A DNA stretch of 52,690 nt. Origin: a virus. Both the position numbers and the translations under genes were made by a program. Under the pieces are notes generated by a model, which worked only from the letters and a program-made list of their open reading frames with translations, did no database searches and was not told the DNA's origin. The first letter of the stretch is position 1, and each line of letters begins with the position of its first letter. Where the stretch lies: IMG/VR virus record IMGVR_UViG_3300020020_000040, positions 1-52,690 of that record. One strand, given 5' to 3'. Positions 1 through 52,690 of this stretch are shown here, piece by piece.

Positions 1-33
1 ACCCATTATTAACTAGTTAGTTAATTGAGGCGA

Positions 34-48
34 TGAGAATGATTCTCA
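34..48. promoter_or_regulatory. Fur-box-like 7-1-7 palindrome
   Basis: The sequence TGAGAAT-G-ATTCTCA is a perfect 15-bp inverted repeat with one central base. Its shape matches the 7-1-7 Fur operator model (TGATAATnATTATCA), with one symmetric substitution in each arm. It lies about 135 bp upstream of the sigma-70 promoter at 183. The palindrome is seen directly. Fur binding is only an inference from similarity. Confidence 0.35.
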
Positions 49-61
49 ACAACTGCATGAT

Positions 62-68
62 GGGGGCT
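62..68 (+). repeat. Left copy of the terminal GGGGGCT repeat
   Basis: ATGGGGGCT occurs here and again near the right end of the window, where two further close copies follow each other. If the ends are joined the copies form one cluster around the junction. This suggests a packaging, origin or regulatory element, which is an inference. Confidence 0.4.
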
Positions 69-81
69 CATTTCACACTGC

Positions 82-113
82 GGGGGGGTGGGGGGGCAAA
101 CTTTTGGGCTGGG
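82..113 (+). other. G-run cluster, possible G-quadruplex
   Basis: Two runs of seven G separated by a single T (82-88, 90-96) are followed by GGG at 106-108 and GGG at 111-113. This meets the usual four-run rule for a G-quadruplex on the + strand. It sits in the gene-free left end, between the Fur-like palindrome and the first promoter. No function can be assigned. Confidence 0.35.
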
Positions 114-182
114 CCTGGTGCCGAATCCCTCATGACTTGTACGATAAAATTTTGAAACTATGCCTGAGATTGTAAATAGTTC

Positions 183-211
183 TTGACATTTGGTTACGTT
201 TGTGGTATAAT
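183..211 (+). promoter_or_regulatory. Consensus sigma-70 promoter for the rightward arm
   Basis: TTGACA (183-188) and TATAAT (206-211) are both exact consensus hexamers, separated by the optimal 17 bp. Transcription would start near 218 and run through the hairpin-rich leader towards the terminase genes. It is one of only two perfect sigma-70 promoters noticed in the window, and it implies that host RNA polymerase holoenzyme starts transcription of the structural arm. Confidence 0.85.
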
Positions 212-217
212 ATATGG

Positions 218-595
218 GTAGGTGGAAATTGTCCACCAAAATCAACAGGAACTGGCTTTCCCACGCTGTCTGTGGGCCGGAAAGTAGTACCGGATAAGTT
301 TGTTAAGAGCATGCAAATCTAGGGGCGCCAGCCAGACGAAAGCTAGACAAGCGCTAGTAGTCTGGGAAGAATCGTTAATGTGATTATTTTGAACAGATGA
401 GGGCAGGCTAGCGGAAGCCTGGGTAGACGAACCCCCTACCGAACTACTGTAGGATAAGTACCTACAGGGCTGAGAGGATATGAAATTCTGTTGATACCAC
501 TTGTCTAGGACATTCTTTGTTCTACATTCTTTTCTGTGTTCTTGTTCCATTGAACTTGACACCGATGAAAGAGGGAATCACGAACCCCCTCTATG
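218..595 (+). ncRNA. Candidate structured non-coding RNA or long leader
   Basis: About 380 nt downstream of a consensus promoter hold no credible gene but a dense run of hairpins: GGTGGA/TCCACC (221-226/232-237), CCCAC/GTGGG (260-264/272-276), CCGG/CCGG (277-280/290-293), CCAGAC/GTCTGG (332-337/360-365) enclosing CTAG/CTAG (343-346/354-357), CAGGCT/AGCCTG (404-409/416-421), GGTAG/CTACC (422-426/436-440), CTGTAGG/CCTACAG (447-453/461-467) and GAGGG/CCCTC (571-575/587-591). No U-tract terminator ends it, so it may be a free RNA after processing or the leader of the terminase operon. Its position beside terminase recalls packaging RNAs and large ornate phage RNAs, but no known family was recognised. 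Confidence 0.5.
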
Positions 596-640
596 ATCTT
601 GTTACGTCCAAAATATGAAAAACTCGTAGGAGTCTACACA

Positions 641-886
641 ATGAATTTCCTTGCCTATCTCGTTATCTCGATGACCCAGCTTACCCCACTTGGGCCGGCT
701 ATCACTAACGTTGCTCTCCCGTTCCCTACCCTGGAAGCCTGTGAGTTTTACCGGCAGTCGGCTGAATCGGAAGTTCTTTCTGCTTCGCAGCTTAATCTGA
801 TCAACTCGTCTATTGAGTGTGTTGATTCGAAAGCCCTGCATGGTGAGCCGGAAGAGCCGAAAGCAGACCCCAAGAAGCAGATCTAA
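641..886 (+). CDS. Small hypothetical protein ahead of terminase
   Basis: This is an 81-aa protein of unknown function and the first gene of the rightward operon. ATG at 641 is chosen because TAGGAG lies 8 nt upstream. An in-frame ATG at 593 lacks such a site and overlaps the structured leader. The first 30 residues are mostly hydrophobic (MNFLAYLVISMTQL...), and the C-terminus is charged with repeated E-P and K-P pairs. The N-terminus could be a weak membrane anchor. The stop codon is one base from the start of the small terminase gene, so the two are probably translated together. Confidence 0.6.
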   Translation: MNFLAYLVISMTQLTPLGPAITNVALPFPTLEACEFYRQSAESEVLSASQLNLINSSIECVDSKALHGEPEEPKADPKKQI

Positions 887-887
887 T

Positions 888-1427
888 ATGGGTACGGAAG
901 TTGTTCAATATCAGCAACTTCCTCTAGAAGCAAAGAGAGAGATCAGGGAGAAGGCTCCTCGAATTTGGTTCGAGACTAAGTCCCTGGCAGAGACCGGCAG
1001 ACGGTTGAATGTTAAGTATGAGACTCTCAAAGAGTGGAAGAAGACACGTTGGTGGGCAGATTCCATTCAGGAGCTAGAGGAAGTAGAGAAGGCCAGGACT
1101 GCACGGCGGCTTGGCCAGCTTACGGAGAAGGGCATTGATATTGTCCTTGAAAGACTGGAAGAGGGAGACCACGCCTTTAACAAGGCAGGTGAACTGGTAC
1201 GTAGACCCGTGTCTGCACGGGACGCATCTCGGATTATGTCGGATGCTCTGGATCGCAAGATGAAGCTTGAAACCGCAAGCAAATCATCTCAAGAGGCTGT
1301 GGTAGCTTCACTTGTTGATCTGGCGCAACGATTTGCCGAGCTAGCTAATAAGAAGCCTAGGCTCATTATCGATGCAGATGTTACTGACGTAGAGGTTATA
1401 GATGCCGCAGATCCAACTGACGTCTGA
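888..1427 (+). CDS. terS: Terminase small subunit
   Basis: This 179-aa protein would recognise the packaging site and load DNA for the large subunit. Residues ~20-50 (segment around LAETGRRLNVKYETLKEWKK) look like a helix-turn-helix, followed by a long charged helical region, as in small terminases that assemble into rings. The assignment rests on this HTH plus helix layout and on the position directly before terL, which it overlaps by 26 nt. ATG 888 follows the upstream stop directly. A longer reading from 813 would run through the previous gene. Small terminases diverge fast, so the call depends mainly on synteny. Confidence 0.8.
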   Translation: MGTEVVQYQQLPLEAKREIREKAPRIWFETKSLAETGRRLNVKYETLKEWKKTRWWADSIQELEEVEKARTARRLGQLTEKGIDIVLERLEEGDHAFNKAGELVRRPVSARDASRIMSDALDRKMKLETASKSSQEAVVASLVDLAQRFAELANKKPRLIIDADVTDVEVIDAADPTDV

Positions 1428-2931
1428 TGTTATTGAGGGATTTGTCGGTAGTGTACTAGCCAATCGTTATGACAGTGCTACAGCCATTCCCAAGTTCCAT
1501 AAGGAGCTTTGGGAGTTGGCGTGTAGTGACCAGAAGTTTGTTGCCATTGCTGCCCCTCGGGGGCATGCTAAGTCAACGGCTGGGACGATTGCGTACACAC
1601 TAGCCTCTATCCTATTCCGATCATCGAACTACGTAGTCCTGGTGTCTGATACAGAATCCCAGGCAGTCATGTTCCTACTAGCTATTAAACAAGAATTACA
1701 AGAGAACAAGGATATCAAGGATCTCTTCCACCTCACTGTCGATGAAAAGGGAGTGAAGTTTGAGAAGGATACCGAATCGGTAATCACTGGTTCTTTCAAA
1801 GATGGACACAAGTTCAGGATCATTGCCAAGGGTAGTGAGTCTAGTCTTCGTGGATTGCTGTGGAATGGTCAACGACCAGACCTGATTGTGATCGACGACT
1901 TCGAGAATGATGAGCTTGTGATGAGTAAGGACAGGAGGGAGAAGCTGAAGCGGTGGTTCTATGGAGCCTTGCTGCCTTCTCTGAAACCTTCTGGTAAGGT
2001 TAGGATGTGGGGAACTATCCTCCACAACAGTTCGCTGCTTGAATCCCTGATGCCGTCCCTCACTGCTAAGAATACAGTACAAGTGGGACTGCGGATGCAC
2101 TCTGCACCAGCACCATTCTTTAGGCCGATGTTCAAGTCCCTGCGGTATCGAGCACACTCAGATGATTACAAAGAGATCCTTTGGCCTGATCGATTCGACA
2201 AAGAGTTCTACAAGACTAAGAAAGCTGAGTTCGATAAGCAGGGTTTGAGTGATGTCTATGCTCAGGAGTACCTGAACATGCCGATTGATGCCTCCAAGGC
2301 GTACTATCGGAAGAGTGATATGCAGCCAATGCAGGCAGAGGACAAGAAAACTCGCAAGAAATACTATGTCACTGCTGACCTAGCCATCTCCCAGGACGAA
2401 CGGGCGGACTATACCGTCTTTGTTGTCACTGGTATGGACGAAAACCGTACAGTTCATGTGTTGAATGTCATCCGTGAGCGTATGGATAGCCTGGAAATCA
2501 TCGAAACAATCTTCCAACTCCACAAAATCTACAATCCCGAGGCTATCGGCATCGAAAAAATGCAGGTATCCCAGGCGATTGCCCCTATTTTGCGTGAGCA
2601 AATGGTCCAACGTGGGATTTTTCCTAACATTCTTGAGCTTTCGCACATGAATAAGGACAAACCAACACGTGGTAGGTCAATGCAAGCGCGATTGAGGGCA
2701 CAAACTGTGAGGTTTGACAAGGATGCTGACTGGTGGCCTGCTCTTGAAGAGGAACTTTCCCAGTTTCCTAGAGGAAAGAACGACGACCAAGCCGATGCCT
2801 TCGCTTATGCTGGGCTTTTACTCGATAAAATGACTGAGGCCCAGACGGATCGGGAGATTCGTGAAGAAGAAGATGAAGAAGCTCTGGCTGACACAGCCTT
2901 TACCTCCAGGAATCCGATCACTGGGTACTAA
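1402..2931 (+). CDS. terL: Terminase large subunit, ATPase and nuclease
   Basis: This 509-aa packaging motor has a Walker A-like AAPRGHAKST at residues 50-59 and a Walker B LIVIDDFEND at about 160-169. The C-terminal RNase H-fold nuclease has acidic residues in TADLAISQDERADY (~323) and in KNDDQADAFAYA (~458). The length and motif order are normal for phage large terminases of the gp17/Terminase_6 kind. It converts ATP hydrolysis into DNA translocation at the portal and cuts concatemers. The start overlaps terS, as is common. A copy of the 15-bp palindrome lies near its 3' end. Confidence 0.95.
   Translation: MPQIQLTSDVIEGFVGSVLANRYDSATAIPKFHKELWELACSDQKFVAIAAPRGHAKSTAGTIAYTLASILFRSSNYVVLVSDTESQAVMFLLAIKQELQENKDIKDLFHLTVDEKGVKFEKDTESVITGSFKDGHKFRIIAKGSESSLRGLLWNGQRPDLIVIDDFENDELVMSKDRREKLKRWFYGALLPSLKPSGKVRMWGTILHNSSLLESLMPSLTAKNTVQVGLRMHSAPAPFFRPMFKSLRYRAHSDDYKEILWPDRFDKEFYKTKKAEFDKQGLSDVYAQEYLNMPIDASKAYYRKSDMQPMQAEDKKTRKKYYVTADLAISQDERADYTVFVVTGMDENRTVHVLNVIRERMDSLEIIETIFQLHKIYNPEAIGIEKMQVSQAIAPILREQMVQRGIFPNILELSHMNKDKPTRGRSMQARLRAQTVRFDKDADWWPALEEELSQFPRGKNDDQADAFAYAGLLLDKMTEAQTDREIREEEDEEALADTAFTSRNPITGY
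2816..2830. repeat. 15-bp palindrome, only exact copy in the left arm
   Basis: TTTTACTCGATAAAA fits the TTTTAYYNRRTAAAA family exactly. It lies inside terL, where it encodes L-L-D-K. All other exact copies are right of 34 kb, so this one could be chance or a distant site of the same regulator. Confidence 0.5.
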
Positions 2932-2956
2932 CTCAACACACAAAGAGAGATAACTT

Positions 2957-5110
2957 ATGGCCTTTCCTCCTGATATGCCTCTACCCCAAGGTGATCCCTC
3001 TCAGGGGATGGGCATGCCTCCCCAACCTCCGGCTGCTGCACCTGACATTAACCCAATGCCCAGTGATTTCTTTGCAGAGGAGCCGGATTCCTATCAATCC
3101 AACGTTTCAGCGGAGACACAATATGAAACTAATCTCAAAGCTCAAAAGTTTGCTGCAGAAGCTAAAAAGAACATTGCAGAATCTCTTTCAGAAGAGCGCC
3201 TAAACGAGATCGGGTCCAACTGCAAGCGTTCCTTCGACATCGATGTGCAAACAACGAGGCAATGGAGGAATGAGGTTGACCAGTGGATTCAGTTAGCTAT
3301 TCAAGCACGGGATCCTAAGAACTTCCCGTGGAATAACGCTAGCAATATCAAGTTTCCGCTGGTCTCCATTGCTGCCATGCAGTTTGGAGCCCGTGCCTAC
3401 CCGACACTTGTACCATCTGGTGACAAGATTGTCAAGCCCGTTGTCTTTGGTACAGATGCTGATGGCTCCAAGCTCAAACGAGCACAACGAGTCAGCAAGT
3501 ATATGTCATGGCAACTGCTGTATGAGATGGATGGTTGGGAAGAGGACATGGATTTCCTGCTCCTCCAGCTGGCTATCATGGGTACGATGTTCAAGAAAAC
3601 CTTCTACGATCCCCATTGTGAGAAGGTTAAATCGGAGTTGGTTGACCCTAGGGAACTGACTATCAATTACTTCGCTAAGAGCATGAACGAGTTCCAGACA
3701 ATCTCTGAGCACTGGTTCCTGTACAAGCGTGAGGTTATCGAACGTCAGCGATCTGGTGTCTTCCTTGAAGACGTAGAACTTGGTGATCCCACCATGTCCG
3801 CATTTGAGGGGGTGAGTTATGTCCCTGCTGACACAGAAGATGTTCCGTATTTCCTGGTCGAACAGCACTGCTGGATCGATCTAGACGATGATGATCTCCA
3901 AGAGCCCTACGTCGTTACGTTTGAGAGGTCTACCGGAAAGGTACTCTCGATCTATCCCCGATACTTCCCGGAAGATATTAAGGTCCGAAAAGGGAAGATT
4001 GTCTCTATCAAACCCTGTTCTCAATACACAAGATTTTCTTTCATTCCAAATCCGGAGTCTAAGATCTACAGCTTGGGATTCGGACATCTCCTTGGACCAA
4101 TTAACGAAAGCGTTAACACCATTGTTAACCAGCTTGTCGATGCAGGAACCCTATCCAATCTACAAAGTGGTTTTATTGGAAAGGGGCTTCGTCTTGCGAA
4201 GGGTGAACAAATACTCCAGCCTGGGCAGTGGAAGCAAGTAAATGCTGTAGGCGATGACCTTCGTAAACAGATCGTCCCGCTTCCTGCCAACGAACCATCC
4301 AATGTGTTGTTTCAACTCCTTGGGTTCCTGGTTCAGTCTGGTAAGGAACTGGCGTCTGTTGCTGAGATCTTCGTTGGTAAGATGCCTGGTCAGAATACTC
4401 CTGCCACTACTACGATGGCAAGTATCGAGCAGGGCATGAAGGTGTTCACTGCAATTTATAAACGTACCTATCGAGCTCTTTCCGAAGAGTTCGATAAACT
4501 CTACTACCTGAACAGTAAGTACATGGACTTTGAAACCATGGTGTCTGTTCTTGATGAACCTGTCAATCCCCAGGACTTCAATACGAAGGACTACAACATT
4601 CTTCCGGGTGCTGATCCGACTGCCGTCTCTAGTACGGAACGTCTGATGAAAGCCCAGGGTCTGTTGGAACTTCTGCCCCTTGGTACCATCGATCCTCTCG
4701 AAGTTACTAAGCGGGTGCTTGAAGCCCAGGAACAACCGGACTGGGAAGCGCTCATTCCGGGTATGAAACAAACTGGTCAGCCACAGATTCCACCTCCTCC
4801 TCCTGATCCGAAGATGTTGGCTATGGAAGCTAAGGCTGCTAATGATCAGCAAAAAGCACAGATGGATGCTGAGAAACAGCAACGTCAAATGGCTATGGAA
4901 GAAACCAGTAACGAAGCTCAGCTTGCGATGAAGGCTCAAGAGAACACCCTCAATCAACAGCATGCAGCAGTTATGGGCAACATCGAAGCCGAAGGTGCTC
5001 GACGCAAACAAGAAATCTTTATGGCAGAAGCAAGGCAGAAAGCTCAGCTAAGGAACGAGGAGTCCAAAGCTAAACAGCAGGCTGCTAAGTCTACTCCCAA
5101 AAAGAAATAA
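2957..5110 (+). CDS. Portal protein
   Basis: This 717-aa protein forms the dodecameric ring through which DNA enters and leaves the head. It follows terL, is preceded by AGAGAG, and has the size of podoviral portals of the P22/phiEco32 type. The N-terminal 60 residues are Pro/Met-rich. The body has the alternating aromatic and acidic pattern of portals (for example WRNEVDQWIQLAIQAR near 95). The last 130 residues are Gln/Ala/Lys-rich helix and likely form the extended barrel inside the capsid. The assignment rests on position, length and composition. Confidence 0.88.
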   Translation: MAFPPDMPLPQGDPSQGMGMPPQPPAAAPDINPMPSDFFAEEPDSYQSNVSAETQYETNLKAQKFAAEAKKNIAESLSEERLNEIGSNCKRSFDIDVQTTRQWRNEVDQWIQLAIQARDPKNFPWNNASNIKFPLVSIAAMQFGARAYPTLVPSGDKIVKPVVFGTDADGSKLKRAQRVSKYMSWQLLYEMDGWEEDMDFLLLQLAIMGTMFKKTFYDPHCEKVKSELVDPRELTINYFAKSMNEFQTISEHWFLYKREVIERQRSGVFLEDVELGDPTMSAFEGVSYVPADTEDVPYFLVEQHCWIDLDDDDLQEPYVVTFERSTGKVLSIYPRYFPEDIKVRKGKIVSIKPCSQYTRFSFIPNPESKIYSLGFGHLLGPINESVNTIVNQLVDAGTLSNLQSGFIGKGLRLAKGEQILQPGQWKQVNAVGDDLRKQIVPLPANEPSNVLFQLLGFLVQSGKELASVAEIFVGKMPGQNTPATTTMASIEQGMKVFTAIYKRTYRALSEEFDKLYYLNSKYMDFETMVSVLDEPVNPQDFNTKDYNILPGADPTAVSSTERLMKAQGLLELLPLGTIDPLEVTKRVLEAQEQPDWEALIPGMKQTGQPQIPPPPPDPKMLAMEAKAANDQQKAQMDAEKQQRQMAMEETSNEAQLAMKAQENTLNQQHAAVMGNIEAEGARRKQEIFMAEARQKAQLRNEESKAKQQAAKSTPKKK

Positions 5111-5125
5111 CGCCAAAGAGGCTCT

Positions 5126-5329
5126 ATGAAAATTATCCCAGAGCAACTAGCTGCATGGAAAGATGATGAGGTTACACGAGAGTTGTACCAAATCCTCAAA
5201 GAAACGCAGGCTGGTTTAACGCAACAGTTAATTGCGCAAGCAGGTACGAATCCTTCTGATGATGCTCGCATCGCCGGAATGATCCAAGCCTACGAAGATG
5301 TTATGACAGTCGATCTCAAAGGAGATTAA
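5126..5329 (+). CDS. Small hypothetical head-region protein
   Basis: This 67-aa acidic, helical protein lies between portal and the GroES-like gene, with GAGG close upstream of the start. It has no recognisable motif, no Cys and no membrane segment. Its position in the head module suggests a role in capsid assembly, but none can be assigned. Confidence 0.75.
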   Translation: MKIIPEQLAAWKDDEVTRELYQILKETQAGLTQQLIAQAGTNPSDDARIAGMIQAYEDVMTVDLKGD

Positions 5330-5334
5330 ATACC

Positions 5335-5688
5335 ATGTCCATTAGTCCGATTGGCTACCGAGTGTTAGTCAAACCCGATAAACTTGAATCCGATAAAACC
5401 TTCAAGGCTGCCAAAGCGGCTGGCCTTGCACTGCCTGACAATCTGGAATCTATGCAGATTGCCGAGCGTAAGTTGGATTCGGGTGAAGTGATTGCAATTG
5501 GTGAAGCTGCCTTCCGAGTTTTCAAATCAGAAGCTGGCATCCCACAGACTACCCCTGCCTGGGTTAACGTTGGTGATCGTGTTGTGTTCGCACAATACGC
5601 TGGTAAGACCATCATCGATCCTCAAGACGGTGAACGATATCTTGTCCTCGCGGATGAAGATCTTGTCGCTGTGGTGAGAGGTGAATAA
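5335..5688 (+). CDS. GroES-like co-chaperonin
   Basis: This 117-aa protein has the layout of Cpn10/GroES: an N-terminal strand GYRVLVKPDKLE, a central EVIAIGEAAF, the VNVGDRVVFAQYAGKTI segment and a C-terminal ERYLVLADEDLVAVV that parallels E. coli GroES (VGDIVIFND..., EEVLIMSESDILAIV). An insertion of about 25 residues replaces the usual mobile loop (roughly residues 20-45). By analogy with T4 gp31 it would work with host GroEL to fold the major capsid protein, which fits its place between portal and scaffold. It overlaps the scaffold start by one base (TAATG). Confidence 0.85.
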   Translation: MSISPIGYRVLVKPDKLESDKTFKAAKAAGLALPDNLESMQIAERKLDSGEVIAIGEAAFRVFKSEAGIPQTTPAWVNVGDRVVFAQYAGKTIIDPQDGERYLVLADEDLVAVVRGE

Positions 5689-6488
5689 TGGCTGATCCAA
5701 ACCAACCCGTCATCGATCCTGTCGTTGACGTTGCTCCCGATAATACGCCTGAACCTACCATCGACGATCGTGCGAAGGAAATGGGATGGCGTCCTCTCGA
5801 AGAGTATGAAGGTGACCCGGAGAAGTGGGTTAGTGCCCAATCGTTCGTGGACCGCAAACCGCTGTTCGATAAGATCGATTCGCAAAACAAGCGAGTCAAA
5901 GCTCTGGAGAAGAGTCTCCAAGAACACAACGCATCTATGGCTGCGTTGGCTGAACACCACAAGAAAGTAGCTGAGACCTCTTACAAGAAAGCCCTGGCTG
6001 ACTTGAAAGCTGAACGTCGGGCTGCTGTTCGTGCTGGTGATCACGAATTGATCGAACAAATTGAAGATCAAATTGATGAACTGAAACCGGATCCGGTGCC
6101 TGAGATTAAGACCCAGGAACCACAACCGTACACCCAGGAAGTCAATGAATGGATGGCCGAGAATTCTTGGTACAATTCCAACAAAGAAATGCAGCACATT
6201 GCCGATGGTTTTGGCAAGGCTGCTCAAGCTCGCGGACTCTCCACCCCGGAGATTCTGGCTGAGATGAAAACTCGTATGCGGGAAGTCTATCCTGACTTCT
6301 TCCGTAATCCGAATAAAGACAAAGCCCCACCTTCGAAGACGAAGGACCATACCGCTACTGCTCACAAGGCTTCAGCCTATAGACCCACCGCTCAACAGCA
6401 GAAGTTCGCTAAGACCTTCGTTGAATCTGGTGCGTTTAAGTCTGTGGACGAATACTACAAACAGTTGCGAGAACTAGGAGAACTGTGA
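5688..6488 (+). CDS. Capsid scaffolding protein
   Basis: This 266-aa protein is acidic and Pro-rich at the N-terminus. A strongly helical, charged coiled coil follows at about residues 60-130 (KRVKALEKSLQEHNASMAAL..., ADLKAERRAAVRAGD), then a compact C-terminal part. This composition and the location just before the capsid genes are typical of podoviral scaffolds, which guide procapsid assembly and then leave. No protease motif is visible. Its stop overlaps the next start (TGATG). Confidence 0.75.
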   Translation: MADPNQPVIDPVVDVAPDNTPEPTIDDRAKEMGWRPLEEYEGDPEKWVSAQSFVDRKPLFDKIDSQNKRVKALEKSLQEHNASMAALAEHHKKVAETSYKKALADLKAERRAAVRAGDHELIEQIEDQIDELKPDPVPEIKTQEPQPYTQEVNEWMAENSWYNSNKEMQHIADGFGKAAQARGLSTPEILAEMKTRMREVYPDFFRNPNKDKAPPSKTKDHTATAHKASAYRPTAQQQKFAKTFVESGAFKSVDEYYKQLRELGEL

Positions 6489-6880
6489 TGACTGAAACCG
6501 TTCGCGCGCCGAGAGGGCGTCCTAATCGTAGGGAAGCTGCTGGATTTCGCAATCGTCTTGCGATCTCTGGACAAGACCCTAGTTTTGTATATCGTATTGT
6601 GAATGACAGTGATGGTCGGGTTGCTTACTTTGAGAACCTTGGTTATGAACTGTGCAAGCACGACGAAATTAAAGTTGTGGGAAAGCGTCAGACTCAACCA
6701 GATGCCAAGGAAGGACAGCTTGCTGTTATCTCCGTAGGTGGTGGGCAGAAAGCTTATGTCATGAAGATTCGGAAAGATTGGTACGATGAGGACCAAGCCG
6801 AGAAACGTGGCATGATTGATGAACAACGCAAAACCATTGGACAATTCGAAGGGAGTACAGGCAGAGTCAAAACTGGCTAA
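6488..6880 (+). CDS. Hypothetical head-region protein
   Basis: This 130-aa basic protein starts at the ATG overlapping the scaffold stop. The N-terminus is Arg-rich (RAPRGRPNRREAAGFRNRL) and the C-terminus is charged and helical. The middle (VYRIVNDSDGRVAYFENLGYEL) looks like a small beta domain. Its position between scaffold and capsid genes points to a virion or assembly role. The family was not recognised. Confidence 0.75.
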   Translation: MTETVRAPRGRPNRREAAGFRNRLAISGQDPSFVYRIVNDSDGRVAYFENLGYELCKHDEIKVVGKRQTQPDAKEGQLAVISVGGGQKAYVMKIRKDWYDEDQAEKRGMIDEQRKTIGQFEGSTGRVKTG

Positions 6881-6906
6881 CCTGCTCCTATTAATGGAGA
6901 ATTTTT

Positions 6907-7500
6907 ATGGCTAACGTTAATCGCGTTGACGGGTTTGGTCCCGTTAAGTACAACAATGGCGCGCCGTGGAACGGTGCTTGCCATCTGTACTCGGTGCAGG
7001 CCTCTGATAACACTGCGCTGTTTATTGGTGATCTGGTCAAACTGGATGGTACTGCTGATGCTAATGGCATCCGTGGCGTCACCCAAGCTGCTGCTAGCAA
7101 TGCGGTGATTGGTGCTGTTGTTGGGTTCCTCGTGAACTACTCGAACATCAATGCTGCTCCGTATCGCCTGGCCTCGACGGCTCGGTATGCGCTGGTAGTT
7201 GACGATCCTGATGTTCTGTTTGAAGCTCAAGAAGATGGTGATACCGATCCCCTGGAAATGGTTGATGCCGGTCTGAATGTGAACTTTGTTGTTGGTTCTG
7301 GTAATACGACCACTGGTATGTCGGGTATGCAGATTGACTCGAATACTGAAGCTACGGGCGCCACGCTCCCGCTTAAGTTGATCCAGCCTGTGCAACGTTC
7401 GGGTAATGAACTGGTTGCTGCTGGCCAAGCGTATACGCGCTGGCTGGTTAAGATCAACAACCATCAGCTTGGTAGCCATACTGGCACGGCTGGCGTTTAA
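6907..7500 (+). CDS. Head structural or decoration protein
   Basis: This 197-aa protein precedes the major capsid gene, with a purine-rich AATGGAG upstream. The sequence is rich in Gly, Ala, Val and Asn with alternating beta strands and no charged helices, which suits a surface-exposed beta-structured virion protein. Capsid decoration is the likeliest role from its place, but a minor head protein is also possible. Confidence 0.7.
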   Translation: MANVNRVDGFGPVKYNNGAPWNGACHLYSVQASDNTALFIGDLVKLDGTADANGIRGVTQAAASNAVIGAVVGFLVNYSNINAAPYRLASTARYALVVDDPDVLFEAQEDGDTDPLEMVDAGLNVNFVVGSGNTTTGMSGMQIDSNTEATGATLPLKLIQPVQRSGNELVAAGQAYTRWLVKINNHQLGSHTGTAGV

Positions 7501-7512
7501 GGAGAATAAGAA

Positions 7513-8430
7513 ATGGCTGGTGGTATTATCACTTCTTCGTCCTTTGCTAAATCCCTGTGGCCTGGCGTAAATGCCTGGTACGGGAAAGCTTACGACGAGT
7601 TCCCTGTTGAGTACACGAAACTGTTTGATACGCACACCTCGAAGCGTGCGTTCGAAGAGGACGTCGGTACTTCTGGCTTCGGTTTGGCCTCGGTTAAGAC
7701 TGAAGGCGATTCGATCGTCTATGACGCTGAGCGGCAAGGTTTCGTTACCCGCTACTCGCACGTTGTGTACGGCATGGGCTTCATCATCACGCGCGAAGCG
7801 GTGGACGATGATCTGTATGATGTTGTTGGTTCGCGTAAGGCGCAAGCCCTTGCGTTTTCGATGCGTCAGACGAAAGAGATCGTTGCTGCTAACGTGTTCA
7901 ATACCGGTTTCACCGGCGGCCCGACCTATGGTGACGGTGTTAGCATGCTGAATGCTTCGCACCCGAACATGGCCGGTGGCACGTGGTCTAACCAACTGAG
8001 CACCGCTGCTGACCTGTCGGAAGCTTCGCTTGAGCAAGCTGCCATTGAGATCCAAGGACTCACGAATGACCGTGGCCTTAAGATCGCTGTTAAGCCCCGT
8101 ACCCTGGTGATCCCGTATCAACTGGAGTTCGAAGCTGCGCGTATTCTTAAGTCGGTTGGACGTGTTGGCACGGACCTGAATGACATCAATGCACTGAAAG
8201 AAGTTGGCATGTTCCCCGGTGGAATCGTAGTCTCGCACTACCTGACCGATCCGGATGCATGGTTCATTCGCACCAATGTTCAGCATGGTCTGAAGCACTG
8301 GCAGCGTCGTGCTGACGAGTTCGCGATGGATAATGATTTCGATACGGAAAACGCCAAGTACAAAGCTACTGGTCGTTACTCGTTCGGTATCACCGATCCG
8401 CGTGCGATCTTCGGTTCGGCTGGCGCCTAA
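7513..8430 (+). CDS. Major capsid protein
   Basis: This 305-aa protein is expected to have the HK97 fold and build the icosahedral shell. It resembles Mu gpT-like and N4-like capsid proteins: an N-terminal arm ending in YTKLFDTHTSKRAFEED, a region with ITREAVDDDLYDVVGSRKAQAL (spine-helix-like), then PRTLVIPYQLEFEAARIL and the C-terminal FDTENAKYKATGRYSFGITDPR. GGAG lies just before the start, and a strong intrinsic terminator follows at once, as expected for the most highly expressed virion gene. Confidence 0.88.
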   Translation: MAGGIITSSSFAKSLWPGVNAWYGKAYDEFPVEYTKLFDTHTSKRAFEEDVGTSGFGLASVKTEGDSIVYDAERQGFVTRYSHVVYGMGFIITREAVDDDLYDVVGSRKAQALAFSMRQTKEIVAANVFNTGFTGGPTYGDGVSMLNASHPNMAGGTWSNQLSTAADLSEASLEQAAIEIQGLTNDRGLKIAVKPRTLVIPYQLEFEAARILKSVGRVGTDLNDINALKEVGMFPGGIVVSHYLTDPDAWFIRTNVQHGLKHWQRRADEFAMDNDFDTENAKYKATGRYSFGITDPRAIFGSAGA

Positions 8431-8436
8431 TGCCCG

Positions 8437-8466
8437 AGGGCCGGGAGAAATCCTGGCCCTTTTTTA
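8437..8466 (+). terminator. Intrinsic terminator after the major capsid gene
   Basis: A 9-bp GC-rich stem AGGGCCGGG/CCTGGCCCT (8437-8445/8452-8460, one G-U pair) with loop AGAAAT is followed by six T. It would end or reduce transcription behind the capsid gene and so help set capsid protein excess over tail proteins. Confidence 0.9.
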
Positions 8467-8478
8467 TAGGAGATTAAG

Positions 8479-8892
8479 ATGCCTGTATTTAATGTGAATC
8501 TGAGCTATCCGAAACCTCGTGCTCTGCAAACCAAGTTTGGTCTGATCGCCCGTACCGATTCAGCTACCGCGAAACTGGTACTCCCGAAAGGTAGTATTCC
8601 CTGGAAGGTTGAATTCCTCCAGACCAGTGCCGCTGTTACTGATGTTGGTGGTGTTGATATTGGTTGGACTGGTGATGCGGATGCGTTGGTTGATGGCCAT
8701 GTGTTCGGTACTACGCTTACTGGTTCTGGTCCTGCTACGGGTGTTACCGCTGGTCTGTCGCTTGGGCAACCCCTTGCTGCTGACACGGTGATTACTGCTA
8801 CGTATGTGGTCGGGTCGTCTACCGCTGGTGGCGCTGCTATTTTTGCAATCCACTACTTCATGCCGGGTCCGGGTGAAGGGATCGATGCCTAA
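8479..8892 (+). CDS. Virion structural protein, family not recognised
   Basis: This 137-aa protein has GGAGAT upstream. It is Gly/Thr/Val-rich and beta-structured (DVGGVDIGWTGDADALVDGHVFG), almost without helices. The position after the capsid terminator and before tail genes fits a head decoration or head-tail protein. Its stop overlaps the next start by one base (TAATG). Confidence 0.7.
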   Translation: MPVFNVNLSYPKPRALQTKFGLIARTDSATAKLVLPKGSIPWKVEFLQTSAAVTDVGGVDIGWTGDADALVDGHVFGTTLTGSGPATGVTAGLSLGQPLAADTVITATYVVGSSTAGGAAIFAIHYFMPGPGEGIDA

Positions 8893-9209
8893 TGGAACCT
8901 ACCCTCGAATTGGGGGGTAGAGAACCTAGACCTATGGGCTGGCAACTTGACAAAAGGATTTCGATACAGCACCTATCCACGGTGATTGCAATGTTGCTAG
9001 CCGGCTTGGCTGCATTTAATTCAGTCTCCAAAGAAGTTGCTGTTAACGCTGTGCGGATTTCTTTAAGTGAAACACAATCCGTAGTGCTAAAGGCTGATAT
9101 TCAGTCTACCCTTAACGAAGTAAAAGCGGAGATACGAGACCTCCGAAATGAGGTCAAACTATTTCAACTTAGGACAGTCACACAAGCACAAGTTAACAAT
9201 AATAAATGA
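8892..9209 (+). CDS. Membrane-anchored coiled-coil protein
   Basis: This 105-aa protein has a cytoplasmic-looking basic start, one transmembrane segment at about residues 28-45 (LSTVIAMLLAGLAAFNSV) and a long amphipathic coiled coil to the C-terminus with heptad-like spacing (STLNEVKAEIRDLRNEVKLFQL). This N-in anchor plus periplasmic coil is the plan of inner-membrane spanins and of some holin-like proteins, but the gene is 7 kb from the endolysin. Function unproven. Confidence 0.65.
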   Translation: MEPTLELGGREPRPMGWQLDKRISIQHLSTVIAMLLAGLAAFNSVSKEVAVNAVRISLSETQSVVLKADIQSTLNEVKAEIRDLRNEVKLFQLRTVTQAQVNNNK

Positions 9210-9221
9210 GGAAGTAGGATG

Positions 9222-9277
9222 ACTCTTCAATAAGAGTTGTCCGAACCCTAGACCCAAGGCGTATCGGACTACGGTCC
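9222..9277 (+). other. Intergenic hairpins with competing folds
   Basis: The 108-nt gap before the next gene has ACTCTT/AAGAGT (9222-9227/9232-9237) and then two mutually exclusive helices. GTCCGA pairs with TCGGAC (9239-9244/9264-9269), or GGAC-TACG-GTCC forms a hairpin with a UNCG-type tetraloop (9266-9277). There is no U-tract, so this looks like an RNA processing or switching element rather than a terminator. The rest of the gap holds nothing else recognisable. Confidence 0.45.
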
Positions 9278-9317
9278 TAAGCATAGCCAAAATACTCAAT
9301 CAATGGGATAATACACG

Positions 9318-10274
9318 ATGATTACTCTTAGGCCATTCCAAGCGCACGGTGACACCTTTGTAACTACTGGTAGCAGCACTGCTGATGCTATTCTCGGTAC
9401 CCCAATGGGTACTAGCACTCTCAGAATTGTAAATAGTACCAGTGGCACTGCTAAAGTGGCCCTCGGAGACACGGCTGCCCTAGCAGTCAGTGGCCTCACT
9501 GATAAATATATTACTATCCCGGCAGGTACGACTGAGTACCTGATGGTAGATAATGATACTCGTTTTATTGCTTCTGATACTGCTGCTCTTCCTGTGGTTA
9601 TGGGAACTGGTGGTGGTATGGGTAGCGGTGGTGGCGGTGGTAGTGGTGGCGGTGGCGATGCCACGGCAGCCAACCAGACCACAGGGAATACCACCCTCTC
9701 GACGATCAGCGGCAAACTGCCCGCATCGCTCGGAGCAAAGACCAGCGCTGCATCTCTGTCTGTCACGTTTGCAAGTGACACTGAAGGATCAGGCACTGCG
9801 GCAAGTCCTGCCTACACGAAAGGTGTATTCAATCCTGTAGTCGTAACCTTCACATTAGATACGGCCATCTATGCGGCTGGAGAGGTCCTAGCGGCAACTC
9901 AGACTATTACTAATGCAGTGTCGGCTAATGGTGCGACGGCTGTTATTCTCTCATGCTCGCTTGTCGATCCTGACGATCAGAAGCCTAGCATTCGGTTGAT
10001 CTTCTTCCGCACTAACGTAGCGCTCGGTACTGAGAACTCGGCACCGAACATTAGTGATGCAGATGCTTTGAACTTCATTGGCTCGATTGATGTGCTTACT
10101 ACCGACTGGGCTGATCTGGGTGGTGTTAGTGTTGCATCACTGTCGCTTCCCCGACCGCTGGTCGTCAAGGCCGGTGCAGGAACACGTGATTTGTATGTTG
10201 CTATCCTGAACGTTACCGGTACGCCGACGTTTGCTGGTGGCTCACTTCAAGCTGAGATCGGATTCGCAGAATGA
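9318..10274 (+). CDS. Virion structural protein with Gly-rich hinge
   Basis: This 318-aa protein has two beta-rich halves joined by a Gly/Ser linker at about residues 94-113. The N-terminal part (LRIVNSTSGTAKVALGD) resembles small tail/neck attachment domains. The C-terminal part is Ala/Val/Thr-rich. It opens the tail-fibre block and overlaps the following carbohydrate-binding-like gene by 4 nt, so the two products may act together at the tail tip or head surface. The specific family was not recognised. Confidence 0.65.
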   Translation: MITLRPFQAHGDTFVTTGSSTADAILGTPMGTSTLRIVNSTSGTAKVALGDTAALAVSGLTDKYITIPAGTTEYLMVDNDTRFIASDTAALPVVMGTGGGMGSGGGGGSGGGGDATAANQTTGNTTLSTISGKLPASLGAKTSAASLSVTFASDTEGSGTAASPAYTKGVFNPVVVTFTLDTAIYAAGEVLAATQTITNAVSANGATAVILSCSLVDPDDQKPSIRLIFFRTNVALGTENSAPNISDADALNFIGSIDVLTTDWADLGGVSVASLSLPRPLVVKAGAGTRDLYVAILNVTGTPTFAGGSLQAEIGFAE

Positions 10275-10687
10275 ACGCGGCAACCCTCGCGAGGTGGTTC
10301 GCGCCGCGTCAACTGGGTGATGATGTTCTCACGAACGGAGACTTCGAAAGCGGGTCTACGGGTTGGACTGTGTCCGGCAACGACGGTACGCACGTAGCCA
10401 CATTCAGTGGTGGCACTCTGCGGTTTCAGTCGGATACGACTAGTCCCCAGCTTCAGGTGTTTCAAAATTCGGTCGTCTCCGGCCAGCGTTATGAGGTGAT
10501 CGTCGAAGTGTCGTCTTGGACTAGTGGAACAGCAAAGATCGAGTATACAAACGGAACTCTGCTGCTCAACAGGGCCGGCATATTTCGAATGTTCCTAGTC
10601 GCCACAAACACGTCGTTCTCAATCACCCGCTCTACTACAAACGTCGATCTAACAATCAGTAGAGTTTCCTGTAGGCCGATACGATAA
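10271..10687 (+). CDS. Carbohydrate-binding-module-like virion protein
   Basis: This 138-aa protein matches the jelly-roll CBM4/9-type pattern: an early LTNGDFESGSTGWTVSG, a middle VVSGQRYEVIVEVSSW, and a late SITRSTTNVDLTISRVS strand. Such domains bind polysaccharide on capsids or tail fibres. The gene overlaps both neighbours (ATGA upstream, one base downstream into the beta-helix gene), suggesting a receptor-binding or capsule-binding accessory of the tailspike. Fold inferred from sequence pattern only. Confidence 0.65.
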   Translation: MNAATLARWFAPRQLGDDVLTNGDFESGSTGWTVSGNDGTHVATFSGGTLRFQSDTTSPQLQVFQNSVVSGQRYEVIVEVSSWTSGTAKIEYTNGTLLLNRAGIFRMFLVATNTSFSITRSTTNVDLTISRVSCRPIR

Positions 10688-12147
10688 TGTTTACAATCCT
10701 GAAACGCAACCCGGCATTTAGCCCTCTGAGTTATGGTGCTGTTGGTGATGGTGTTACTAACGATCATACTGCAGTTAATGCTGCCATGCTAGCTGCTAGA
10801 GCGGCTGGTGGATACGTCATCATCCCATCCGGGTACACTTTCGGGATTGGGAGCTATCTATCCTTTCTGAACGGTGATAAAGGCATCATTGGTAAAGGCG
10901 GCACTATCAAGACGCTTGCCGCATCATCTGGTGTTCTGCTCTCCGGCAAGGCCCAAGGCCGAGCAGAGAATGTTGATGGCATGCTGGTTGAGGGGCTGAA
11001 CATCGACGCTAGTGGTGGACTGCTACAGGCGATCTACCTGTCTGGTTCGACCAATTGCCGGATCATCGGCAACCACATCACCAATCTGGACGAAGGTACT
11101 GGAATCCTGATTCGCTGCTTCAGTGTCGCCGACGGAGCGCCGACGGATAACCTCGTCGAGCACAATATCATTGAGGGCGATACTGGAGAAGATCCTCTGC
11201 ACAATGGTATCAATGTGAGTGGGTACCTGGACTACACGCCCTACGCTAGCGCGACTCTGATGTGGAAAGGTCTGTTCAGTATTGATACTGCGGCTGGTCT
11301 TCCGGCTCTGAGGAACACGATCCGGTATAACAGAATCACAGGTGGCTACTACGGCATCTCGATGGACTTTGCACAAGATAGCGAGATCGCCTACAACGTC
11401 ATCGCATCGAACATGCGAAACATCTCAGTGCAAAACCGCTCCGACAACAACCGTGTCCATCACAACAATCTTTCCGAGTCTATCAGTAGCGGTATTCATT
11501 TGGCATTCGGTTCGAGTGATAACGATATTATTGGTAATCGGATCGTCACAACTCGTGGCGTTGGTGAAGGTCTGCTACAGGCGTATGTCGGTTGCAATGA
11601 CAACGAGTTTGTAGGCAATTACACTAACTGCCCAGGTCCGTCAACTGGTAACAAGTACCACGCCTATATAGCAGTACAGTCTAACGGAAATCGGATGGAT
11701 CGCAATGTCCATTCCGGTCTTTGCCTAAAAGCCTACGTTGCTGTTGAAAGTGCATGGGATGGTGACGTCACCAATGACGCCCACCGGAACGACGGATTGG
11801 GTACGACTAATGACGGGTATACTGGTGGAGACATTACCGACAACGTTCTTGAATGTGTGACGATCTCCGGCTCAAGTGCTGTGCCTGCAATCTTCCTAAG
11901 CCAGATCAATCAAGATGGGACATGGGGTCAAACTGGAACGGTCCTGAACCGTAACCGGATTGTTGGCAACACCTATAGCAAACAACTCGAATTGTATGAG
12001 GCAACTAGCAGCGAACTGGTGTCGCTGGTAGCCACAAGCAATGTCTTTGACGCATCGGCAGATAGTTCCAAATTCACTCTGCCTCGTGATCGTGCAGGTC
12101 ATTTCTCAACTGATACCGGCAACAACTGGCCGGGTGGTGTGACATAA
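10687..12147 (+). CDS. Pectate-lyase-like tailspike, putative depolymerase
   Basis: This 486-aa protein begins with a short virion-attachment part, then the hallmark of the pectate lyase 3 superfamily (SYGAVGDGVTNDHTAVNAAM at residues ~16-35). Many short repeats of a right-handed parallel beta-helix follow (NTIRYNRITGGYYGISMDF, NNLSESISSGIHL, NDIIGNRIVTT). These proteins bind and often cleave capsular or O-antigen polysaccharide during adsorption. Catalytic residues cannot be fixed by eye. It lacks a typical long N-terminal head-binding domain, so it probably docks through an adjacent gene product. Confidence 0.85.
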   Translation: MFTILKRNPAFSPLSYGAVGDGVTNDHTAVNAAMLAARAAGGYVIIPSGYTFGIGSYLSFLNGDKGIIGKGGTIKTLAASSGVLLSGKAQGRAENVDGMLVEGLNIDASGGLLQAIYLSGSTNCRIIGNHITNLDEGTGILIRCFSVADGAPTDNLVEHNIIEGDTGEDPLHNGINVSGYLDYTPYASATLMWKGLFSIDTAAGLPALRNTIRYNRITGGYYGISMDFAQDSEIAYNVIASNMRNISVQNRSDNNRVHHNNLSESISSGIHLAFGSSDNDIIGNRIVTTRGVGEGLLQAYVGCNDNEFVGNYTNCPGPSTGNKYHAYIAVQSNGNRMDRNVHSGLCLKAYVAVESAWDGDVTNDAHRNDGLGTTNDGYTGGDITDNVLECVTISGSSAVPAIFLSQINQDGTWGQTGTVLNRNRIVGNTYSKQLELYEATSSELVSLVATSNVFDASADSSKFTLPRDRAGHFSTDTGNNWPGGVT

Positions 12148-12164
12148 CATAAAGGAATTCTCTA

Positions 12165-12653
12165 ATGGCTTTTACTACTAAAGACGCGAATACAGTCGAT
12201 AGAGTCTTCAAGACTACCGAAGCTTCTAGCGTACACACACCGCACGTTAATATCGATACGCTGCCGGCTCTTGTAGCTGGCACAGCTAACATCGGTGACG
12301 TTGATGTTCTGACCCTGCCATCTATTCCGGCAGGTCTTAACAACATCGGATACACTGGCGGTACTGATTATGAATCAGTTGCTGCTAGTCAGACTACCCA
12401 ATCGATGGGCTCTGCTGGTGCTCTGGGAGATTTCCTCTCCCATGTCACCATCACGCCTACGTCACTGTCCCCAGGGGCTGTGTCGATCAAGGATGGCAGC
12501 AACACCGCCATCGTTGTGTTTCCTGGTGGTACTGATTCTGTCCTAACCCTCCATCCCTTCACCGCTGTTATCGGTGCTAAGAGTGTTGTTGGTGCATGGC
12601 AGATTACTACCGGAGCTAACGTCACTGCTATCGGAGTTGGAGAGTTTACATAA
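12165..12653 (+). CDS. Small beta-structured virion protein
   Basis: This 162-aa protein has AAAGGA upstream of its start. It is rich in Thr, Ala, Gly and Val, and the C-terminal half (ALGDFLSHVTITPTSLSPGAVSIKDGSN...) resembles the beta-sandwich part of tail accessory proteins. It lies in the fibre block and overlaps the next start by one base. No specific family was recognised. Confidence 0.65.
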   Translation: MAFTTKDANTVDRVFKTTEASSVHTPHVNIDTLPALVAGTANIGDVDVLTLPSIPAGLNNIGYTGGTDYESVAASQTTQSMGSAGALGDFLSHVTITPTSLSPGAVSIKDGSNTAIVVFPGGTDSVLTLHPFTAVIGAKSVVGAWQITTGANVTAIGVGEFT

Positions 12654-13348
12654 TGAACCGGGTGCTACTTCTTACTAGTTCCATTGCCGGCCTATTCGGC
12701 AGTGCAGAGGATACTCCTGTACAGGTTGCCTACATCACTGGCGGAGCAACTAGTCAGACTGGCACCTCTACTACTCTCACAGCTACTGGTCCTGATGTTC
12801 CTGCTGGTGGTGTTCAGATCTTTGATATCGCCATCAACTCAGACTCAGTTACTGCATCTCTTGATGGTGGTGGCTGGTCAGAACTTACGCAAAGTGATAG
12901 CTCAGGAGAGCCTAACAGACTTCGACGGTATGTCCGTGCTGGTCCTGTCAGTTCCGGTACGGTTACTGTAACCCTATCATCTGGTGTTGCTGCTCTTGGT
13001 TTCTGTTATGGTATGACTGGACCTGCCTTGAACTCTGCTGATTCTATTAGTGGTTATGTTGATAACCCCACTGCACCTAGTGTGGCGTCTGTTGCCCTAG
13101 CTGCCCAGGCGGTTGCCATTGGACCTAGTACGTACCCACGTTACGCCAATACACAGCCCTCCGGTGCCACGATTGCTAGTAACGTATGGAAGTACACTGG
13201 TACTGGTGGAATTGGATTATGTGTTGTGTATGAGAACTCTGGTGCAGGTAGCGTATCTATCGGTAGCTGGGTGATGTGGGATCCAGATGCTGATCTCGCA
13301 GGACAAGAATTGTACCGACAGATTGCTACTGTATTTGAACCAGCGTAA
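12653..13348 (+). CDS. Tail-fibre-block structural protein
   Basis: This 231-aa protein has a short hydrophobic start (MNRVLLLTSSIAGLFGSAED) followed by repeated Ser/Gly/Thr-rich beta segments (GPVSSGTVTVTLSSG, SVASVALAAQAVAIGPS). The N-terminus could be mistaken for a signal peptide, but the neighbours are virion genes. The central region (GPDVPAGGVQIFDIAINSDS) looks like an Ig- or fibre-type beta-sandwich. Function not assigned. Confidence 0.65.
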   Translation: MNRVLLLTSSIAGLFGSAEDTPVQVAYITGGATSQTGTSTTLTATGPDVPAGGVQIFDIAINSDSVTASLDGGGWSELTQSDSSGEPNRLRRYVRAGPVSSGTVTVTLSSGVAALGFCYGMTGPALNSADSISGYVDNPTAPSVASVALAAQAVAIGPSTYPRYANTQPSGATIASNVWKYTGTGGIGLCVVYENSGAGSVSIGSWVMWDPDADLAGQELYRQIATVFEPA

Positions 13349-13356
13349 GGATTATC

Positions 13357-13731
13357 ATGGCTAAAAAACCACTACCAACTACGGTCCCGGCTGCACAAGA
13401 AGAATTGATCACATCTAAAGAACGCATCCTTGAACTAAGGACCCAGTATCGAGATCGCCATCAACGTGTTCTTGATAAACAGACCAATCTTCGGGTTGTT
13501 CTTAACACACAATTCCAGAACCTTCTTAAAGCAACTAATGATCCTGAGATTGTCAATGCCGCTATCGGTGTTATCAATGCTGCATTCCTTGAGTGTACTA
13601 CGGAGATGCAAGCTCAAGAAGATTCCGAACCAGATAAACCTATTGATCTGTTTCCTGATAGGGATCTTCCCGAGCTTCCTGGAAGGCGTGTTCCAATTGA
13701 AGACCTAACCAATAGAGGAAACAATGGCTGA
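13357..13731 (+). CDS. Helical hypothetical protein
   Basis: This 124-aa protein is largely helical (EELITSKERILELRTQYRDR, QFQNLLKATNDPEIVNAAIG) with an acidic, Pro-rich tail. It overlaps the following large tail protein by 8 nt, so it may be a chaperone or connector for that protein, as small helical genes next to fibre genes often are. The role is inferred. Confidence 0.65.
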   Translation: MAKKPLPTTVPAAQEELITSKERILELRTQYRDRHQRVLDKQTNLRVVLNTQFQNLLKATNDPEIVNAAIGVINAAFLECTTEMQAQEDSEPDKPIDLFPDRDLPELPGRRVPIEDLTNRGNNG

Positions 13732-15832
13732 AAATTTTGCCAACAATGCCAGATCGGTCCTTACTGGAAAGATTGTCCCTGGTCAAACCACGCTGACAGT
13801 ACGTAATGCGACTGCATTCCCAGTACCCAACTTCCGTATCGCTGTCGATAATGAATACATGTTGGTCACTGCAGTATCCGGTAAGACGCTCACAGTTGAA
13901 CGAGCGATCGAAGGTAGCCAGCAGGCAATGCATGCTGCTGGTGCAGATGTGGTGCATGTCATCACGGCGGGTGGTCTTAACCAGTATATTAACGACGCCA
14001 TTGCTGCTGGTGGTGCTGGTTCTGGTTCTAGTCTAACATCCCTTCAGGCAGAGATTGATGCTGCTGAAGTTAACATCGCGACTAACACTACCAACATTAC
14101 CGAACTGTATGCTCGGACAACTGTTGACGAAACGCGAATCAATGATCTTGAGACTGACATTCTTCGACTAGATATCGTTGATGACAATTTCAGAAACCAC
14201 ATCCCGATTGTTAACGACCAGAGCGTTTCTCTGCGTGGTAGTAACGCTACCAGTAAAGTCATTGAAGTACAGCCTGATAAGATTGGGTTCTTTGCTAAAG
14301 CCCCAATTACCATGCAGGAGATTGCAGCAGCAGGTACTGATGCAGCTACTACCATGGCGCTGGCTAACAACATCCGCACTCTTCTTCTTGGGTATGGACT
14401 AGTGAAAGTGGTTGGTGCTCCTAACCCTACACCGTCCCCACCCCCGAGTGCACCTCCGCCTGCGAGCGGTGGTTCGTGCTCAATCTCCATCACCAACGTT
14501 TCGTCTTCTGTACCTAGTAACCAAACCCTGACGTATACTGTCAGCGGTGGTAACAGTACGTCGTATCAAACCTGGTTGCTGTACTCAAGTGCCACCCCAG
14601 GCCCTACCGGTACGGGATCTGTCTCACCGCAGTTCGATGCTGTTGGTGGTGCCAGTGATGGCCCGTCCACTCTTCATTATAGTAAGAACATCTCCAATAT
14701 CCCGCCCGGTAACTATCTGTTGTGGGCTAAGGATAATAACGGTGCTGCTTGCCAAGACAGTTGGGTTGCTGTTCCTATTACCATTACTGCTGCTGCTGAT
14801 CCGCCTGCGCCTACTCCTGCTGGTACTGTGCCTGCTGCTATTCTGGCCATGGCACCTGCTCCTGCAGTCGGTAAGTACACTAACGGATCGTCCCAGAATC
14901 CTACCTGGATTCCTAACGGTGCTGGTGACTTCCCGCATCTGATCTTTAACGGGATGTACGATAGCGAGAACCAATCTGCGTTCGTCAGTCCCAGTATGTG
15001 GAACCTGTCGTTTGCTGGTTCGGACATTAACTCGTCCATCAGCGGAAACCAATACCGTAGTAGAACTGGACTTAGTGTTCAGACAGCTGAAGGTGGGATC
15101 TCTTTCCATCATCAAGCTCGACTGCCTACTGAATCTGCTATCCAAGCCTACCGTGTCAATCCTCCTAGTAGTGTGGTGTTGTATCCCAATACCTATGCCG
15201 GTCTCCGCCTTGGTGGTACTAGCACGTGGCCGTCGCAACAACCTGGTGTTCGTCAGTCTGGTCCTGCAATTCAATTCAAGAACATTCTAAGTCATTGGAT
15301 TGGAGCTAAGGCTTGGAACTTGACTTCCCTTGGTGGTGGGTCTCTTGGTACTGGGTGGATCGCACATGACATGCGAGTGTCTAGTGAAGGCAGAGCAACT
15401 ACTAGCTATAACGACGCACTGACTATTCTGCTTGGTGAAGTTCTAGTTACTAGGAAGCACTTGCCGATTGATCGTTACCTTGGTCCTAGTGATACCAGTG
15501 GTCATTATCGTGGTGAGTTTGAGATCTGGGGTTGCACGTTCCGACTGTACATTCAACAGGGTGCTACTAATACCTGCTTGATTCAGATGCGGACTGTTGG
15601 TGATTTGCCTAATCACTTCCCGATGCATGAGATCTGGAGGTTCCTGACCGAGACTACTTATGCGGAAGTTGGTCACACTACCGGGTATCGTATGCCTGGA
15701 CAGGGTATCAATGATCCAATGATTAATCCGAACAGTTGGTATCATCAGTGCGGTACTGGTATTGAGATGGAACATGATACGTACAACCTTAGCGTTGACA
15801 CGTACTATGACCGGATCAACCAAGATCTGTAA
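13724..15832 (+). CDS. Tail fibre / receptor-binding protein
   Basis: This 702-aa modular protein has an N-terminal domain (1-95) like those of many tail proteins (TTLTVRNATAFPVPNFRIAVDN, TVERAIEGSQQAMHAAGADV), a trimeric-type coiled coil at about 105-150, a Pro-rich linker near 228-245 (PTPSPPPSAPPPASGG), an Ig/PKD-like domain to about 345, and a C-terminal 330-residue domain with many Trp and Gly (WGCTFRLYIQQG). The C-terminal domain is the likely receptor-binding or glycan-degrading part. No catalytic motif was recognised. Confidence 0.75.
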   Translation: MAENFANNARSVLTGKIVPGQTTLTVRNATAFPVPNFRIAVDNEYMLVTAVSGKTLTVERAIEGSQQAMHAAGADVVHVITAGGLNQYINDAIAAGGAGSGSSLTSLQAEIDAAEVNIATNTTNITELYARTTVDETRINDLETDILRLDIVDDNFRNHIPIVNDQSVSLRGSNATSKVIEVQPDKIGFFAKAPITMQEIAAAGTDAATTMALANNIRTLLLGYGLVKVVGAPNPTPSPPPSAPPPASGGSCSISITNVSSSVPSNQTLTYTVSGGNSTSYQTWLLYSSATPGPTGTGSVSPQFDAVGGASDGPSTLHYSKNISNIPPGNYLLWAKDNNGAACQDSWVAVPITITAAADPPAPTPAGTVPAAILAMAPAPAVGKYTNGSSQNPTWIPNGAGDFPHLIFNGMYDSENQSAFVSPSMWNLSFAGSDINSSISGNQYRSRTGLSVQTAEGGISFHHQARLPTESAIQAYRVNPPSSVVLYPNTYAGLRLGGTSTWPSQQPGVRQSGPAIQFKNILSHWIGAKAWNLTSLGGGSLGTGWIAHDMRVSSEGRATTSYNDALTILLGEVLVTRKHLPIDRYLGPSDTSGHYRGEFEIWGCTFRLYIQQGATNTCLIQMRTVGDLPNHFPMHEIWRFLTETTYAEVGHTTGYRMPGQGINDPMINPNSWYHQCGTGIEMEHDTYNLSVDTYYDRINQDL

Positions 15833-15843
15833 TTGAAGCTGGG

Positions 15844-15874
15844 GGCTGCAGCAATGCAGCCTCCTCTATGGAGG
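15844..15874 (+). promoter_or_regulatory. Hairpins that can hide the next ribosome-binding site
   Basis: GGCTGCA-GCAA-TGCAGCC (15844-15861) is a 7-bp stem with a GNRA loop. CCTCC/GGAGG (15860-15864/15870-15874) pairs the Shine-Dalgarno sequence of the next gene. The two helices share bases 15860-15861, so they compete. This could act as a translational control element for the start at 15879. There is no U-tract. Confidence 0.5.
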
Positions 15875-15878
15875 TAGT

Positions 15879-16085
15879 ATGGCTTGGACTGGACAACTAG
15901 GTGTTCCTTATGTGAGTGTCCTCGGTGATCTGGTACTTGGTTATATTCTAGGTGTAGATGAGGATCCTGATAGTCCTACTCTGTACCCTGCGTCCTGTGG
16001 TCCTGGTTCTAGCGGTGGTGCCATCACAGGTTCCAACGTTACGTACAAGCACCGAGAAGGAAATCAGAAATGGCCGACGAGGTAA
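15879..16085 (+). CDS. Small hypothetical protein before the endolysin
   Basis: This 68-aa protein starts 5 nt after GGAGG. The first half is hydrophobic (WTGQLGVPYVSVLGDLVLGYILG), and the rest is Gly/Ser-rich with a basic end. It overlaps the endolysin start by 16 nt. It could be a virion protein or a lysis-module membrane peptide. Its Shine-Dalgarno lies in a hairpin, which suggests controlled translation. Confidence 0.6.
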   Translation: MAWTGQLGVPYVSVLGDLVLGYILGVDEDPDSPTLYPASCGPGSSGGAITGSNVTYKHREGNQKWPTR

Positions 16086-16531
16086 AGAACAATAACGTCC
16101 GTGCCTTCTTGCAGATGATTCGTTACTGCGAGGGCACTGATGGAGTATATGGATACGCCACTCTGTTTGGTGGTCGTGTCTTTGAATCGTTTGCAGATCA
16201 TCCGCGTAAGCTGGTGGACTTCAAACTAGGTGGCAAGCCGTACAAATCTAGTGCGGCTGGTGCCTATCAATTTCTACAGAAGACTTGGGATGCCCTAGTC
16301 AAACAACATGGCTTCAAGGACTTCGGTCCAGAGAACCAGGATCGCGCTGCTGTCGAATTGATTCGTGGCAGGCGTGCTCTGCAAGATGTGATCAATGGTG
16401 ACCTTAAGGCTGCTGTTGACAAGTGCAATAAAGAATGGGCATCACTGCCGGGCAGTCCTTATGGACAACCGGTTAAATCATTTGAACAGTGTAAAGCTGT
16501 CTACCTTAAGAATGGTGGAGTATTGAAATGA
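16070..16531 (+). CDS. Endolysin, lambda R-type (GH104) lytic transglycosylase
   Basis: This 153-aa protein aligns along its length with lambda endolysin R: FLQMIRYCEGTDGVYGYATLF matches the catalytic-Glu segment (Glu at about residue 20), followed by SFADHPRKLV, SSAAGAYQFLQKTWDAL, FGPENQDRAAVELI and EWASLPGSPYGQP. It cleaves glycan strands of peptidoglycan. No signal peptide is seen, so export needs a holin; the next gene, overlapping by 4 nt, supplies one. Confidence 0.92.
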   Translation: MADEVKNNNVRAFLQMIRYCEGTDGVYGYATLFGGRVFESFADHPRKLVDFKLGGKPYKSSAAGAYQFLQKTWDALVKQHGFKDFGPENQDRAAVELIRGRRALQDVINGDLKAAVDKCNKEWASLPGSPYGQPVKSFEQCKAVYLKNGGVLK

Positions 16532-16935
16532 CACCCGCTATCGCAGCCATCCTCAGCGTTCTTCCTAACATCCTTGACCGTGTTCTGCCTAATCAGTCAG
16601 AGCGTCAGCGGGCACAAGAGGAGCTAGCGAAGATTGCCGTCAATGGAGAAATCCAGCAGATGGTCTCGCAGATGGAAGTCAACAAAGTAGAAGCTGCCAG
16701 TGAGAGTATGTTCGTTGCTGGTTGGCGGCCGTTTGTTGGATGGATGTGTGGTATTGGTTTTGCTTATGCAACTATCGGACATGTGATGTTGAGTTGGTTG
16801 TCTGGTGCTATGGGTTGGGGAATGCCCCCGTCCATTGATGCCGATGTGCTGACTACTACACTGTGGGGTATGCTTGGTCTTGGCAGTCTTCGTACTGTTG
16901 AGAAGATTAAGGGCGCTACTCAAGGGAGTAAGTAA
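16528..16935 (+). CDS. Holin of the 3TM type
   Basis: This 135-aa protein has an N-terminal helix (1-20), a charged helix (25-60) and then hydrophobic segments around WRPFVGWMCGIGFAYATIGHVML (~72-95) and LTTTLWGMLGLGSL (~112-125), with a basic tail. The GWRPFVGW signature is that of the GTA/3TM holin family. It overlaps the endolysin by 4 nt (ATGA) and would release it across the inner membrane. No convincing spanin pair follows. Confidence 0.82.
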   Translation: MTPAIAAILSVLPNILDRVLPNQSERQRAQEELAKIAVNGEIQQMVSQMEVNKVEAASESMFVAGWRPFVGWMCGIGFAYATIGHVMLSWLSGAMGWGMPPSIDADVLTTTLWGMLGLGSLRTVEKIKGATQGSK

Positions 16936-17666
16936 TGCTTAAAGGAAGAGACCACGATCAGAACACCTACGTCCATGGTACGTACAATGCTATCTGTGAT
17001 GTATGTGGATTCAAGAAGAAAGCAGTTGACATGCTGTCGCGGTGGGACGGTCTCTTCGTTTGCAAGGATGATTGGGAACCGAGACACATACTGGACTTTG
17101 GTAGAGCACCTCATGAGAGGAACGGAGTACCGATCGCTCGGCCTGATCCGTTGCCTAGGTTCAAAGATATTCCATACATCATGGATATCGAAGAGCCGGA
17201 AGTTACCTGGACTACTATCTACCTAAACGAGATCACTGCTGAGTATTCGGGTGGTCCTGTGTATGGTGTGACTGTACTGACTGACACATACAACATCCAT
17301 CAAAACTTTGGTGGTGGTATCTGGTCTGTGTACAAGAGTGGTGGATTGCCGGGCATTGCTAGATTCACAGCAACCGTCGTCTCAGCAACTCCTAGTACCA
17401 CGGCAATGAACTTTGTGATCAATGATATTCCAGTCCCGGTATCTAGTCTAGTGACACTGGCCAACAATGAGGTTGTCTTTGAGGTTGAAGAGGACACCAC
17501 ATTCAGTGCGTATGTGTTGCCTCAGTATGCGCCTAGCTCTGGAGCAACGACGATGGTCCCGACTACTATGGCGTCTATGGTACTGGGATTAGTTCCAATA
17601 CTGCAAGCTGTCGTTGGTGATCCAACCAACATCGTAGCTCAGTTGAAGGTTGAAATACAATCCTAA
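16935..17666 (+). CDS. Virion-region protein with N-terminal zinc-ribbon-like motif
   Basis: This 243-aa protein has an N-terminal CDVCGFKKKAVDMLSRWDGLFVC segment (three Cys near residues 21-43) followed by a Trp-Glu-Pro-Arg-His patch. This pattern recurs in hypothetical phage proteins of tail modules and may bind zinc. The rest is beta-structured and Thr/Val-rich. It starts at the last base of the holin stop. Its role is unknown. Confidence 0.7.
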   Translation: MLKGRDHDQNTYVHGTYNAICDVCGFKKKAVDMLSRWDGLFVCKDDWEPRHILDFGRAPHERNGVPIARPDPLPRFKDIPYIMDIEEPEVTWTTIYLNEITAEYSGGPVYGVTVLTDTYNIHQNFGGGIWSVYKSGGLPGIARFTATVVSATPSTTAMNFVINDIPVPVSSLVTLANNEVVFEVEEDTTFSAYVLPQYAPSSGATTMVPTTMASMVLGLVPILQAVVGDPTNIVAQLKVEIQS

Positions 17667-17681
17667 TGATAGGAATCTATA

Positions 17682-18404
17682 ATGGCAATTTCGAATAGTT
17701 ACGATTGGAATCTAACCAGAACTGAAATCATCTCTGATGCTCTTCGTATTGCTGGTGCCCTTGGTGAGTGGGAGACTGCGTCTGCTACTCGCCTATCTAG
17801 GCTGACCTCGATCCTTAACGGGATCATCAAGATGAAGCAGCAGATCGGTATGCCTCTGTGGAAGATCTCTTCCCTTGGTCTTCCGATCCTTTCGTTCGGT
17901 GGCAACATCATCACTGTTGGACAAGGCAGTGCTACTATCGTTGCTGCCAAACCCTTGAAACTCCAGAGTGCCTGGCTTGCTAACTTTAACACAGTCCAGC
18001 CCCGAAGGGAGTTGGAGATTGTTGGACGTAGGGAATTCCTAGGTCAAGCTACTACCTACTCTACTGGTAGTCCGAACACCATCTACATGAGTCCTCTTCG
18101 TGAGTACAGTGAGATCTGGGTTCATCCGTACCCGAGTGAATACTCAATCGCCAATGAGTACATCGAGATTCATTACCAAGCTACCATCAGTGATGTAGAT
18201 AGTTCTACTGATAACGTCGACTTCCCTACTGAGTGGCTGCTTCTGATTACGTATGAACTAGCAGATGTAGTTGCTGCCATGTATGGCACACCTGCTGCTG
18301 AACGGTCAATGATTATCTCTAAACTGAAAGACCTTCGACAGATGGCAGAGCAGTTTGATGTAGAGGAGGGGAGCCTGTTCATTAGGCCCAACTATAATGG
18401 CTAA
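17682..18404 (+). CDS. Head-tail connector / tail tube A-like protein
   Basis: This 240-aa protein has an N-terminal helical start (WNLTRTEIISDALRIAGALGEWETAS) and LNGIIKMKQQIGMPLWK, which fit the connector proteins of T7 gp11/P22 gp4 type that attach below the portal. A beta-rich middle and an acidic C-terminus follow. It overlaps the P22 gp10-like gene by 8 nt, the order expected for a short-tail assembly module. Confidence 0.7.
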   Translation: MAISNSYDWNLTRTEIISDALRIAGALGEWETASATRLSRLTSILNGIIKMKQQIGMPLWKISSLGLPILSFGGNIITVGQGSATIVAAKPLKLQSAWLANFNTVQPRRELEIVGRREFLGQATTYSTGSPNTIYMSPLREYSEIWVHPYPSEYSIANEYIEIHYQATISDVDSSTDNVDFPTEWLLLITYELADVVAAMYGTPAAERSMIISKLKDLRQMAEQFDVEEGSLFIRPNYNG

Positions 18405-19980
18405 CAGTAATAATCCACGGCAGAGTACACAGGCACAGGCGTTTATTCCTGCGTTTGGTGACGACACTCTTGCTCTTGGACAACTGTCTGACCGTACTCT
18501 CTCCAAGTTCTCTCTCGTTGATTGTGTCCCTACCTTCATCAAGAATGTGGGACAGGATCCAGTCTTCAGTGTGCTGCCACGTCCACCGATCATCTTCCGT
18601 ACTAGCCAAGCTGTAGGCGAGATGATTGTTGCTGTTGCTAAGGGTGAAGACGTACAGCCCAACTACGCTATGAACTCAGACGGTGAGATCTATGAGACCA
18701 ACCCGTCACAAGGACTGTACACTCTATTCGCTACCATCTCTACTACTGGTCCGTACATCTACACATCAGGGATTCAATTCGTAATTGCTGGTGTTAGATA
18801 CATGGCGTTCATGGCATGTAACGGTACTGGTGATGCAGACCTGCATGTGTATAACTTGACTGTTGGTGGTGCTCCCACTGTAGTTGATCTAGCTGCACAA
18901 GGGGTGTTGCTTCCTAGGGATCTTAGATTCCTGGATGGTTACCTGTTCATTCATGACGGTAACTATATCTACAACTCCAACGTTGGCCAACCTACTACGT
19001 GGCTCATCTCCACGAACTTCACAGCGGCGGAGATGGTTGGTGATAACATCACTGGCCTTGCTGTCCACAGGAACCATCTGGTTGTGTTTGGAACTACCTC
19101 TATCGAGTTCTTCTATAACGCGTCGATTGAGATTGGTTCTCCGATGAAGAGGCAAGCAGCTTATGCTACTACCTCCATTGGAAAGATTGAGAAGCCAAAC
19201 ATCCCTGACACTGGTCAGATTGAGGATAGACTTTACTTCGCTGCATTGGTTGATGGTGTTGAGGTTATGGCTGTCATTGACAACTTCAAGATCAAGTTGA
19301 TCAACGACAACGTAGTTCACAAACAAACGACCGCTACTATTGCTCTGGGTTATGAGATCCCACTGCCGGACTCGGCTTCCTCCATCAACGTAGTTAGGTT
19401 GTATGGTAACGCCGCAGTTGTTTGGTCTGGCCCTGGACAGCACTACGTCTACTTCCCTGATTCTAATTCATGGGCTTTGTTTAACATCAAAGATGCGACT
19501 AATGGTCTTCGATTGATTAGGTGGTTCTACACAGTAGCTGGAAAGACTAACGCCCTATTCCTAGACGCTGCCCCTGGGCAGGTTAACTATGGAATCATGG
19601 CACACAACGTCATTGTTGAAACAGCCACCACCCAAATCAACCCCGCTCCTGAATGGTACAGTCAAGTCCTAGAGTTTGGCAACTACAATAAGAAGCTGCT
19701 TAAGTGGGTGGATGTGATTGGTACGTTTGGTGCCTGGGGAATCTCCATGTCTCTGTCGTTGGATGAAGGTAGGAAGAACTACTGGATTACTACAGCAGAG
19801 ACTAAGAACCAGAACGATGCTGCATTCAATAACGAGATCTTTCCTGTCAGGTTTAGGATTAACCAACCAGTACGCAGGTTTGTGATCAAGGTTGTGTTTA
19901 CCCCAACTGGGAATATAGCAACAGACTCTCCATTCAACTTTGAAAAGTTGTCCCTAGAATTCAACCAGTATACATTATAA
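18397..19980 (+). CDS. P22 gp10-like tail / packaged-DNA stabilisation protein
   Basis: This 527-aa protein has the pattern of P22 gp10 (tail hub): FLDGYLFIHDGNYIYNSNVG, the NITGLAVHRNHLVVFGTTS segment, IEFFYNASIEIGSPMKR, and a C-terminal beta-propeller-like region rich in aromatic residues. It plugs the portal-connector channel and carries the tailspikes or needle. It is direct support for a podovirus-like tail. Confidence 0.82.
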   Translation: MANSNNPRQSTQAQAFIPAFGDDTLALGQLSDRTLSKFSLVDCVPTFIKNVGQDPVFSVLPRPPIIFRTSQAVGEMIVAVAKGEDVQPNYAMNSDGEIYETNPSQGLYTLFATISTTGPYIYTSGIQFVIAGVRYMAFMACNGTGDADLHVYNLTVGGAPTVVDLAAQGVLLPRDLRFLDGYLFIHDGNYIYNSNVGQPTTWLISTNFTAAEMVGDNITGLAVHRNHLVVFGTTSIEFFYNASIEIGSPMKRQAAYATTSIGKIEKPNIPDTGQIEDRLYFAALVDGVEVMAVIDNFKIKLINDNVVHKQTTATIALGYEIPLPDSASSINVVRLYGNAAVVWSGPGQHYVYFPDSNSWALFNIKDATNGLRLIRWFYTVAGKTNALFLDAAPGQVNYGIMAHNVIVETATTQINPAPEWYSQVLEFGNYNKKLLKWVDVIGTFGAWGISMSLSLDEGRKNYWITTAETKNQNDAAFNNEIFPVRFRINQPVRRFVIKVVFTPTGNIATDSPFNFEKLSLEFNQYTL

Positions 19981-20390
19981 TGGGCATCAACTCACAACTA
20001 AGACCGACAATCAATAACGAGACCACCGATGGTGCTGGCAGTATTTCGTTTGGTAGTGAAAAGTTCGCTCCCTCGTTTACTGCTGGCATCACAGGTACTG
20101 GTAATGCTATTGGGTCATACCAACTGCTAAGTCGGATTGTATTCTTCAAGGTGATTATCCAAGGCTCGTTCACTGTTGGTGGTAGTGTGGTCATGGCAGA
20201 TCCAATATCACCTGCTCGATTCCCTGCAGGTCATGCATTAGCTGGTGATGTGTTGACTAGGGGAATGGGAAACATTGAGTCTTCAACTACAGGACCAGCC
20301 GTTACGTTTCAATTAGAACCAGGTGGATGGGCCATTACAGCCGGCACCTACACTTGGCTTAAACTAACCGGTTGGTACTGGGCCGAATAA
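19980..20390 (+). CDS. Small tail-module protein
   Basis: This 136-aa beta-rich protein (GSISFGSEKFAPSFTAGITG, VTFQLEPGGWAITAGTYTWL) starts at the final base of the gp10-like gene's stop. The content of Gly, Thr and aromatic residues suits a tail or head accessory sandwich domain. No family was recognised. Confidence 0.65.
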   Translation: MGINSQLRPTINNETTDGAGSISFGSEKFAPSFTAGITGTGNAIGSYQLLSRIVFFKVIIQGSFTVGGSVVMADPISPARFPAGHALAGDVLTRGMGNIESSTTGPAVTFQLEPGGWAITAGTYTWLKLTGWYWAE

Positions 20391-20402
20391 CAGAGGAAAA
20401 TT

Positions 20403-21500
20403 ATGGACGATTTTTATAGTCAATTTGCGCAGTCCTATGCAGGTGTTGGTGGCAGTCCTCAGATGCAGGCCATGATGAAGACCACTGCTGCTAATCCGGG
20501 ACAACCCTGGCAATGGTCACAGTATGACTCCATCGCTGGTATGACGATGGATCAGGCTCTTGCTACCGGTAAGATAGATGAGATCCCATCGTTCAGTCCT
20601 GGTATGTTTGAGCCTGGTGGTCAACAGCCTAGCAGGATGTACAACCAGTTCGGATCCCGTGATTTGTTTGGTGCTAATCATGAGCTTGGTGGTGATACCC
20701 GCGGTCGTATGTGGACTGTTGGTGCTGATGGCCGACTGCAAGATGCCGGTCTCCAAGAGACTTCCCAATGGGGTGCACTCAACTCATTCCTTGGTGCTAG
20801 CTTGCTTGGTGGTTTTGGTGCTGCTGCCTTGGGTGGTGGTGCTGGTGCTACTGTCGCTGCTCCCGGTGGACTGGAGATGGCTACTGCTGGTGCTGGCATG
20901 GGTGGAGTTGGATCGGTAGGTGCTTCGGCTGCTGCCACTGGTGCTGCCGCAGGCAGTGGTCCTATCTCTGTTGGTGGTGCAGGTGGATTGCCTTCCCAGG
21001 CAGCAGGTGCAGCAGGTGGTCTTGGTAGCCTCTTTGGTGGTGATACTGCAAGCCTTCTGCGTAACCTGATTGGTGGTGCTGGCGCAGCATACGATGCATA
21101 CCAAGGATACAAAGACGCTGGTGAAATGCGTGACTGGCTGACTGGCCAGACTCCTAACTTTGAATACTATCAAGACAAACTCAAGACGTCGTATGACGAT
21201 CCGGGTTCGTACTTCAAGGGAGCGGACTTCAATGCTGGGTTCGATGTGCTTCACAATAAACTTCAGAGGAACGATGCTGCTGGTGGACGCTTGGCTGCTG
21301 ACGCTGGCCGTCAATCTGAGCTTCAGAAGTATACCCTTGATAGTTTGAATGGATACCGTACTGGACTTGAGGGTGTGGTTAACAACCAGACTCGTGCCCG
21401 TCTAGGTGGTAACGAAGCGTTCATGGCTAACCAAGCTAATCGCAGGGATGCTATCTCTCCGATCACTACCTTCCTCGGCAACATTCTTGCTGGTCAATAA
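20403..21500 (+). CDS. Ejection protein 1, Gly/Ala-rich
   Basis: This 365-aa protein has AGAGGAAA upstream. A very Gly/Ala-rich, hydrophobic stretch at about residues 128-235 follows an ordinary N-terminus, and the last 110 residues are charged helices. Such sequences are typical of P22 gp7/T7 gp14-like proteins that leave the head and insert into the host envelope to form a DNA channel. It is the first of three consecutive ejection-type genes. Confidence 0.7.
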   Translation: MDDFYSQFAQSYAGVGGSPQMQAMMKTTAANPGQPWQWSQYDSIAGMTMDQALATGKIDEIPSFSPGMFEPGGQQPSRMYNQFGSRDLFGANHELGGDTRGRMWTVGADGRLQDAGLQETSQWGALNSFLGASLLGGFGAAALGGGAGATVAAPGGLEMATAGAGMGGVGSVGASAAATGAAAGSGPISVGGAGGLPSQAAGAAGGLGSLFGGDTASLLRNLIGGAGAAYDAYQGYKDAGEMRDWLTGQTPNFEYYQDKLKTSYDDPGSYFKGADFNAGFDVLHNKLQRNDAAGGRLAADAGRQSELQKYTLDSLNGYRTGLEGVVNNQTRARLGGNEAFMANQANRRDAISPITTFLGNILAGQ

Positions 21501-21509
21501 AGGATAATC

Positions 21510-22646
21510 ATGGCTGGATATGATGGTACTAAACTGAGTGGTGCCCTTGGGGGTCTCTTCAAGGGAGAGGCCATTCATCGCAGCATGCTGCAGGACATGG
21601 CTAACCTTGAACAGACTAGGGCTAGCACTGGCCAACTAAATCAGAAGATGCAGTTCGATCAGGAACTGCAACCTCTGCTGAAGAGAGAACAGGAACTGAA
21701 GAACACCACTTCGGAACTTGGTCACACGACTACTGAGATCGGGCACGACACTGCCCGTCTTGGACAGATCACTACTAAGCAGGCTCAAGAGAAAGAGGAC
21801 ATGGCTCAGTTCGCCGATAGGCAGAGGCAACTGTCTATTGAACTATCCGAGCTACCTCCTGGTATGCAGTGGGATTATGCGAAGGAAGCACTCAGCGAGA
21901 ACCCGAAGAGCAAGCACTTCTATGACAGCCTTCAAGCTGCTCAGATGAACAACATGATTCCCAAGAACAAGGATGGTAGCACTCCTACCTTGTCACAGGT
22001 TCTTAGTCGTATGTCAGATGCAACTATGCAAACCAGTCTTGCCATGCGTAAGATGCAGATTGAGGCAACTCAAGCTGGTATGATTGAAGGCATGAAGGGT
22101 GATAGGGCATTGCAGCTTGAGATGCTTAAAGGCAAGAACGACATGGCTGTTGCCCAGATGAAGGCAGGTGTTGATCGTCAGATCGCTGCTGCTAGACTCG
22201 CTGCTCAGAAGTCTGGTGTTGATACTGCTAAGACCTTCCAACAGAACGCCAACAAATATTTTGATATGGCGATGCAGGAAAAAGATCCTGAGAAACGGGC
22301 GATGATGCTTCAAGCTGCTAACCAGTTTAAGGAAGCTGCCATCTCTGTTGGTCCTGTTAGTGATCCTCAGCAGGCAGTGCTTGGTGAAGATGGTATTCAG
22401 TATGTGGATCGTAGGCCACCGCGTCAAGCGTTCGTCATGCCTGGTACGCAACCTGGTGCACCTGGTCAAATGCCACAAGCTCCGGCTGCTACTGTTAACA
22501 CTGCTCCTCAAGGGGCACAACCAGCACAGCAGGGACAAGGCAAGCGATACGAACCCAAGTCTAAAGCAGAAGCTCAGTCAATGATGAAGGCAGCCAAGAG
22601 TGGCGACACTATCATCTACAATGGAAAGGCATTCACTAAACCGTAA
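21510..22646 (+). CDS. Ejection protein 2, helical
   Basis: This 378-aa protein is nearly all helical to about residue 275 (Gln/Met/Ala-rich heptads such as AMRKMQIEATQAGMIEGMKGD). A Pro/Gln-rich linker follows at about 300-345, with a basic C-terminal end. It resembles internal core proteins of podoviruses (P22 gp20/T7 gp15 role). Position between two other ejection-type genes supports the call. Confidence 0.7.
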   Translation: MAGYDGTKLSGALGGLFKGEAIHRSMLQDMANLEQTRASTGQLNQKMQFDQELQPLLKREQELKNTTSELGHTTTEIGHDTARLGQITTKQAQEKEDMAQFADRQRQLSIELSELPPGMQWDYAKEALSENPKSKHFYDSLQAAQMNNMIPKNKDGSTPTLSQVLSRMSDATMQTSLAMRKMQIEATQAGMIEGMKGDRALQLEMLKGKNDMAVAQMKAGVDRQIAAARLAAQKSGVDTAKTFQQNANKYFDMAMQEKDPEKRAMMLQAANQFKEAAISVGPVSDPQQAVLGEDGIQYVDRRPPRQAFVMPGTQPGAPGQMPQAPAATVNTAPQGAQPAQQGQGKRYEPKSKAEAQSMMKAAKSGDTIIYNGKAFTKP

Positions 22647-22663
22647 TTCTTTACGAGGCATAA

Positions 22664-25600
22664 ATGGAAAAGGGTAATTGGGGTGATCTCGAAAAAGAGG
22701 TCACTGGTAGTTGGGGTGATCTAGAGCAAGAACTGGGCGGAAGTTCAGGTAAGTCGTCAGCAGATCTTCGCAAAGAATACGAAGCGATGCCTGATCGTGA
22801 TCTGACTACCATGGCATCTGACTTTGCTGGTCGTGCTACTAAGGCAGTCATGAGTATCCCCGGTTCTATTACCGGATTGGTTGCACCTAGCTCCCAGTTG
22901 GCCAAGGACTTCAAAGATGCCAACGAGATTATCGACAAGACATGGCTGTCTAGCCAAGCACAAGCACTGGATAAAGCTAATCAAGCTGGGATGAAAGAAG
23001 CCTCGGCTAAGGGTGAGTTGGGTGTCAGTGAGTGGCTTGGTCAGATGGCCAAGAACCCCACTGAACTACTCGGTAGTGAGGTGGTTGGTCAGGGTGGTCC
23101 TCTCATTGGTCTGGGTAAAGTCCTTGCCACTAAGAGCACTGCCCTTGCCCTTGGTGTTATGGGTACTATCAACAGTGCCTCTAGCATGGGTGAAGTCCGT
23201 CAGACATTCTATCAGAATGTACAGAAGGCTTCGGATGAAGATCTCCAAGCTACCACTCCATTGTATGCATCTCTCCGTAAGCAGATGGATGAAACCTCTG
23301 CTAAGAAGATTCTAGGAGAACAAATTGATGGCAAGCTTGTCGGCGGTATGGCCGCTGCTGGCGTTATTTCTTGGCTTGCTGGTAGGACTGGTGCTGAGAA
23401 AGCTATTGCGGGCGGGGCGGGTACGGGAGTATCTGGACTAATCAAGACTACCGGCAAGGAAGTTGTCGGTGGAATGGCGGAGGGTGGTACTACCAGCATC
23501 GGCGGTAACCTAGCTACGCAGTCCGTGGACCCCTTCCAAGACCTACTTGAAGGTGCAGCCCTTGGCGCTACACAAGAAGCGACTGTAGGCGTTGCTATGA
23601 GTGCTGGCGGGCATTTGCTCAGCAAGCAGGATGGCACACAGAAGGTCGTCGATAAGAAATCCAAGGAAGTTTTAGACGCTGTTGACAAACAAGTTCAGAA
23701 CAAGATTGTAGATACTGTAGTTCCTGATGCCAAGGGTGAGAAGGTTATGATGCCCAGTCCCCATGATCCTAATGTCATGTGGGAAGTGGACAAGAACAGC
23801 ACGGCCTATCGTAACTTCATGGCTAAGGCTACTGCTGCAGAGACGGGTAGTACGTATGGTGTGGATGTCGGTGATCCCGATAGCACTGATACTAACTTCC
23901 CGATGGCTAACAAGCAGCCAGTCCAAGTTGAAGCTGTTGTACAGCCCAAACAAGATTTCGGATTCACTAACATCGAAGATGATGGTATTAGTACAGTTGA
24001 TGTAGAACCTGTTGAAGTTACCCCGCCTCTTACCAAATCTGTAGATGTTGGCACTGCCTACAACTACCAGACGTTCCCTGAAGGAATGCTCCCTACGCCT
24101 ACGCCTATTCAAGTTCCTCGTGCTGACATGACGATGAATGAAGTGGTTCAGGAGCAGACACAAGATATGAACATGGGTGAGACCCTTGATTGGATCACTA
24201 CCCATGCTAAGAACCCTCAGTACCAGTGGATCTCCAATAGGCTGACTGGATTCGTCCGTGCCTATGAAGCCATTGGTGGTGAGTTCTCATTCAAGTCACA
24301 GAATGATCTGTTGAATATCCCAGGTGGTAAGGCTCAGGGTAGGTTGATCCCTAACCAGCCCAATCCACTGCGTGATCCCAATGAGATGCAGCCAGGTAGG
24401 ATGACTGCTGTTGTTGGGCAGCGTGGTCGTAGCTTCGAGACTATTCTCCATGAAGCTATCCATGGTATCACCAGCAACATGATCGCTCGGTCACAGTACG
24501 ATCCTAACTTTGCACTGGATCATCCTGCTATGAACCGTGCAGTCATGGATATGCAAGCTCTATTTGAACACGTTAGAGGTAAGTCGGATATCCCGAACCT
24601 GTCTAAGACTAATCAACGGATGTTTGATAACCTCCATGAGTTCATGTCCTATGGTCTGACTAATCCCCAGTCTGTCCAACACCTGAAGAACATTCCCTAT
24701 CAGAAGAGCAATGCCTTCGTTGAGTTCGTCCGGAAGATCGGTGATCTCCTTGGACTCACACAGAATCCTAATGCTCACGCTGAGATGCTGCGGATCTTTG
24801 ACGAGATCAGTCAGGATCCTATGCAAGCTGCCAAGACTGTACCTGTTAGTACCGTACTGGCTAAGGAGATGATCAACTACCGTAGACAGGGGTTCGATTT
24901 ACTAAATAAAACGGATCTGGAATCTGGGACGGAGGCTGCTGCCAATCTGGAAACCGACATTGCTGGCGTAGCCATGCTGTCTAAAGTTTCTGGAACGCAG
25001 AAAGCTGTATCTAAACAGTCCATGGCTGAAGCACAACAAGCATACAACTCTGCTTGGAAGTTTGAGAATGGTAAGGTAGTCATGAACCTTAAGGATACTG
25101 ACCCACATCCAGAAGCTACTGCTGCTGTGAACCAGGTCAGTGCTACCATGGACAAGTTCGTTGCTGCACTGAACAATCCTCTGTGGGTTCAACAGAACCC
25201 GAAGCTTGCGGAGAAGGTTCGTGCTATGCAGTCTCTGACTAACCAAGTAGTATCTCGACTGGGCAAGCGTGCTAGTACATCTGAACGTATGACTGCAATG
25301 CTTGACCTTGTTGGTAATGATCCTGCTAAGATTCTTCGTCTTGCACTGACAGATCCAGAGTTCTCTGGTCTGATGGCTGCTCGTACTAAGAACACTACCT
25401 ACATGAAAGCCTACCTCTCTGGTGTTCAGAACTTGTTTGATCTGAACAATATTGAGATGGGTGCTCTGATTACTAAGCTTGAGAACGCTGCTCCTGTTGC
25501 CCATGCACTGATCCCTGTATCCTCAGATGCATCCACTATCGGTACTCCTAACAGGACGGACAATCGTCTGTCTGGTTTGCTTGGTAACTTCCAATCCATC

Positions 25601-28144
25601 GGCACTCTTGATGAACTCAACATTGCTATGGCGGATCAACCGGGTGATATTAGCAGGAGTCCGATGGGACAACTACTGCGTCCTGGCATTCGACACCTGT
25701 CTGTTGACACTGGTCATCCGTTGATCAGCTTCGTCAACTACAGGATTGACCGTGCTCTATCCAAGGCCAAGTTCAAGATGAAGTCTGTTCTTGATACCAA
25801 GGATAAGCGATCGATGGTTAGTGCCATGCACAAGATGTCAGTGGAAGATAAGATCCTTGTGTCTAAGATCCTTCAGCGTGGTGATAAACTATCTGTGCAA
25901 GTGGATCCGTACCAGATTCCTGGGCTTACTAACGCCCAGATCAATGCCATCAATGCCCACTACCGAGTGGACGGAGATGTACTAGCAGAGCAACAAGCCG
26001 CTGCTAAAGCAACTGGTAACCCACCGATCAGGGCTCGGCATGGCCACACTCCTGCCTCTTTCCGTGGTACGTTTCGTGCACTGGTTAGGGATAAGGATGG
26101 TAACCCTATCGGGTTCATTGGTGAAGATAACAAGTATACCTTCGCTAAGGCTGAAGAGTGGGTGAAGAAGAATCATCCTGATGCTCACGTTACCCGTCTA
26201 CCGGATCGTGCTGCAGACAATGGATATAAGAACGCGGTTGATCTTCGTGAGTATCAGAAACTGTTTGCTGATATTCCTGATGCCTCGGAGGCTGTGATTG
26301 AAATCGCTAAGGCGATGGACAACAGCATCTACGGTATGGACAAGAGGATCAAGGAGAAGCTTGGTATCTGGGGTAGTGAAGGCAACAAGCCATGGCGTGA
26401 TGACAAGGACAATGCTAATGCATTCTTTGAGAATCTCCTGTCGTACTATGATGAGGCATACACTCACCATGCACTGCAGAGTCCTCTGAAAGATATCCAT
26501 AAAGCTACTACCGACTACGCGATGGATGCTCCCAACGCTGTTGAAGAAGTCAACCAGTATCTTCGTACCATGGTTTACCATGAGATGAATGATGTGGGTG
26601 CTGGAATCAACAAGCTAGTGGATGGTATCCTGAAAGGATTTGGCGGAAGTCTTCGTGGTACTAACAAGGCAATGTCCCCGATCAGGGAGTGGATGACTAC
26701 CTCTGCTCTTGGATTCTACAACATGCAATACCTAATGGCACAGCTTGTTCAAGTTGTAGCTACTGGTGGTCCTGTTGCTAGTGTCATCAAGAATGATCTG
26801 AAGCTCGGTACCTTTGATCAGGCTAAGGCGTATCGTGATAACCTCACGATGATGGCTGGCTTGGTTCTGGGTAAGGCTGGACCTCCGCTATCACCGGATC
26901 AGAAAGCTGCTCTTGCCTATATCAATGAGGAGACCATCGCTGGTCAATCCCACATTGAGCATAGGACTGCAGCCCACGCTGGACCTGCTGTGAGGATTGC
27001 CCGTAAGATTGGTCAGCAAACCATGAACCTTGGTGAAGCTATGACTCGTAGTCCTGTGTTCATCTCGTACTATAATCTGATTCGTAACAGCCCTGTCGGT
27101 AGAGCTATGCCTCTTGCTGACGTTCTGGATACTGCCAAGAATCTGACACAGTACGCGATGATCGACTACAACGCATGGCAGAGGCCACAGGTCTATGCTC
27201 GACTCGGTACTGCTGGTAGTCTTATCGGCACGTTCAGCACCTATAAACATGGTGTCATTGGTCTGAGTAAGACACTGGCTAAGGATGGTCTCAATGGTAA
27301 CATTGGTCCGTTCGTTCAGCTAGTGGCGTTCATGCTTGCGACTGCAGGTGCTATTGGTATGCCTGGTATCGAAGAGACTGACGAACTGATGAAGTGGTCT
27401 AACGAGAACCTTGGTACTAACATGCCTACACCGAAGGACTGGCTGCTGAAGAATGGACACCCGTGGCTTACCATGGGTCCGCTGTCTGGTATCACTGGTC
27501 TGGATCTCCATGCCAAGTATGCCATGAATAAGCTGGTCAATCTGAGCAGTGATATCATGCCCTCGTTGTCTATGTTCTACGATCCTCTGTCTGCTGTTGG
27601 TAAGCTTGCCGCTGAGTCGGTTAAGAATGGAGAGCCAAGGACTGCTACGGTTAAAGCTGCTGTTAAAGCAGCACTGCCTGCATCCCTGCGCAATCAGTTC
27701 GATACCCACTTCAATGTGAAAGAGACGCTATCAGGTAAAGGAAAGCTACTCAACAAGGAAGGTGAAGTCAAACAGTTGCTTACACAGGATGAAGTTGCTA
27801 CTCGTAAGAGTGTGCAAGGTGAGATCCTGGGTGCTAAGTCACTGACTGAATCCATTACATCCCAACGTTACTGGGAAGCTTCTAGTAAGATTAGGACGAA
27901 CGAAGATCGTATGTCTTCCATCTCCAACACATTCAAGAAATATGCATTGGATCAGTCTCTGTCTGCTGCACTGGCTAAGGAACTAATGGTTGACTATGTT
28001 GCTGCTGGTGGTAACCCTGACACCCTGATCAAGTCTGCTGGGGAGTATGTCAAGGACAGTCAACTGCCTGCCATCATGCGTGGTCTACTGAAAGGTAAAG
28101 CTACAGTGAATAAACAGATCGCCGCAGAAGCAATCAAAAAATAA
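22664..28144 (+). CDS. Giant internal virion / ejection protein with HExxH metalloprotease motif
   Basis: This 1826-aa protein is the longest gene and the last of the structural arm. The N-terminus repeats SWGDLEQE-like acidic segments. Hydrophobic stretches near residues 145-175, 225-260 and 1548-1567 could insert into membranes. ILHEAIHG at 594-601 is a zinc-metalloprotease HExxH motif, and NLHEFMSYG downstream may give the third ligand. Large internal proteins of T7 gp16/N4 type carry enzyme domains that act on the envelope or host proteins during injection. The absence of a tape-measure gene supports the podovirus reading. What the protease cuts is unknown. Confidence 0.78.
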   Translation: MEKGNWGDLEKEVTGSWGDLEQELGGSSGKSSADLRKEYEAMPDRDLTTMASDFAGRATKAVMSIPGSITGLVAPSSQLAKDFKDANEIIDKTWLSSQAQALDKANQAGMKEASAKGELGVSEWLGQMAKNPTELLGSEVVGQGGPLIGLGKVLATKSTALALGVMGTINSASSMGEVRQTFYQNVQKASDEDLQATTPLYASLRKQMDETSAKKILGEQIDGKLVGGMAAAGVISWLAGRTGAEKAIAGGAGTGVSGLIKTTGKEVVGGMAEGGTTSIGGNLATQSVDPFQDLLEGAALGATQEATVGVAMSAGGHLLSKQDGTQKVVDKKSKEVLDAVDKQVQNKIVDTVVPDAKGEKVMMPSPHDPNVMWEVDKNSTAYRNFMAKATAAETGSTYGVDVGDPDSTDTNFPMANKQPVQVEAVVQPKQDFGFTNIEDDGISTVDVEPVEVTPPLTKSVDVGTAYNYQTFPEGMLPTPTPIQVPRADMTMNEVVQEQTQDMNMGETLDWITTHAKNPQYQWISNRLTGFVRAYEAIGGEFSFKSQNDLLNIPGGKAQGRLIPNQPNPLRDPNEMQPGRMTAVVGQRGRSFETILHEAIHGITSNMIARSQYDPNFALDHPAMNRAVMDMQALFEHVRGKSDIPNLSKTNQRMFDNLHEFMSYGLTNPQSVQHLKNIPYQKSNAFVEFVRKIGDLLGLTQNPNAHAEMLRIFDEISQDPMQAAKTVPVSTVLAKEMINYRRQGFDLLNKTDLESGTEAAANLETDIAGVAMLSKVSGTQKAVSKQSMAEAQQAYNSAWKFENGKVVMNLKDTDPHPEATAAVNQVSATMDKFVAALNNPLWVQQNPKLAEKVRAMQSLTNQVVSRLGKRASTSERMTAMLDLVGNDPAKILRLALTDPEFSGLMAARTKNTTYMKAYLSGVQNLFDLNNIEMGALITKLENAAPVAHALIPVSSDASTIGTPNRTDNRLSGLLGNFQSIGTLDELNIAMADQPGDISRSPMGQLLRPGIRHLSVDTGHPLISFVNYRIDRALSKAKFKMKSVLDTKDKRSMVSAMHKMSVEDKILVSKILQRGDKLSVQVDPYQIPGLTNAQINAINAHYRVDGDVLAEQQAAAKATGNPPIRARHGHTPASFRGTFRALVRDKDGNPIGFIGEDNKYTFAKAEEWVKKNHPDAHVTRLPDRAADNGYKNAVDLREYQKLFADIPDASEAVIEIAKAMDNSIYGMDKRIKEKLGIWGSEGNKPWRDDKDNANAFFENLLSYYDEAYTHHALQSPLKDIHKATTDYAMDAPNAVEEVNQYLRTMVYHEMNDVGAGINKLVDGILKGFGGSLRGTNKAMSPIREWMTTSALGFYNMQYLMAQLVQVVATGGPVASVIKNDLKLGTFDQAKAYRDNLTMMAGLVLGKAGPPLSPDQKAALAYINEETIAGQSHIEHRTAAHAGPAVRIARKIGQQTMNLGEAMTRSPVFISYYNLIRNSPVGRAMPLADVLDTAKNLTQYAMIDYNAWQRPQVYARLGTAGSLIGTFSTYKHGVIGLSKTLAKDGLNGNIGPFVQLVAFMLATAGAIGMPGIEETDELMKWSNENLGTNMPTPKDWLLKNGHPWLTMGPLSGITGLDLHAKYAMNKLVNLSSDIMPSLSMFYDPLSAVGKLAAESVKNGEPRTATVKAAVKAALPASLRNQFDTHFNVKETLSGKGKLLNKEGEVKQLLTQDEVATRKSVQGEILGAKSLTESITSQRYWEASSKIRTNEDRMSSISNTFKKYALDQSLSAALAKELMVDYVAAGGNPDTLIKSAGEYVKDSQLPAIMRGLLKGKATVNKQIAAEAIKK
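24897..24911. repeat. Weak 15-bp palindrome match
   Basis: ATTTACTAAATAAAA has one mismatch to TTTTAYYNRRTAAAA and lies inside the giant ejection protein gene. It may be chance; it is listed only for completeness of the family. Confidence 0.2.
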
Positions 28145-28156
28145 CAAGCTGAAATG

Positions 28157-28201
28157 AAAAAAGCCCCTATAGTCGTGAGACCGTAGGGGCTTTCTTTTTT
28201 T
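28157..28201. terminator. Bidirectional intrinsic terminator between converging arms
   Basis: AAAGCCCCTA (28160-28169) pairs with TAGGGGCTTT (28184-28193) around a 14-nt loop. It is flanked by A-rich sequence on the left and CTTTTTTT on the right, so each strand has a U-tract. It ends the rightward structural arm and the leftward replication arm. Confidence 0.92.
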
Positions 28202-28205
28202 CTAC

Positions 28206-28577
28206 TCAGTTTTTATCAGCACGTTCAATGGCTTGTTGATTACTATAGCTACCAGCAGCATAGCGAGTATTCAATTTGCGCATGTTACCAGCCTCAATAT
28301 GATCCATACCGAACCCAACAACATTGACTAGGGCTTGGAGGTAGAACCGGATATCACCAAGCTCTTCGAACAGATGCTTGCCATCCAGATCTTTACCATA
28401 GACTGTATGCTTCTTGATAATATCAACAACCTCACCAACTTCACCGGCAAGACCGAGAGCACAATGATTCAGTTGTGCTTTGAAGTCCTCATCTTTGAAC
28501 AGGCGACGAACAAAGACTTCATACTCTTCCGGAGGATCAGCGTCATGCAGTCCGGCAATCCTATATGTAGGTGTCAT
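28206..28577 (-). CDS. MazG-like nucleotide pyrophosphohydrolase
   Basis: This 123-aa protein has the all-alpha NTP-PPase signatures ALGLAGEVGEVVDIIKKH and HLFEELGDIRFYLQALV, with the metal-binding Glu/Asp in each. It hydrolyses NTPs or dNTPs to monophosphates and could spare dNTPs or lower host alarmone signals. ATG 28577 is chosen because GAGG lies 6 nt upstream and it avoids the preceding cupin gene. A longer version from 28694 would overlap that gene by 104 nt. It is the last gene of the leftward arm. Confidence 0.85.
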   Translation of the reverse strand: MTPTYRIAGLHDADPPEEYEVFVRRLFKDEDFKAQLNHCALGLAGEVGEVVDIIKKHTVYGKDLDGKHLFEELGDIRFYLQALVNVVGFGMDHIEAGNMRKLNTRYAAGSYSNQQAIERADKN

Positions 28578-28590
28578 AGGCATCCTCGGA

Positions 28591-29079
28591 TCAGACTCCG
28601 GCTGGAATCCGAAGAGGTTCATCTGCCCCTCGTTTGGCACGCTTCCACCACTGGATGAGCGGTTGTTTGTACTCATACTCTTTGTATTCTCCATTGCGAT
28701 TTAGGAATCCCCAAACTTTGACACGCTTCTCTCGGTGGATGAAGATTGTCCAGACTGTCTTCCAGTCATCCGGTAGAATGACTCGATGAAAGTCCGTACC
28801 CCTGAGTGTATTGAACCACCTAACTTTATGCAGATGTCCACCACGGTCCTCAATATACGAACCGGCAATGATAAGAGAAGCAGCGTAAGGCCAAGGATGA
28901 TCGTGCAGGCCGCGATCAGGATCGCTACCAACAAAACGATGCAGGTAACAAGTAAATCCCAGAACTGAGAATAGGAAGTATCTCTCCAGATATGGACGGA
29001 AGCTCCCGTCTTCATTGGTCTCTCCGATAATCCGCAGTGGCAGGTGTGAGGAAATGTGATATAGAAGATTACGTAGCAT
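28591..29079 (-). CDS. Cupin-like hypothetical protein
   Basis: This 162-aa protein has a cupin-type metal motif, LHDHPWPYAASLIIAGSYIEDRGG, with a later histidine strand (DFHRVILP) and a WTIFI...WGF end. Phage proteins with this pattern are common and their substrate is unknown. It starts at TAATG overlapping the upstream stop. Confidence 0.75.
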   Translation of the reverse strand: MLRNLLYHISSHLPLRIIGETNEDGSFRPYLERYFLFSVLGFTCYLHRFVGSDPDRGLHDHPWPYAASLIIAGSYIEDRGGHLHKVRWFNTLRGTDFHRVILPDDWKTVWTIFIHREKRVKVWGFLNRNGEYKEYEYKQPLIQWWKRAKRGADEPLRIPAGV

Positions 29080-29288
29080 TAGAACAACACCATCTTAATA
29101 GGTCCAATATGCACAATCAATCCCGACCGCTGTGTGATCTGAACATCATCACGCTGCAGCATGTCCTCGATTGTCCAATCGGGGTCGAGTTCCGTATCAT
29201 CGGGAAGTACCAATGAAGGATACTCAAACAATTCAAAGCCAAGTACCAGGCCGTGAACAAAGGCAAACTTAATCCTTCTTGGGAACAT
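29079..29288 (-). CDS. Small hypothetical protein
   Basis: This 69-aa protein has AAGGAATTCA before its ATG and overlaps the previous gene by 20 nt. It is acidic in the middle (LPDDTELDPDWTIEDMLQRDD) and hydrophobic at both ends. No family was recognised. Confidence 0.7.
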   Translation of the reverse strand: MFPRRIKFAFVHGLVLGFELFEYPSLVLPDDTELDPDWTIEDMLQRDDVQITQRSGLIVHIGPIKMVLF

Positions 29289-29523
29289 TGAATTCCTTTA
29301 CGTCCTTGATCATACCAAGTGGAATCAGGATGCGTGCGTTACTGTCAGTACCGGCAGTACCAACAGTAGATGCAATAATGATTCCCTCATCCGACTCAGC
29401 AACCAGGAATCCAATGGTATAAATCAAGGGGGGTTTAGCCTCAAGGGTGTCGTTCTGTTCCCATCCAAGATGCGTCTCGGCATCATACCACTGGACAAAT
29501 ACCAACTTAGGGAAGTCGCTCAT
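29269..29523 (-). CDS. Small beta-barrel-like hypothetical protein
   Basis: This 84-aa protein starts at the ATG overlapping the nrdB stop (ATGA); an in-frame ATG 9 nt upstream is less likely. The pattern (VFVQWYDAETHLGWEQND..., YTIGFLVAESDEGIIIAST, ILIPLGMIKDVKEF) suggests a small Sm- or SH3-like beta-barrel that is frequent in phage replication regions. Function unknown. Confidence 0.7.
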   Translation of the reverse strand: MSDFPKLVFVQWYDAETHLGWEQNDTLEAKPPLIYTIGFLVAESDEGIIIASTVGTAGTDSNARILIPLGMIKDVKEFNVPKKD

Positions 29524-30449
29524 GCTTTCCATACCTCATTCCAATTTCCTGTGAGAGTTCCTTTGCCATAATCAACAGCACGGTTCTCAAAGAAGTTAGT
29601 GTGGCCTACGGCATTGACCAACTCCTCAACCCAAGGCAACGGGTTCTTCTTAACTTTGAAGATTCCCTTCAGCCCCATACTAATCAGTCGCCGATCCGCG
29701 ATGTACCGGATGTACCCTTTGACTTCTTCTTTGGTGAGTCCTTCCATTTCGGTGATTCCGAAGGCAAGGTCAATGAAGGCGTCTTCGTGTTTGACCATCG
29801 TTTCAGCAGCCGAGTAAATAGATTCTTTACGCTCATCATTCATGTACCCCTTAGCTTGTAGTCTGAACAGTTTAATCATTGCTTCGGTATGCAGAGATTC
29901 ATCCGCGATACTCCATTGAATGATCTGTCCCATACCGCGTAGCTTACCAAAGCGAGTGAAGTTCAACAGCATGGCGAAGCTACTGAACAGTTGCATACCT
30001 TCAATGAATCCAGAGAACACCGCCATCGTAAGCAGTGGTTCTTCTAGTTCAAGGATGTAATCAGCGAAGGCATGCTTCTCCTTCATCTCAGCATACTTGG
30101 AGAACTCGTTATAGATTGTCTCCGGCATCCCCAGGCTTTCGATCAGATGGGAGTAGGCAGCTACATGCAGTGCCTCTCGCGCACCAAAAGAAAGTAACAT
30201 CATGCGGATCTCTGGGTCCACCGATTCCGGTATGTAGGTTCTGGCATACGCGCTTGCCACGTCTAGGTCCCCCTGAGTGAAGAACCGGAAGAGGTGCGTC
30301 AAAAAAGTCGTCTCTCCAGGTGACAGTCTTAAGTTCCAATCTTTTATGTCCTCGTTTAGAGGCACTTCGTATGGTAGCCAATGCATCTGCTCCGATTGTT
30401 TCCAGTAGTCAAAGAACTCAGGATGTTTGAATGGTTTGAATATACTCAT
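29520..30449 (-). CDS. nrdB: Ribonucleotide reductase small subunit
   Basis: This 309-aa protein is the radical-generating subunit of class I ribonucleotide reductase. The di-iron ligands appear as D61, E92xxH95, the Glu in FIEGMQLF, and ESLH in ADESLHTEA. Y99 sits seven residues after E92, the spacing of the E. coli tyrosyl radical, and D61 to E92 equals D84 to E115 there. ATG 30449 overlaps the upstream stop (ATGA). It works with NrdA to make dNDPs for phage DNA. Confidence 0.92.
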   Translation of the reverse strand: MSIFKPFKHPEFFDYWKQSEQMHWLPYEVPLNEDIKDWNLRLSPGETTFLTHLFRFFTQGDLDVASAYARTYIPESVDPEIRMMLLSFGAREALHVAAYSHLIESLGMPETIYNEFSKYAEMKEKHAFADYILELEEPLLTMAVFSGFIEGMQLFSSFAMLLNFTRFGKLRGMGQIIQWSIADESLHTEAMIKLFRLQAKGYMNDERKESIYSAAETMVKHEDAFIDLAFGITEMEGLTKEEVKGYIRYIADRRLISMGLKGIFKVKKNPLPWVEELVNAVGHTNFFENRAVDYGKGTLTGNWNEVWKA

Positions 30450-30658
30450 GTTTTGTATGCCCAATGAATAGAGATGAACTCCATAAGGCAGTCTTCATCT
30501 GAGTGGTTAAGGAACCTATCATCTACTCGTTTAACATACTCAACAATGTGCTCAACGGTAGCGCAATGTTTGATGTTAAGAGTCTTTCCATCTCTAACGA
30601 AACCCCAAGGTTCATCCCAACAATACACATCCTTTGGATTTACTGGCAAGCTAAACAT
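30446..30658 (-). CDS. Small protein between the reductase subunits
   Basis: This 70-aa protein is inserted between nrdA and nrdB and overlaps both (19 nt and 4 nt). It has Cys at positions 13, 32 and 57 and a Trp-rich start (YCWDEPWGFVRDGK), but no CxxC, so it is not a glutaredoxin. Placement suggests a reductase-linked role, which is not shown by sequence. Confidence 0.65.
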   Translation of the reverse strand: MFSLPVNPKDVYCWDEPWGFVRDGKTLNIKHCATVEHIVEYVKRVDDRFLNHSDEDCLMEFISIHWAYKT

Positions 30659-32400
30659 TCGTCATCTCCCTTAGCCAGTGCAGTCATATCAATCTTGATC
30701 CTTTCGATCTGTTGGCCAATCTTATCAGCCTTCCTCAGCTTGTCAGATCGACAGTAGTACAGTGCTTTGACACCGTGCTTCCATGCTTGGAAGTGACAGG
30801 CGTGTAGATATGCAACGTCAACTGAGGGCGGGAAGAACAAGTTAACCGATTGCCCTTGATCGATATACTCGGCTCGGTCTGCTGCAAACTCAACGACCCA
30901 CCGTTGATCGATCTCCATCGCAGTCTTGAAGACATCTCGTACACCCTCATCAATGTGGTCTAGATGTTGAATGCTACCGTCATGCTGCAAGCACGACTGC
31001 CAATCCTTCTCACTCAGAAGGGCAAGAGATTCGAGTACCGGGTTCCGATGGATATGGCTTCCTGAAAGAGTGTCTTGCCGATAGACGTTTGCACGAATAG
31101 GCTCAACGCTAGGGCTGATGTTCCCAAGAACAATACTAGTAGAAGCAGTGGGTGCGATCGCCATGACGTGGCTGAATCGTTTTCCATTGGCGTACTTAGT
31201 TGCACCTAGTTTCTCCGCGAGAGTTGTGTTAGCCCAGTCAAGTTTACTACGGATGTTGCTGAAGATCTTGAGGTTCAATCCTTTCGCCATCGGGCTTTCC
31301 CATGGGATGCCTTTGCTTTGGAGTAGTGAATGGAATCCCAGAGTACCCACACCAACAGAGCGATATTCACGCACAAAACGAAGGGCTCTCCATAGAGCAT
31401 CAGGAGCGTCACGTTCGAACACCTTGCATACATTCTCCAGCATCAAGAGGATATCGTAATAGAACCAGTGATCGTACTTCCAATCTTCCCAGTACATCAG
31501 GTTCACACTACTAAGACAGCAGACAGCAGTAAGGTCAGGACCAGTGGGCAGTTCAATCTCAGCACACAGGTTACTACCGTACAACTTGTCTGGTCCTACC
31601 TCGGCATCCTTCCTAGCAGTGTCGATGAAGTGGAGGTATGGTTCTCCAGTCTGCATGCGAGTAGCTAGGATCTTTTGCCACAGTTCCTTGGCACTGACCG
31701 TCTTACGGACTACGCCGGTGGGATCAACGAGGTTCCACGAGTCGTCTGCGTTGGCGTCGAGCATGGCACGCTCGATGATCTGCATAAAGTCTTCCGTAAT
31801 GTTGATACCGTGGTGTAGGTTTTCACAACGAAGACGAGGATCACCAGTAGGCTTACGCATATCAAGAAAAAGCTCAATGTCAGGATGACAAATATCGAGA
31901 TAGGCAGCGTAACTACCACGTCGTGTAGTCCCTTGTCGGTATGCTTCAACAGAAGCGTCATAGATTTTCATGTGTGGCATGACACCAACTGACTTGTCGT
32001 CAGCTGATCTGATCTGCACATGAACACCTACCCCACCACCTGCCATACTCAGAGTGTTAGTCTCGCTGAGGTTTTCAATCAAACCTTCAGACGAGTCCTC
32101 CATGTAGTTCAGGTAGCAGGAGATAGGCAAGCCACGTTTGGTTCTGCCGTAGCTCAGGATGGGAGTGGAGAACGAGAGCCATTGCTTAGAGGCGTAGTCA
32201 TACAGTCGTTGTGCATGCTCATCATCAGAAGCAAAGGCTCGTGCTACAAAAGCAAAACGTTCTTGAGGACTGGTCTCATCAGGCTTAAGGTAGGAGTCCT
32301 TCATCCTCAGCAACCCCAGGGGGGTGAACAGGTTGTCCCTGCTCAGGTCGATCGTGATTCCGTAGATAGTCTTGGAGTTCTTGGTCACACTCTCGCTCAT
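30640..32400 (-). CDS. nrdA: Ribonucleotide reductase large subunit
   Basis: This 586-aa catalytic subunit has the expected motifs in order: the SCYL cysteine at about 94, TTRRGSYAAYLDICHPDIELFL, NLCAEIELPT with the thiyl-radical cysteine (~277), VCCLSSVNL (~291), the ITIAPTAS-like AIAPTASTSIVLGN, and a C-terminal CLAC (582-585) redox pair. No N-terminal ATP-cone is visible, so overall activity is probably not switched off by dATP. It starts at ATGA overlapping the upstream gene. Confidence 0.95.
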   Translation of the reverse strand: MSESVTKNSKTIYGITIDLSRDNLFTPLGLLRMKDSYLKPDETSPQERFAFVARAFASDDEHAQRLYDYASKQWLSFSTPILSYGRTKRGLPISCYLNYMEDSSEGLIENLSETNTLSMAGGGVGVHVQIRSADDKSVGVMPHMKIYDASVEAYRQGTTRRGSYAAYLDICHPDIELFLDMRKPTGDPRLRCENLHHGINITEDFMQIIERAMLDANADDSWNLVDPTGVVRKTVSAKELWQKILATRMQTGEPYLHFIDTARKDAEVGPDKLYGSNLCAEIELPTGPDLTAVCCLSSVNLMYWEDWKYDHWFYYDILLMLENVCKVFERDAPDALWRALRFVREYRSVGVGTLGFHSLLQSKGIPWESPMAKGLNLKIFSNIRSKLDWANTTLAEKLGATKYANGKRFSHVMAIAPTASTSIVLGNISPSVEPIRANVYRQDTLSGSHIHRNPVLESLALLSEKDWQSCLQHDGSIQHLDHIDEGVRDVFKTAMEIDQRWVVEFAADRAEYIDQGQSVNLFFPPSVDVAYLHACHFQAWKHGVKALYYCRSDKLRKADKIGQQIERIKIDMTALAKGDDECLACQ

Positions 32401-32591
32401 TGATCCGGTTCCTCTTGATCTTCCGAGTCGGATCTCGCGTCGGTTCGATCGGCAATGGTTTTTTCAATGTAGGTAATCCGTTCATTAATCCTGTCTGCGA
32501 ATCGTCGAACGAGATCCTCGGTACTGATGTCGAGGAGTTCGAGGATGTCGACCTCATCATACTGGAGTAGTTCGGTCAGGATCGTTGGCAC
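32397..32591 (-). CDS. Small acidic hypothetical protein
   Basis: This 64-aa protein with a GTG start has a helical ELLQYDEVDILELLDISTEDLVRRF segment that recurs in small phage proteins of unknown function, and a very acidic tail. It overlaps its neighbours by 35 nt upstream and 4 nt downstream into nrdA. Confidence 0.7.
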   Translation of the reverse strand: MPTILTELLQYDEVDILELLDISTEDLVRRFADRINERITYIEKTIADRTDARSDSEDQEEPDQ

Positions 32592-32967
32592 GGCTCTCTT
32601 GCTCCATCAAAAATAGTTCAAGCTTAGCCAGAGAATTCCATGCCTCATGAGCCAAGTGATAACAATTGAAATCAGGATCCACTCTTTCACCCCGATCGTG
32701 GTAGTTCTGGTGTCGTTCTTGTGCATCGGCATACCTCTCATATCCACCAGGTACATGCTTCCAACCACCCGGTGTGTATTTCTTGGCACCATGAGTGGTG
32801 ATCTCCGCCACTGCATAGAGAGCACGAGCGAAGCCAGCCTTCATCAATGCCATGCGGACCTTACCTGCATCCGCCTTGGCACCTGGAATGTGATTGGCTA
32901 GGCCATTAGGATCTTCCTCCACCTTTGGCTTAACAAATTGTCGAAGCATATTAAAATCCGACGACAT
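32557..32967 (-). CDS. DUF5664-type predicted nucleotide hydrolase
   Basis: This 136-aa protein has the DUF5664 pattern: GAKADAGKVRMALMKAGFARALYAVAEI, THGAKKYTPGGWKHVPGGYERYADA, and HLAHEAWNSLAKLEL. Members are annotated as predicted dATP/dGTP diphosphohydrolases. Together with the MazG-like protein, RNR and ThyX this gives four enzymes that reshape dNTP pools. ATG 32967 is chosen because ACGGAG lies 7 nt upstream; it overlaps the exonuclease stop. Confidence 0.75.
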   Translation of the reverse strand: MSSDFNMLRQFVKPKVEEDPNGLANHIPGAKADAGKVRMALMKAGFARALYAVAEITTHGAKKYTPGGWKHVPGGYERYADAQERHQNYHDRGERVDPDFNCYHLAHEAWNSLAKLELFLMEQESRANDPDRTTPV

Positions 32968-33706
32968 TTCGGAACTCCGTTTTCTTTTCAGATTTGATTG
33001 CGTCCTTACCACGAAACCATTTGCCACAACTCATGCATGTGTATCGCTGATACTTCAGAGTATTGGCAACCACACTACCACGACGTTGATGGTGATCGCT
33101 ACCACAAGCAGGACAGACAGAAGCATCTGTATACACTCCGACGTTAGGATGATTAGAAATCCAAGGAAGCAACCGCGTGTACAATTTACCAAGTACAAGT
33201 ACATCATTCATGTTGTACTCTTCCATGGTCTTCCATGCATTCTTATCCTTTTGCATACACTGTGCCCATACAGTAAACGGAACCTTACCCTTGAGAGCAA
33301 GACCCAACTGCTTCAGCACATGTTCAAGTTTGTTGCTAGTGAATCGGAACTTACGCTTCACCGTTTCATACAGATCAATCTGTTTGTACGGCGAGGGCGG
33401 TGGCATGTTGGCACGAAGGAACTCAGTGTTCATCACAGGGATATCGAATCGTTTCCCGTTGTAGTGAACCACGAAGTCAGCTTCACTGAGGAAGTTAGAC
33501 AGTCCAACCAGGAGTTCTTTCTTACTCGACTGATTGACACTATCAAAGTAGATCTCGTCACCACCATACCACATGGCCGAGTAGCATAGCAACTCACTGG
33601 TCTCGATCAATCGATCCAGTGGAATGTTCTCTCCCCACAATCCCCACACATAGGCGGTGTTAGGACTGGTCTCGATGTCGATCAGTAGGATCCGAGGTTG
33701 GGTCAT
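32951..33706 (-). CDS. RNase H-fold 3'-5' exonuclease with C-terminal zinc ribbon
   Basis: This 251-aa protein has the DnaQ-like exonuclease motifs: LLIDIETSPNTAYVWG (Asp/Glu of motif I), HYNGKRFDIPVM (motif II) and EYNMNDVLVLGKLY (motif III). The last 60 residues carry CPACG and CMSCGKWFRG, a four-Cys zinc ribbon. ATG 33706 is chosen because GGAGG lies upstream and the catalytic strand begins just after it. A predicted role in replication or recombination DNA trimming is inferred. Confidence 0.82.
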   Translation of the reverse strand: MTQPRILLIDIETSPNTAYVWGLWGENIPLDRLIETSELLCYSAMWYGGDEIYFDSVNQSSKKELLVGLSNFLSEADFVVHYNGKRFDIPVMNTEFLRANMPPPSPYKQIDLYETVKRKFRFTSNKLEHVLKQLGLALKGKVPFTVWAQCMQKDKNAWKTMEEYNMNDVLVLGKLYTRLLPWISNHPNVGVYTDASVCPACGSDHHQRRGSVVANTLKYQRYTCMSCGKWFRGKDAIKSEKKTEFRNVVGF

Positions 33707-34040
33707 GTTCAAAGACCTCCATGAAATCATCGAGGTACATGAGTACCATCGGCTGCTTGTGATTTGCTTTAACAACTGCAATGGGGATCATGTGTTTATC
33801 CTTACCATCATCAGCTTGTTTAAGAAATTTATAACCAGAGAACGTGGCAATGTTCTTGCACTCAATTCCGAAAGGGAATTTCTTTTGGGCAGCGGGGGAC
33901 AGTTGAATGTCATTACCTGACTGGCCCATCCCTGTGCTACGTACATCACCAGGTTCTAGATCTGGATACTTAACAAGGATTGAATCTCTAACACGTTGCT
34001 GGAGATTACGTCCCTTCGCCTTAGCTGATGCAGGTTTCAT
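33660..34040 (-). CDS. PD-(D/E)XK-type nuclease, possible Holliday junction resolvase
   Basis: This 126-aa protein has VRSTGMGQSGNDIQLSPAAQ followed by FPFGIECKN, that is D...ExK, the core of the restriction-endonuclease-like fold. Small phage proteins with this SGxDIxLSPxA...ECKN pattern are taken as resolvase-like nucleases. ATG 34040 is preferred; upstream in-frame ATG codons overlap the FEN gene further. It lies between two exonuclease genes. Confidence 0.72.
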   Translation of the reverse strand: MKPASAKAKGRNLQQRVRDSILVKYPDLEPGDVRSTGMGQSGNDIQLSPAAQKKFPFGIECKNIATFSGYKFLKQADDGKDKHMIPIAVVKANHKQPMVLMYLDDFMEVFEHDPTSDPTDRHRDQS

Positions 34041-34779
34041 TATGGAATGCAGTAGGTCCATCCAAACAACTTGCACCTGACGCTATCGATTGGAGAACGT
34101 AAGCCCTCTCGGCTTCTGTCCTCATGATTGTCAGCAATCTTTTATTCAGTAAAAACTGATCGAGCATATCATGGAAGTCATACAGATCACGGACATGATC
34201 CGCCATCTCATTCACATACAACTTGTTCAGGATCTTTGCTGACTTAGCAGGACCGATACCCGGTAGACCAGGGATGTCATCACTGTTATCACCCATCAAC
34301 ATCTGTTGCCAGAAGTTGAAGTGTGCATCTGGATCTGATACATTCGTCACCTCACCCTTAACAAAGTTATAGTGAATACCTGGAATCTGTAGCAGATCCT
34401 TGTCGATGGATACGATTACATCCCCATCAGCATAAGCAATACCAAGTTCGTCATCAGTCTCGATATCCTGTGCCAGTTCGAAGTGCCACTTCTCTAGCAG
34501 GTATTCCCTGCATAGCTCAAGGTGGGTAGGCACTGGCACATCACGACGAGAGTGCTTATAGTCTGCATAGATGGAGTGGCGAAAGTTATTCCCTCCCCCG
34601 ATCCAGCCCCTATAATCCTGAGTGTTCATGTTATAGAAGATCTGTTCAATGCATTGATTGATCCGACCCTTAGCTACGTAACCCTCTTCAGGGACAGCAC
34701 CTGCTTCCCTCTCTGCTTTGCGTGGTTCACAACTAGCAGCACATCGATAGGCGATGATGTCGCCATCAAGTAGCAGCAT
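34021..34779 (-). CDS. 5'-3' exonuclease of the FEN/Pol I type
   Basis: This 252-aa protein has LLLDGDIIAYRCA at the N-terminus, the acidic ETDDELGIA and SIDKDLLQIPG segments, and the helix-hairpin-helix LPGIGPAKSAKIL after GDNSDDIPG. These are the metal-binding and DNA-binding features of T5/Pol I flap endonucleases. It removes primers and flaps, an activity missing from the phage polymerase. It starts at TAATG overlapping the upstream stop and contains a 15-bp palindrome. Confidence 0.88.
   Translation of the reverse strand: MLLLDGDIIAYRCAASCEPRKAEREAGAVPEEGYVAKGRINQCIEQIFYNMNTQDYRGWIGGGNNFRHSIYADYKHSRRDVPVPTHLELCREYLLEKWHFELAQDIETDDELGIAYADGDVIVSIDKDLLQIPGIHYNFVKGEVTNVSDPDAHFNFWQQMLMGDNSDDIPGLPGIGPAKSAKILNKLYVNEMADHVRDLYDFHDMLDQFLLNKRLLTIMRTEAERAYVLQSIASGASCLDGPTAFHNETCIS
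34140..34154. repeat. 15-bp palindrome inside the FEN gene
   Basis: TTTTATTCAGTAAAA matches the family exactly and encodes L-L-N-K on the minus strand. The identical 15-mer recurs at 36630. Confidence 0.6.
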
Positions 34780-34970
34780 TAATTCTCCGTGAATGGATTC
34801 TCAATAGCTTGCATCACGAAGTATTGAAAGGCGCCTTCAGGCAAGCACTCACGGTAGTAATACTTCCGGATAGTGCTCTGCTGTAGGACATTCCCCGTGA
34901 AGGGGAACGTACCTACATCAACCCAGTCAATACTTTCAGGTGCCTTAAGTAGAGCAGGCACCTGTTTCAT
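34779..34970 (-). CDS. Small hypothetical protein
   Basis: This 63-aa protein (VDWVGTF-like aromatic start, YYYRECLPEGAFQYFVMQAIENPF) overlaps both neighbours by one base. No family was recognised; it belongs to the replication operon by position. Confidence 0.65.
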   Translation of the reverse strand: MKQVPALLKAPESIDWVDVGTFPFTGNVLQQSTIRKYYYRECLPEGAFQYFVMQAIENPFTEN

Positions 34971-35143
34971 TAGACAACCCGCACGATTGCATAACCCTCG
35001 TCGAGCATCGACACCTGGGGCTGGCGTGCGTTACGCTCAATGACACGAGGACGCATCAGCTTACGGACATGTTGACGAGCACGTTCATAGGTGGCGAAGA
35101 CAGCTTTGACGGTACGCTTGTTGTTACGCTTGATGATGTACAT
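34970..35143 (-). CDS. Small basic hypothetical protein
   Basis: This 57-aa, strongly basic protein (MYIIKRNNKRTVKAVFATYERARQ...) starts at 35143, with GGAG 8 nt upstream. An upstream reading in the same frame would overlap the SSB-like gene. The charge suggests nucleic-acid contact, but no motif supports a firm call. Confidence 0.65.
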   Translation of the reverse strand: MYIIKRNNKRTVKAVFATYERARQHVRKLMRPRVIERNARQPQVSMLDEGYAIVRVV

Positions 35144-35147
35144 ATGA

Positions 35148-35663
35148 TTACTCCGACTTGTTAATGAATGCGACGAACTGTTCTGCGACTTCGAGAACAT
35201 CGTCAATGGTGACGTCGTTGCCCTTGGTGTAGGCAACAGCTTGAGCAAGGCACGACTGACGAACGATATTGTTCTGAGTCTTGGCACGTTCCTCAGCAGT
35301 GGGGTAGTTGTTACTCACAGTACCGCGGCCAGTAGCAGTAGCAGGACTGCTAGTACGGGCGGCCCCATCAGTGTTAGCAGTGGGCACCACCGCATCGGCA
35401 GCCAGTGCCACCACGTCCCAATAACCGCGGTCATTTTTTTCCATGCGGAGTCCAATATCATCACCTTTCTTAGCAGCTGCGATAGCAGCATAAACATCAG
35501 GATTTGCATACACCTTATACAAAGATTTACTACCAGTCGAGACACGGCCATCTCGGCCAGTGCTCTTATACGTTACTGCAAGGAACTCCAGATCATCGCC
35601 CTTGCCACTCTTATTTGGCTGGGTCTTGGCTTCAACATCAACGATCGTCCAAACGATATTCAT
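35148..35663 (-). CDS. Putative single-stranded DNA-binding protein
   Basis: This 171-aa protein has an OB-fold-like N-terminal 85 residues (IVWTIVDVEAKTQ, DLEFLAVTYKSTG, RGYWDVVALAADA), a low-complexity Thr/Ala linker, and a C-terminal helix block (NNIVRQSCLAQAVAYTKGND). The layout resembles phage SSB-like proteins, and the gene overlaps the polymerase C-terminal gene by 4 nt. The acidic C-terminal tip typical of SSBs is short (NKSE), so the call is tentative. Confidence 0.55.
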   Translation of the reverse strand: MNIVWTIVDVEAKTQPNKSGKGDDLEFLAVTYKSTGRDGRVSTGSKSLYKVYANPDVYAAIAAAKKGDDIGLRMEKNDRGYWDVVALAADAVVPTANTDGAARTSSPATATGRGTVSNNYPTAEERAKTQNNIVRQSCLAQAVAYTKGNDVTIDDVLEVAEQFVAFINKSE

Positions 35664-36421
35664 TTATTCAATGACTCCATTTCTAAAAGATTACGTCCGA
35701 CCTTTACCTCACCGGGGAAAGGGATAGACATTGTGTACCCGAAGAGTCTCTCTGCTTCGGAAGGGATGCGGTCAAACTCTTCAAGCATAATCTGACCAAC
35801 TGCTTGCGGATCTTTCGAATCAACAACGATTGAATCGTGAACAGTGATAACCATTTTACCATGAATTTTCTCACGTGTCAAGCGTTTTCGTATGTTGACC
35901 CTAGCGATCGCCATTAGATCATTGCCGGTTCCTTGTATTGGTTTGTTAGTAATCTGTTTGAGATCCCACTTCTCTACGTTCTGTCCCTTCCAGTTCTGGT
36001 AGACATTCTTTTTGAATGGCCACTCCCTACCGGTGAAGACAGTCAGCTTACCGTACCTCTCACAATCCTCCACCCACTGCTGATGTGTCTTATCCAGTCC
36101 GTAATACTTCCGATAGAACTTCTCGATAACATCGTTCCAGAAGTCCTGGTCAGTAGACACATGAGAGAAGTCAGGATCATTAGCGAACCCCCATCCAGTA
36201 CCACGAAAGATCACACGGAAGAGAAAGAACTTAGCAACCCTACGGGTAGGCAGATCGAAAGCTACTCGGTTGAGTTCGTGCGTGTCGTCGCCGTTGAGAA
36301 TCTCTTTGATCCCAACAGGATCCTTAGAAAGTTCAACAGCAAGACGCCACTCCAAACCAGCTGCATCAACGTTGACTAGCATCGTAGCGGGCGAGAGCCG
36401 CGGTTGCAGCGGGAAAGACAC
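35660..36421 (-). CDS. Family A DNA polymerase, C-terminal part (motifs A, B, C)
   Basis: This 253-aa protein carries polymerase motif A (VNVDAAGLEWRLAVEL), motif B (RRVAKFFLFRVIFRGTGWG) and motif C (VHDSIVVD), that is the catalytic palm and fingers. The exonuclease and the upstream TGRLSS motif are in a separate gene at 36812-37927. The GTG start lies inside the end of a 74-aa gene in another frame; ATG 36382 (before LVNVDAAG) is an alternative. Upstream in frame is R-T-C-L then a stop codon. With its partner this would be the replicative polymerase, assembled as two chains or joined by splicing. Confidence 0.85.
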   Translation of the reverse strand: MSFPLQPRLSPATMLVNVDAAGLEWRLAVELSKDPVGIKEILNGDDTHELNRVAFDLPTRRVAKFFLFRVIFRGTGWGFANDPDFSHVSTDQDFWNDVIEKFYRKYYGLDKTHQQWVEDCERYGKLTVFTGREWPFKKNVYQNWKGQNVEKWDLKQITNKPIQGTGNDLMAIARVNIRKRLTREKIHGKMVITVHDSIVVDSKDPQAVGQIMLEEFDRIPSEAERLFGYTMSIPFPGEVKVGRNLLEMESLNK

Positions 36422-36590
36422 CAGGCATGTTCTTTACGATCCAGCGCAACTCTTCCACGCACCCCAGCATTTCCGTCACGCCGGCTGCGCCAAGTGTCAC
36501 TAAGACGTCGTCTTCGAATATCTCCCTTGATCTCACGGCATGTGCCATGAGGGCCGCGTCGATCATCGCCTGTGGTATCTCACTCATCAT
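36366..36590 (-). CDS. Small protein inside the split polymerase, second of two
   Basis: This 74-aa protein (EIPQAMIDAALMAHAVRSREIFEDDVLV...) starts at ATGATGAG overlapping the stop of the 79-aa gene and ends within the polymerase C-terminal gene, which it overlaps by 56 nt. It is helical and acidic in the middle with no homing-endonuclease motif. Unknown function. Confidence 0.55.
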   Translation of the reverse strand: MMSEIPQAMIDAALMAHAVRSREIFEDDVLVTLGAAGVTEMLGCVEELRWIVKNMPGVFPAATAALARYDASQR

Positions 36591-36819
36591 CACCACCCTT
36601 CCATCGTTTCATTGATTCCTTGCGCAGATTTTTATTCAGTAAAATCTTTTCAGCCGCGACCTTAAGTGCTGCATCAGGGAAGTTCTTCAGTGCCTTGATC
36701 TCTTTATCCCGATCAGCTACTTCTACTGTCAGTCGATTGATCAGGTACCTCTGATCCTTGATAGTCTGTTGCAACTTCTCAAAGGTATCTCGCCTGATTG
36801 TGGTTAGCTCATCACTCAT
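36580..36819 (-). CDS. Coiled-coil protein inside the split polymerase, first of two
   Basis: This 79-aa protein is an almost continuous coiled coil (TIRRDTFEKLQQTIKDQRYL, LTVEVADRDKEIKALKNF) with a basic C-terminal end. Its ATG overlaps the stop of the polymerase N-terminal gene (ATGAGTGA), so translation is coupled. It carries a 15-bp palindrome. A bridging role between the two polymerase halves is a speculation worth testing. Confidence 0.6.
   Translation of the reverse strand: MSDELTTIRRDTFEKLQQTIKDQRYLINRLTVEVADRDKEIKALKNFPDAALKVAAEKILLNKNLRKESMKRWKGGDDE
36630..36644. repeat. 15-bp palindrome inside the coiled-coil gene
   Basis: TTTTATTCAGTAAAA is identical to the copy at 34140 and again encodes L-L-N-K. 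Confidence 0.6.
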
Positions 36820-37927
36820 ACCTGCTTATGCAGCATAGCTGTGCTGTCTCCGATAGGTTCTGACAGTTAGGTCCATTGGAACTCAGCCTGCCTGTGTCAG
36901 TGACACACAGGTTGAAGTTCGTATAGATATACTCATGGCCATAGCCACCAACATCTTGCTTGTTAGGTAGCCCTTCTAGGTAAGTGTTGATCTCTTTCTG
37001 TAGAGCACGGATCTGTTTAAGATCAGCGATGAGTTCATCACCACCCAGCTTAGATAGAGTGTCGTCGTCAGTAGACCATCTACCTCCAGGAGTCCTGGCA
37101 ATAGGCTCATATCTTCGAGGAAACTGTACATCATACTCCTCCCACTGGAACTTAACCTGTCCTGCCTTAGCACCAGTCTTGTAGTGACCTATCGGTACCT
37201 GTCGCTTCCGCTTAATCGATCCACCAAAGAGTAAAGCAGCAAGCTGATCCGGAGAACCCCAATTGAAATCAGGTATCCCGTGCACAGCAAAATGCTTATC
37301 AAATAATCCTTGAACCTTGGTCTTTGCTTCCGCAGCGAGAGCCAGGCTTTTCGCACGATCATATCGAATCCCATTACGTTCCATTTCAAACAGAACGAGT
37401 ATGTCCTCGCATCCCAATTCGAACAGAGGCATCTGTCGTTCAGGTACGATGTCCATATCGAAGAGCTTCCTGGTAAGGACCACGTCTTGATGCAGATATT
37501 CCATCAGCTTATCAAGCGGTACCTCACTGGTCAGCTTACCCTTGTTCCAGTATTCTTCCTTCACGAAATCCAGCTTACGTTCGCTGAGATATCGGAAGGC
37601 CATGTCATCTAGGCTAGGGTAGGGATTGGTCATCCCGTTAACAAGGAAGTCTGCGTACTGCAGGTCATAGATCTTGACCCCGGAAATGTCAATGCCTATG
37701 TTGACTAGCCAGTGCATGTCGAACTTAGCATTGAACAAGACCATCAGGTCACAGGCATACACACACTCCTGAAGGATCCGTAGTTCATCAGCAGATGGGG
37801 TGACTGTGAAGATAGGACCATCACCGATCTGATAACCGACCGCAATAACAAAGTTGCGTGGGTCTGTCCACGCCCCTCTGTTATGCGACTCAGTCTCTAT
37901 GTCAAGGGTTAGGACCGTTCTGTCCAT
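36812..37927 (-). CDS. Family A DNA polymerase, N-terminal part (exonuclease and thumb)
   Basis: This 371-aa protein has the 3'-5' exonuclease motifs (LTLDIETESHN, LMVLFNAKFDMHWL, YLHQDVVLTRKLF), then a thumb region, and reaches TDTGRLSSNGPNCQNL, the palm motif that normally runs into motif A about 20-30 residues later. Instead it ends with 13 unrelated residues and a stop. The rest of the polymerase is encoded 390 nt downstream. It retains proofreading residues and must pair with the downstream gene to be a polymerase. Confidence 0.88.
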   Translation of the reverse strand: MDRTVLTLDIETESHNRGAWTDPRNFVIAVGYQIGDGPIFTVTPSADELRILQECVYACDLMVLFNAKFDMHWLVNIGIDISGVKIYDLQYADFLVNGMTNPYPSLDDMAFRYLSERKLDFVKEEYWNKGKLTSEVPLDKLMEYLHQDVVLTRKLFDMDIVPERQMPLFELGCEDILVLFEMERNGIRYDRAKSLALAAEAKTKVQGLFDKHFAVHGIPDFNWGSPDQLAALLFGGSIKRKRQVPIGHYKTGAKAGQVKFQWEEYDVQFPRRYEPIARTPGGRWSTDDDTLSKLGGDELIADLKQIRALQKEINTYLEGLPNKQDVGGYGHEYIYTNFNLCVTDTGRLSSNGPNCQNLSETAQLCCISRYE

Positions 37928-38093
37928 CGTAATACTGGTTGCTTTTTAGAATAGCTAGTGCCATCTCAAGCTTCTCTTTTACTTCATTGAATCGACCAGC
38001 AGTTCTCCAGAACAAGGGTCCAGTATTCTTAATATAGATATCCAAATAGTCCACTGCCTCAGTGTAACCATTGACTTGCTTTTCATCAGGCAA
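37902..38093 (-). CDS. Small hypothetical protein
   Basis: This 63-aa protein has a TTG start, supported by GGAGG 5 nt upstream. It is helical (TEAVDYLDIYIKNTG, RFNEVKEKLEMALAIL) and lies between helicase and polymerase, overlapping the polymerase start by 26 nt. Unknown function. Confidence 0.65.
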   Translation of the reverse strand: MPDEKQVNGYTEAVDYLDIYIKNTGPLFWRTAGRFNEVKEKLEMALAILKSNQYYDGQNGPNP

Positions 38094-38105
38094 AATAACC
38101 TCCGG

Positions 38106-39320
38106 TCAAATGTCTTCGAACTGTTGCTTGGCAGCACGGATGAGTACATCACCCTTGAAGTGTCGATAGTTCTCTTCACTTTGATCATCGCCAATCAACT
38201 TGTTCTTAAGGATAGCTAGACCGCGCAGGTTCTGCTGCCCGAATCCACCATCAGATCCAATACCAACAATGAAGTCAGCCTCTGCTGTCTTACCTGTCTT
38301 GCTGTTCGCCACGTTAGCCATGGAAAGGTACCGCTGACCTTCTCCAGTAGCATCCGCTTGACATACACCAATGACAGGACAGAACCTCTTTGCCAACTCA
38401 CGTGCCCAGATGTAGATTTTACCGAGTCGAATGTCCTCACGGTCTGAATAGAACCCGTCGATTTTATCAAGCTGATCGAACACAATGAGTGATGGCTTGA
38501 ACTTCTCGCACATCGCCTCAACCAAGTAGCGGCTGATTACAGCCGAGTCCTTGATCTTGATCTTATCTTGGGTCAGGTTAATGTACTGCTGTTCACTGGC
38601 ACCTAGATTCTTTTCCAGTTCCTGAACAGTCTTGCCAAGTACGGATTGGTACATCCGTAGCTGCATCTTACCACCCTGCTCTTCGTTGTTGAAGTAGATG
38701 ATAGGACCAGCGTCTGGCTTCAGTTGAGTACCCATGAATCCAACCTCACTCGCCAGCATGCAGGACTTGCCTACCTCTGGACGAGCGAAGAAGAATCCGA
38801 AGTCACCCACTCGCAGAGAACCCAGTGCTTTGTTGAGAACCTTCAGTCTCCAACGCAAGCCAGGTGTTTGCTTCTGCTCAAGCAGGATCTTTTGCAGCGA
38901 GGAATTTACAAACTCAAATTCAGAATTGGGTAGTGGTGATTCAAGCTTTGCCGCAAGGGATACTATGTCGGCGATGTTCTTCTTACCGAGTGATGCTTCG
39001 TATGCAGTGACTGAGAGTTCCTCTAGCAGCTTGGTAGTCTTGAACTTCTCAAGCAATGCCTTGACATTCTCATCCACCTGCACCGACTGCATCGATGCAA
39101 ACGTTAGTTGTAGTACGCCCTTGGGATCAGACATGGACGCCAATGCAGAGGCGGCCAAAGAAGAGAGTGGAACATCATCGACACTATCCTTATGGATCTT
39201 GTCGAGATGCTTAAGGATTCCCTTACCTTCGTCGGTAAACTCGTCAGGCTTGAGGTAGTTACGGTACGAGTTATAGGAGTCCTTTGATAGCAGAGCCTTC
39301 AGTACAATTGTTTCAAGCAC
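38106..39320 (-). CDS. DnaB-like replicative helicase
   Basis: This 404-aa protein has a helical N-terminal domain and a RecA-type core: Walker A FFFARPEVGKSCMLA (~residues 175-190), Walker B LIVFDQLDKIDG, and motif IAQ/GVCQADATGEG. These fit the hexameric 5'-3' helicase that unwinds the fork; no primase domain is fused, and a separate primase gene lies upstream. The start is GTG overlapping the thyX stop. The C-terminus keeps the KNKLIGDD-type Arg/Lys end of DnaB-like proteins. Confidence 0.88.
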   Translation of the reverse strand: MLETIVLKALLSKDSYNSYRNYLKPDEFTDEGKGILKHLDKIHKDSVDDVPLSSLAASALASMSDPKGVLQLTFASMQSVQVDENVKALLEKFKTTKLLEELSVTAYEASLGKKNIADIVSLAAKLESPLPNSEFEFVNSSLQKILLEQKQTPGLRWRLKVLNKALGSLRVGDFGFFFARPEVGKSCMLASEVGFMGTQLKPDAGPIIYFNNEEQGGKMQLRMYQSVLGKTVQELEKNLGASEQQYINLTQDKIKIKDSAVISRYLVEAMCEKFKPSLIVFDQLDKIDGFYSDREDIRLGKIYIWARELAKRFCPVIGVCQADATGEGQRYLSMANVANSKTGKTAEADFIVGIGSDGGFGQQNLRGLAILKNKLIGDDQSEENYRHFKGDVLIRAAKQQFEDI

Positions 39321-39987
39321 TTAGTTCATTAAGGTTATCTTTGAAGTGGAACACAGAGTACGGAGCCAGCGGCTCGATGAGCGCAAGCATTTGTTCTGCT
39401 ACCTCACGGATCTCCTTCTGTGCGTGAGCATGCAGACGTAGGCGCAGGAAGTGGAACAGGTTATGGAGATCCACAGTACAGTAGAACCGTGTCATGATAG
39501 ACACAGGCAGCACGGTACGTGCGTACTCCCTTGACACACCAGCATCAAGCAATTCTGAATACAAACTATACGCAGAATCTTGGTGTTGTTTAATAACAAC
39601 CAACCAATCTTGATCTACAACACCATCACCAGACATCTGCTTGTTGCCCTTAGCTTGAGTAGGCAACACATCTGGTGTAAAGAAATCACTGGGCAATTGT
39701 GTATAGCGCGCACTGACTTCGTTGTAGCTGAAGGTACGATGACGCATGAACTGGCGCGCAATGAAGATGGGACATTGCACATGGAATGTGAACACCGCCG
39801 CCTCGAAAGGCGACGTATGTTTATTCACCATAAGATACTTGATAAGCTTACTATCTTTCTCTTCCGATTGTACTGTGCTATCGTTAGCATAGCTAACTCT
39901 AGCTGCTCTTACAATCTCTTTATCCAATGTCCAATCAACCGGTTTGTTTACCGGTTGTATGTAACTAATCAATTCTACACTACTCAT
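39313..39987 (-). CDS. thyX: Flavin-dependent thymidylate synthase
   Basis: This 224-aa protein has the ThyX signature RHRTFSYNEVSARY at residues 82-95, with the surrounding ARQFMRHR and an Arg/His-rich C-terminal part (FLRLRLHAHAQKEI). It makes dTMP from dUMP using FADH2 and methylene-tetrahydrofolate. ATG 39987 is chosen because AGGA lies 7 nt upstream. It is the first gene after the internal sigma-70 promoter. Confidence 0.95.
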   Translation of the reverse strand: MSSVELISYIQPVNKPVDWTLDKEIVRAARVSYANDSTVQSEEKDSKLIKYLMVNKHTSPFEAAVFTFHVQCPIFIARQFMRHRTFSYNEVSARYTQLPSDFFTPDVLPTQAKGNKQMSGDGVVDQDWLVVIKQHQDSAYSLYSELLDAGVSREYARTVLPVSIMTRFYCTVDLHNLFHFLRLRLHAHAQKEIREVAEQMLALIEPLAPYSVFHFKDNLNELSA

Positions 39988-40019
39988 ATTTATCCTATAA
40001 CAATTCTTTCTATACAACT

Positions 40020-40048
40020 ATTATAGCAGTACAGTGAAAAGATGTCAA
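40020..40048 (-). promoter_or_regulatory. Consensus sigma-70 promoter upstream of thyX
   Basis: On the minus strand TTGACA (40048-40043) and TATAAT (40025-40020) are exact consensus, 17 bp apart, with TG one base before the -10 (extended -10). Transcription would start near 40013. It sits in the only sizeable gap of the long leftward operon and should drive thyX, helicase, polymerase and RNR genes. Confidence 0.9.
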
Positions 40049-40054
40049 GCATCT

Positions 40055-40609
40055 TTACATAACTTTACAGTGAACCTTGTCTGTGAACGTACAGACTGTG
40101 TCATTGACGTGGTTCCATGTCATACAGTAGTCATACATTGTAGGATTTACACGGTGTAATCCTCTCGGCTGGTTGCGCATGTCCAGACGCATCTGTACCT
40201 GGGTTCCACCGAACCAGTCCAGGTTAACAGTACCTTCCTCTATGAACCCATACACCGCGAACAGCCGGTCTAATGGGGGCACAGTCGTTATCATCACACT
40301 CTCTTGGTGTGTGTACAGGGCAGTCAAGAAAGCCGCCTTAAACAGTGCCTGACGGGCTGCAAACGCCTCTCTCCTGTTGCCAGTGACAGCCAACCGTTCA
40401 AACATACACTCATCACCCAGTACCACACGGATAGATGCACCTACCCTACCGTAATCGTCCTTCGTGTAGTATAGTGCAGTATTCTCAGCCTCATCTATAT
40501 CCTCTAATTCTATGACCATTGGTCTGTTGTGGTGAGAATAAGCCTTCTTGCGTAGTTCAACGACCCGACTGCGGTCCTCGCTGGTTACTGCAAGATGGAC
40601 TTTGTTCAC
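40055..40609 (-). CDS. GNAT/FeeM-like N-acyltransferase
   Basis: This 184-aa protein has the plan of the acyl-homoserine-lactone/N-acyl-amino-acid synthase branch of GNAT enzymes: VVELRKKAYSHH at the N-terminus, DEAENTALYYTKDDYGRVGASIRVVLGD, ERLAVTGNRRE followed by a long helix, then PPLDRLFAVYGFIEEG. Such enzymes transfer acyl groups from acyl-ACP or acyl-CoA to amines. GTG 40609 overlaps the stop of the barrel gene, with AGGTGG 8 nt upstream. The coupling suggests that this enzyme and the barrel work together, perhaps in envelope modification. Confidence 0.65.
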   Translation of the reverse strand: MNKVHLAVTSEDRSRVVELRKKAYSHHNRPMVIELEDIDEAENTALYYTKDDYGRVGASIRVVLGDECMFERLAVTGNRREAFAARQALFKAAFLTALYTHQESVMITTVPPLDRLFAVYGFIEEGTVNLDWFGGTQVQMRLDMRNQPRGLHRVNPTMYDYCMTWNHVNDTVCTFTDKVHCKVM

Positions 40610-41112
40610 CAGAAACGCCACCTAAGTTGCACTGCCACCATCGGATCGTTACCACCGACCTTGATTGGTTGAGCAAGCAACACCAGTTCAGCACGCCACA
40701 TATTGACAATGAACTCCGGTGCCACGATGGGCATCACAATACTCTTGTAACCTGTAGCGCCGCCAACCGCCAGCCCGAGTTGGAATGGTCCTACGCGACC
40801 GGTCTTCCACTCTTTCGCAATGTACAGGCTCTGCTTGTCATGACTGTTCCGATAGGTACCGAACATCATACCATACAACGGACCCTCATCCACCCGGATA
40901 CCAAACCCGACGTTGTTCTGTACGTATGGTTTGCCAGTGGTCGAACTGATATCACTGCCGTAGTGCTGTGACAGGAAGCCACTCATGAAGGTGATGTTGG
41001 CACCTGCTGCCTTCGACTCACCGCACCATGCGATTGCATAGACAGCAAGGAAGATAATCAGGACATACATAAAGATCTTACCAGGCCGAGGATTAACATC
41101 ACGCTTGTTCAT
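40606..41112 (-). CDS. PagP-like outer-membrane beta-barrel
   Basis: This 168-aa protein has an N-terminal hydrophobic export segment (residues ~12-29) and then an 8-strand-barrel-like sequence ending in an aromatic residue (RWRFW). It parallels PagP lipid A palmitoyltransferase: SQHYG, NVGFGIRVDEGPLYGMMF, YRNSHDKQ, GPFQLGLAVGGATGYK, a Pro-containing strand VMPIVAPEF. PagP needs His33, Asp76 and Ser77; here H50 and S90 remain while Asp is N89. It may acylate lipid A or act as a non-enzymatic barrel. Homology is judged from pattern only. Confidence 0.6.
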   Translation of the reverse strand: MNKRDVNPRPGKIFMYVLIIFLAVYAIAWCGESKAAGANITFMSGFLSQHYGSDISSTTGKPYVQNNVGFGIRVDEGPLYGMMFGTYRNSHDKQSLYIAKEWKTGRVGPFQLGLAVGGATGYKSIVMPIVAPEFIVNMWRAELVLLAQPIKVGGNDPMVAVQLRWRFW

Positions 41113-41807
41113 AATACCAGAAACTCCTTGATTTGTTCGTCGTTGTAATCCTTTGGATCCTTCAACGAATATATAACGTCACAACTAGGTAGGAATAGTG
41201 ACAAGGTACACGACAGGTCAATGGCATCGAGATACTTGTCAGCATCTAGCCAAATCGTGACGCTATTAAAGCCACTAACAAACTTTGTACCGACAGCAGA
41301 GAGGACAGAGCCAAACAAGCACAGACAGGGAAGATGCCGAGCGACTTTAATACCAGACACAATGTCTTCAACCAACACAAGGCTAGAACTACTGTTGCCA
41401 GCATATTCATTGAGAGTAGGAACCAGACTATCATGTGGCTTACTCCCGTAGCTGCGTGTCTTGGGCTTACGTCCATCCACTGCCCTGAATTCCATGAACC
41501 CTTTTACTGAGTAAAAATGTTTGCCAGTAACCCTGTCCATCTTGAAGTGGGTGTTAATCTCTTGGTCTGTTAGACCGTAAGACTTGAGCCACTCATAGTT
41601 CTGTGTCCCCCTGATTGGGACTTCAATGGTGTTAGGAAATACTACCTCATCATCATCTTCCAATACTTTAGGAGTGAAGATCCGCCCACTCTTATGATAT
41701 CCACAAGAGAAGCAGTGATACCCACCATCAGGATAGGTGACTAGGTTATCACCAGACCTATCCTTACCGTGGTCTCTACATCTCGGACATGGACTCTTAA
41801 CTTTCTT
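41109..41807 (-). CDS. DNA primase with N-terminal zinc finger and Toprim domain, start unresolved
   Basis: The open frame gives 232 residues. KSPCPRCRDHGKDRSG and GGYHCFSCGYHKSG form a four-Cys primase zinc finger, followed by a T7-gp4-like linker and a Toprim core (LVLVEDIVSGIKVARH with the catalytic Glu; WLDADKYLDA with the DxD). It primes Okazaki fragments. No ATG, GTG or TTG lies between the in-frame stop (41808-41810) and the zinc finger; only TTG 41663 starts a shorter form without the finger. The full-length form therefore needs a rare start, a +1 frameshift from the upstream gene, or a sequence correction. Confidence 0.82.
   Translation of the reverse strand, partial: KKVKSPCPRCRDHGKDRSGDNLVTYPDGGYHCFSCGYHKSGRIFTPKVLEDDDEVVFPNTIEVPIRGTQNYEWLKSYGLTDQEINTHFKMDRVTGKHFYSVKGFMEFRAVDGRKPKTRSYGSKPHDSLVPTLNEYAGNSSSSLVLVEDIVSGIKVARHLPCLCLFGSVLSAVGTKFVSGFNSVTIWLDADKYLDAIDLSCTLSLFLPSCDVIYSLKDPKDYNDEQIKEFLVL
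41502..41516. repeat. 15-bp palindrome inside the primase gene
   Basis: TTTTACTGAGTAAAA matches the family exactly; here it encodes F-Y-S-V-K, a different reading phase from the L-L-N-K copies. Confidence 0.6.
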
Positions 41808-42621
41808 TCACTCCTACAAAGAACCCCTGGTGTTCAGCAACGAGGCATTGGGTTGATTTTTTAATATGAACAGAAAGGTCACTGATTTCTTCAGGCTCTT
41901 CGTAATCACCATAGACTACATTCGTGTTGACTGGTTTGTTTGCAGTGAACACAGGCACACCGGACAGCCACTTCCCTGTGGTCCCGCCGATAGACAACAG
42001 TACCCCGCGACGTGGTCCCTTGGTAACAAAGAACATTGTGTTGCTGGACTTGGCATACGGAACGATCGTAAAGTCGTAATCCTTCTTCGTGATCAGACCT
42101 TGGAAATCCTCCAGACTTTTGTTCAGCTTGACGGGCTGGACAGGCTGACTTACAAGTATATCAATCTCATGAGAGGGAATACTCCAATCATAGGCCAACT
42201 CACTGAACACCTCAGTAAGAGTACGACTAGAGTCCAAGTAGTTAATAGCATCATGTAGATTAATGCCATTGGGATAGAACTGGCACAACCTGTTAGGACT
42301 CAGGAGTGAGTACATAACAGACGATTGCTTAACTACAGTTCCAAACGCATGGATGAACGAGCTAGTTCCAATGTAGTTGTTATACGCCTTGGACAACACA
42401 ACCATATTGGTTTCTTTGGATACTAGGAACGTGAATCCCGCCGACGTAGTGACCCGAACATACCTAAAGAAGTCGATATCCTCAGAGTACTCATCCTTCC
42501 ACATCTCCATCTTGGCTTTGCCGATGAGGAATGGGGAGTACGAACTGACTTTGCGATAGCCCTCATCATCACGCCAGAGATTGGACTCAGCCAGGAGTTC
42601 TGCTTTAAGCAACGGACTCAT
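41797..42621 (-). CDS. Hypothetical protein, paralogue of its upstream neighbour
   Basis: This 274-aa protein of unknown family shares several patterns with the 352-aa gene before it: HAFGTVVKQSSVMYSLLSPNRL (91-112) and NTMFFVTKGPRRGVLLSIGG (194-213) followed by GKWL, plus a beta-hairpin-like YVRVTTSAGFTFLV. The RG-containing strand pair looks like a KOW/SH3 turn. Its ATG overlaps the last base of the upstream stop (TAAATG junction) and its end overlaps the primase frame. Confidence 0.75.
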   Translation of the reverse strand: MSPLLKAELLAESNLWRDDEGYRKVSSYSPFLIGKAKMEMWKDEYSEDIDFFRYVRVTTSAGFTFLVSKETNMVVLSKAYNNYIGTSSFIHAFGTVVKQSSVMYSLLSPNRLCQFYPNGINLHDAINYLDSSRTLTEVFSELAYDWSIPSHEIDILVSQPVQPVKLNKSLEDFQGLITKKDYDFTIVPYAKSSNTMFFVTKGPRRGVLLSIGGTTGKWLSGVPVFTANKPVNTNVVYGDYEEPEEISDLSVHIKKSTQCLVAEHQGFFVGVKES

Positions 42622-43680
42622 TTACTTCACCACCGAATACGTAATTGGGATCGTTTGGCACTTAGCCACTTTGATTGTATCAGGAACAAAGGTGTCTGTC
42701 ATATCTTCCAATGGGTCATGTTCACAATCACCAAGAAGAACTAGTTCTCGTCTAGCATTGATTCGATCAAATATATCAATCTCCAACCACGTACCCAAAT
42801 CCCTTTTCAAGATGCCTACTGTACCACGGTGAAGACCAGCTACCACAAAGAACAATTTGTAGGTATTACTCTTAAGAGAGAACGAATTTAGTGAAGATAG
42901 GAACGTTAGGACAACAGAATGTAGCGTCGAGCCAGACACCACATCAGAGATTTTACTCGGTAAAACAAAATCAATCTTTAGCTCAGTGGTTGATTCTGGT
43001 TCTTTATAGTCAAAGGCATCAAACGAAACATCAGCCTGAGGAGCAGTGTTAAATTGACTCTGACCAATGGTAAACATTGGCTGACTACCACCATACCAAG
43101 CACTCTCAATCGTCTTGACCTCCGTCGTCTTTACTGCTGGCTTGGTGGCCGGAGAGACTATGTAGTTAAGCTGCTCCTCAAAGAATCCCTTGACATGCGT
43201 CTTTTTACCGGCACTCTGTAGTTTACCATACAGACTGTAGATCGCATCCCCGGCAGCACTACTCAATCTACGGGTACTACCATCAGAGTACACAACTACT
43301 AGATCTACCCCAGGACTGCCGATCGGTACGTGATTCTTCCTTGCACGAAGACGTGTAATATCAAGCAGGCTGTAAACCTTCAGGATACTACCTGGAACAA
43401 CCATCCCCAGTTCATGAGTCAGACTGTTAGGACCAGTTCCATAACTATCAATGGATTGTTCCGGATTGAAGATGCACGAACCGTTAGGTCTTACCAGTCT
43501 CCTGCTTCCATTGGTGAACGTGACAAGATGGTACACATACAGCTGACTATAGCTTCCGAGAATGTCGCCTAGAAGAAACGCCTGATCGTCAGAAAGGAAG
43601 ATATGCCTGTGATGTGGATGAGCACCTTGGCTCGTAGGAAAGAGACCATTGATATGTACATCAACAACAGTCGGGTCCAT
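42622..43680 (-). CDS. Hypothetical protein, larger paralogue
   Basis: This 352-aa protein of unknown family has an early His-rich HPHHRHIFLSDDQ, two similar hairpins YHLVTFTNGSRRLV (50-63) and VVVYSDGSTRRL (128-139), HELGMVVPGSILKVYSLLD (89-107) shared with the downstream paralogue, and a C-terminal TYKLFFVVAGLHRGTVGILK (273-292) followed by GTWL. It is beta-rich, without membrane segments. A KOW-like or SH3-like fold is an inference. It contains a 15-bp palindrome. Confidence 0.75.
   Translation of the reverse strand: MDPTVVDVHINGLFPTSQGAHPHHRHIFLSDDQAFLLGDILGSYSQLYVYHLVTFTNGSRRLVRPNGSCIFNPEQSIDSYGTGPNSLTHELGMVVPGSILKVYSLLDITRLRARKNHVPIGSPGVDLVVVYSDGSTRRLSSAAGDAIYSLYGKLQSAGKKTHVKGFFEEQLNYIVSPATKPAVKTTEVKTIESAWYGGSQPMFTIGQSQFNTAPQADVSFDAFDYKEPESTTELKIDFVLPSKISDVVSGSTLHSVVLTFLSSLNSFSLKSNTYKLFFVVAGLHRGTVGILKRDLGTWLEIDIFDRINARRELVLLGDCEHDPLEDMTDTFVPDTIKVAKCQTIPITYSVVK
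42951..42965. repeat. 15-bp palindrome inside the 352-aa gene
   Basis: TTTTACTCGGTAAAA matches the family exactly and encodes V-L-P-S-K on the minus strand. Confidence 0.6.
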
Positions 43681-43682
43681 AC

Positions 43683-43856
43683 TTATTCCTCATCGCCTAG
43701 CTGATACCGCAGGTCATCACGTTCTTGTACACTGACCTCCTCCTGAATAGGCTTGAAGTCAGCTTCACACAATTGGACATAGCCCAACTTAGGGTCGGCA
43801 TAGCGACGGGTATTCTCGAAGTCGTTAAGCCTCTTATTGCAAGCGAGACAGCGCAT
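43683..43856 (-). CDS. Small Cys-containing protein
   Basis: This 57-aa protein begins MRCLACNKRLNDFEN and has a third Cys in VQLCEADF, suggesting a small zinc-binding knuckle, and an acidic tail. A TTG start 12 nt upstream is an alternative, since it is nearer to AAGGA. It lies between two unknown genes of the leftward operon. Confidence 0.6.
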   Translation of the reverse strand: MRCLACNKRLNDFENTRRYADPKLGYVQLCEADFKPIQEEVSVQERDDLRYQLGDEE

Positions 43857-43860
43857 CTGA

Positions 43861-44550
43861 TTAAGCAAATTCCTTTAGGGCGATAACCAGCTTCGACTTG
43901 CTGGATTTCTTGAATTGAGACACGAAGCCGGTGTAGTTATGCATCGTGCTAATGTCCAGTGCTTGAAGTACAGGACTGCCGATCAGCATGTCCGGATCCT
44001 CAATCTTGGACCAATGGTTCAGCAATTGATCGATCACATTCTTACCAACACTCAGGATGTAGGTATCCTCAGGGGAATAGCTGTCACCATTCTCCATGAG
44101 TTTCTCAAACGAGGTAGCCTTCTTCACACAGCACAGCTTGAGCATGAACGTGAAGAAACTGATCTTCCACGGGGCGTCCATTGCTTCATCGTCCCACTTT
44201 ACAATGGCTTGACTGCCATCGTTACCGACGAACTCAATACCGGTAATGTAGTTCTCAATGTTGTACTTAAGGGCATCAATCGATCCCATGTCCAGCTTAA
44301 GAGCCATGTATGGGCTCTTGACATGATGGGATTGGTGCTTATACCCATAGATGCCTTGGTTTGTGTCGGTCTTGCCCTTGCTGTTGTTATAGATCATCCA
44401 CAGGAAATCAGGCAGAAAGTCACGGCACTTGACATACGAGTGCTGCAACTGGAAGCCATCTTCCGTCTTGACTGCCCATGCAAACAGGACGTTCAGTGAT
44501 TGGCCGATCTCAGCGTAAGAGGCGGGGACTTTGGGGGCGGCGATATTCAT
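43861..44550 (-). CDS. Hypothetical protein beside the ligase cluster
   Basis: This 229-aa protein has AAGGAATACAC before its ATG. It has mixed alpha/beta composition, several aromatic pairs (FLPDFLWMIYNNS) and no known motif. It lies directly downstream of the ATP-grasp gene in the same operon. Its basic, Ser/Lys-rich end (FKKSSKSKLVIALKEF) could bind nucleic acid. Function not assigned. Confidence 0.72.
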   Translation of the reverse strand: MNIAAPKVPASYAEIGQSLNVLFAWAVKTEDGFQLQHSYVKCRDFLPDFLWMIYNNSKGKTDTNQGIYGYKHQSHHVKSPYMALKLDMGSIDALKYNIENYITGIEFVGNDGSQAIVKWDDEAMDAPWKISFFTFMLKLCCVKKATSFEKLMENGDSYSPEDTYILSVGKNVIDQLLNHWSKIEDPDMLIGSPVLQALDISTMHNYTGFVSQFKKSSKSKLVIALKEFA

Positions 44551-44559
44551 GTGTATTCC

Positions 44560-45303
44560 TTACTTAACAATAACAGATTTAAAGGTGTTCACGAAGTAGT
44601 CAGCAGTGGAATCCACCATACCAGGCGCACTGTTGATTTCCAGTACATACGCCTTATTGTAGTGCTTATTCCACACAATGTCAATAGCACCGAAGTCCAT
44701 ATCAAACGCTTGTGCTACCTTGGCAGCAGTCTCAACAACGACAGGACTCAACTCATGGTTGACACTACCGTACACATACCCATTGTCCAGATTCTGAATT
44801 TTTGAGTGCGACTCTCCAGTTTTCTTCAGTTTCTGTTTAATCAGACTGCTGGAAGCACCTTTTACCCAGTAAACTCGATATTCACGGGCTTTCTTGATGT
44901 ACTGAGTATACAACGGAACGTTGTGCAAGTCAACAGCATTATTTGCAAGGATAATACCCTTGCCGCTGTGACTATTCAGCAATGCCCTACCGACTACCAG
45001 ATACCCTTCCGAGAGCCATTCGAGGGCGACATTCTTGTCCGTTGTCCAAGGAGGAACGCAGTCCCCGAGACCTGCCTTGGTGATTTGCTGGAAGAACTCC
45101 AATTTGTTGCCGATCGGATTGGCATTGAGGATCTTTGCCACGGGGAATTCTGGAATAGACGCACTGCCCCAATTGATAATGACATCAGTTGCCTTTGGTT
45201 TGTATTTGGAATTGGTGTGTTTAATCAGCTTCCCGCCAATCTTCGTGGCAAGCAGCTTAGCCGACTCACTTGACGGCTTATATGGATAAACAAAGATCCT
45301 CAC
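44560..45303 (-). CDS. ATP-grasp ligase
   Basis: This 247-aa protein has ATP-grasp features: GYLVVGRALLNSHSGKGIIL (phosphate-binding loop), EYRVYWVKGASSSLIKQKLKK, and the metal-binding DFGAIDIVW...YVLEINSAPGM. Enzymes of this fold join a carboxylate to an amine through an acyl-phosphate. GTG 45303 overlaps the stop of the amidotransferase gene (GTGA), with GGAGG 4 nt upstream. It is probably a peptide- or amino-acid-ligating member of the amidoligase cluster. Confidence 0.85.
   Translation of the reverse strand: MRIFVYPYKPSSESAKLLATKIGGKLIKHTNSKYKPKATDVIINWGSASIPEFPVAKILNANPIGNKLEFFQQITKAGLGDCVPPWTTDKNVALEWLSEGYLVVGRALLNSHSGKGIILANNAVDLHNVPLYTQYIKKAREYRVYWVKGASSSLIKQKLKKTGESHSKIQNLDNGYVYGSVNHELSPVVVETAAKVAQAFDMDFGAIDIVWNKHYNKAYVLEINSAPGMVDSTADYFVNTFKSVIVK
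44860..44874. repeat. Near-match of the 15-bp palindrome
   Basis: TTTTACCCAGTAAAC has one mismatch (last base). It lies inside the ATP-grasp gene. Confidence 0.4.
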
Positions 45304-46613
45304 GCATCCTCCGTAACAGTACCAACAAATTCTTCCTGACATGCCTGACAGATCAGGCCATGGACTGTCTTGTTGATACCAGTCCGAATAGCCAGATACT
45401 CACCATGAAAATCTTGATGCATCATGGAATCACAAACAGCACAGTTATCCAGAACAAGGCTAACCAGTTCTGACTTCGTGACTTCCGATCCACATCCCAG
45501 ATACAACTTCTTATCCGGCTCTTTGAGATCAGTTACATCAACGGGTTCTAATTTCCAATAAGAGTTTTTCTCGATTTGGTACTCAACAAACTGCTTTCCA
45601 TCCCTCATGATGGTCTGGGGTGGTGACTGCAACATGCCCTCAAACGCATCAGTATCCCAATTCGGAATTTTCCAATCTGTAACGATTGACATGAGTTCGT
45701 GGCGATCTGTTATTCCTGAATACTTGTACCTTCCTCCCGGAAACGTCGTCTCCTCGATAAGAGAGAAAACGCAAAACATGTCGTCATTGGCTTGCCCTCC
45801 TTTCTTATTCTTCCCCCTGATCTTCGGAAGATGCTTGACCTTCCTTCCGTAAGGACCATCACTATCCTTAGTACCCTTCGTATAATGATAGTAGGTAGTG
45901 GTCTTGGGCTTTGGGTTTTTGATAACCGTTTCCCCCTCCATCAAAACAGAGGATTTGCCATCAAGAATGTAATGCGTATCTTCCTTCAACTCGTACAGCG
46001 TGTATCGCTTCGGATCGAACGTCTTGAACTGTCGAGGTAGGATCCAATCCATCATCGCAATTTCACTGGCCCAGAAGAACGTCTTGTCATACTCGACAAT
46101 AGAAAACGGGCGTTCTTTGTTGGCGAAGAAGTTCAGACTCTTTTCGTTGTCATCCCACCACACACAAGCATATGCACCATGGATGTCTGCAAACGCCTTG
46201 ACTCCCTTCGCAGCAACCTCACTGGTCAGCCAGTCACTGTCCACACTGAATTCAAGCGGGAAGTTATTGGTCAACGTGCCGTTATGGGCCATGGTAATGT
46301 GCCCACGAGTAAACGGATGGGCATTAGCACCCGTAACTCCACCCTTGGTAGCAGCACGATGATGGCCGATGATGGTGGCAGCATCCTTGTCCATGCTTGT
46401 TTTGAACGTCTGCCAGATACCACTACCAAACAGTTGCCACGGGGCACCCGCGGTCTTGATTGCCCTTAGATTAGCACCATCCTTGTCAACCGCTACGATA
46501 CCAGTGCCATCCATACCACGGACAACTCCAGCGAGCATCATGTTGTACATGACATTAAGCTCGGTAAAGGTCAGTGCCGCCGTAGGTCGATGAAGCCCAA
46601 AATGTCCACACAT
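45300..46613 (-). CDS. Class II glutamine amidotransferase
   Basis: This 437-aa protein starts MCGHFG, giving the N-terminal nucleophile Cys2 after Met removal, and has GHHRAATKGGVTGANAHPF and MAHNGTLTNN, the glutamine-binding loops of Ntn-type GATases. The C-terminal 90 residues hold CAVCDSM and CQACQEEF, a probable zinc ribbon. No asparagine-synthase domain is fused. It would release ammonia or transfer the glutamine amide for a partner ligase in the same operon. Confidence 0.87.
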   Translation of the reverse strand: MCGHFGLHRPTAALTFTELNVMYNMMLAGVVRGMDGTGIVAVDKDGANLRAIKTAGAPWQLFGSGIWQTFKTSMDKDAATIIGHHRAATKGGVTGANAHPFTRGHITMAHNGTLTNNFPLEFSVDSDWLTSEVAAKGVKAFADIHGAYACVWWDDNEKSLNFFANKERPFSIVEYDKTFFWASEIAMMDWILPRQFKTFDPKRYTLYELKEDTHYILDGKSSVLMEGETVIKNPKPKTTTYYHYTKGTKDSDGPYGRKVKHLPKIRGKNKKGGQANDDMFCVFSLIEETTFPGGRYKYSGITDRHELMSIVTDWKIPNWDTDAFEGMLQSPPQTIMRDGKQFVEYQIEKNSYWKLEPVDVTDLKEPDKKLYLGCGSEVTKSELVSLVLDNCAVCDSMMHQDFHGEYLAIRTGINKTVHGLICQACQEEFVGTVTEDA

Positions 46614-46626
46614 TCGGTTTTATTCC

Positions 46627-47502
46627 TTAAAACAGGTCAGAAATGAAGTGCTTTGCAGCCAGAATCATCAAACGAGTTTCCGACCTTGTAAGTTCATCGG
46701 CTCCAGGAAGGGCAGTACCAAAAGCATCCGAGATAAATCCCGAATAGTTCTTGGTCATCGATACATCTTCCAGATTCCGAATGTGTTGACGCAAGGGCGT
46801 CTTTTCCGCATACGTATGCAATGCAGCAATGGCATTCATCCACGCACGGAGATCATCAATACTCTTGGTCCCAGGATGATGCCTGAATTCAAGCGTACCA
46901 TAATCCCGCAGATGGTAGAAATTCAACCCGCAGTATTTGAACTTCTTAAGCGAGTCACCACTGCAAATCGTCTTCTTGTCCAGCAAGTGGATGTTCGCTC
47001 CACTGCCAACAATAGGGAAACAATATGCATTGTTATGCCGCTTCCCTTCACCGACGAAGTTAAAATACAACTTCTCCGATGCGATATAGGCCGAGATCAG
47101 GACGATCAATTGCTCGATCGACAGATCATTGACACCCATATGCACATGGATACTGCACCGATGAGAAAAGACAGAGTTGGCGTTGACAGTAAAGATATAC
47201 TCCAATTCTTCGAACGCTTTCCCAAACTGCGTTCCACGAATCGGCCTGCTGATATACTCCATCCCTGAATCTTTCAGCGATCCATCACCCTCAGCATTCC
47301 ACAAAGGCATTTGGACATCACTCACCTGACACTTTTCCAATTCCACTTCCACACCGAAGCTGGTCGTAGAATCAACACCTGCGGGTGCTCCGGCGGGCGG
47401 AAATAGTTTGTTGTGTGAGATGAAGTCCGTGACGATTGGGGCCTCACTCAGCCCGTAGTACCCTAGAACCGTGTGATCGAGATATTGCAAGACGCCAGAC
47501 AT
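46627..47502 (-). CDS. Amidoligase-family enzyme (PF12224-like)
   Basis: This 291-aa protein has the glutamine-synthetase-fold motifs of amidoligases: FGVEVELE (49-56), GDGSLKDSGMEYISRP, HRCSIHVHMGVNDL, RHNNAYC and YGTLEFRHHPGTKS. These give the Glu, His and Arg residues for ATP and metal binding. Family members are predicted to form amide bonds between amino acids or peptides. The start has GAGG 7 nt upstream and overlaps the previous gene by 40 nt. Confidence 0.85.
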   Translation of the reverse strand: MSGVLQYLDHTVLGYYGLSEAPIVTDFISHNKLFPPAGAPAGVDSTTSFGVEVELEKCQVSDVQMPLWNAEGDGSLKDSGMEYISRPIRGTQFGKAFEELEYIFTVNANSVFSHRCSIHVHMGVNDLSIEQLIVLISAYIASEKLYFNFVGEGKRHNNAYCFPIVGSGANIHLLDKKTICSGDSLKKFKYCGLNFYHLRDYGTLEFRHHPGTKSIDDLRAWMNAIAALHTYAEKTPLRQHIRNLEDVSMTKNYSGFISDAFGTALPGADELTRSETRLMILAAKHFISDLF

Positions 47503-48107
47503 TCGGCAACCTCATGGACGTAATTGGGAAGAACCGTTACCTTGGTCATGGACTTGTTGAACAGCCCAATCACAGAATCAAGAAAGTACAGACGGCCACG
47601 CCAAAAACACATCTCCGGAGAGATCGGGCCGAATGATCCCAAAGCCTTGTCAGTATCATAGACAAGGGAATCAGGAGAGATAAGCTCCCCATCCTCTACA
47701 AACTTCGGGACCACTTTCTGAGCATCCGAAACCTTGATTTGCGGATTCCAGATTTTATACGTCGAATGGCTGACCCCTTGCTGATAAGACTTTATCATTC
47801 GCTTGATGGTAAGTACAGCCTGAATCTGGTCATCCTGAAACTTGAACTTTTCATGAGTCAGGAGAGGCCAGTATACGGGCGGCAGTTGGATATAGACAGG
47901 ATGAAGATCGTCATAGGAAACGACGTCACCATCAATCCATCCATTAGGCCCCTGACCAGTAACCCTCATCGAATCCTCACCAACCTTGGTGATATAGAGT
48001 TGATAGTGTTTCCCGGTCTTTGTATCAACGCACGGAACCCAGGATTGATGGAACCGGAGTTGATATGCCTCCGAGTTCCATTCCTTCTGATATAGTAGTT
48101 TCTTCAT
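47463..48107 (-). CDS. Unknown protein embedded in the amidoligase cluster
   Basis: This 214-aa protein is rich in Tyr, Trp and Pro (VYIQLPPVYWPLL) with charged helices; no motif recognised. It overlaps both amidoligase genes (4 nt upstream, 40 nt downstream), so it is almost certainly part of the same pathway, perhaps as a substrate carrier or partner. Confidence 0.75.
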   Translation of the reverse strand: MKKLLYQKEWNSEAYQLRFHQSWVPCVDTKTGKHYQLYITKVGEDSMRVTGQGPNGWIDGDVVSYDDLHPVYIQLPPVYWPLLTHEKFKFQDDQIQAVLTIKRMIKSYQQGVSHSTYKIWNPQIKVSDAQKVVPKFVEDGELISPDSLVYDTDKALGSFGPISPEMCFWRGRLYFLDSVIGLFNKSMTKVTVLPNYVHEVAECLASCNISITRF

Positions 48108-48922
48108 ACTTTCTCAAGAACAGCCGAATACACAGAGTCATACTGATTCGTCATGTTGTCACGAATCAAAGTCAGAATATCGATATTCTCGATAGTTGCC
48201 ATGGCACCAGTCGGCATGGCTTCGAAGAAACTGGCGGTTTGTTCCAGAATCTCGTCATAGGCACTGAGATTGTCCACGACATCGGTGACAACGCCATAGA
48301 CTTCCCGCATCAGTTGCTCGCTGGTCAGCCAGATGTTGCTTGGCACACGATACTCGACGCCATAAGGCTTCAAGCGACATGCACCAGCATTCCCATACAA
48401 CTCATTCCGACGGTCAGTCGGGTTGAGCATGGCCAAGGGAACACCAAGCATCAGATCCAGCACCCGAACCAGCTGCATCTTCTTCGCCAGATTCATCTGT
48501 ACGCCGATGTGGATATGACCACCAGCAGTGCGAAGATTGGTAGATGTGGCCGACGGGGCAGGATTCGGTTCCAACAGCCAAGCATTGAAGTCAGGATTGC
48601 AGCCAAACGTCTGCGCACCTTCCGTCTTCAACTCGCTGTCCGGGAACTCCAGAGCACTGACAATCCCAACATGCAGACCGTTCGGATTGGCGATCTTGTT
48701 GCGAACAAAATCCAACGCCTTGGTGTGGTTCGCAATCCACGCCTCGACATTGCTAGCCGGTGGGATGTTGAACTCCACCGTCACATTATCTTCGAGGTAG
48801 GCATAGTTGCCCTGCTTCAAGGGATTTTCTTTCGTCCCACCCACCAGTCCGACAGCCGATACAGGCTGGTCTGACGAATTGAGTAGGAACACTTCAGGGT
48901 CCGAACCAAGCAGAATCTTCAT
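48104..48922 (-). CDS. COOH-NH2 ligase-type protein (PF14395-like)
   Basis: This 272-aa protein has GSDPEVFL (6-13), DNVTVEFNIPP, GGHIHIGV (134-141) and RRNELYGNAGACRLKPYGVEYRVPS, the pattern of the second phage amidoligase type, also of the glutamine-synthetase fold. It would activate a carboxylate with ATP. ATG follows a 15-bp palindrome by 4 nt. Together with the other amidoligase it implies two successive amide-bond steps. Confidence 0.85.
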   Translation of the reverse strand: MKILLGSDPEVFLLNSSDQPVSAVGLVGGTKENPLKQGNYAYLEDNVTVEFNIPPASNVEAWIANHTKALDFVRNKIANPNGLHVGIVSALEFPDSELKTEGAQTFGCNPDFNAWLLEPNPAPSATSTNLRTAGGHIHIGVQMNLAKKMQLVRVLDLMLGVPLAMLNPTDRRNELYGNAGACRLKPYGVEYRVPSNIWLTSEQLMREVYGVVTDVVDNLSAYDEILEQTASFFEAMPTGAMATIENIDILTLIRDNMTNQYDSVYSAVLEKV

Positions 48923-48926
48923 ACTG

Positions 48927-48941
48927 TTTTATCCAGTAAAA
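48927..48941. promoter_or_regulatory. 15-bp palindrome before the amidoligase cluster
   Basis: TTTTATCCAGTAAAA matches the family exactly. It fills the gap between the C26 gene and the ligase gene, 4 nt from the start codon; on the minus strand its centre holds GGA, which could serve as the Shine-Dalgarno. Confidence 0.7.
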
Positions 48942-48945
48942 CGGT

Positions 48946-49581
48946 TTAGAGAATGAAACGATCGACGAGACTTTTGGTCAACTGACCCATGGGTGACGCC
49001 GGATTGCCGTACTCAGGATGATATTGCATCATCAGAGCACGAACGCGATCCTGCTCAAGAAAAGCAACTTCGACTTCAGGACGCTTGGTCTTTTCCTCGC
49101 CTTCAGCCGTCACATAGATATTGCTCAACGGCTCTTTCGATACCGCAATCACTTCCATCTTGTCCGATGGTTTCATCATTTGATGATGCGACGATGAAAC
49201 GCTGACAACGGAACCCTCTGCATATTCTTTGCAGATGTCCCGTGTCAGTACGATCGGATGATTGCCGTGACCATGCCCAGAGATATGCTGATACAGCGTA
49301 CCTCCAAGCATTGCACACAACAATTGCGCACCACGACAGACTCCAATCATGGGAATCTTCTTCGTGATGCATTCTTCGATCAGGGCACATTCGAAAATGT
49401 CCCTTGCTCGGTCTTGCTCTTGGCAAGCGACATTCTCATGTCCGTAGATTCCCGGATTGATGTCACTACCGCCCCAGAATACCAGGGCTTCGGGCTTGGT
49501 GTCCCTCAAATCCCTGATAGACCGGATGGTGGCCGAGTTCAGACCGAAATACTTGATTTGATAGAGTACCGATCCAATCAC
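48946..49581 (-). CDS. Class I GATase-like gamma-glutamyl hydrolase (peptidase C26)
   Basis: This 211-aa protein has the nucleophile elbow IGVCRGAQLL (C82), an oxyanion-side GGSDINP, and the catalytic pair H188 and E190 in YHPEYG. It resembles PuuD-type hydrolases, which cleave gamma-glutamyl bonds. In the cluster it could process or release gamma-glutamyl intermediates made by the ligases. It overlaps the next upstream gene by 4 nt. Confidence 0.85.
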   Translation of the reverse strand: MIGSVLYQIKYFGLNSATIRSIRDLRDTKPEALVFWGGSDINPGIYGHENVACQEQDRARDIFECALIEECITKKIPMIGVCRGAQLLCAMLGGTLYQHISGHGHGNHPIVLTRDICKEYAEGSVVSVSSSHHQMMKPSDKMEVIAVSKEPLSNIYVTAEGEEKTKRPEVEVAFLEQDRVRALMMQYHPEYGNPASPMGQLTKSLVDRFIL

Positions 49582-49790
49582 GAGATGTCCTTCGGCGTGT
49601 GAAACAGTTGCTTGATGTGGCCTTTGACGGTTTGGAACTCGTCACCAGTCATGAAGCGACCGATCTTGTAGGCCACATACTTCGGGCCATGCTCGAATCG
49701 CGTGTGGTTGTCGTATCCATCACCAACGAACACATCAACCGTTTTCCGATCGACCGTGCAGAAGTGGAACTCACCGATTTGATATTTCAT
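49578..49790 (-). CDS. Small hypothetical protein upstream of the C26 gene
   Basis: This 70-aa protein (MKYQIGEFHFCTVDRKTVDVF..., ending HTPKDIS) overlaps the C26 gene by 4 nt. It is beta-strand-like with a Tyr/His-rich middle. Its coupling to the cluster makes it a candidate substrate or accessory, but nothing in the sequence proves this. Confidence 0.65.
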   Translation of the reverse strand: MKYQIGEFHFCTVDRKTVDVFVGDGYDNHTRFEHGPKYVAYKIGRFMTGDEFQTVKGHIKQLFHTPKDIS

Positions 49791-49799
49791 TGTTTAACC

Positions 49800-49952
49800 T
49801 TAGCAGGTAGGAGTATCACCAGCGGGTGCTGACGATGGGGCGGGAGTGGGCGCTGCCGGAAGTTCATCCTCTTGTTGCTTGGTCAAGAGCATGTAGAACT
49901 TCCTGCCCGTGGACTTGTCTACAACTTCCACGAATTTGGGGCTATCTGACAC
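49800..49952 (-). CDS. 50-aa protein with Pro/Ala-rich tail
   Basis: A GTG start lies one base after a 15-bp palindrome whose centre (AGGAT) serves as Shine-Dalgarno. The protein starts SDSPKFVEVVDKSTGRKFY and ends in a Pro/Ala-rich segment finishing TPTC. The single C-terminal Cys and flexible tail would suit a peptide carrier or modification substrate, which is speculative. Confidence 0.6.
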   Translation of the reverse strand: MSDSPKFVEVVDKSTGRKFYMLLTKQQEDELPAAPTPAPSSAPAGDTPTC

Positions 49953-49953
49953 G

Positions 49954-49968
49954 TTTTATCCTGTAAAA
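49954..49968. promoter_or_regulatory. 15-bp palindrome one base before a GTG start
   Basis: TTTTATCCTGTAAAA matches the family exactly. It lies at the start of the 50-aa gene and overlaps its ribosome-binding site. Confidence 0.7.
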
Positions 49969-50002
49969 TCCTCTAACACGCTTCATCGGGTGATAAAGCA
50001 CT

Positions 50003-50030
50003 ATTGGAGCCTATGTTTCAAAGCCCCAAT
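50003..50030 (-). other. Intergenic hairpin downstream of the 80-aa gene
   Basis: ATTGGAGC/GCCCCAAT (50003-50010/50023-50030) gives 8 pairs (one G-U on the transcribed strand) with a 12-nt loop, just after the stop of the gene at 50035. There is no U-tract, so it may be a weak terminator or processing hairpin. Confidence 0.4.
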
Positions 50031-50034
50031 AATA

Positions 50035-50277
50035 CTACACTAGATGAATATTCGACTGCTCACCAGCCTTGAAGATGATGGAGCCATACGGCTTGCCAGC
50101 ATCTGCACGCGGAGGCAATTTGCCATGCGTACTCTTGGTCTTGAGCACATGGAAGATAACACCAGGACTGGCAGTTGTCAAGTCCTTTGCATAGGCATTT
50201 GCTGCAGCCTCTGCACTGACATCACCATCTGTCCAGACTTTCCGGACCGTGCCGGTCTCTTCAATTACTGCGAACAT
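50035..50277 (-). CDS. Small early hypothetical protein
   Basis: This 80-aa protein has AGGA upstream of its ATG and overlaps the previous gene by 17 nt. It has alternating strands and one helix (VSAEAAANAYAKDLTTASPG) and a Lys/Gly-rich C-terminal third. Early position suggests host takeover or regulation; no family was recognised. Confidence 0.65.
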   Translation of the reverse strand: MFAVIEETGTVRKVWTDGDVSAEAAANAYAKDLTTASPGVIFHVLKTKSTHGKLPPRADAGKPYGSIIFKAGEQSNIHLV

Positions 50278-50440
50278 TGCTATTCATCCTGTCACAAATT
50301 TCTCGGGCCACATCCTGACATCTATTGTAGCAGCAACAGCGATTGCCGTTCTGGTCTACCAGATGCCACAGAACGTGTGGATCATATGCCACTTTGTATT
50401 GTAGCGATTGAAAATACAACGCACCAACATCAGGAATCAC
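50261..50440 (-). CDS. 59-aa Cys-rich early protein
   Basis: A GTG start overlaps the end of the upstream gene. Residues 35-49 read CCCYNRCQDVAREIC, giving five Cys in 15 residues, a possible zinc-binding site. The N-terminal half is aromatic (ALYFQSLQYKVAYDPHVLW). It is a compact gene filling what would otherwise be an empty gap, with overlaps on both sides. Confidence 0.6.
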   Translation of the reverse strand: MIPDVGALYFQSLQYKVAYDPHVLWHLVDQNGNRCCCYNRCQDVAREICDRMNSNVRSN

Positions 50441-50705
50441 TAGATTTCCCCAATTTAGCTGCTACTTCCTGCAGGTATTCTATTCGTGCTTGTGCTCTAA
50501 GAGATCGTAGATGGTCAAGCATTCTCTGCATCACATCCACACCATCCATGGTTTGTGTGTCCGGATCGTTGGCGATACCAATGCAGATATCGATCGCCCG
50601 TTCTAGCACCAAATCTCTGTCGGAGACTGGCCGACCCACTGCCAAAGCTTCAATTTCTTGGATCCACATCTGATTCGGCGCATCCATCGGTGTTGCTGGT
50701 CTCAT
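50430..50705 (-). CDS. Small early helical protein
   Basis: This 91-aa protein starts at ATG 50705, which overlaps the stop of the lipoprotein gene (ATGA). It is mostly helical and acidic (IQEIEALAVGRPVSDRDLVLERAIDI, MLDHLRSLRAQARIEYLQ). Unknown function. Confidence 0.65.
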   Translation of the reverse strand: MRPATPMDAPNQMWIQEIEALAVGRPVSDRDLVLERAIDICIGIANDPDTQTMDGVDVMQRMLDHLRSLRAQARIEYLQEVAAKLGKSSDS

Positions 50706-50830
50706 TTCATACATTCCTCAGCATGTTCTTCACCATCATCATACCCATCATAGTAGCCAGCCGACTGCCTGGGGTCCGTAGAAGTGCACGCACACAACAA
50801 CAGGTGGATAACTACTATGATGGTTCTCAT
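50702..50830 (-). CDS. 42-aa predicted lipoprotein
   Basis: The sequence MRTIIVVIHLLLCACTS has a charged start, a hydrophobic core and an LCAC lipobox, so Cys15 would be lipidated. The mature part is acidic and Tyr/Glu-rich (AGYYDGYDDGEEHAEE). GGAG lies 6 nt before ATG, and a 15-bp palindrome lies just upstream. Such short phage lipoproteins can act in superinfection exclusion or as outer spanins. The early location favours the former. No partner spanin is adjacent. Confidence 0.6.
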   Translation of the reverse strand: MRTIIVVIHLLLCACTSTDPRQSAGYYDGYDDGEEHAEECMK

Positions 50831-50841
50831 TCTGTACTCCG

Positions 50842-50856
50842 TTTTATCGGATAAAA
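50842..50856. promoter_or_regulatory. 15-bp palindrome at a gene junction
   Basis: TTTTATCGGATAAAA matches the family exactly. It contains the TAA of the 27-aa peptide gene and lies 11 nt before the lipoprotein start. Confidence 0.7.
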
Positions 50857-50927
50857 TACGCGGAGATGAGGACTGCAACAGACATCAACACGCTCACACG
50901 AAACACACAACGCTGTAGTACAGTCAC
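50844..50927 (-). CDS. 27-aa hydrophobic peptide
   Basis: A GTG start overlaps the TGA of the upstream gene (GTGA). After a short basic start the peptide is one membrane helix (VSVLMSVAVLISAYF) and stops inside the 15-bp palindrome. Its compact placement supports a real gene, but no homologue is known and the size makes the call tentative. Confidence 0.4.
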   Translation of the reverse strand: MTVLQRCVFRVSVLMSVAVLISAYFIR

Positions 50928-51058
50928 CAGATTTCCACGTTTTTGTATCCTTGGGCGAGGAGCCTGGCTTTTGCTTCGGCTTTGTCCCACGCACGGACGG
51001 AGGTGTTGAACGTAACATTTTCTTGTGTGGTCACTGTTGCGGCGAAATCAGACATCAT
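50924..51058 (-). CDS. 44-aa early protein
   Basis: The small protein MMSDFAATVTTQENVTFNTS... ends ...ARLLAQGYKNVEIW. It overlaps genes on both sides. The pattern of a short beta hairpin followed by an amphipathic helix and a strand recurs in small phage proteins of unknown function. Confidence 0.6.
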   Translation of the reverse strand: MMSDFAATVTTQENVTFNTSVRAWDKAEAKARLLAQGYKNVEIW

Positions 51059-51254
51059 CGTACTCCGTCAGAATCACGGCCGACTCAGGCTGCTCTTGAG
51101 CGTTCAGTGTCCAGATCAGAAACGAATCAACCAGCAAGCAGCCCAGCACGACAGCAGTGCCGGCACTCATCACGATCGACACTGCTCCGAGCATTGCCAT
51201 GATTGCGCCACATGCAACGCCAATCTCACGCGCGGGGTTTGTTTCAGTGAACAT
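51048..51254 (-). CDS. Small early membrane protein, two helices
   Basis: This 68-aa protein has AAGGAT upstream. Two hydrophobic helices at about 10-27 (IGVACGAIMAMLGAVSIV) and 31-50 (AGTAVVLGCLLVDSFLIWTL) are followed by an acidic cytoplasmic-like tail. It is a likely inner-membrane protein. A role in early takeover or exclusion is a guess. Confidence 0.65.
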   Translation of the reverse strand: MFTETNPAREIGVACGAIMAMLGAVSIVMSAGTAVVLGCLLVDSFLIWTLNAQEQPESAVILTEYDDV

Positions 51255-51276
51255 GATATTTAAATCCTTGGGGTTG

Positions 51277-51291
51277 TTTTATCGAGTAAAA
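51277..51291. promoter_or_regulatory. 15-bp palindrome at a gene junction
   Basis: TTTTATCGAGTAAAA matches the family exactly. It contains the TAA of the 56-aa membrane protein and lies 22 nt before the next start codon. Confidence 0.7.
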
Positions 51292-51449
51292 CGGTCCGGC
51301 TCGCACCGATACACAGACTCGGCAATACGGAACTGGCCATTGCCATCACAACCAGCAATAACATGCTTCGCAACAGTGAAAACACCGGCGACGAACATAG
51401 TTCCGCCGACAATCACTGCAACAATGAACATAACAGCCGAGGTATTCAT
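51279..51449 (-). CDS. Small early membrane protein, one helix
   Basis: This 56-aa protein has one transmembrane segment (AVMFIVAVIVGGTMFVAGVF, residues ~5-24) and a Cys-containing tail. ATG 51449 shares its first base with the end of a 15-bp palindrome, so the start is fixed by position; a longer reading would need to run through the palindrome. Unknown function. Confidence 0.62.
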   Translation of the reverse strand: MNTSAVMFIVAVIVGGTMFVAGVFTVAKHVIAGCDGNGQFRIAESVYRCEPDRFTR

Positions 51450-51463
51450 TTTATCCAATAAAA
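51449..51463. promoter_or_regulatory. 15-bp palindrome abutting an ATG
   Basis: TTTTATCCAATAAAA matches the family exactly. On the minus strand it reads into the ATG of the 56-aa gene, and its TTGGAT is the only Shine-Dalgarno candidate. Confidence 0.7.
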
Positions 51464-51483
51464 CTGTTTGAGAAACTTGCCAG

Positions 51484-51523
51484 ACCCGGCATTGCACCGG
51501 GTTTCGACTGCGCGTTGGCAGTC
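51484..51523 (-). other. Tandem hairpins between early genes
   Basis: ACCCGG/CCGGGT (51484-51489/51497-51502) and GACTGC/GCAGTC (51506-51511/51518-51523) stand side by side after the stop of the 184-aa gene. They lack U-tracts and could be transcript-processing or pausing hairpins. Confidence 0.45.
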
Positions 51524-51536
51524 TCGTCAGTGGCTG

Positions 51537-52091
51537 TTAGGCTGCAGCAGTGGCAGGCTTGTCAATCTGCGCGGTAAGCGCTGCGATCAACTCGATAACA
51601 TAGTCCGGGCCCTTGGTCGCCAACAGATGCGCCGCATGTTTCTCGACAGTTTCGAGTGCAGCAGTAACATCAGTCAGATCAACAGCCACAGCAGCAGCTG
51701 TTACCTCGTCCTCGGCCGATTTCTGGGCTTTCGGCTCGACAGCTTCACCCTTCCAATTCACGGACAGGGATTTCAGGTACTTCGCAGCGTCCGAATAGAT
51801 CCCGGCACAGTTCCGACCCTCGACAGGCACGAAACCCTGGACCATCGCACCGAAGATCGCTTTCGCACGGCTGCTGTAGTTGTAGGCAGTCCCGAGAGCC
51901 GGCGAATCCTTGCGGACCTTGCTGAGCGTAGCTTGCGCTTCACCGAGAATCGCTTGCTTGCTCTCGACTGGCAGATCAGCAGCGATCAGTTCAGAAACCA
52001 TCCCTACCATCTGCTCGGCGACTGAGTCTTGTTCGGCCATCGACTTGTACAGTGCAACCAGCGCAGTGCTGTCATTGAAATTCATGCTCAC
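51537..52091 (-). CDS. Early helical protein, family not recognised
   Basis: This 184-aa protein has GTG at 52091 with AAGGA 7 nt upstream; ATG 52085 is an alternative start. The sequence is acidic, Ala-rich and helical (VAEQMVGMVSELIAADLPVESK, LTDVTAALETVEKHAAHLL). No DNA-binding motif is visible. It is the largest of the early genes and follows a 15-bp palindrome. Confidence 0.7.
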   Translation of the reverse strand: MSMNFNDSTALVALYKSMAEQDSVAEQMVGMVSELIAADLPVESKQAILGEAQATLSKVRKDSPALGTAYNYSSRAKAIFGAMVQGFVPVEGRNCAGIYSDAAKYLKSLSVNWKGEAVEPKAQKSAEDEVTAAAVAVDLTDVTAALETVEKHAAHLLATKGPDYVIELIAALTAQIDKPATAAA

Positions 52092-52107
52092 TTTACGTTC
52101 CTTTCAG

Positions 52108-52122
52108 TTTTACCGGATAAAA
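52108..52122. promoter_or_regulatory. 15-bp palindrome upstream of the 184-aa gene
   Basis: TTTTACCGGATAAAA matches the family exactly, 16 nt from the GTG start. Flanking CCGG lengthens the symmetry on one side. Confidence 0.7.
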
Positions 52123-52221
52123 CCGGCGGAGTTTGTGTGGTACGATGCAAGACGCATCTTTCCCACGAGCCCTATCTTACCATGCCCATGTTGCTGCAAT
52201 GTGTCAAACAGGTAAGACTTT

Positions 52222-52245
52222 GTAACTAGAGTAACAGTTTGTAAC
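52222..52245. repeat. Three phased GTAAC repeats
   Basis: GTAAC occurs at 52222, 52231 and 52241, spaced 9 and 10 bp, about one helical turn. The 210-nt gap between the 184-aa and 79-aa genes contains these, a palindrome, and two hairpins but no gene. Iteron- or operator-like spacing is an inference from three short copies. Confidence 0.3.
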
Positions 52246-52259
52246 AGTGGTCTCATCGG

Positions 52260-52293
52260 CGTGGACACTATCCACGGACCCTCTCGCGAGGGT
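52260..52293 (-). other. Two hairpins after the first leftward gene
   Basis: CGTGGA/TCCACG (52260-52265/52271-52276) and ACCCTC/GAGGGT (52278-52283/52288-52293) are perfect 6-bp stems in tandem, immediately downstream of the 79-aa gene. They have no U-tract and could act as attenuator or RNA-processing sites. Confidence 0.5.
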
Positions 52294-52300
52294 TTCGACC

Positions 52301-52315
52301 TCTTACTGCATAAAA
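52301..52315. promoter_or_regulatory. Near-match of the 15-bp palindrome at a stop codon
   Basis: TCTTACTGCATAAAA has one arm mismatch and a C-A centre flank. It contains the TAA of the 79-aa gene, as exact copies do elsewhere. Confidence 0.4.
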
Positions 52316-52542
52316 CTCAGACCAAACCTACGTTCAAGGTAGTCATGATAGGCTTGGACACCCGCATTGAAAGCCTGCAATTCTGCTTCGGGAATGTCCA
52401 GACCACGCATGATCGCTTGCCTCCGGCACTCGCTGTCGCGTTCGTTGATCTTGGCAATCTCTGACTTGATCGCGGGGCTGATGTCTTGGATGCGCACTTT
52501 GTACTCCTTGGACGGTTCCTGGGGGAGATCAGATAATCTCAT
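52303..52542 (-). CDS. First leftward early gene, helical protein
   Basis: This 79-aa protein is charged and helical (DISPAIKSEIAKINERDSECRRQAIMRGLD, FNAGVQAYHDYLERRFG). No good Shine-Dalgarno precedes the ATG. It could be a small regulator, but no HTH is certain. It is the most upstream gene of the leftward arm. Confidence 0.6.
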   Translation of the reverse strand: MRLSDLPQEPSKEYKVRIQDISPAIKSEIAKINERDSECRRQAIMRGLDIPEAELQAFNAGVQAYHDYLERRFGLSFMQ

Positions 52543-52605
52543 AAATCGGGGGCAGAATCCAATGATATTACACTATGGACACTGCAAGGAGGATAGTATT
52601 GTAAG

Positions 52606-52620
52606 TTTTACTGGATAAAA
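52606..52620. promoter_or_regulatory. 15-bp palindrome upstream of the whole leftward arm
   Basis: TTTTACTGGATAAAA matches the family exactly. It lies 64 nt before the first leftward gene, in the region that should hold the early promoter; no consensus promoter was found next to it. Confidence 0.7.
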
Positions 52621-52622
52621 TA

Positions 52623-52677
52623 GGGGGCTAGAGCATGGGGCTATATACAAATGGGGGCTGTGTTAGTGTGTACTAAC
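52623..52677. repeat. Right-end repeats and inverted repeat
   Basis: GGGGGCT occurs at 52623 and 52653, GGGGCT at 52637, and the same motif recurs at 62 near the left end. GTTAGT/ACTAAC (52662-52667/52672-52677) is an inverted repeat. The left end carries the related palindrome TAACTAGTTA at 10-19. Together they suggest that the ends belong to one functional junction region. Confidence 0.45.
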
Positions 52678-52690
52678 TTGTTGATAGCCC

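Follow-up and report, generated by a model that had tools for sequence, protein, structure and literature searches.

What does a virus make with a cassette of six genes devoted to amide-bond chemistry and encoded beside its replication genes? The window analysed here, the whole 52,690-nt viral record IMGVR_UViG_3300020020_000040, carries such a cassette on its minus strand from 49581 to 44560, in the order C26 hydrolase, PF14395 COOH-NH2 ligase, 214-aa protein, PF12224 amidoligase, class II glutaminase and RimK-like ATP-grasp ligase. All six genes are open frames, in the families listed in Table 1; the enzyme families are those named in a sequence-only reading of this DNA, with Pfam E-values from 3e-23 (C26) to 2.8e-4 (RimK) and PHROG matches of 1e-57 to 1e-65 for the ATP-grasp ligase, GATase II and COOH-NH2 ligase. 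That reading also described the six genes as overlapping; the packing is indeed tight, but overlap is not universal, with gaps of 23 and 13 nt alongside overlaps of 4, 40 and 43 nt (first-called starts). The cassette lies 5' of the primase, ThyX, DnaB and PolA genes, and RNR is co-located with it, as are ThyX and the replication genes. A likely outer-membrane beta-barrel protein is encoded on the same strand at 40606-41112. Among anti-phage defence systems, PADLOC models gave just a marginal Cas8 match (E=0.003).

Table 1. Cassette genes and their immediate neighbours in the window.
Feature	Coordinates	Strand	Basis
70-aa small protein upstream of C26, 4-nt overlap	49578..49790	-	55 homologous frames
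C26-type gamma-glutamyl hydrolase, class I GATase fold	48946..49581	-	PF07722 E=3e-23
COOH-NH2 ligase, glutamine-synthetase/GCS fold	48104..48922	-	PF14395 E=3.9e-15; AF2 model
214-aa cassette protein (UNK), N-terminal small beta-barrel	47463..48107	-	custom HMM; AF2 model
Amidoligase_2	46627..47502	-	PF12224 E=1.2e-7; conserved motifs
Class II glutamine amidotransferase, GFAT-like glutaminase domain	45300..46613	-	PF13522 (GATase_6) E=6.6e-12
RimK-like ATP-grasp ligase	44560..45303	-	PF08443 E=2.8e-4; PHROG_2599 E=6.6e-58
229-aa protein, optional neighbour 3' of ATP-grasp gene	43861..44550	-	17 homologous frames
61-aa zinc-ribbon protein with acidic tail	43683..43868	-	62 homologous frames

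Enzymes of the cassette

The residues expected of active enzymes are intact in the cassette enzymes, as the earlier reading required. Sequence profiles found no credible solved relative for either the PF14395 or the PF12224 family, each of which is present in more than 300 phage records, and comparison of the two profiles gave a weak similarity. From its AF2 model (pLDDT 92), the COOH-NH2 ligase can confidently be assigned the fold of GS/GCS ligases: the best matches were YbdK (Z 15.6), plant glutamate-cysteine ligase (14.8), Dop (14.7) and PafA (14.4), and similarity to these proteins and to GS spans 210-246 residues at Z 13-15.6. All of these are carboxylate-amine ligases that act on glutamate. 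In Amidoligase_2, the motifs GxExE, DGS, HxH and EFR are invariant in the family alignment.

The class II GATase retains C2, R86, T89, H99, N111, G112 and D125, all invariant in the alignment, and ends in a Cys-rich tail in which, as in the rest of the protein, no synthase domain was recognised. Scored as GFAT/GlmS it reached 39.7 bits against a cut-off of 418, in a match confined to residues 32-118. Translation of the ATP-grasp gene most likely begins at the GTG at 45303, giving 247 aa, rather than at the ATG at 45342, because a GGAGG Shine-Dalgarno sequence precedes the GTG and a GTGA overlap joins it to the GATase stop; the alignment favours the same start. Residues D221, E235 and N237 (numbered from 45342) are invariant. 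Although solved RimK structures head the matches of its family profile (E about 1e-9), the protein scored 22.8 bits against the NCBIfam rimK_fam cut-off of 143.4 for the alpha-L-glutamate ligase, and by these profiles it is RimK-like, not RimK.

The C26 protein matches PF07722 at 83 bits (cut-off 20.5), and both its triad (Cys82, His188, Glu190) and an HxQ motif (H132, Q134) are invariant in 16 phage and bacterial homologues. Its nearest PDB entry is PuuD (6vtv, E=1.3e-6), with Lin1909 also matched; the nearest NCBIfam models, gamma-glutamyl-CDP-amidate hydrolase and PuuD, scored far below their cut-offs, at 36.9 bits against 266 in the case of the PuuD equivalog.

The cassette in other phages and in chromosomes

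Cassettes of this type have been described in the podoviruses phiEco32, LUZ24, tf and RIO-1 as a "peptidoglycan modification cassette" (PMC5498523, PMC3890496), and by Iyer 2009 and Hardies 2013, as summarised in PMC5498523. The kinship with phiEco32-like clusters put forward in the sequence-only reading is borne out by the same four core enzymes (COOH-NH2 ligase, Amidoligase_2, GATase II and ATP-grasp, all detected in the window with Pfam/PHROG and custom HMMs) with intact catalytic residues, and the neighbourhood comparison that it called for found all four in each of the 47 cassettes from relatives that were complete and dereplicated. The window copy is an ordinary member of a widespread, already described cassette; what we add is the distribution of the 214-aa family, the constant presence of C26 or GGCT in phages, and the GS/GCS-fold model of the COOH-NH2 ligase.

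Phages tf, UFV-P2, SU10 and LAh_9 share with the window the COOH-NH2 ligase, an unknown protein of about 200 aa, Amidoligase_2, GATase II and ATP-grasp, in the same order and near replication genes; the tf_17/tf_18 pair of tf (~300 aa) had no homologue that we could find in the window. PA11/TC6-like Pseudomonas phages, Alcaligenes phage QDWS535 and Caudoviricetes ctOsX528 likewise combine C26/GATase1 with the two amidoligases, GATase II and ATP-grasp, at protein identities to the window of about 25-41%, although QDWS535 has GGCT in addition to C26. The cassette is carried by lytic phages that infect Pseudomonas, Escherichia, Vibrio and Aeromonas, together with the crAss-like Cellulophaga phage phi14:2, and a scan of genome contigs yielded three MAG contigs, bearing phage-type cassettes only.

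The LUZ24/tf/phiEco32/RIO-1 cassette differs from that of the window in having GGCT (in the RIO-1-like and tf descriptions) where the window has C26, and PF06094 had no match anywhere in the window record. A gamma-glutamyl-cleaving enzyme nevertheless accompanies all 47 complete loci, as C26 only in 23, GGCT only in 18 and both in 6, with neither in none. Judged by these sequence families, the window is of C26 type, with GGCT, typical of most described cassettes, replaced, a substitution that the sequence-only reading had not remarked, and the pattern suggests that two unrelated families are interchangeable here, C26 being the less noted of the two trimming families. Because C26 stands in its place in 23 of the 47 relatives, GGCT was treated as non-defining for the cassette. 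The C26 and GGCT labels cluster on the tree (2 changes in the complete set, 7 with incomplete loci added). The alternation thus lacks statistical independence, and we do not take the Fisher value for their exclusion (p=3.7e-8) as proof, the loci being related by descent.

In Pseudomonadota chromosomes, C26 adjoins PF12224 in 14 of 21 loci, and a 2008 paper had found the same alternation of C26 and GGCT beside cellular amidoligases, concluding that such pairs make glutathione-like peptides, not protein tags (PMC2588565). These Amidoligase_2/C26 pairs, and the Aig2-linked pairs of Firmicutes, resemble the window in placing an amidoligase beside a gamma-glutamyl-cleaving enzyme (PMC2588565), whereas the COOH-NH2 ligase, 214-aa protein, GATase II and ATP-grasp went undetected within roughly 1.5 kb flanks of the chromosomal pairs. 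The pair that we inspected most closely has lexA and SIMPL as neighbours.

The 214-aa protein and other small proteins

The 214-aa protein, previously suggested as the partner or the modified substrate, had no Pfam or PHROG match, no sequence relative in the PDB and no recognisable catalytic motif. Direct tblastn and exact-motif searches were also empty, and relatives were reached solely through syntenic seeding. A custom HMM built in this way places the family in 39 of the 47 complete dereplicated relatives, normally between the two amidoligases, and scores the window's protein, in the same slot, at E=4.5e-17; that protein was among the seeds, but scores persist after iteration on the relatives. 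Its AF2 model (pLDDT 82) matches same-sized phage proteins in BFVD, one of them from Salinivibrio phage CW02; its matches to Sm/Tudor-like barrels were weak (best Z 5.5; Foldseek E 0.03 or worse), and no function was assigned from them. The protein is a regular component of the cassette in the podovirus lineage and not an orphan of the window; nor is it an obligate substrate, because rearranged cassettes that retain all the enzymes go without it.

Two smaller candidate substrates fared less well. The 50-aa protein ending in Cys was matched nowhere among about 175 loci, and the 70-aa protein, a real conserved small phage gene, has its homologues in C26-type cassettes mostly at 0-2 kb on the upstream side of C26, though usually not adjacent. 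Homologues of the 229-aa protein mostly occupy the same slot 3' of the ATP-grasp gene. The 61-aa zinc ribbon is conserved between the ATP-grasp and primase genes, and its gene probably belongs to the replication block; as a LysW-like carrier it was rejected, being a conserved phage zinc ribbon beside primase that was not seen in most GGCT-type cassettes.

What the cassette may make

On balance, we favour a pathway that builds a small gamma-glutamyl peptide or amide and then trims it, and around the observed families, residues, single modelled fold, conservation and alternation we infer substrates, step order and biological purpose. Encoded alongside the replication genes, the enzymes would carry out gamma-glutamyl ligation by a non-ribosomal route, in which the GS-fold COOH-NH2 ligase would convert the gamma-carboxylate of glutamate, whether free or within a peptide, into an acyl phosphate and couple it to an amine. 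Two further amide bonds may come from the other amidoligase, with its putative GS fold, and from the RimK-like ATP-grasp ligase, one from each. The class II GATase would hydrolyse glutamine to supply ammonia for a terminal amide, and the removal or recycling of gamma-glutamyl groups would fall to C26 in the window and to GGCT in other phages. The product would most likely be either a free small molecule or a modified cell-wall peptide, rather than a tagged protein. Gamma-glutamyl ligation followed by removal through C26 or GGCT occurs in the Puu pathway (PuuA/PuuD) and with butirosin BtrJ/BtrG; this likeness is an analogy only, as amine-processing enzymes, a carrier protein and dehydrogenases were not recognised in the window.

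A product-specific form of this explanation, in which the cassette alters peptidoglycan side chains in infected cells and thereby prevents superinfection, is possible, though we regard it with some doubt. Gamma-glutamyl links are present in peptidoglycan, and the beta-barrel protein encoded at 40606-41112 lends the region an envelope theme. The hypothesis is a published one (Iyer 2009 and Hardies 2013, via PMC5498523), but no experiment on it turned up in the literature searched, and neither the cassette nor the surroundings of the chromosomal amidoligase/C26 pairs that we examined contained a recognisable cell-wall gene.

A further alternative is protein tagging: Dop and PafA share the fold of the COOH-NH2 ligase, and RimK is the closest relative of the ATP-grasp ligase. 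Such enzymes could attach glutamate or peptides to a protein of the host or of the phage, and the conserved 214-aa protein, devoid of a recognisable catalytic motif, would then act as adaptor or target. We consider this unlikely, since no universally conserved small Pup-like protein was seen, the rearranged cassettes dispense with the 214-aa protein, and PMC2588565 argues against protein conjugation by cellular relatives. Still less probable is nitrogen and glutamate recycling, mentioned in the literature for RIO-1-like phages, whereby GATase II, C26 and GGCT would draw on host pools, freeing ammonia and glutamate to feed nucleotide synthesis; the co-located RNR, ThyX and replication genes would suit it, but it has no need for three ATP-consuming ligases, the invariant part of the cassette. 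Hypermodification of DNA bases with amino-acid or amide groups merits almost no credence despite the surrounding DNA metabolism genes, as HaeIII cut the DNA of the cassette-bearing phage tf, and fragments made from that DNA with RsaI, HpaI, EcoRV and SmaI were cloned (PMC3517423), the window's thymidylate synthase is a plain ThyX, and PurZ is absent from the window.

Returning to the gamma-glutamyl pathway, we tentatively propose that its product may be a new peptide or amide useful to several hundred phages of very different families, with C26 and GGCT interchangeable and the 214-aa protein serving as a scaffold of the podovirus lineage. A gamma-glutamyl-cleaving enzyme is a constant presence, whether of the C26 or of the unrelated GGCT family, and this narrows the candidate products to those of gamma-glutamyl chemistry.

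Cassette genes and the fold of the COOH-NH2 ligase

The six-gene amide-bond-forming cluster proposed in the sequence-only reading is confirmed, and the cassette itself is a known system. In alignments with distant homologues, we found the following to be invariant: Cys82, His188, Glu190 and the HxQ motif of C26 (PF07722); Cys2, Arg86, His99, Asn111, Gly112 and Asp125 of GATase II; Asp221, Glu235 and Asn237 of the ATP-grasp protein (numbered from the ATG at 45342); GxExE, DGS, HxH and EFR of Amidoligase_2 (PF12224); and DxE, HxH and ExR of the COOH-NH2 ligase (PF14395). Their catalytic roles are assigned from established knowledge of the respective families. Because these residues and motifs persist across distant homologues, the cluster cannot be dismissed for missing catalytic residues.

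Features of the window
Feature	Coordinates	Strand	Matches
C26	49581-48946	-	Pfam/PHROG
COOH-NH2 ligase	48922-48104	-	Pfam/PHROG
214-aa unknown	48107-47463	-	
Amidoligase_2	47502-46627	-	Pfam/PHROG
GATase II	46613-45300	-	Pfam/PHROG
ATP-grasp	start 45303, end 44560	-	Pfam/PHROG
PF18909 protein	32557-33027	-	Pfam/PHROG
DNA polymerase A, two frames	35660-36421; 36812-37927	-	
168-aa protein	40606-41112	-	PHROG_3600 'PagP', E=7e-16
61-aa zinc-ribbon protein	43683-43868	-	
GTTTTA-N5-TAAAAC sites	42950-42966; 46617-46633; 48926-48942; 49953-49969; 50841-50857		
GTTTTA-N5-TAAAAC sites, further	51276-51292; 51448-51464; 52107-52123; 52605-52621		

An AlphaFold2 model of the COOH-NH2 ligase (68 homologues; mean pLDDT 92, pTM 0.90) matched solved structures over 210-246 residues, namely E. 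coli YbdK (Z 15.6), plant glutamate-cysteine ligase (14.8), Dop (14.7), PafA (14.4) and glutamine synthetases (13-14). On the strength of these matches, the glutamine-synthetase fold suggested for both amidoligases holds for this family; for Amidoligase_2 the support comes from the Pfam match and published work.

Conservation of the cassette and the 214-aa protein

Each amidoligase has tblastn matches in >300 annotated phage records, and the same cassette occurs in phages tf, SU10, LAh_9, Alcaligenes QDWS535, Vibrio 1.208.B, Slicky01 and ctOsX528, in all of which a hypothetical protein of ~200 aa lies between the two amidoligases. HMMs seeded from these phages and the window were used to scan about 175 IMG/VR and phage-record loci; dereplication at 70% COOH-NH2 ligase identity, keeping loci with at least 6 kb on each side, left 47. 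Both amidoligases, GATase II and ATP-grasp were found in 47/47, and the 214-aa family in 39/47. Three of the remaining eight have a 185-252-aa frame in the expected slot, and the other five have a rearranged gene order that lacks the family, as does crAss-like phage phi14:2. Thus the 214-aa protein, earlier put forward as partner or modified substrate, is a component of a lineage rather than an obligate substrate. The earlier interpretation of the cluster was largely correct. Its AlphaFold2 model (pLDDT 82) has a small N-terminal beta-barrel and matches solved structures weakly (Z up to 5.5); in a viral structure library it matches equal-sized proteins, including one of Salinivibrio phage CW02, a phage listed among cassette carriers (PMC5498523). 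In two IMG/VR loci (L028 and L033) an additional Amidoligase_2 gene lies upstream of the cassette, at a distance of several kb.

Genome setting and a repeated palindrome

The window is a single linear virus record of 52,690 bases (G+C 48.6%), with terminase, portal and capsid genes on the plus strand to about 28 kb. The minus strand carries the cassette and numerous small genes together with RNR, a split DNA polymerase A (about 390 bases between its frames), a DnaB-like helicase, ThyX and a primase fragment. By terminase comparison, Alcaligenes phage vB_Af_QDWS535 is the nearest isolate among annotated phages, at 47.5% identity over 74%; the terminase of an uncultured Manatee Spring phage is 44% identical over 99%. 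The PF18909 match is to dATP/dGTP diphosphohydrolase, with endolysin as best PHROG label; PurZ was not found in the window, so there is no sign of a 2-aminoadenine genome. The 168-aa protein, which has a hydrophobic N-terminal segment, an aromatic C-terminus (QLRWRFW) and no match among annotated phages, is likely a phage-encoded outer-membrane beta-barrel, possibly with a role in superinfection exclusion. Adjoining the primase gene, the zinc-ribbon protein (MRCxxCN..., acidic tail) has 62 homologous frames among related loci.

Allowing one mismatch, GTTTTA-N5-TAAAAC occurs at 10 sites in the window, against 0.03 expected, most of them directly upstream of minus-strand genes, including those for the COOH-NH2 ligase and GATase II. 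RNA folding was unremarkable, and no other locus carried the palindrome in repeated copies. It may serve this phage as an operator or as an element linked to promoters.

Gamma-glutamyl-cleaving enzymes and the proposed pathway

All 47 loci encode a gamma-glutamyl-cleaving enzyme: C26 only in 23, GGCT (PF06094) only in 18, both in 6. Where GGCT stands alone it lies in the flanks in 15 and farther off in the same genome in 3. When entire records were searched with Pfam, GGCT was missing from the 23 C26-only records and from the window, and C26 from the 18 GGCT-only ones. PA11, TC6 and K4 are among the isolates that have C26-type cassettes. Since the labels cluster on the ligase tree (2 to 7 changes, according to the loci included), few independent events underlie the exclusion, and it is safer to state that no cassette is without C26 or GGCT than that the two are mutually exclusive.

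The same alternation is seen in cellular amidoligase neighbourhoods: a 2008 analysis described an amidoligase/C26 pair in proteobacteria, with an Aig2 gamma-glutamyl cyclotransferase replacing C26 in firmicutes; its conclusion was that the ligases produce glutathione-like peptides and do not conjugate proteins (PMC2588565). In our sample, PF12224 was found in 24/398 Pseudomonadota genomes, and C26 adjoins it on the same strand in 14/21 chromosomal loci; four pairs were confirmed by Pfam, and in two of the 14 the frame caller had merged both genes into overlapping frames.

A published hypothesis holds that the cassette modifies peptidoglycan against superinfection (PMC5498523, PMC10580990); the literature searched yielded no experiment either way, and none of the papers found reports that the cassette was tested biochemically or genetically. 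Five common restriction enzymes cut the DNA of the cassette-bearing phage tf (PMC3517423), which makes modification of DNA unlikely.

Three things are new here: where the 214-aa protein belongs, the alternation of C26 and GGCT within the phage cassette, and a confident model of GS/GCS type for the COOH-NH2 ligase. Because the phage alternation parallels the bacterial amidoligase pairs, we favour a pathway of gamma-glutamyl ligation and trimming, for which we infer the choice of amine, the sequence of the three ligase steps and the destination of ammonia; encoded together with the replication genes, it would yield a small molecule or a muropeptide.
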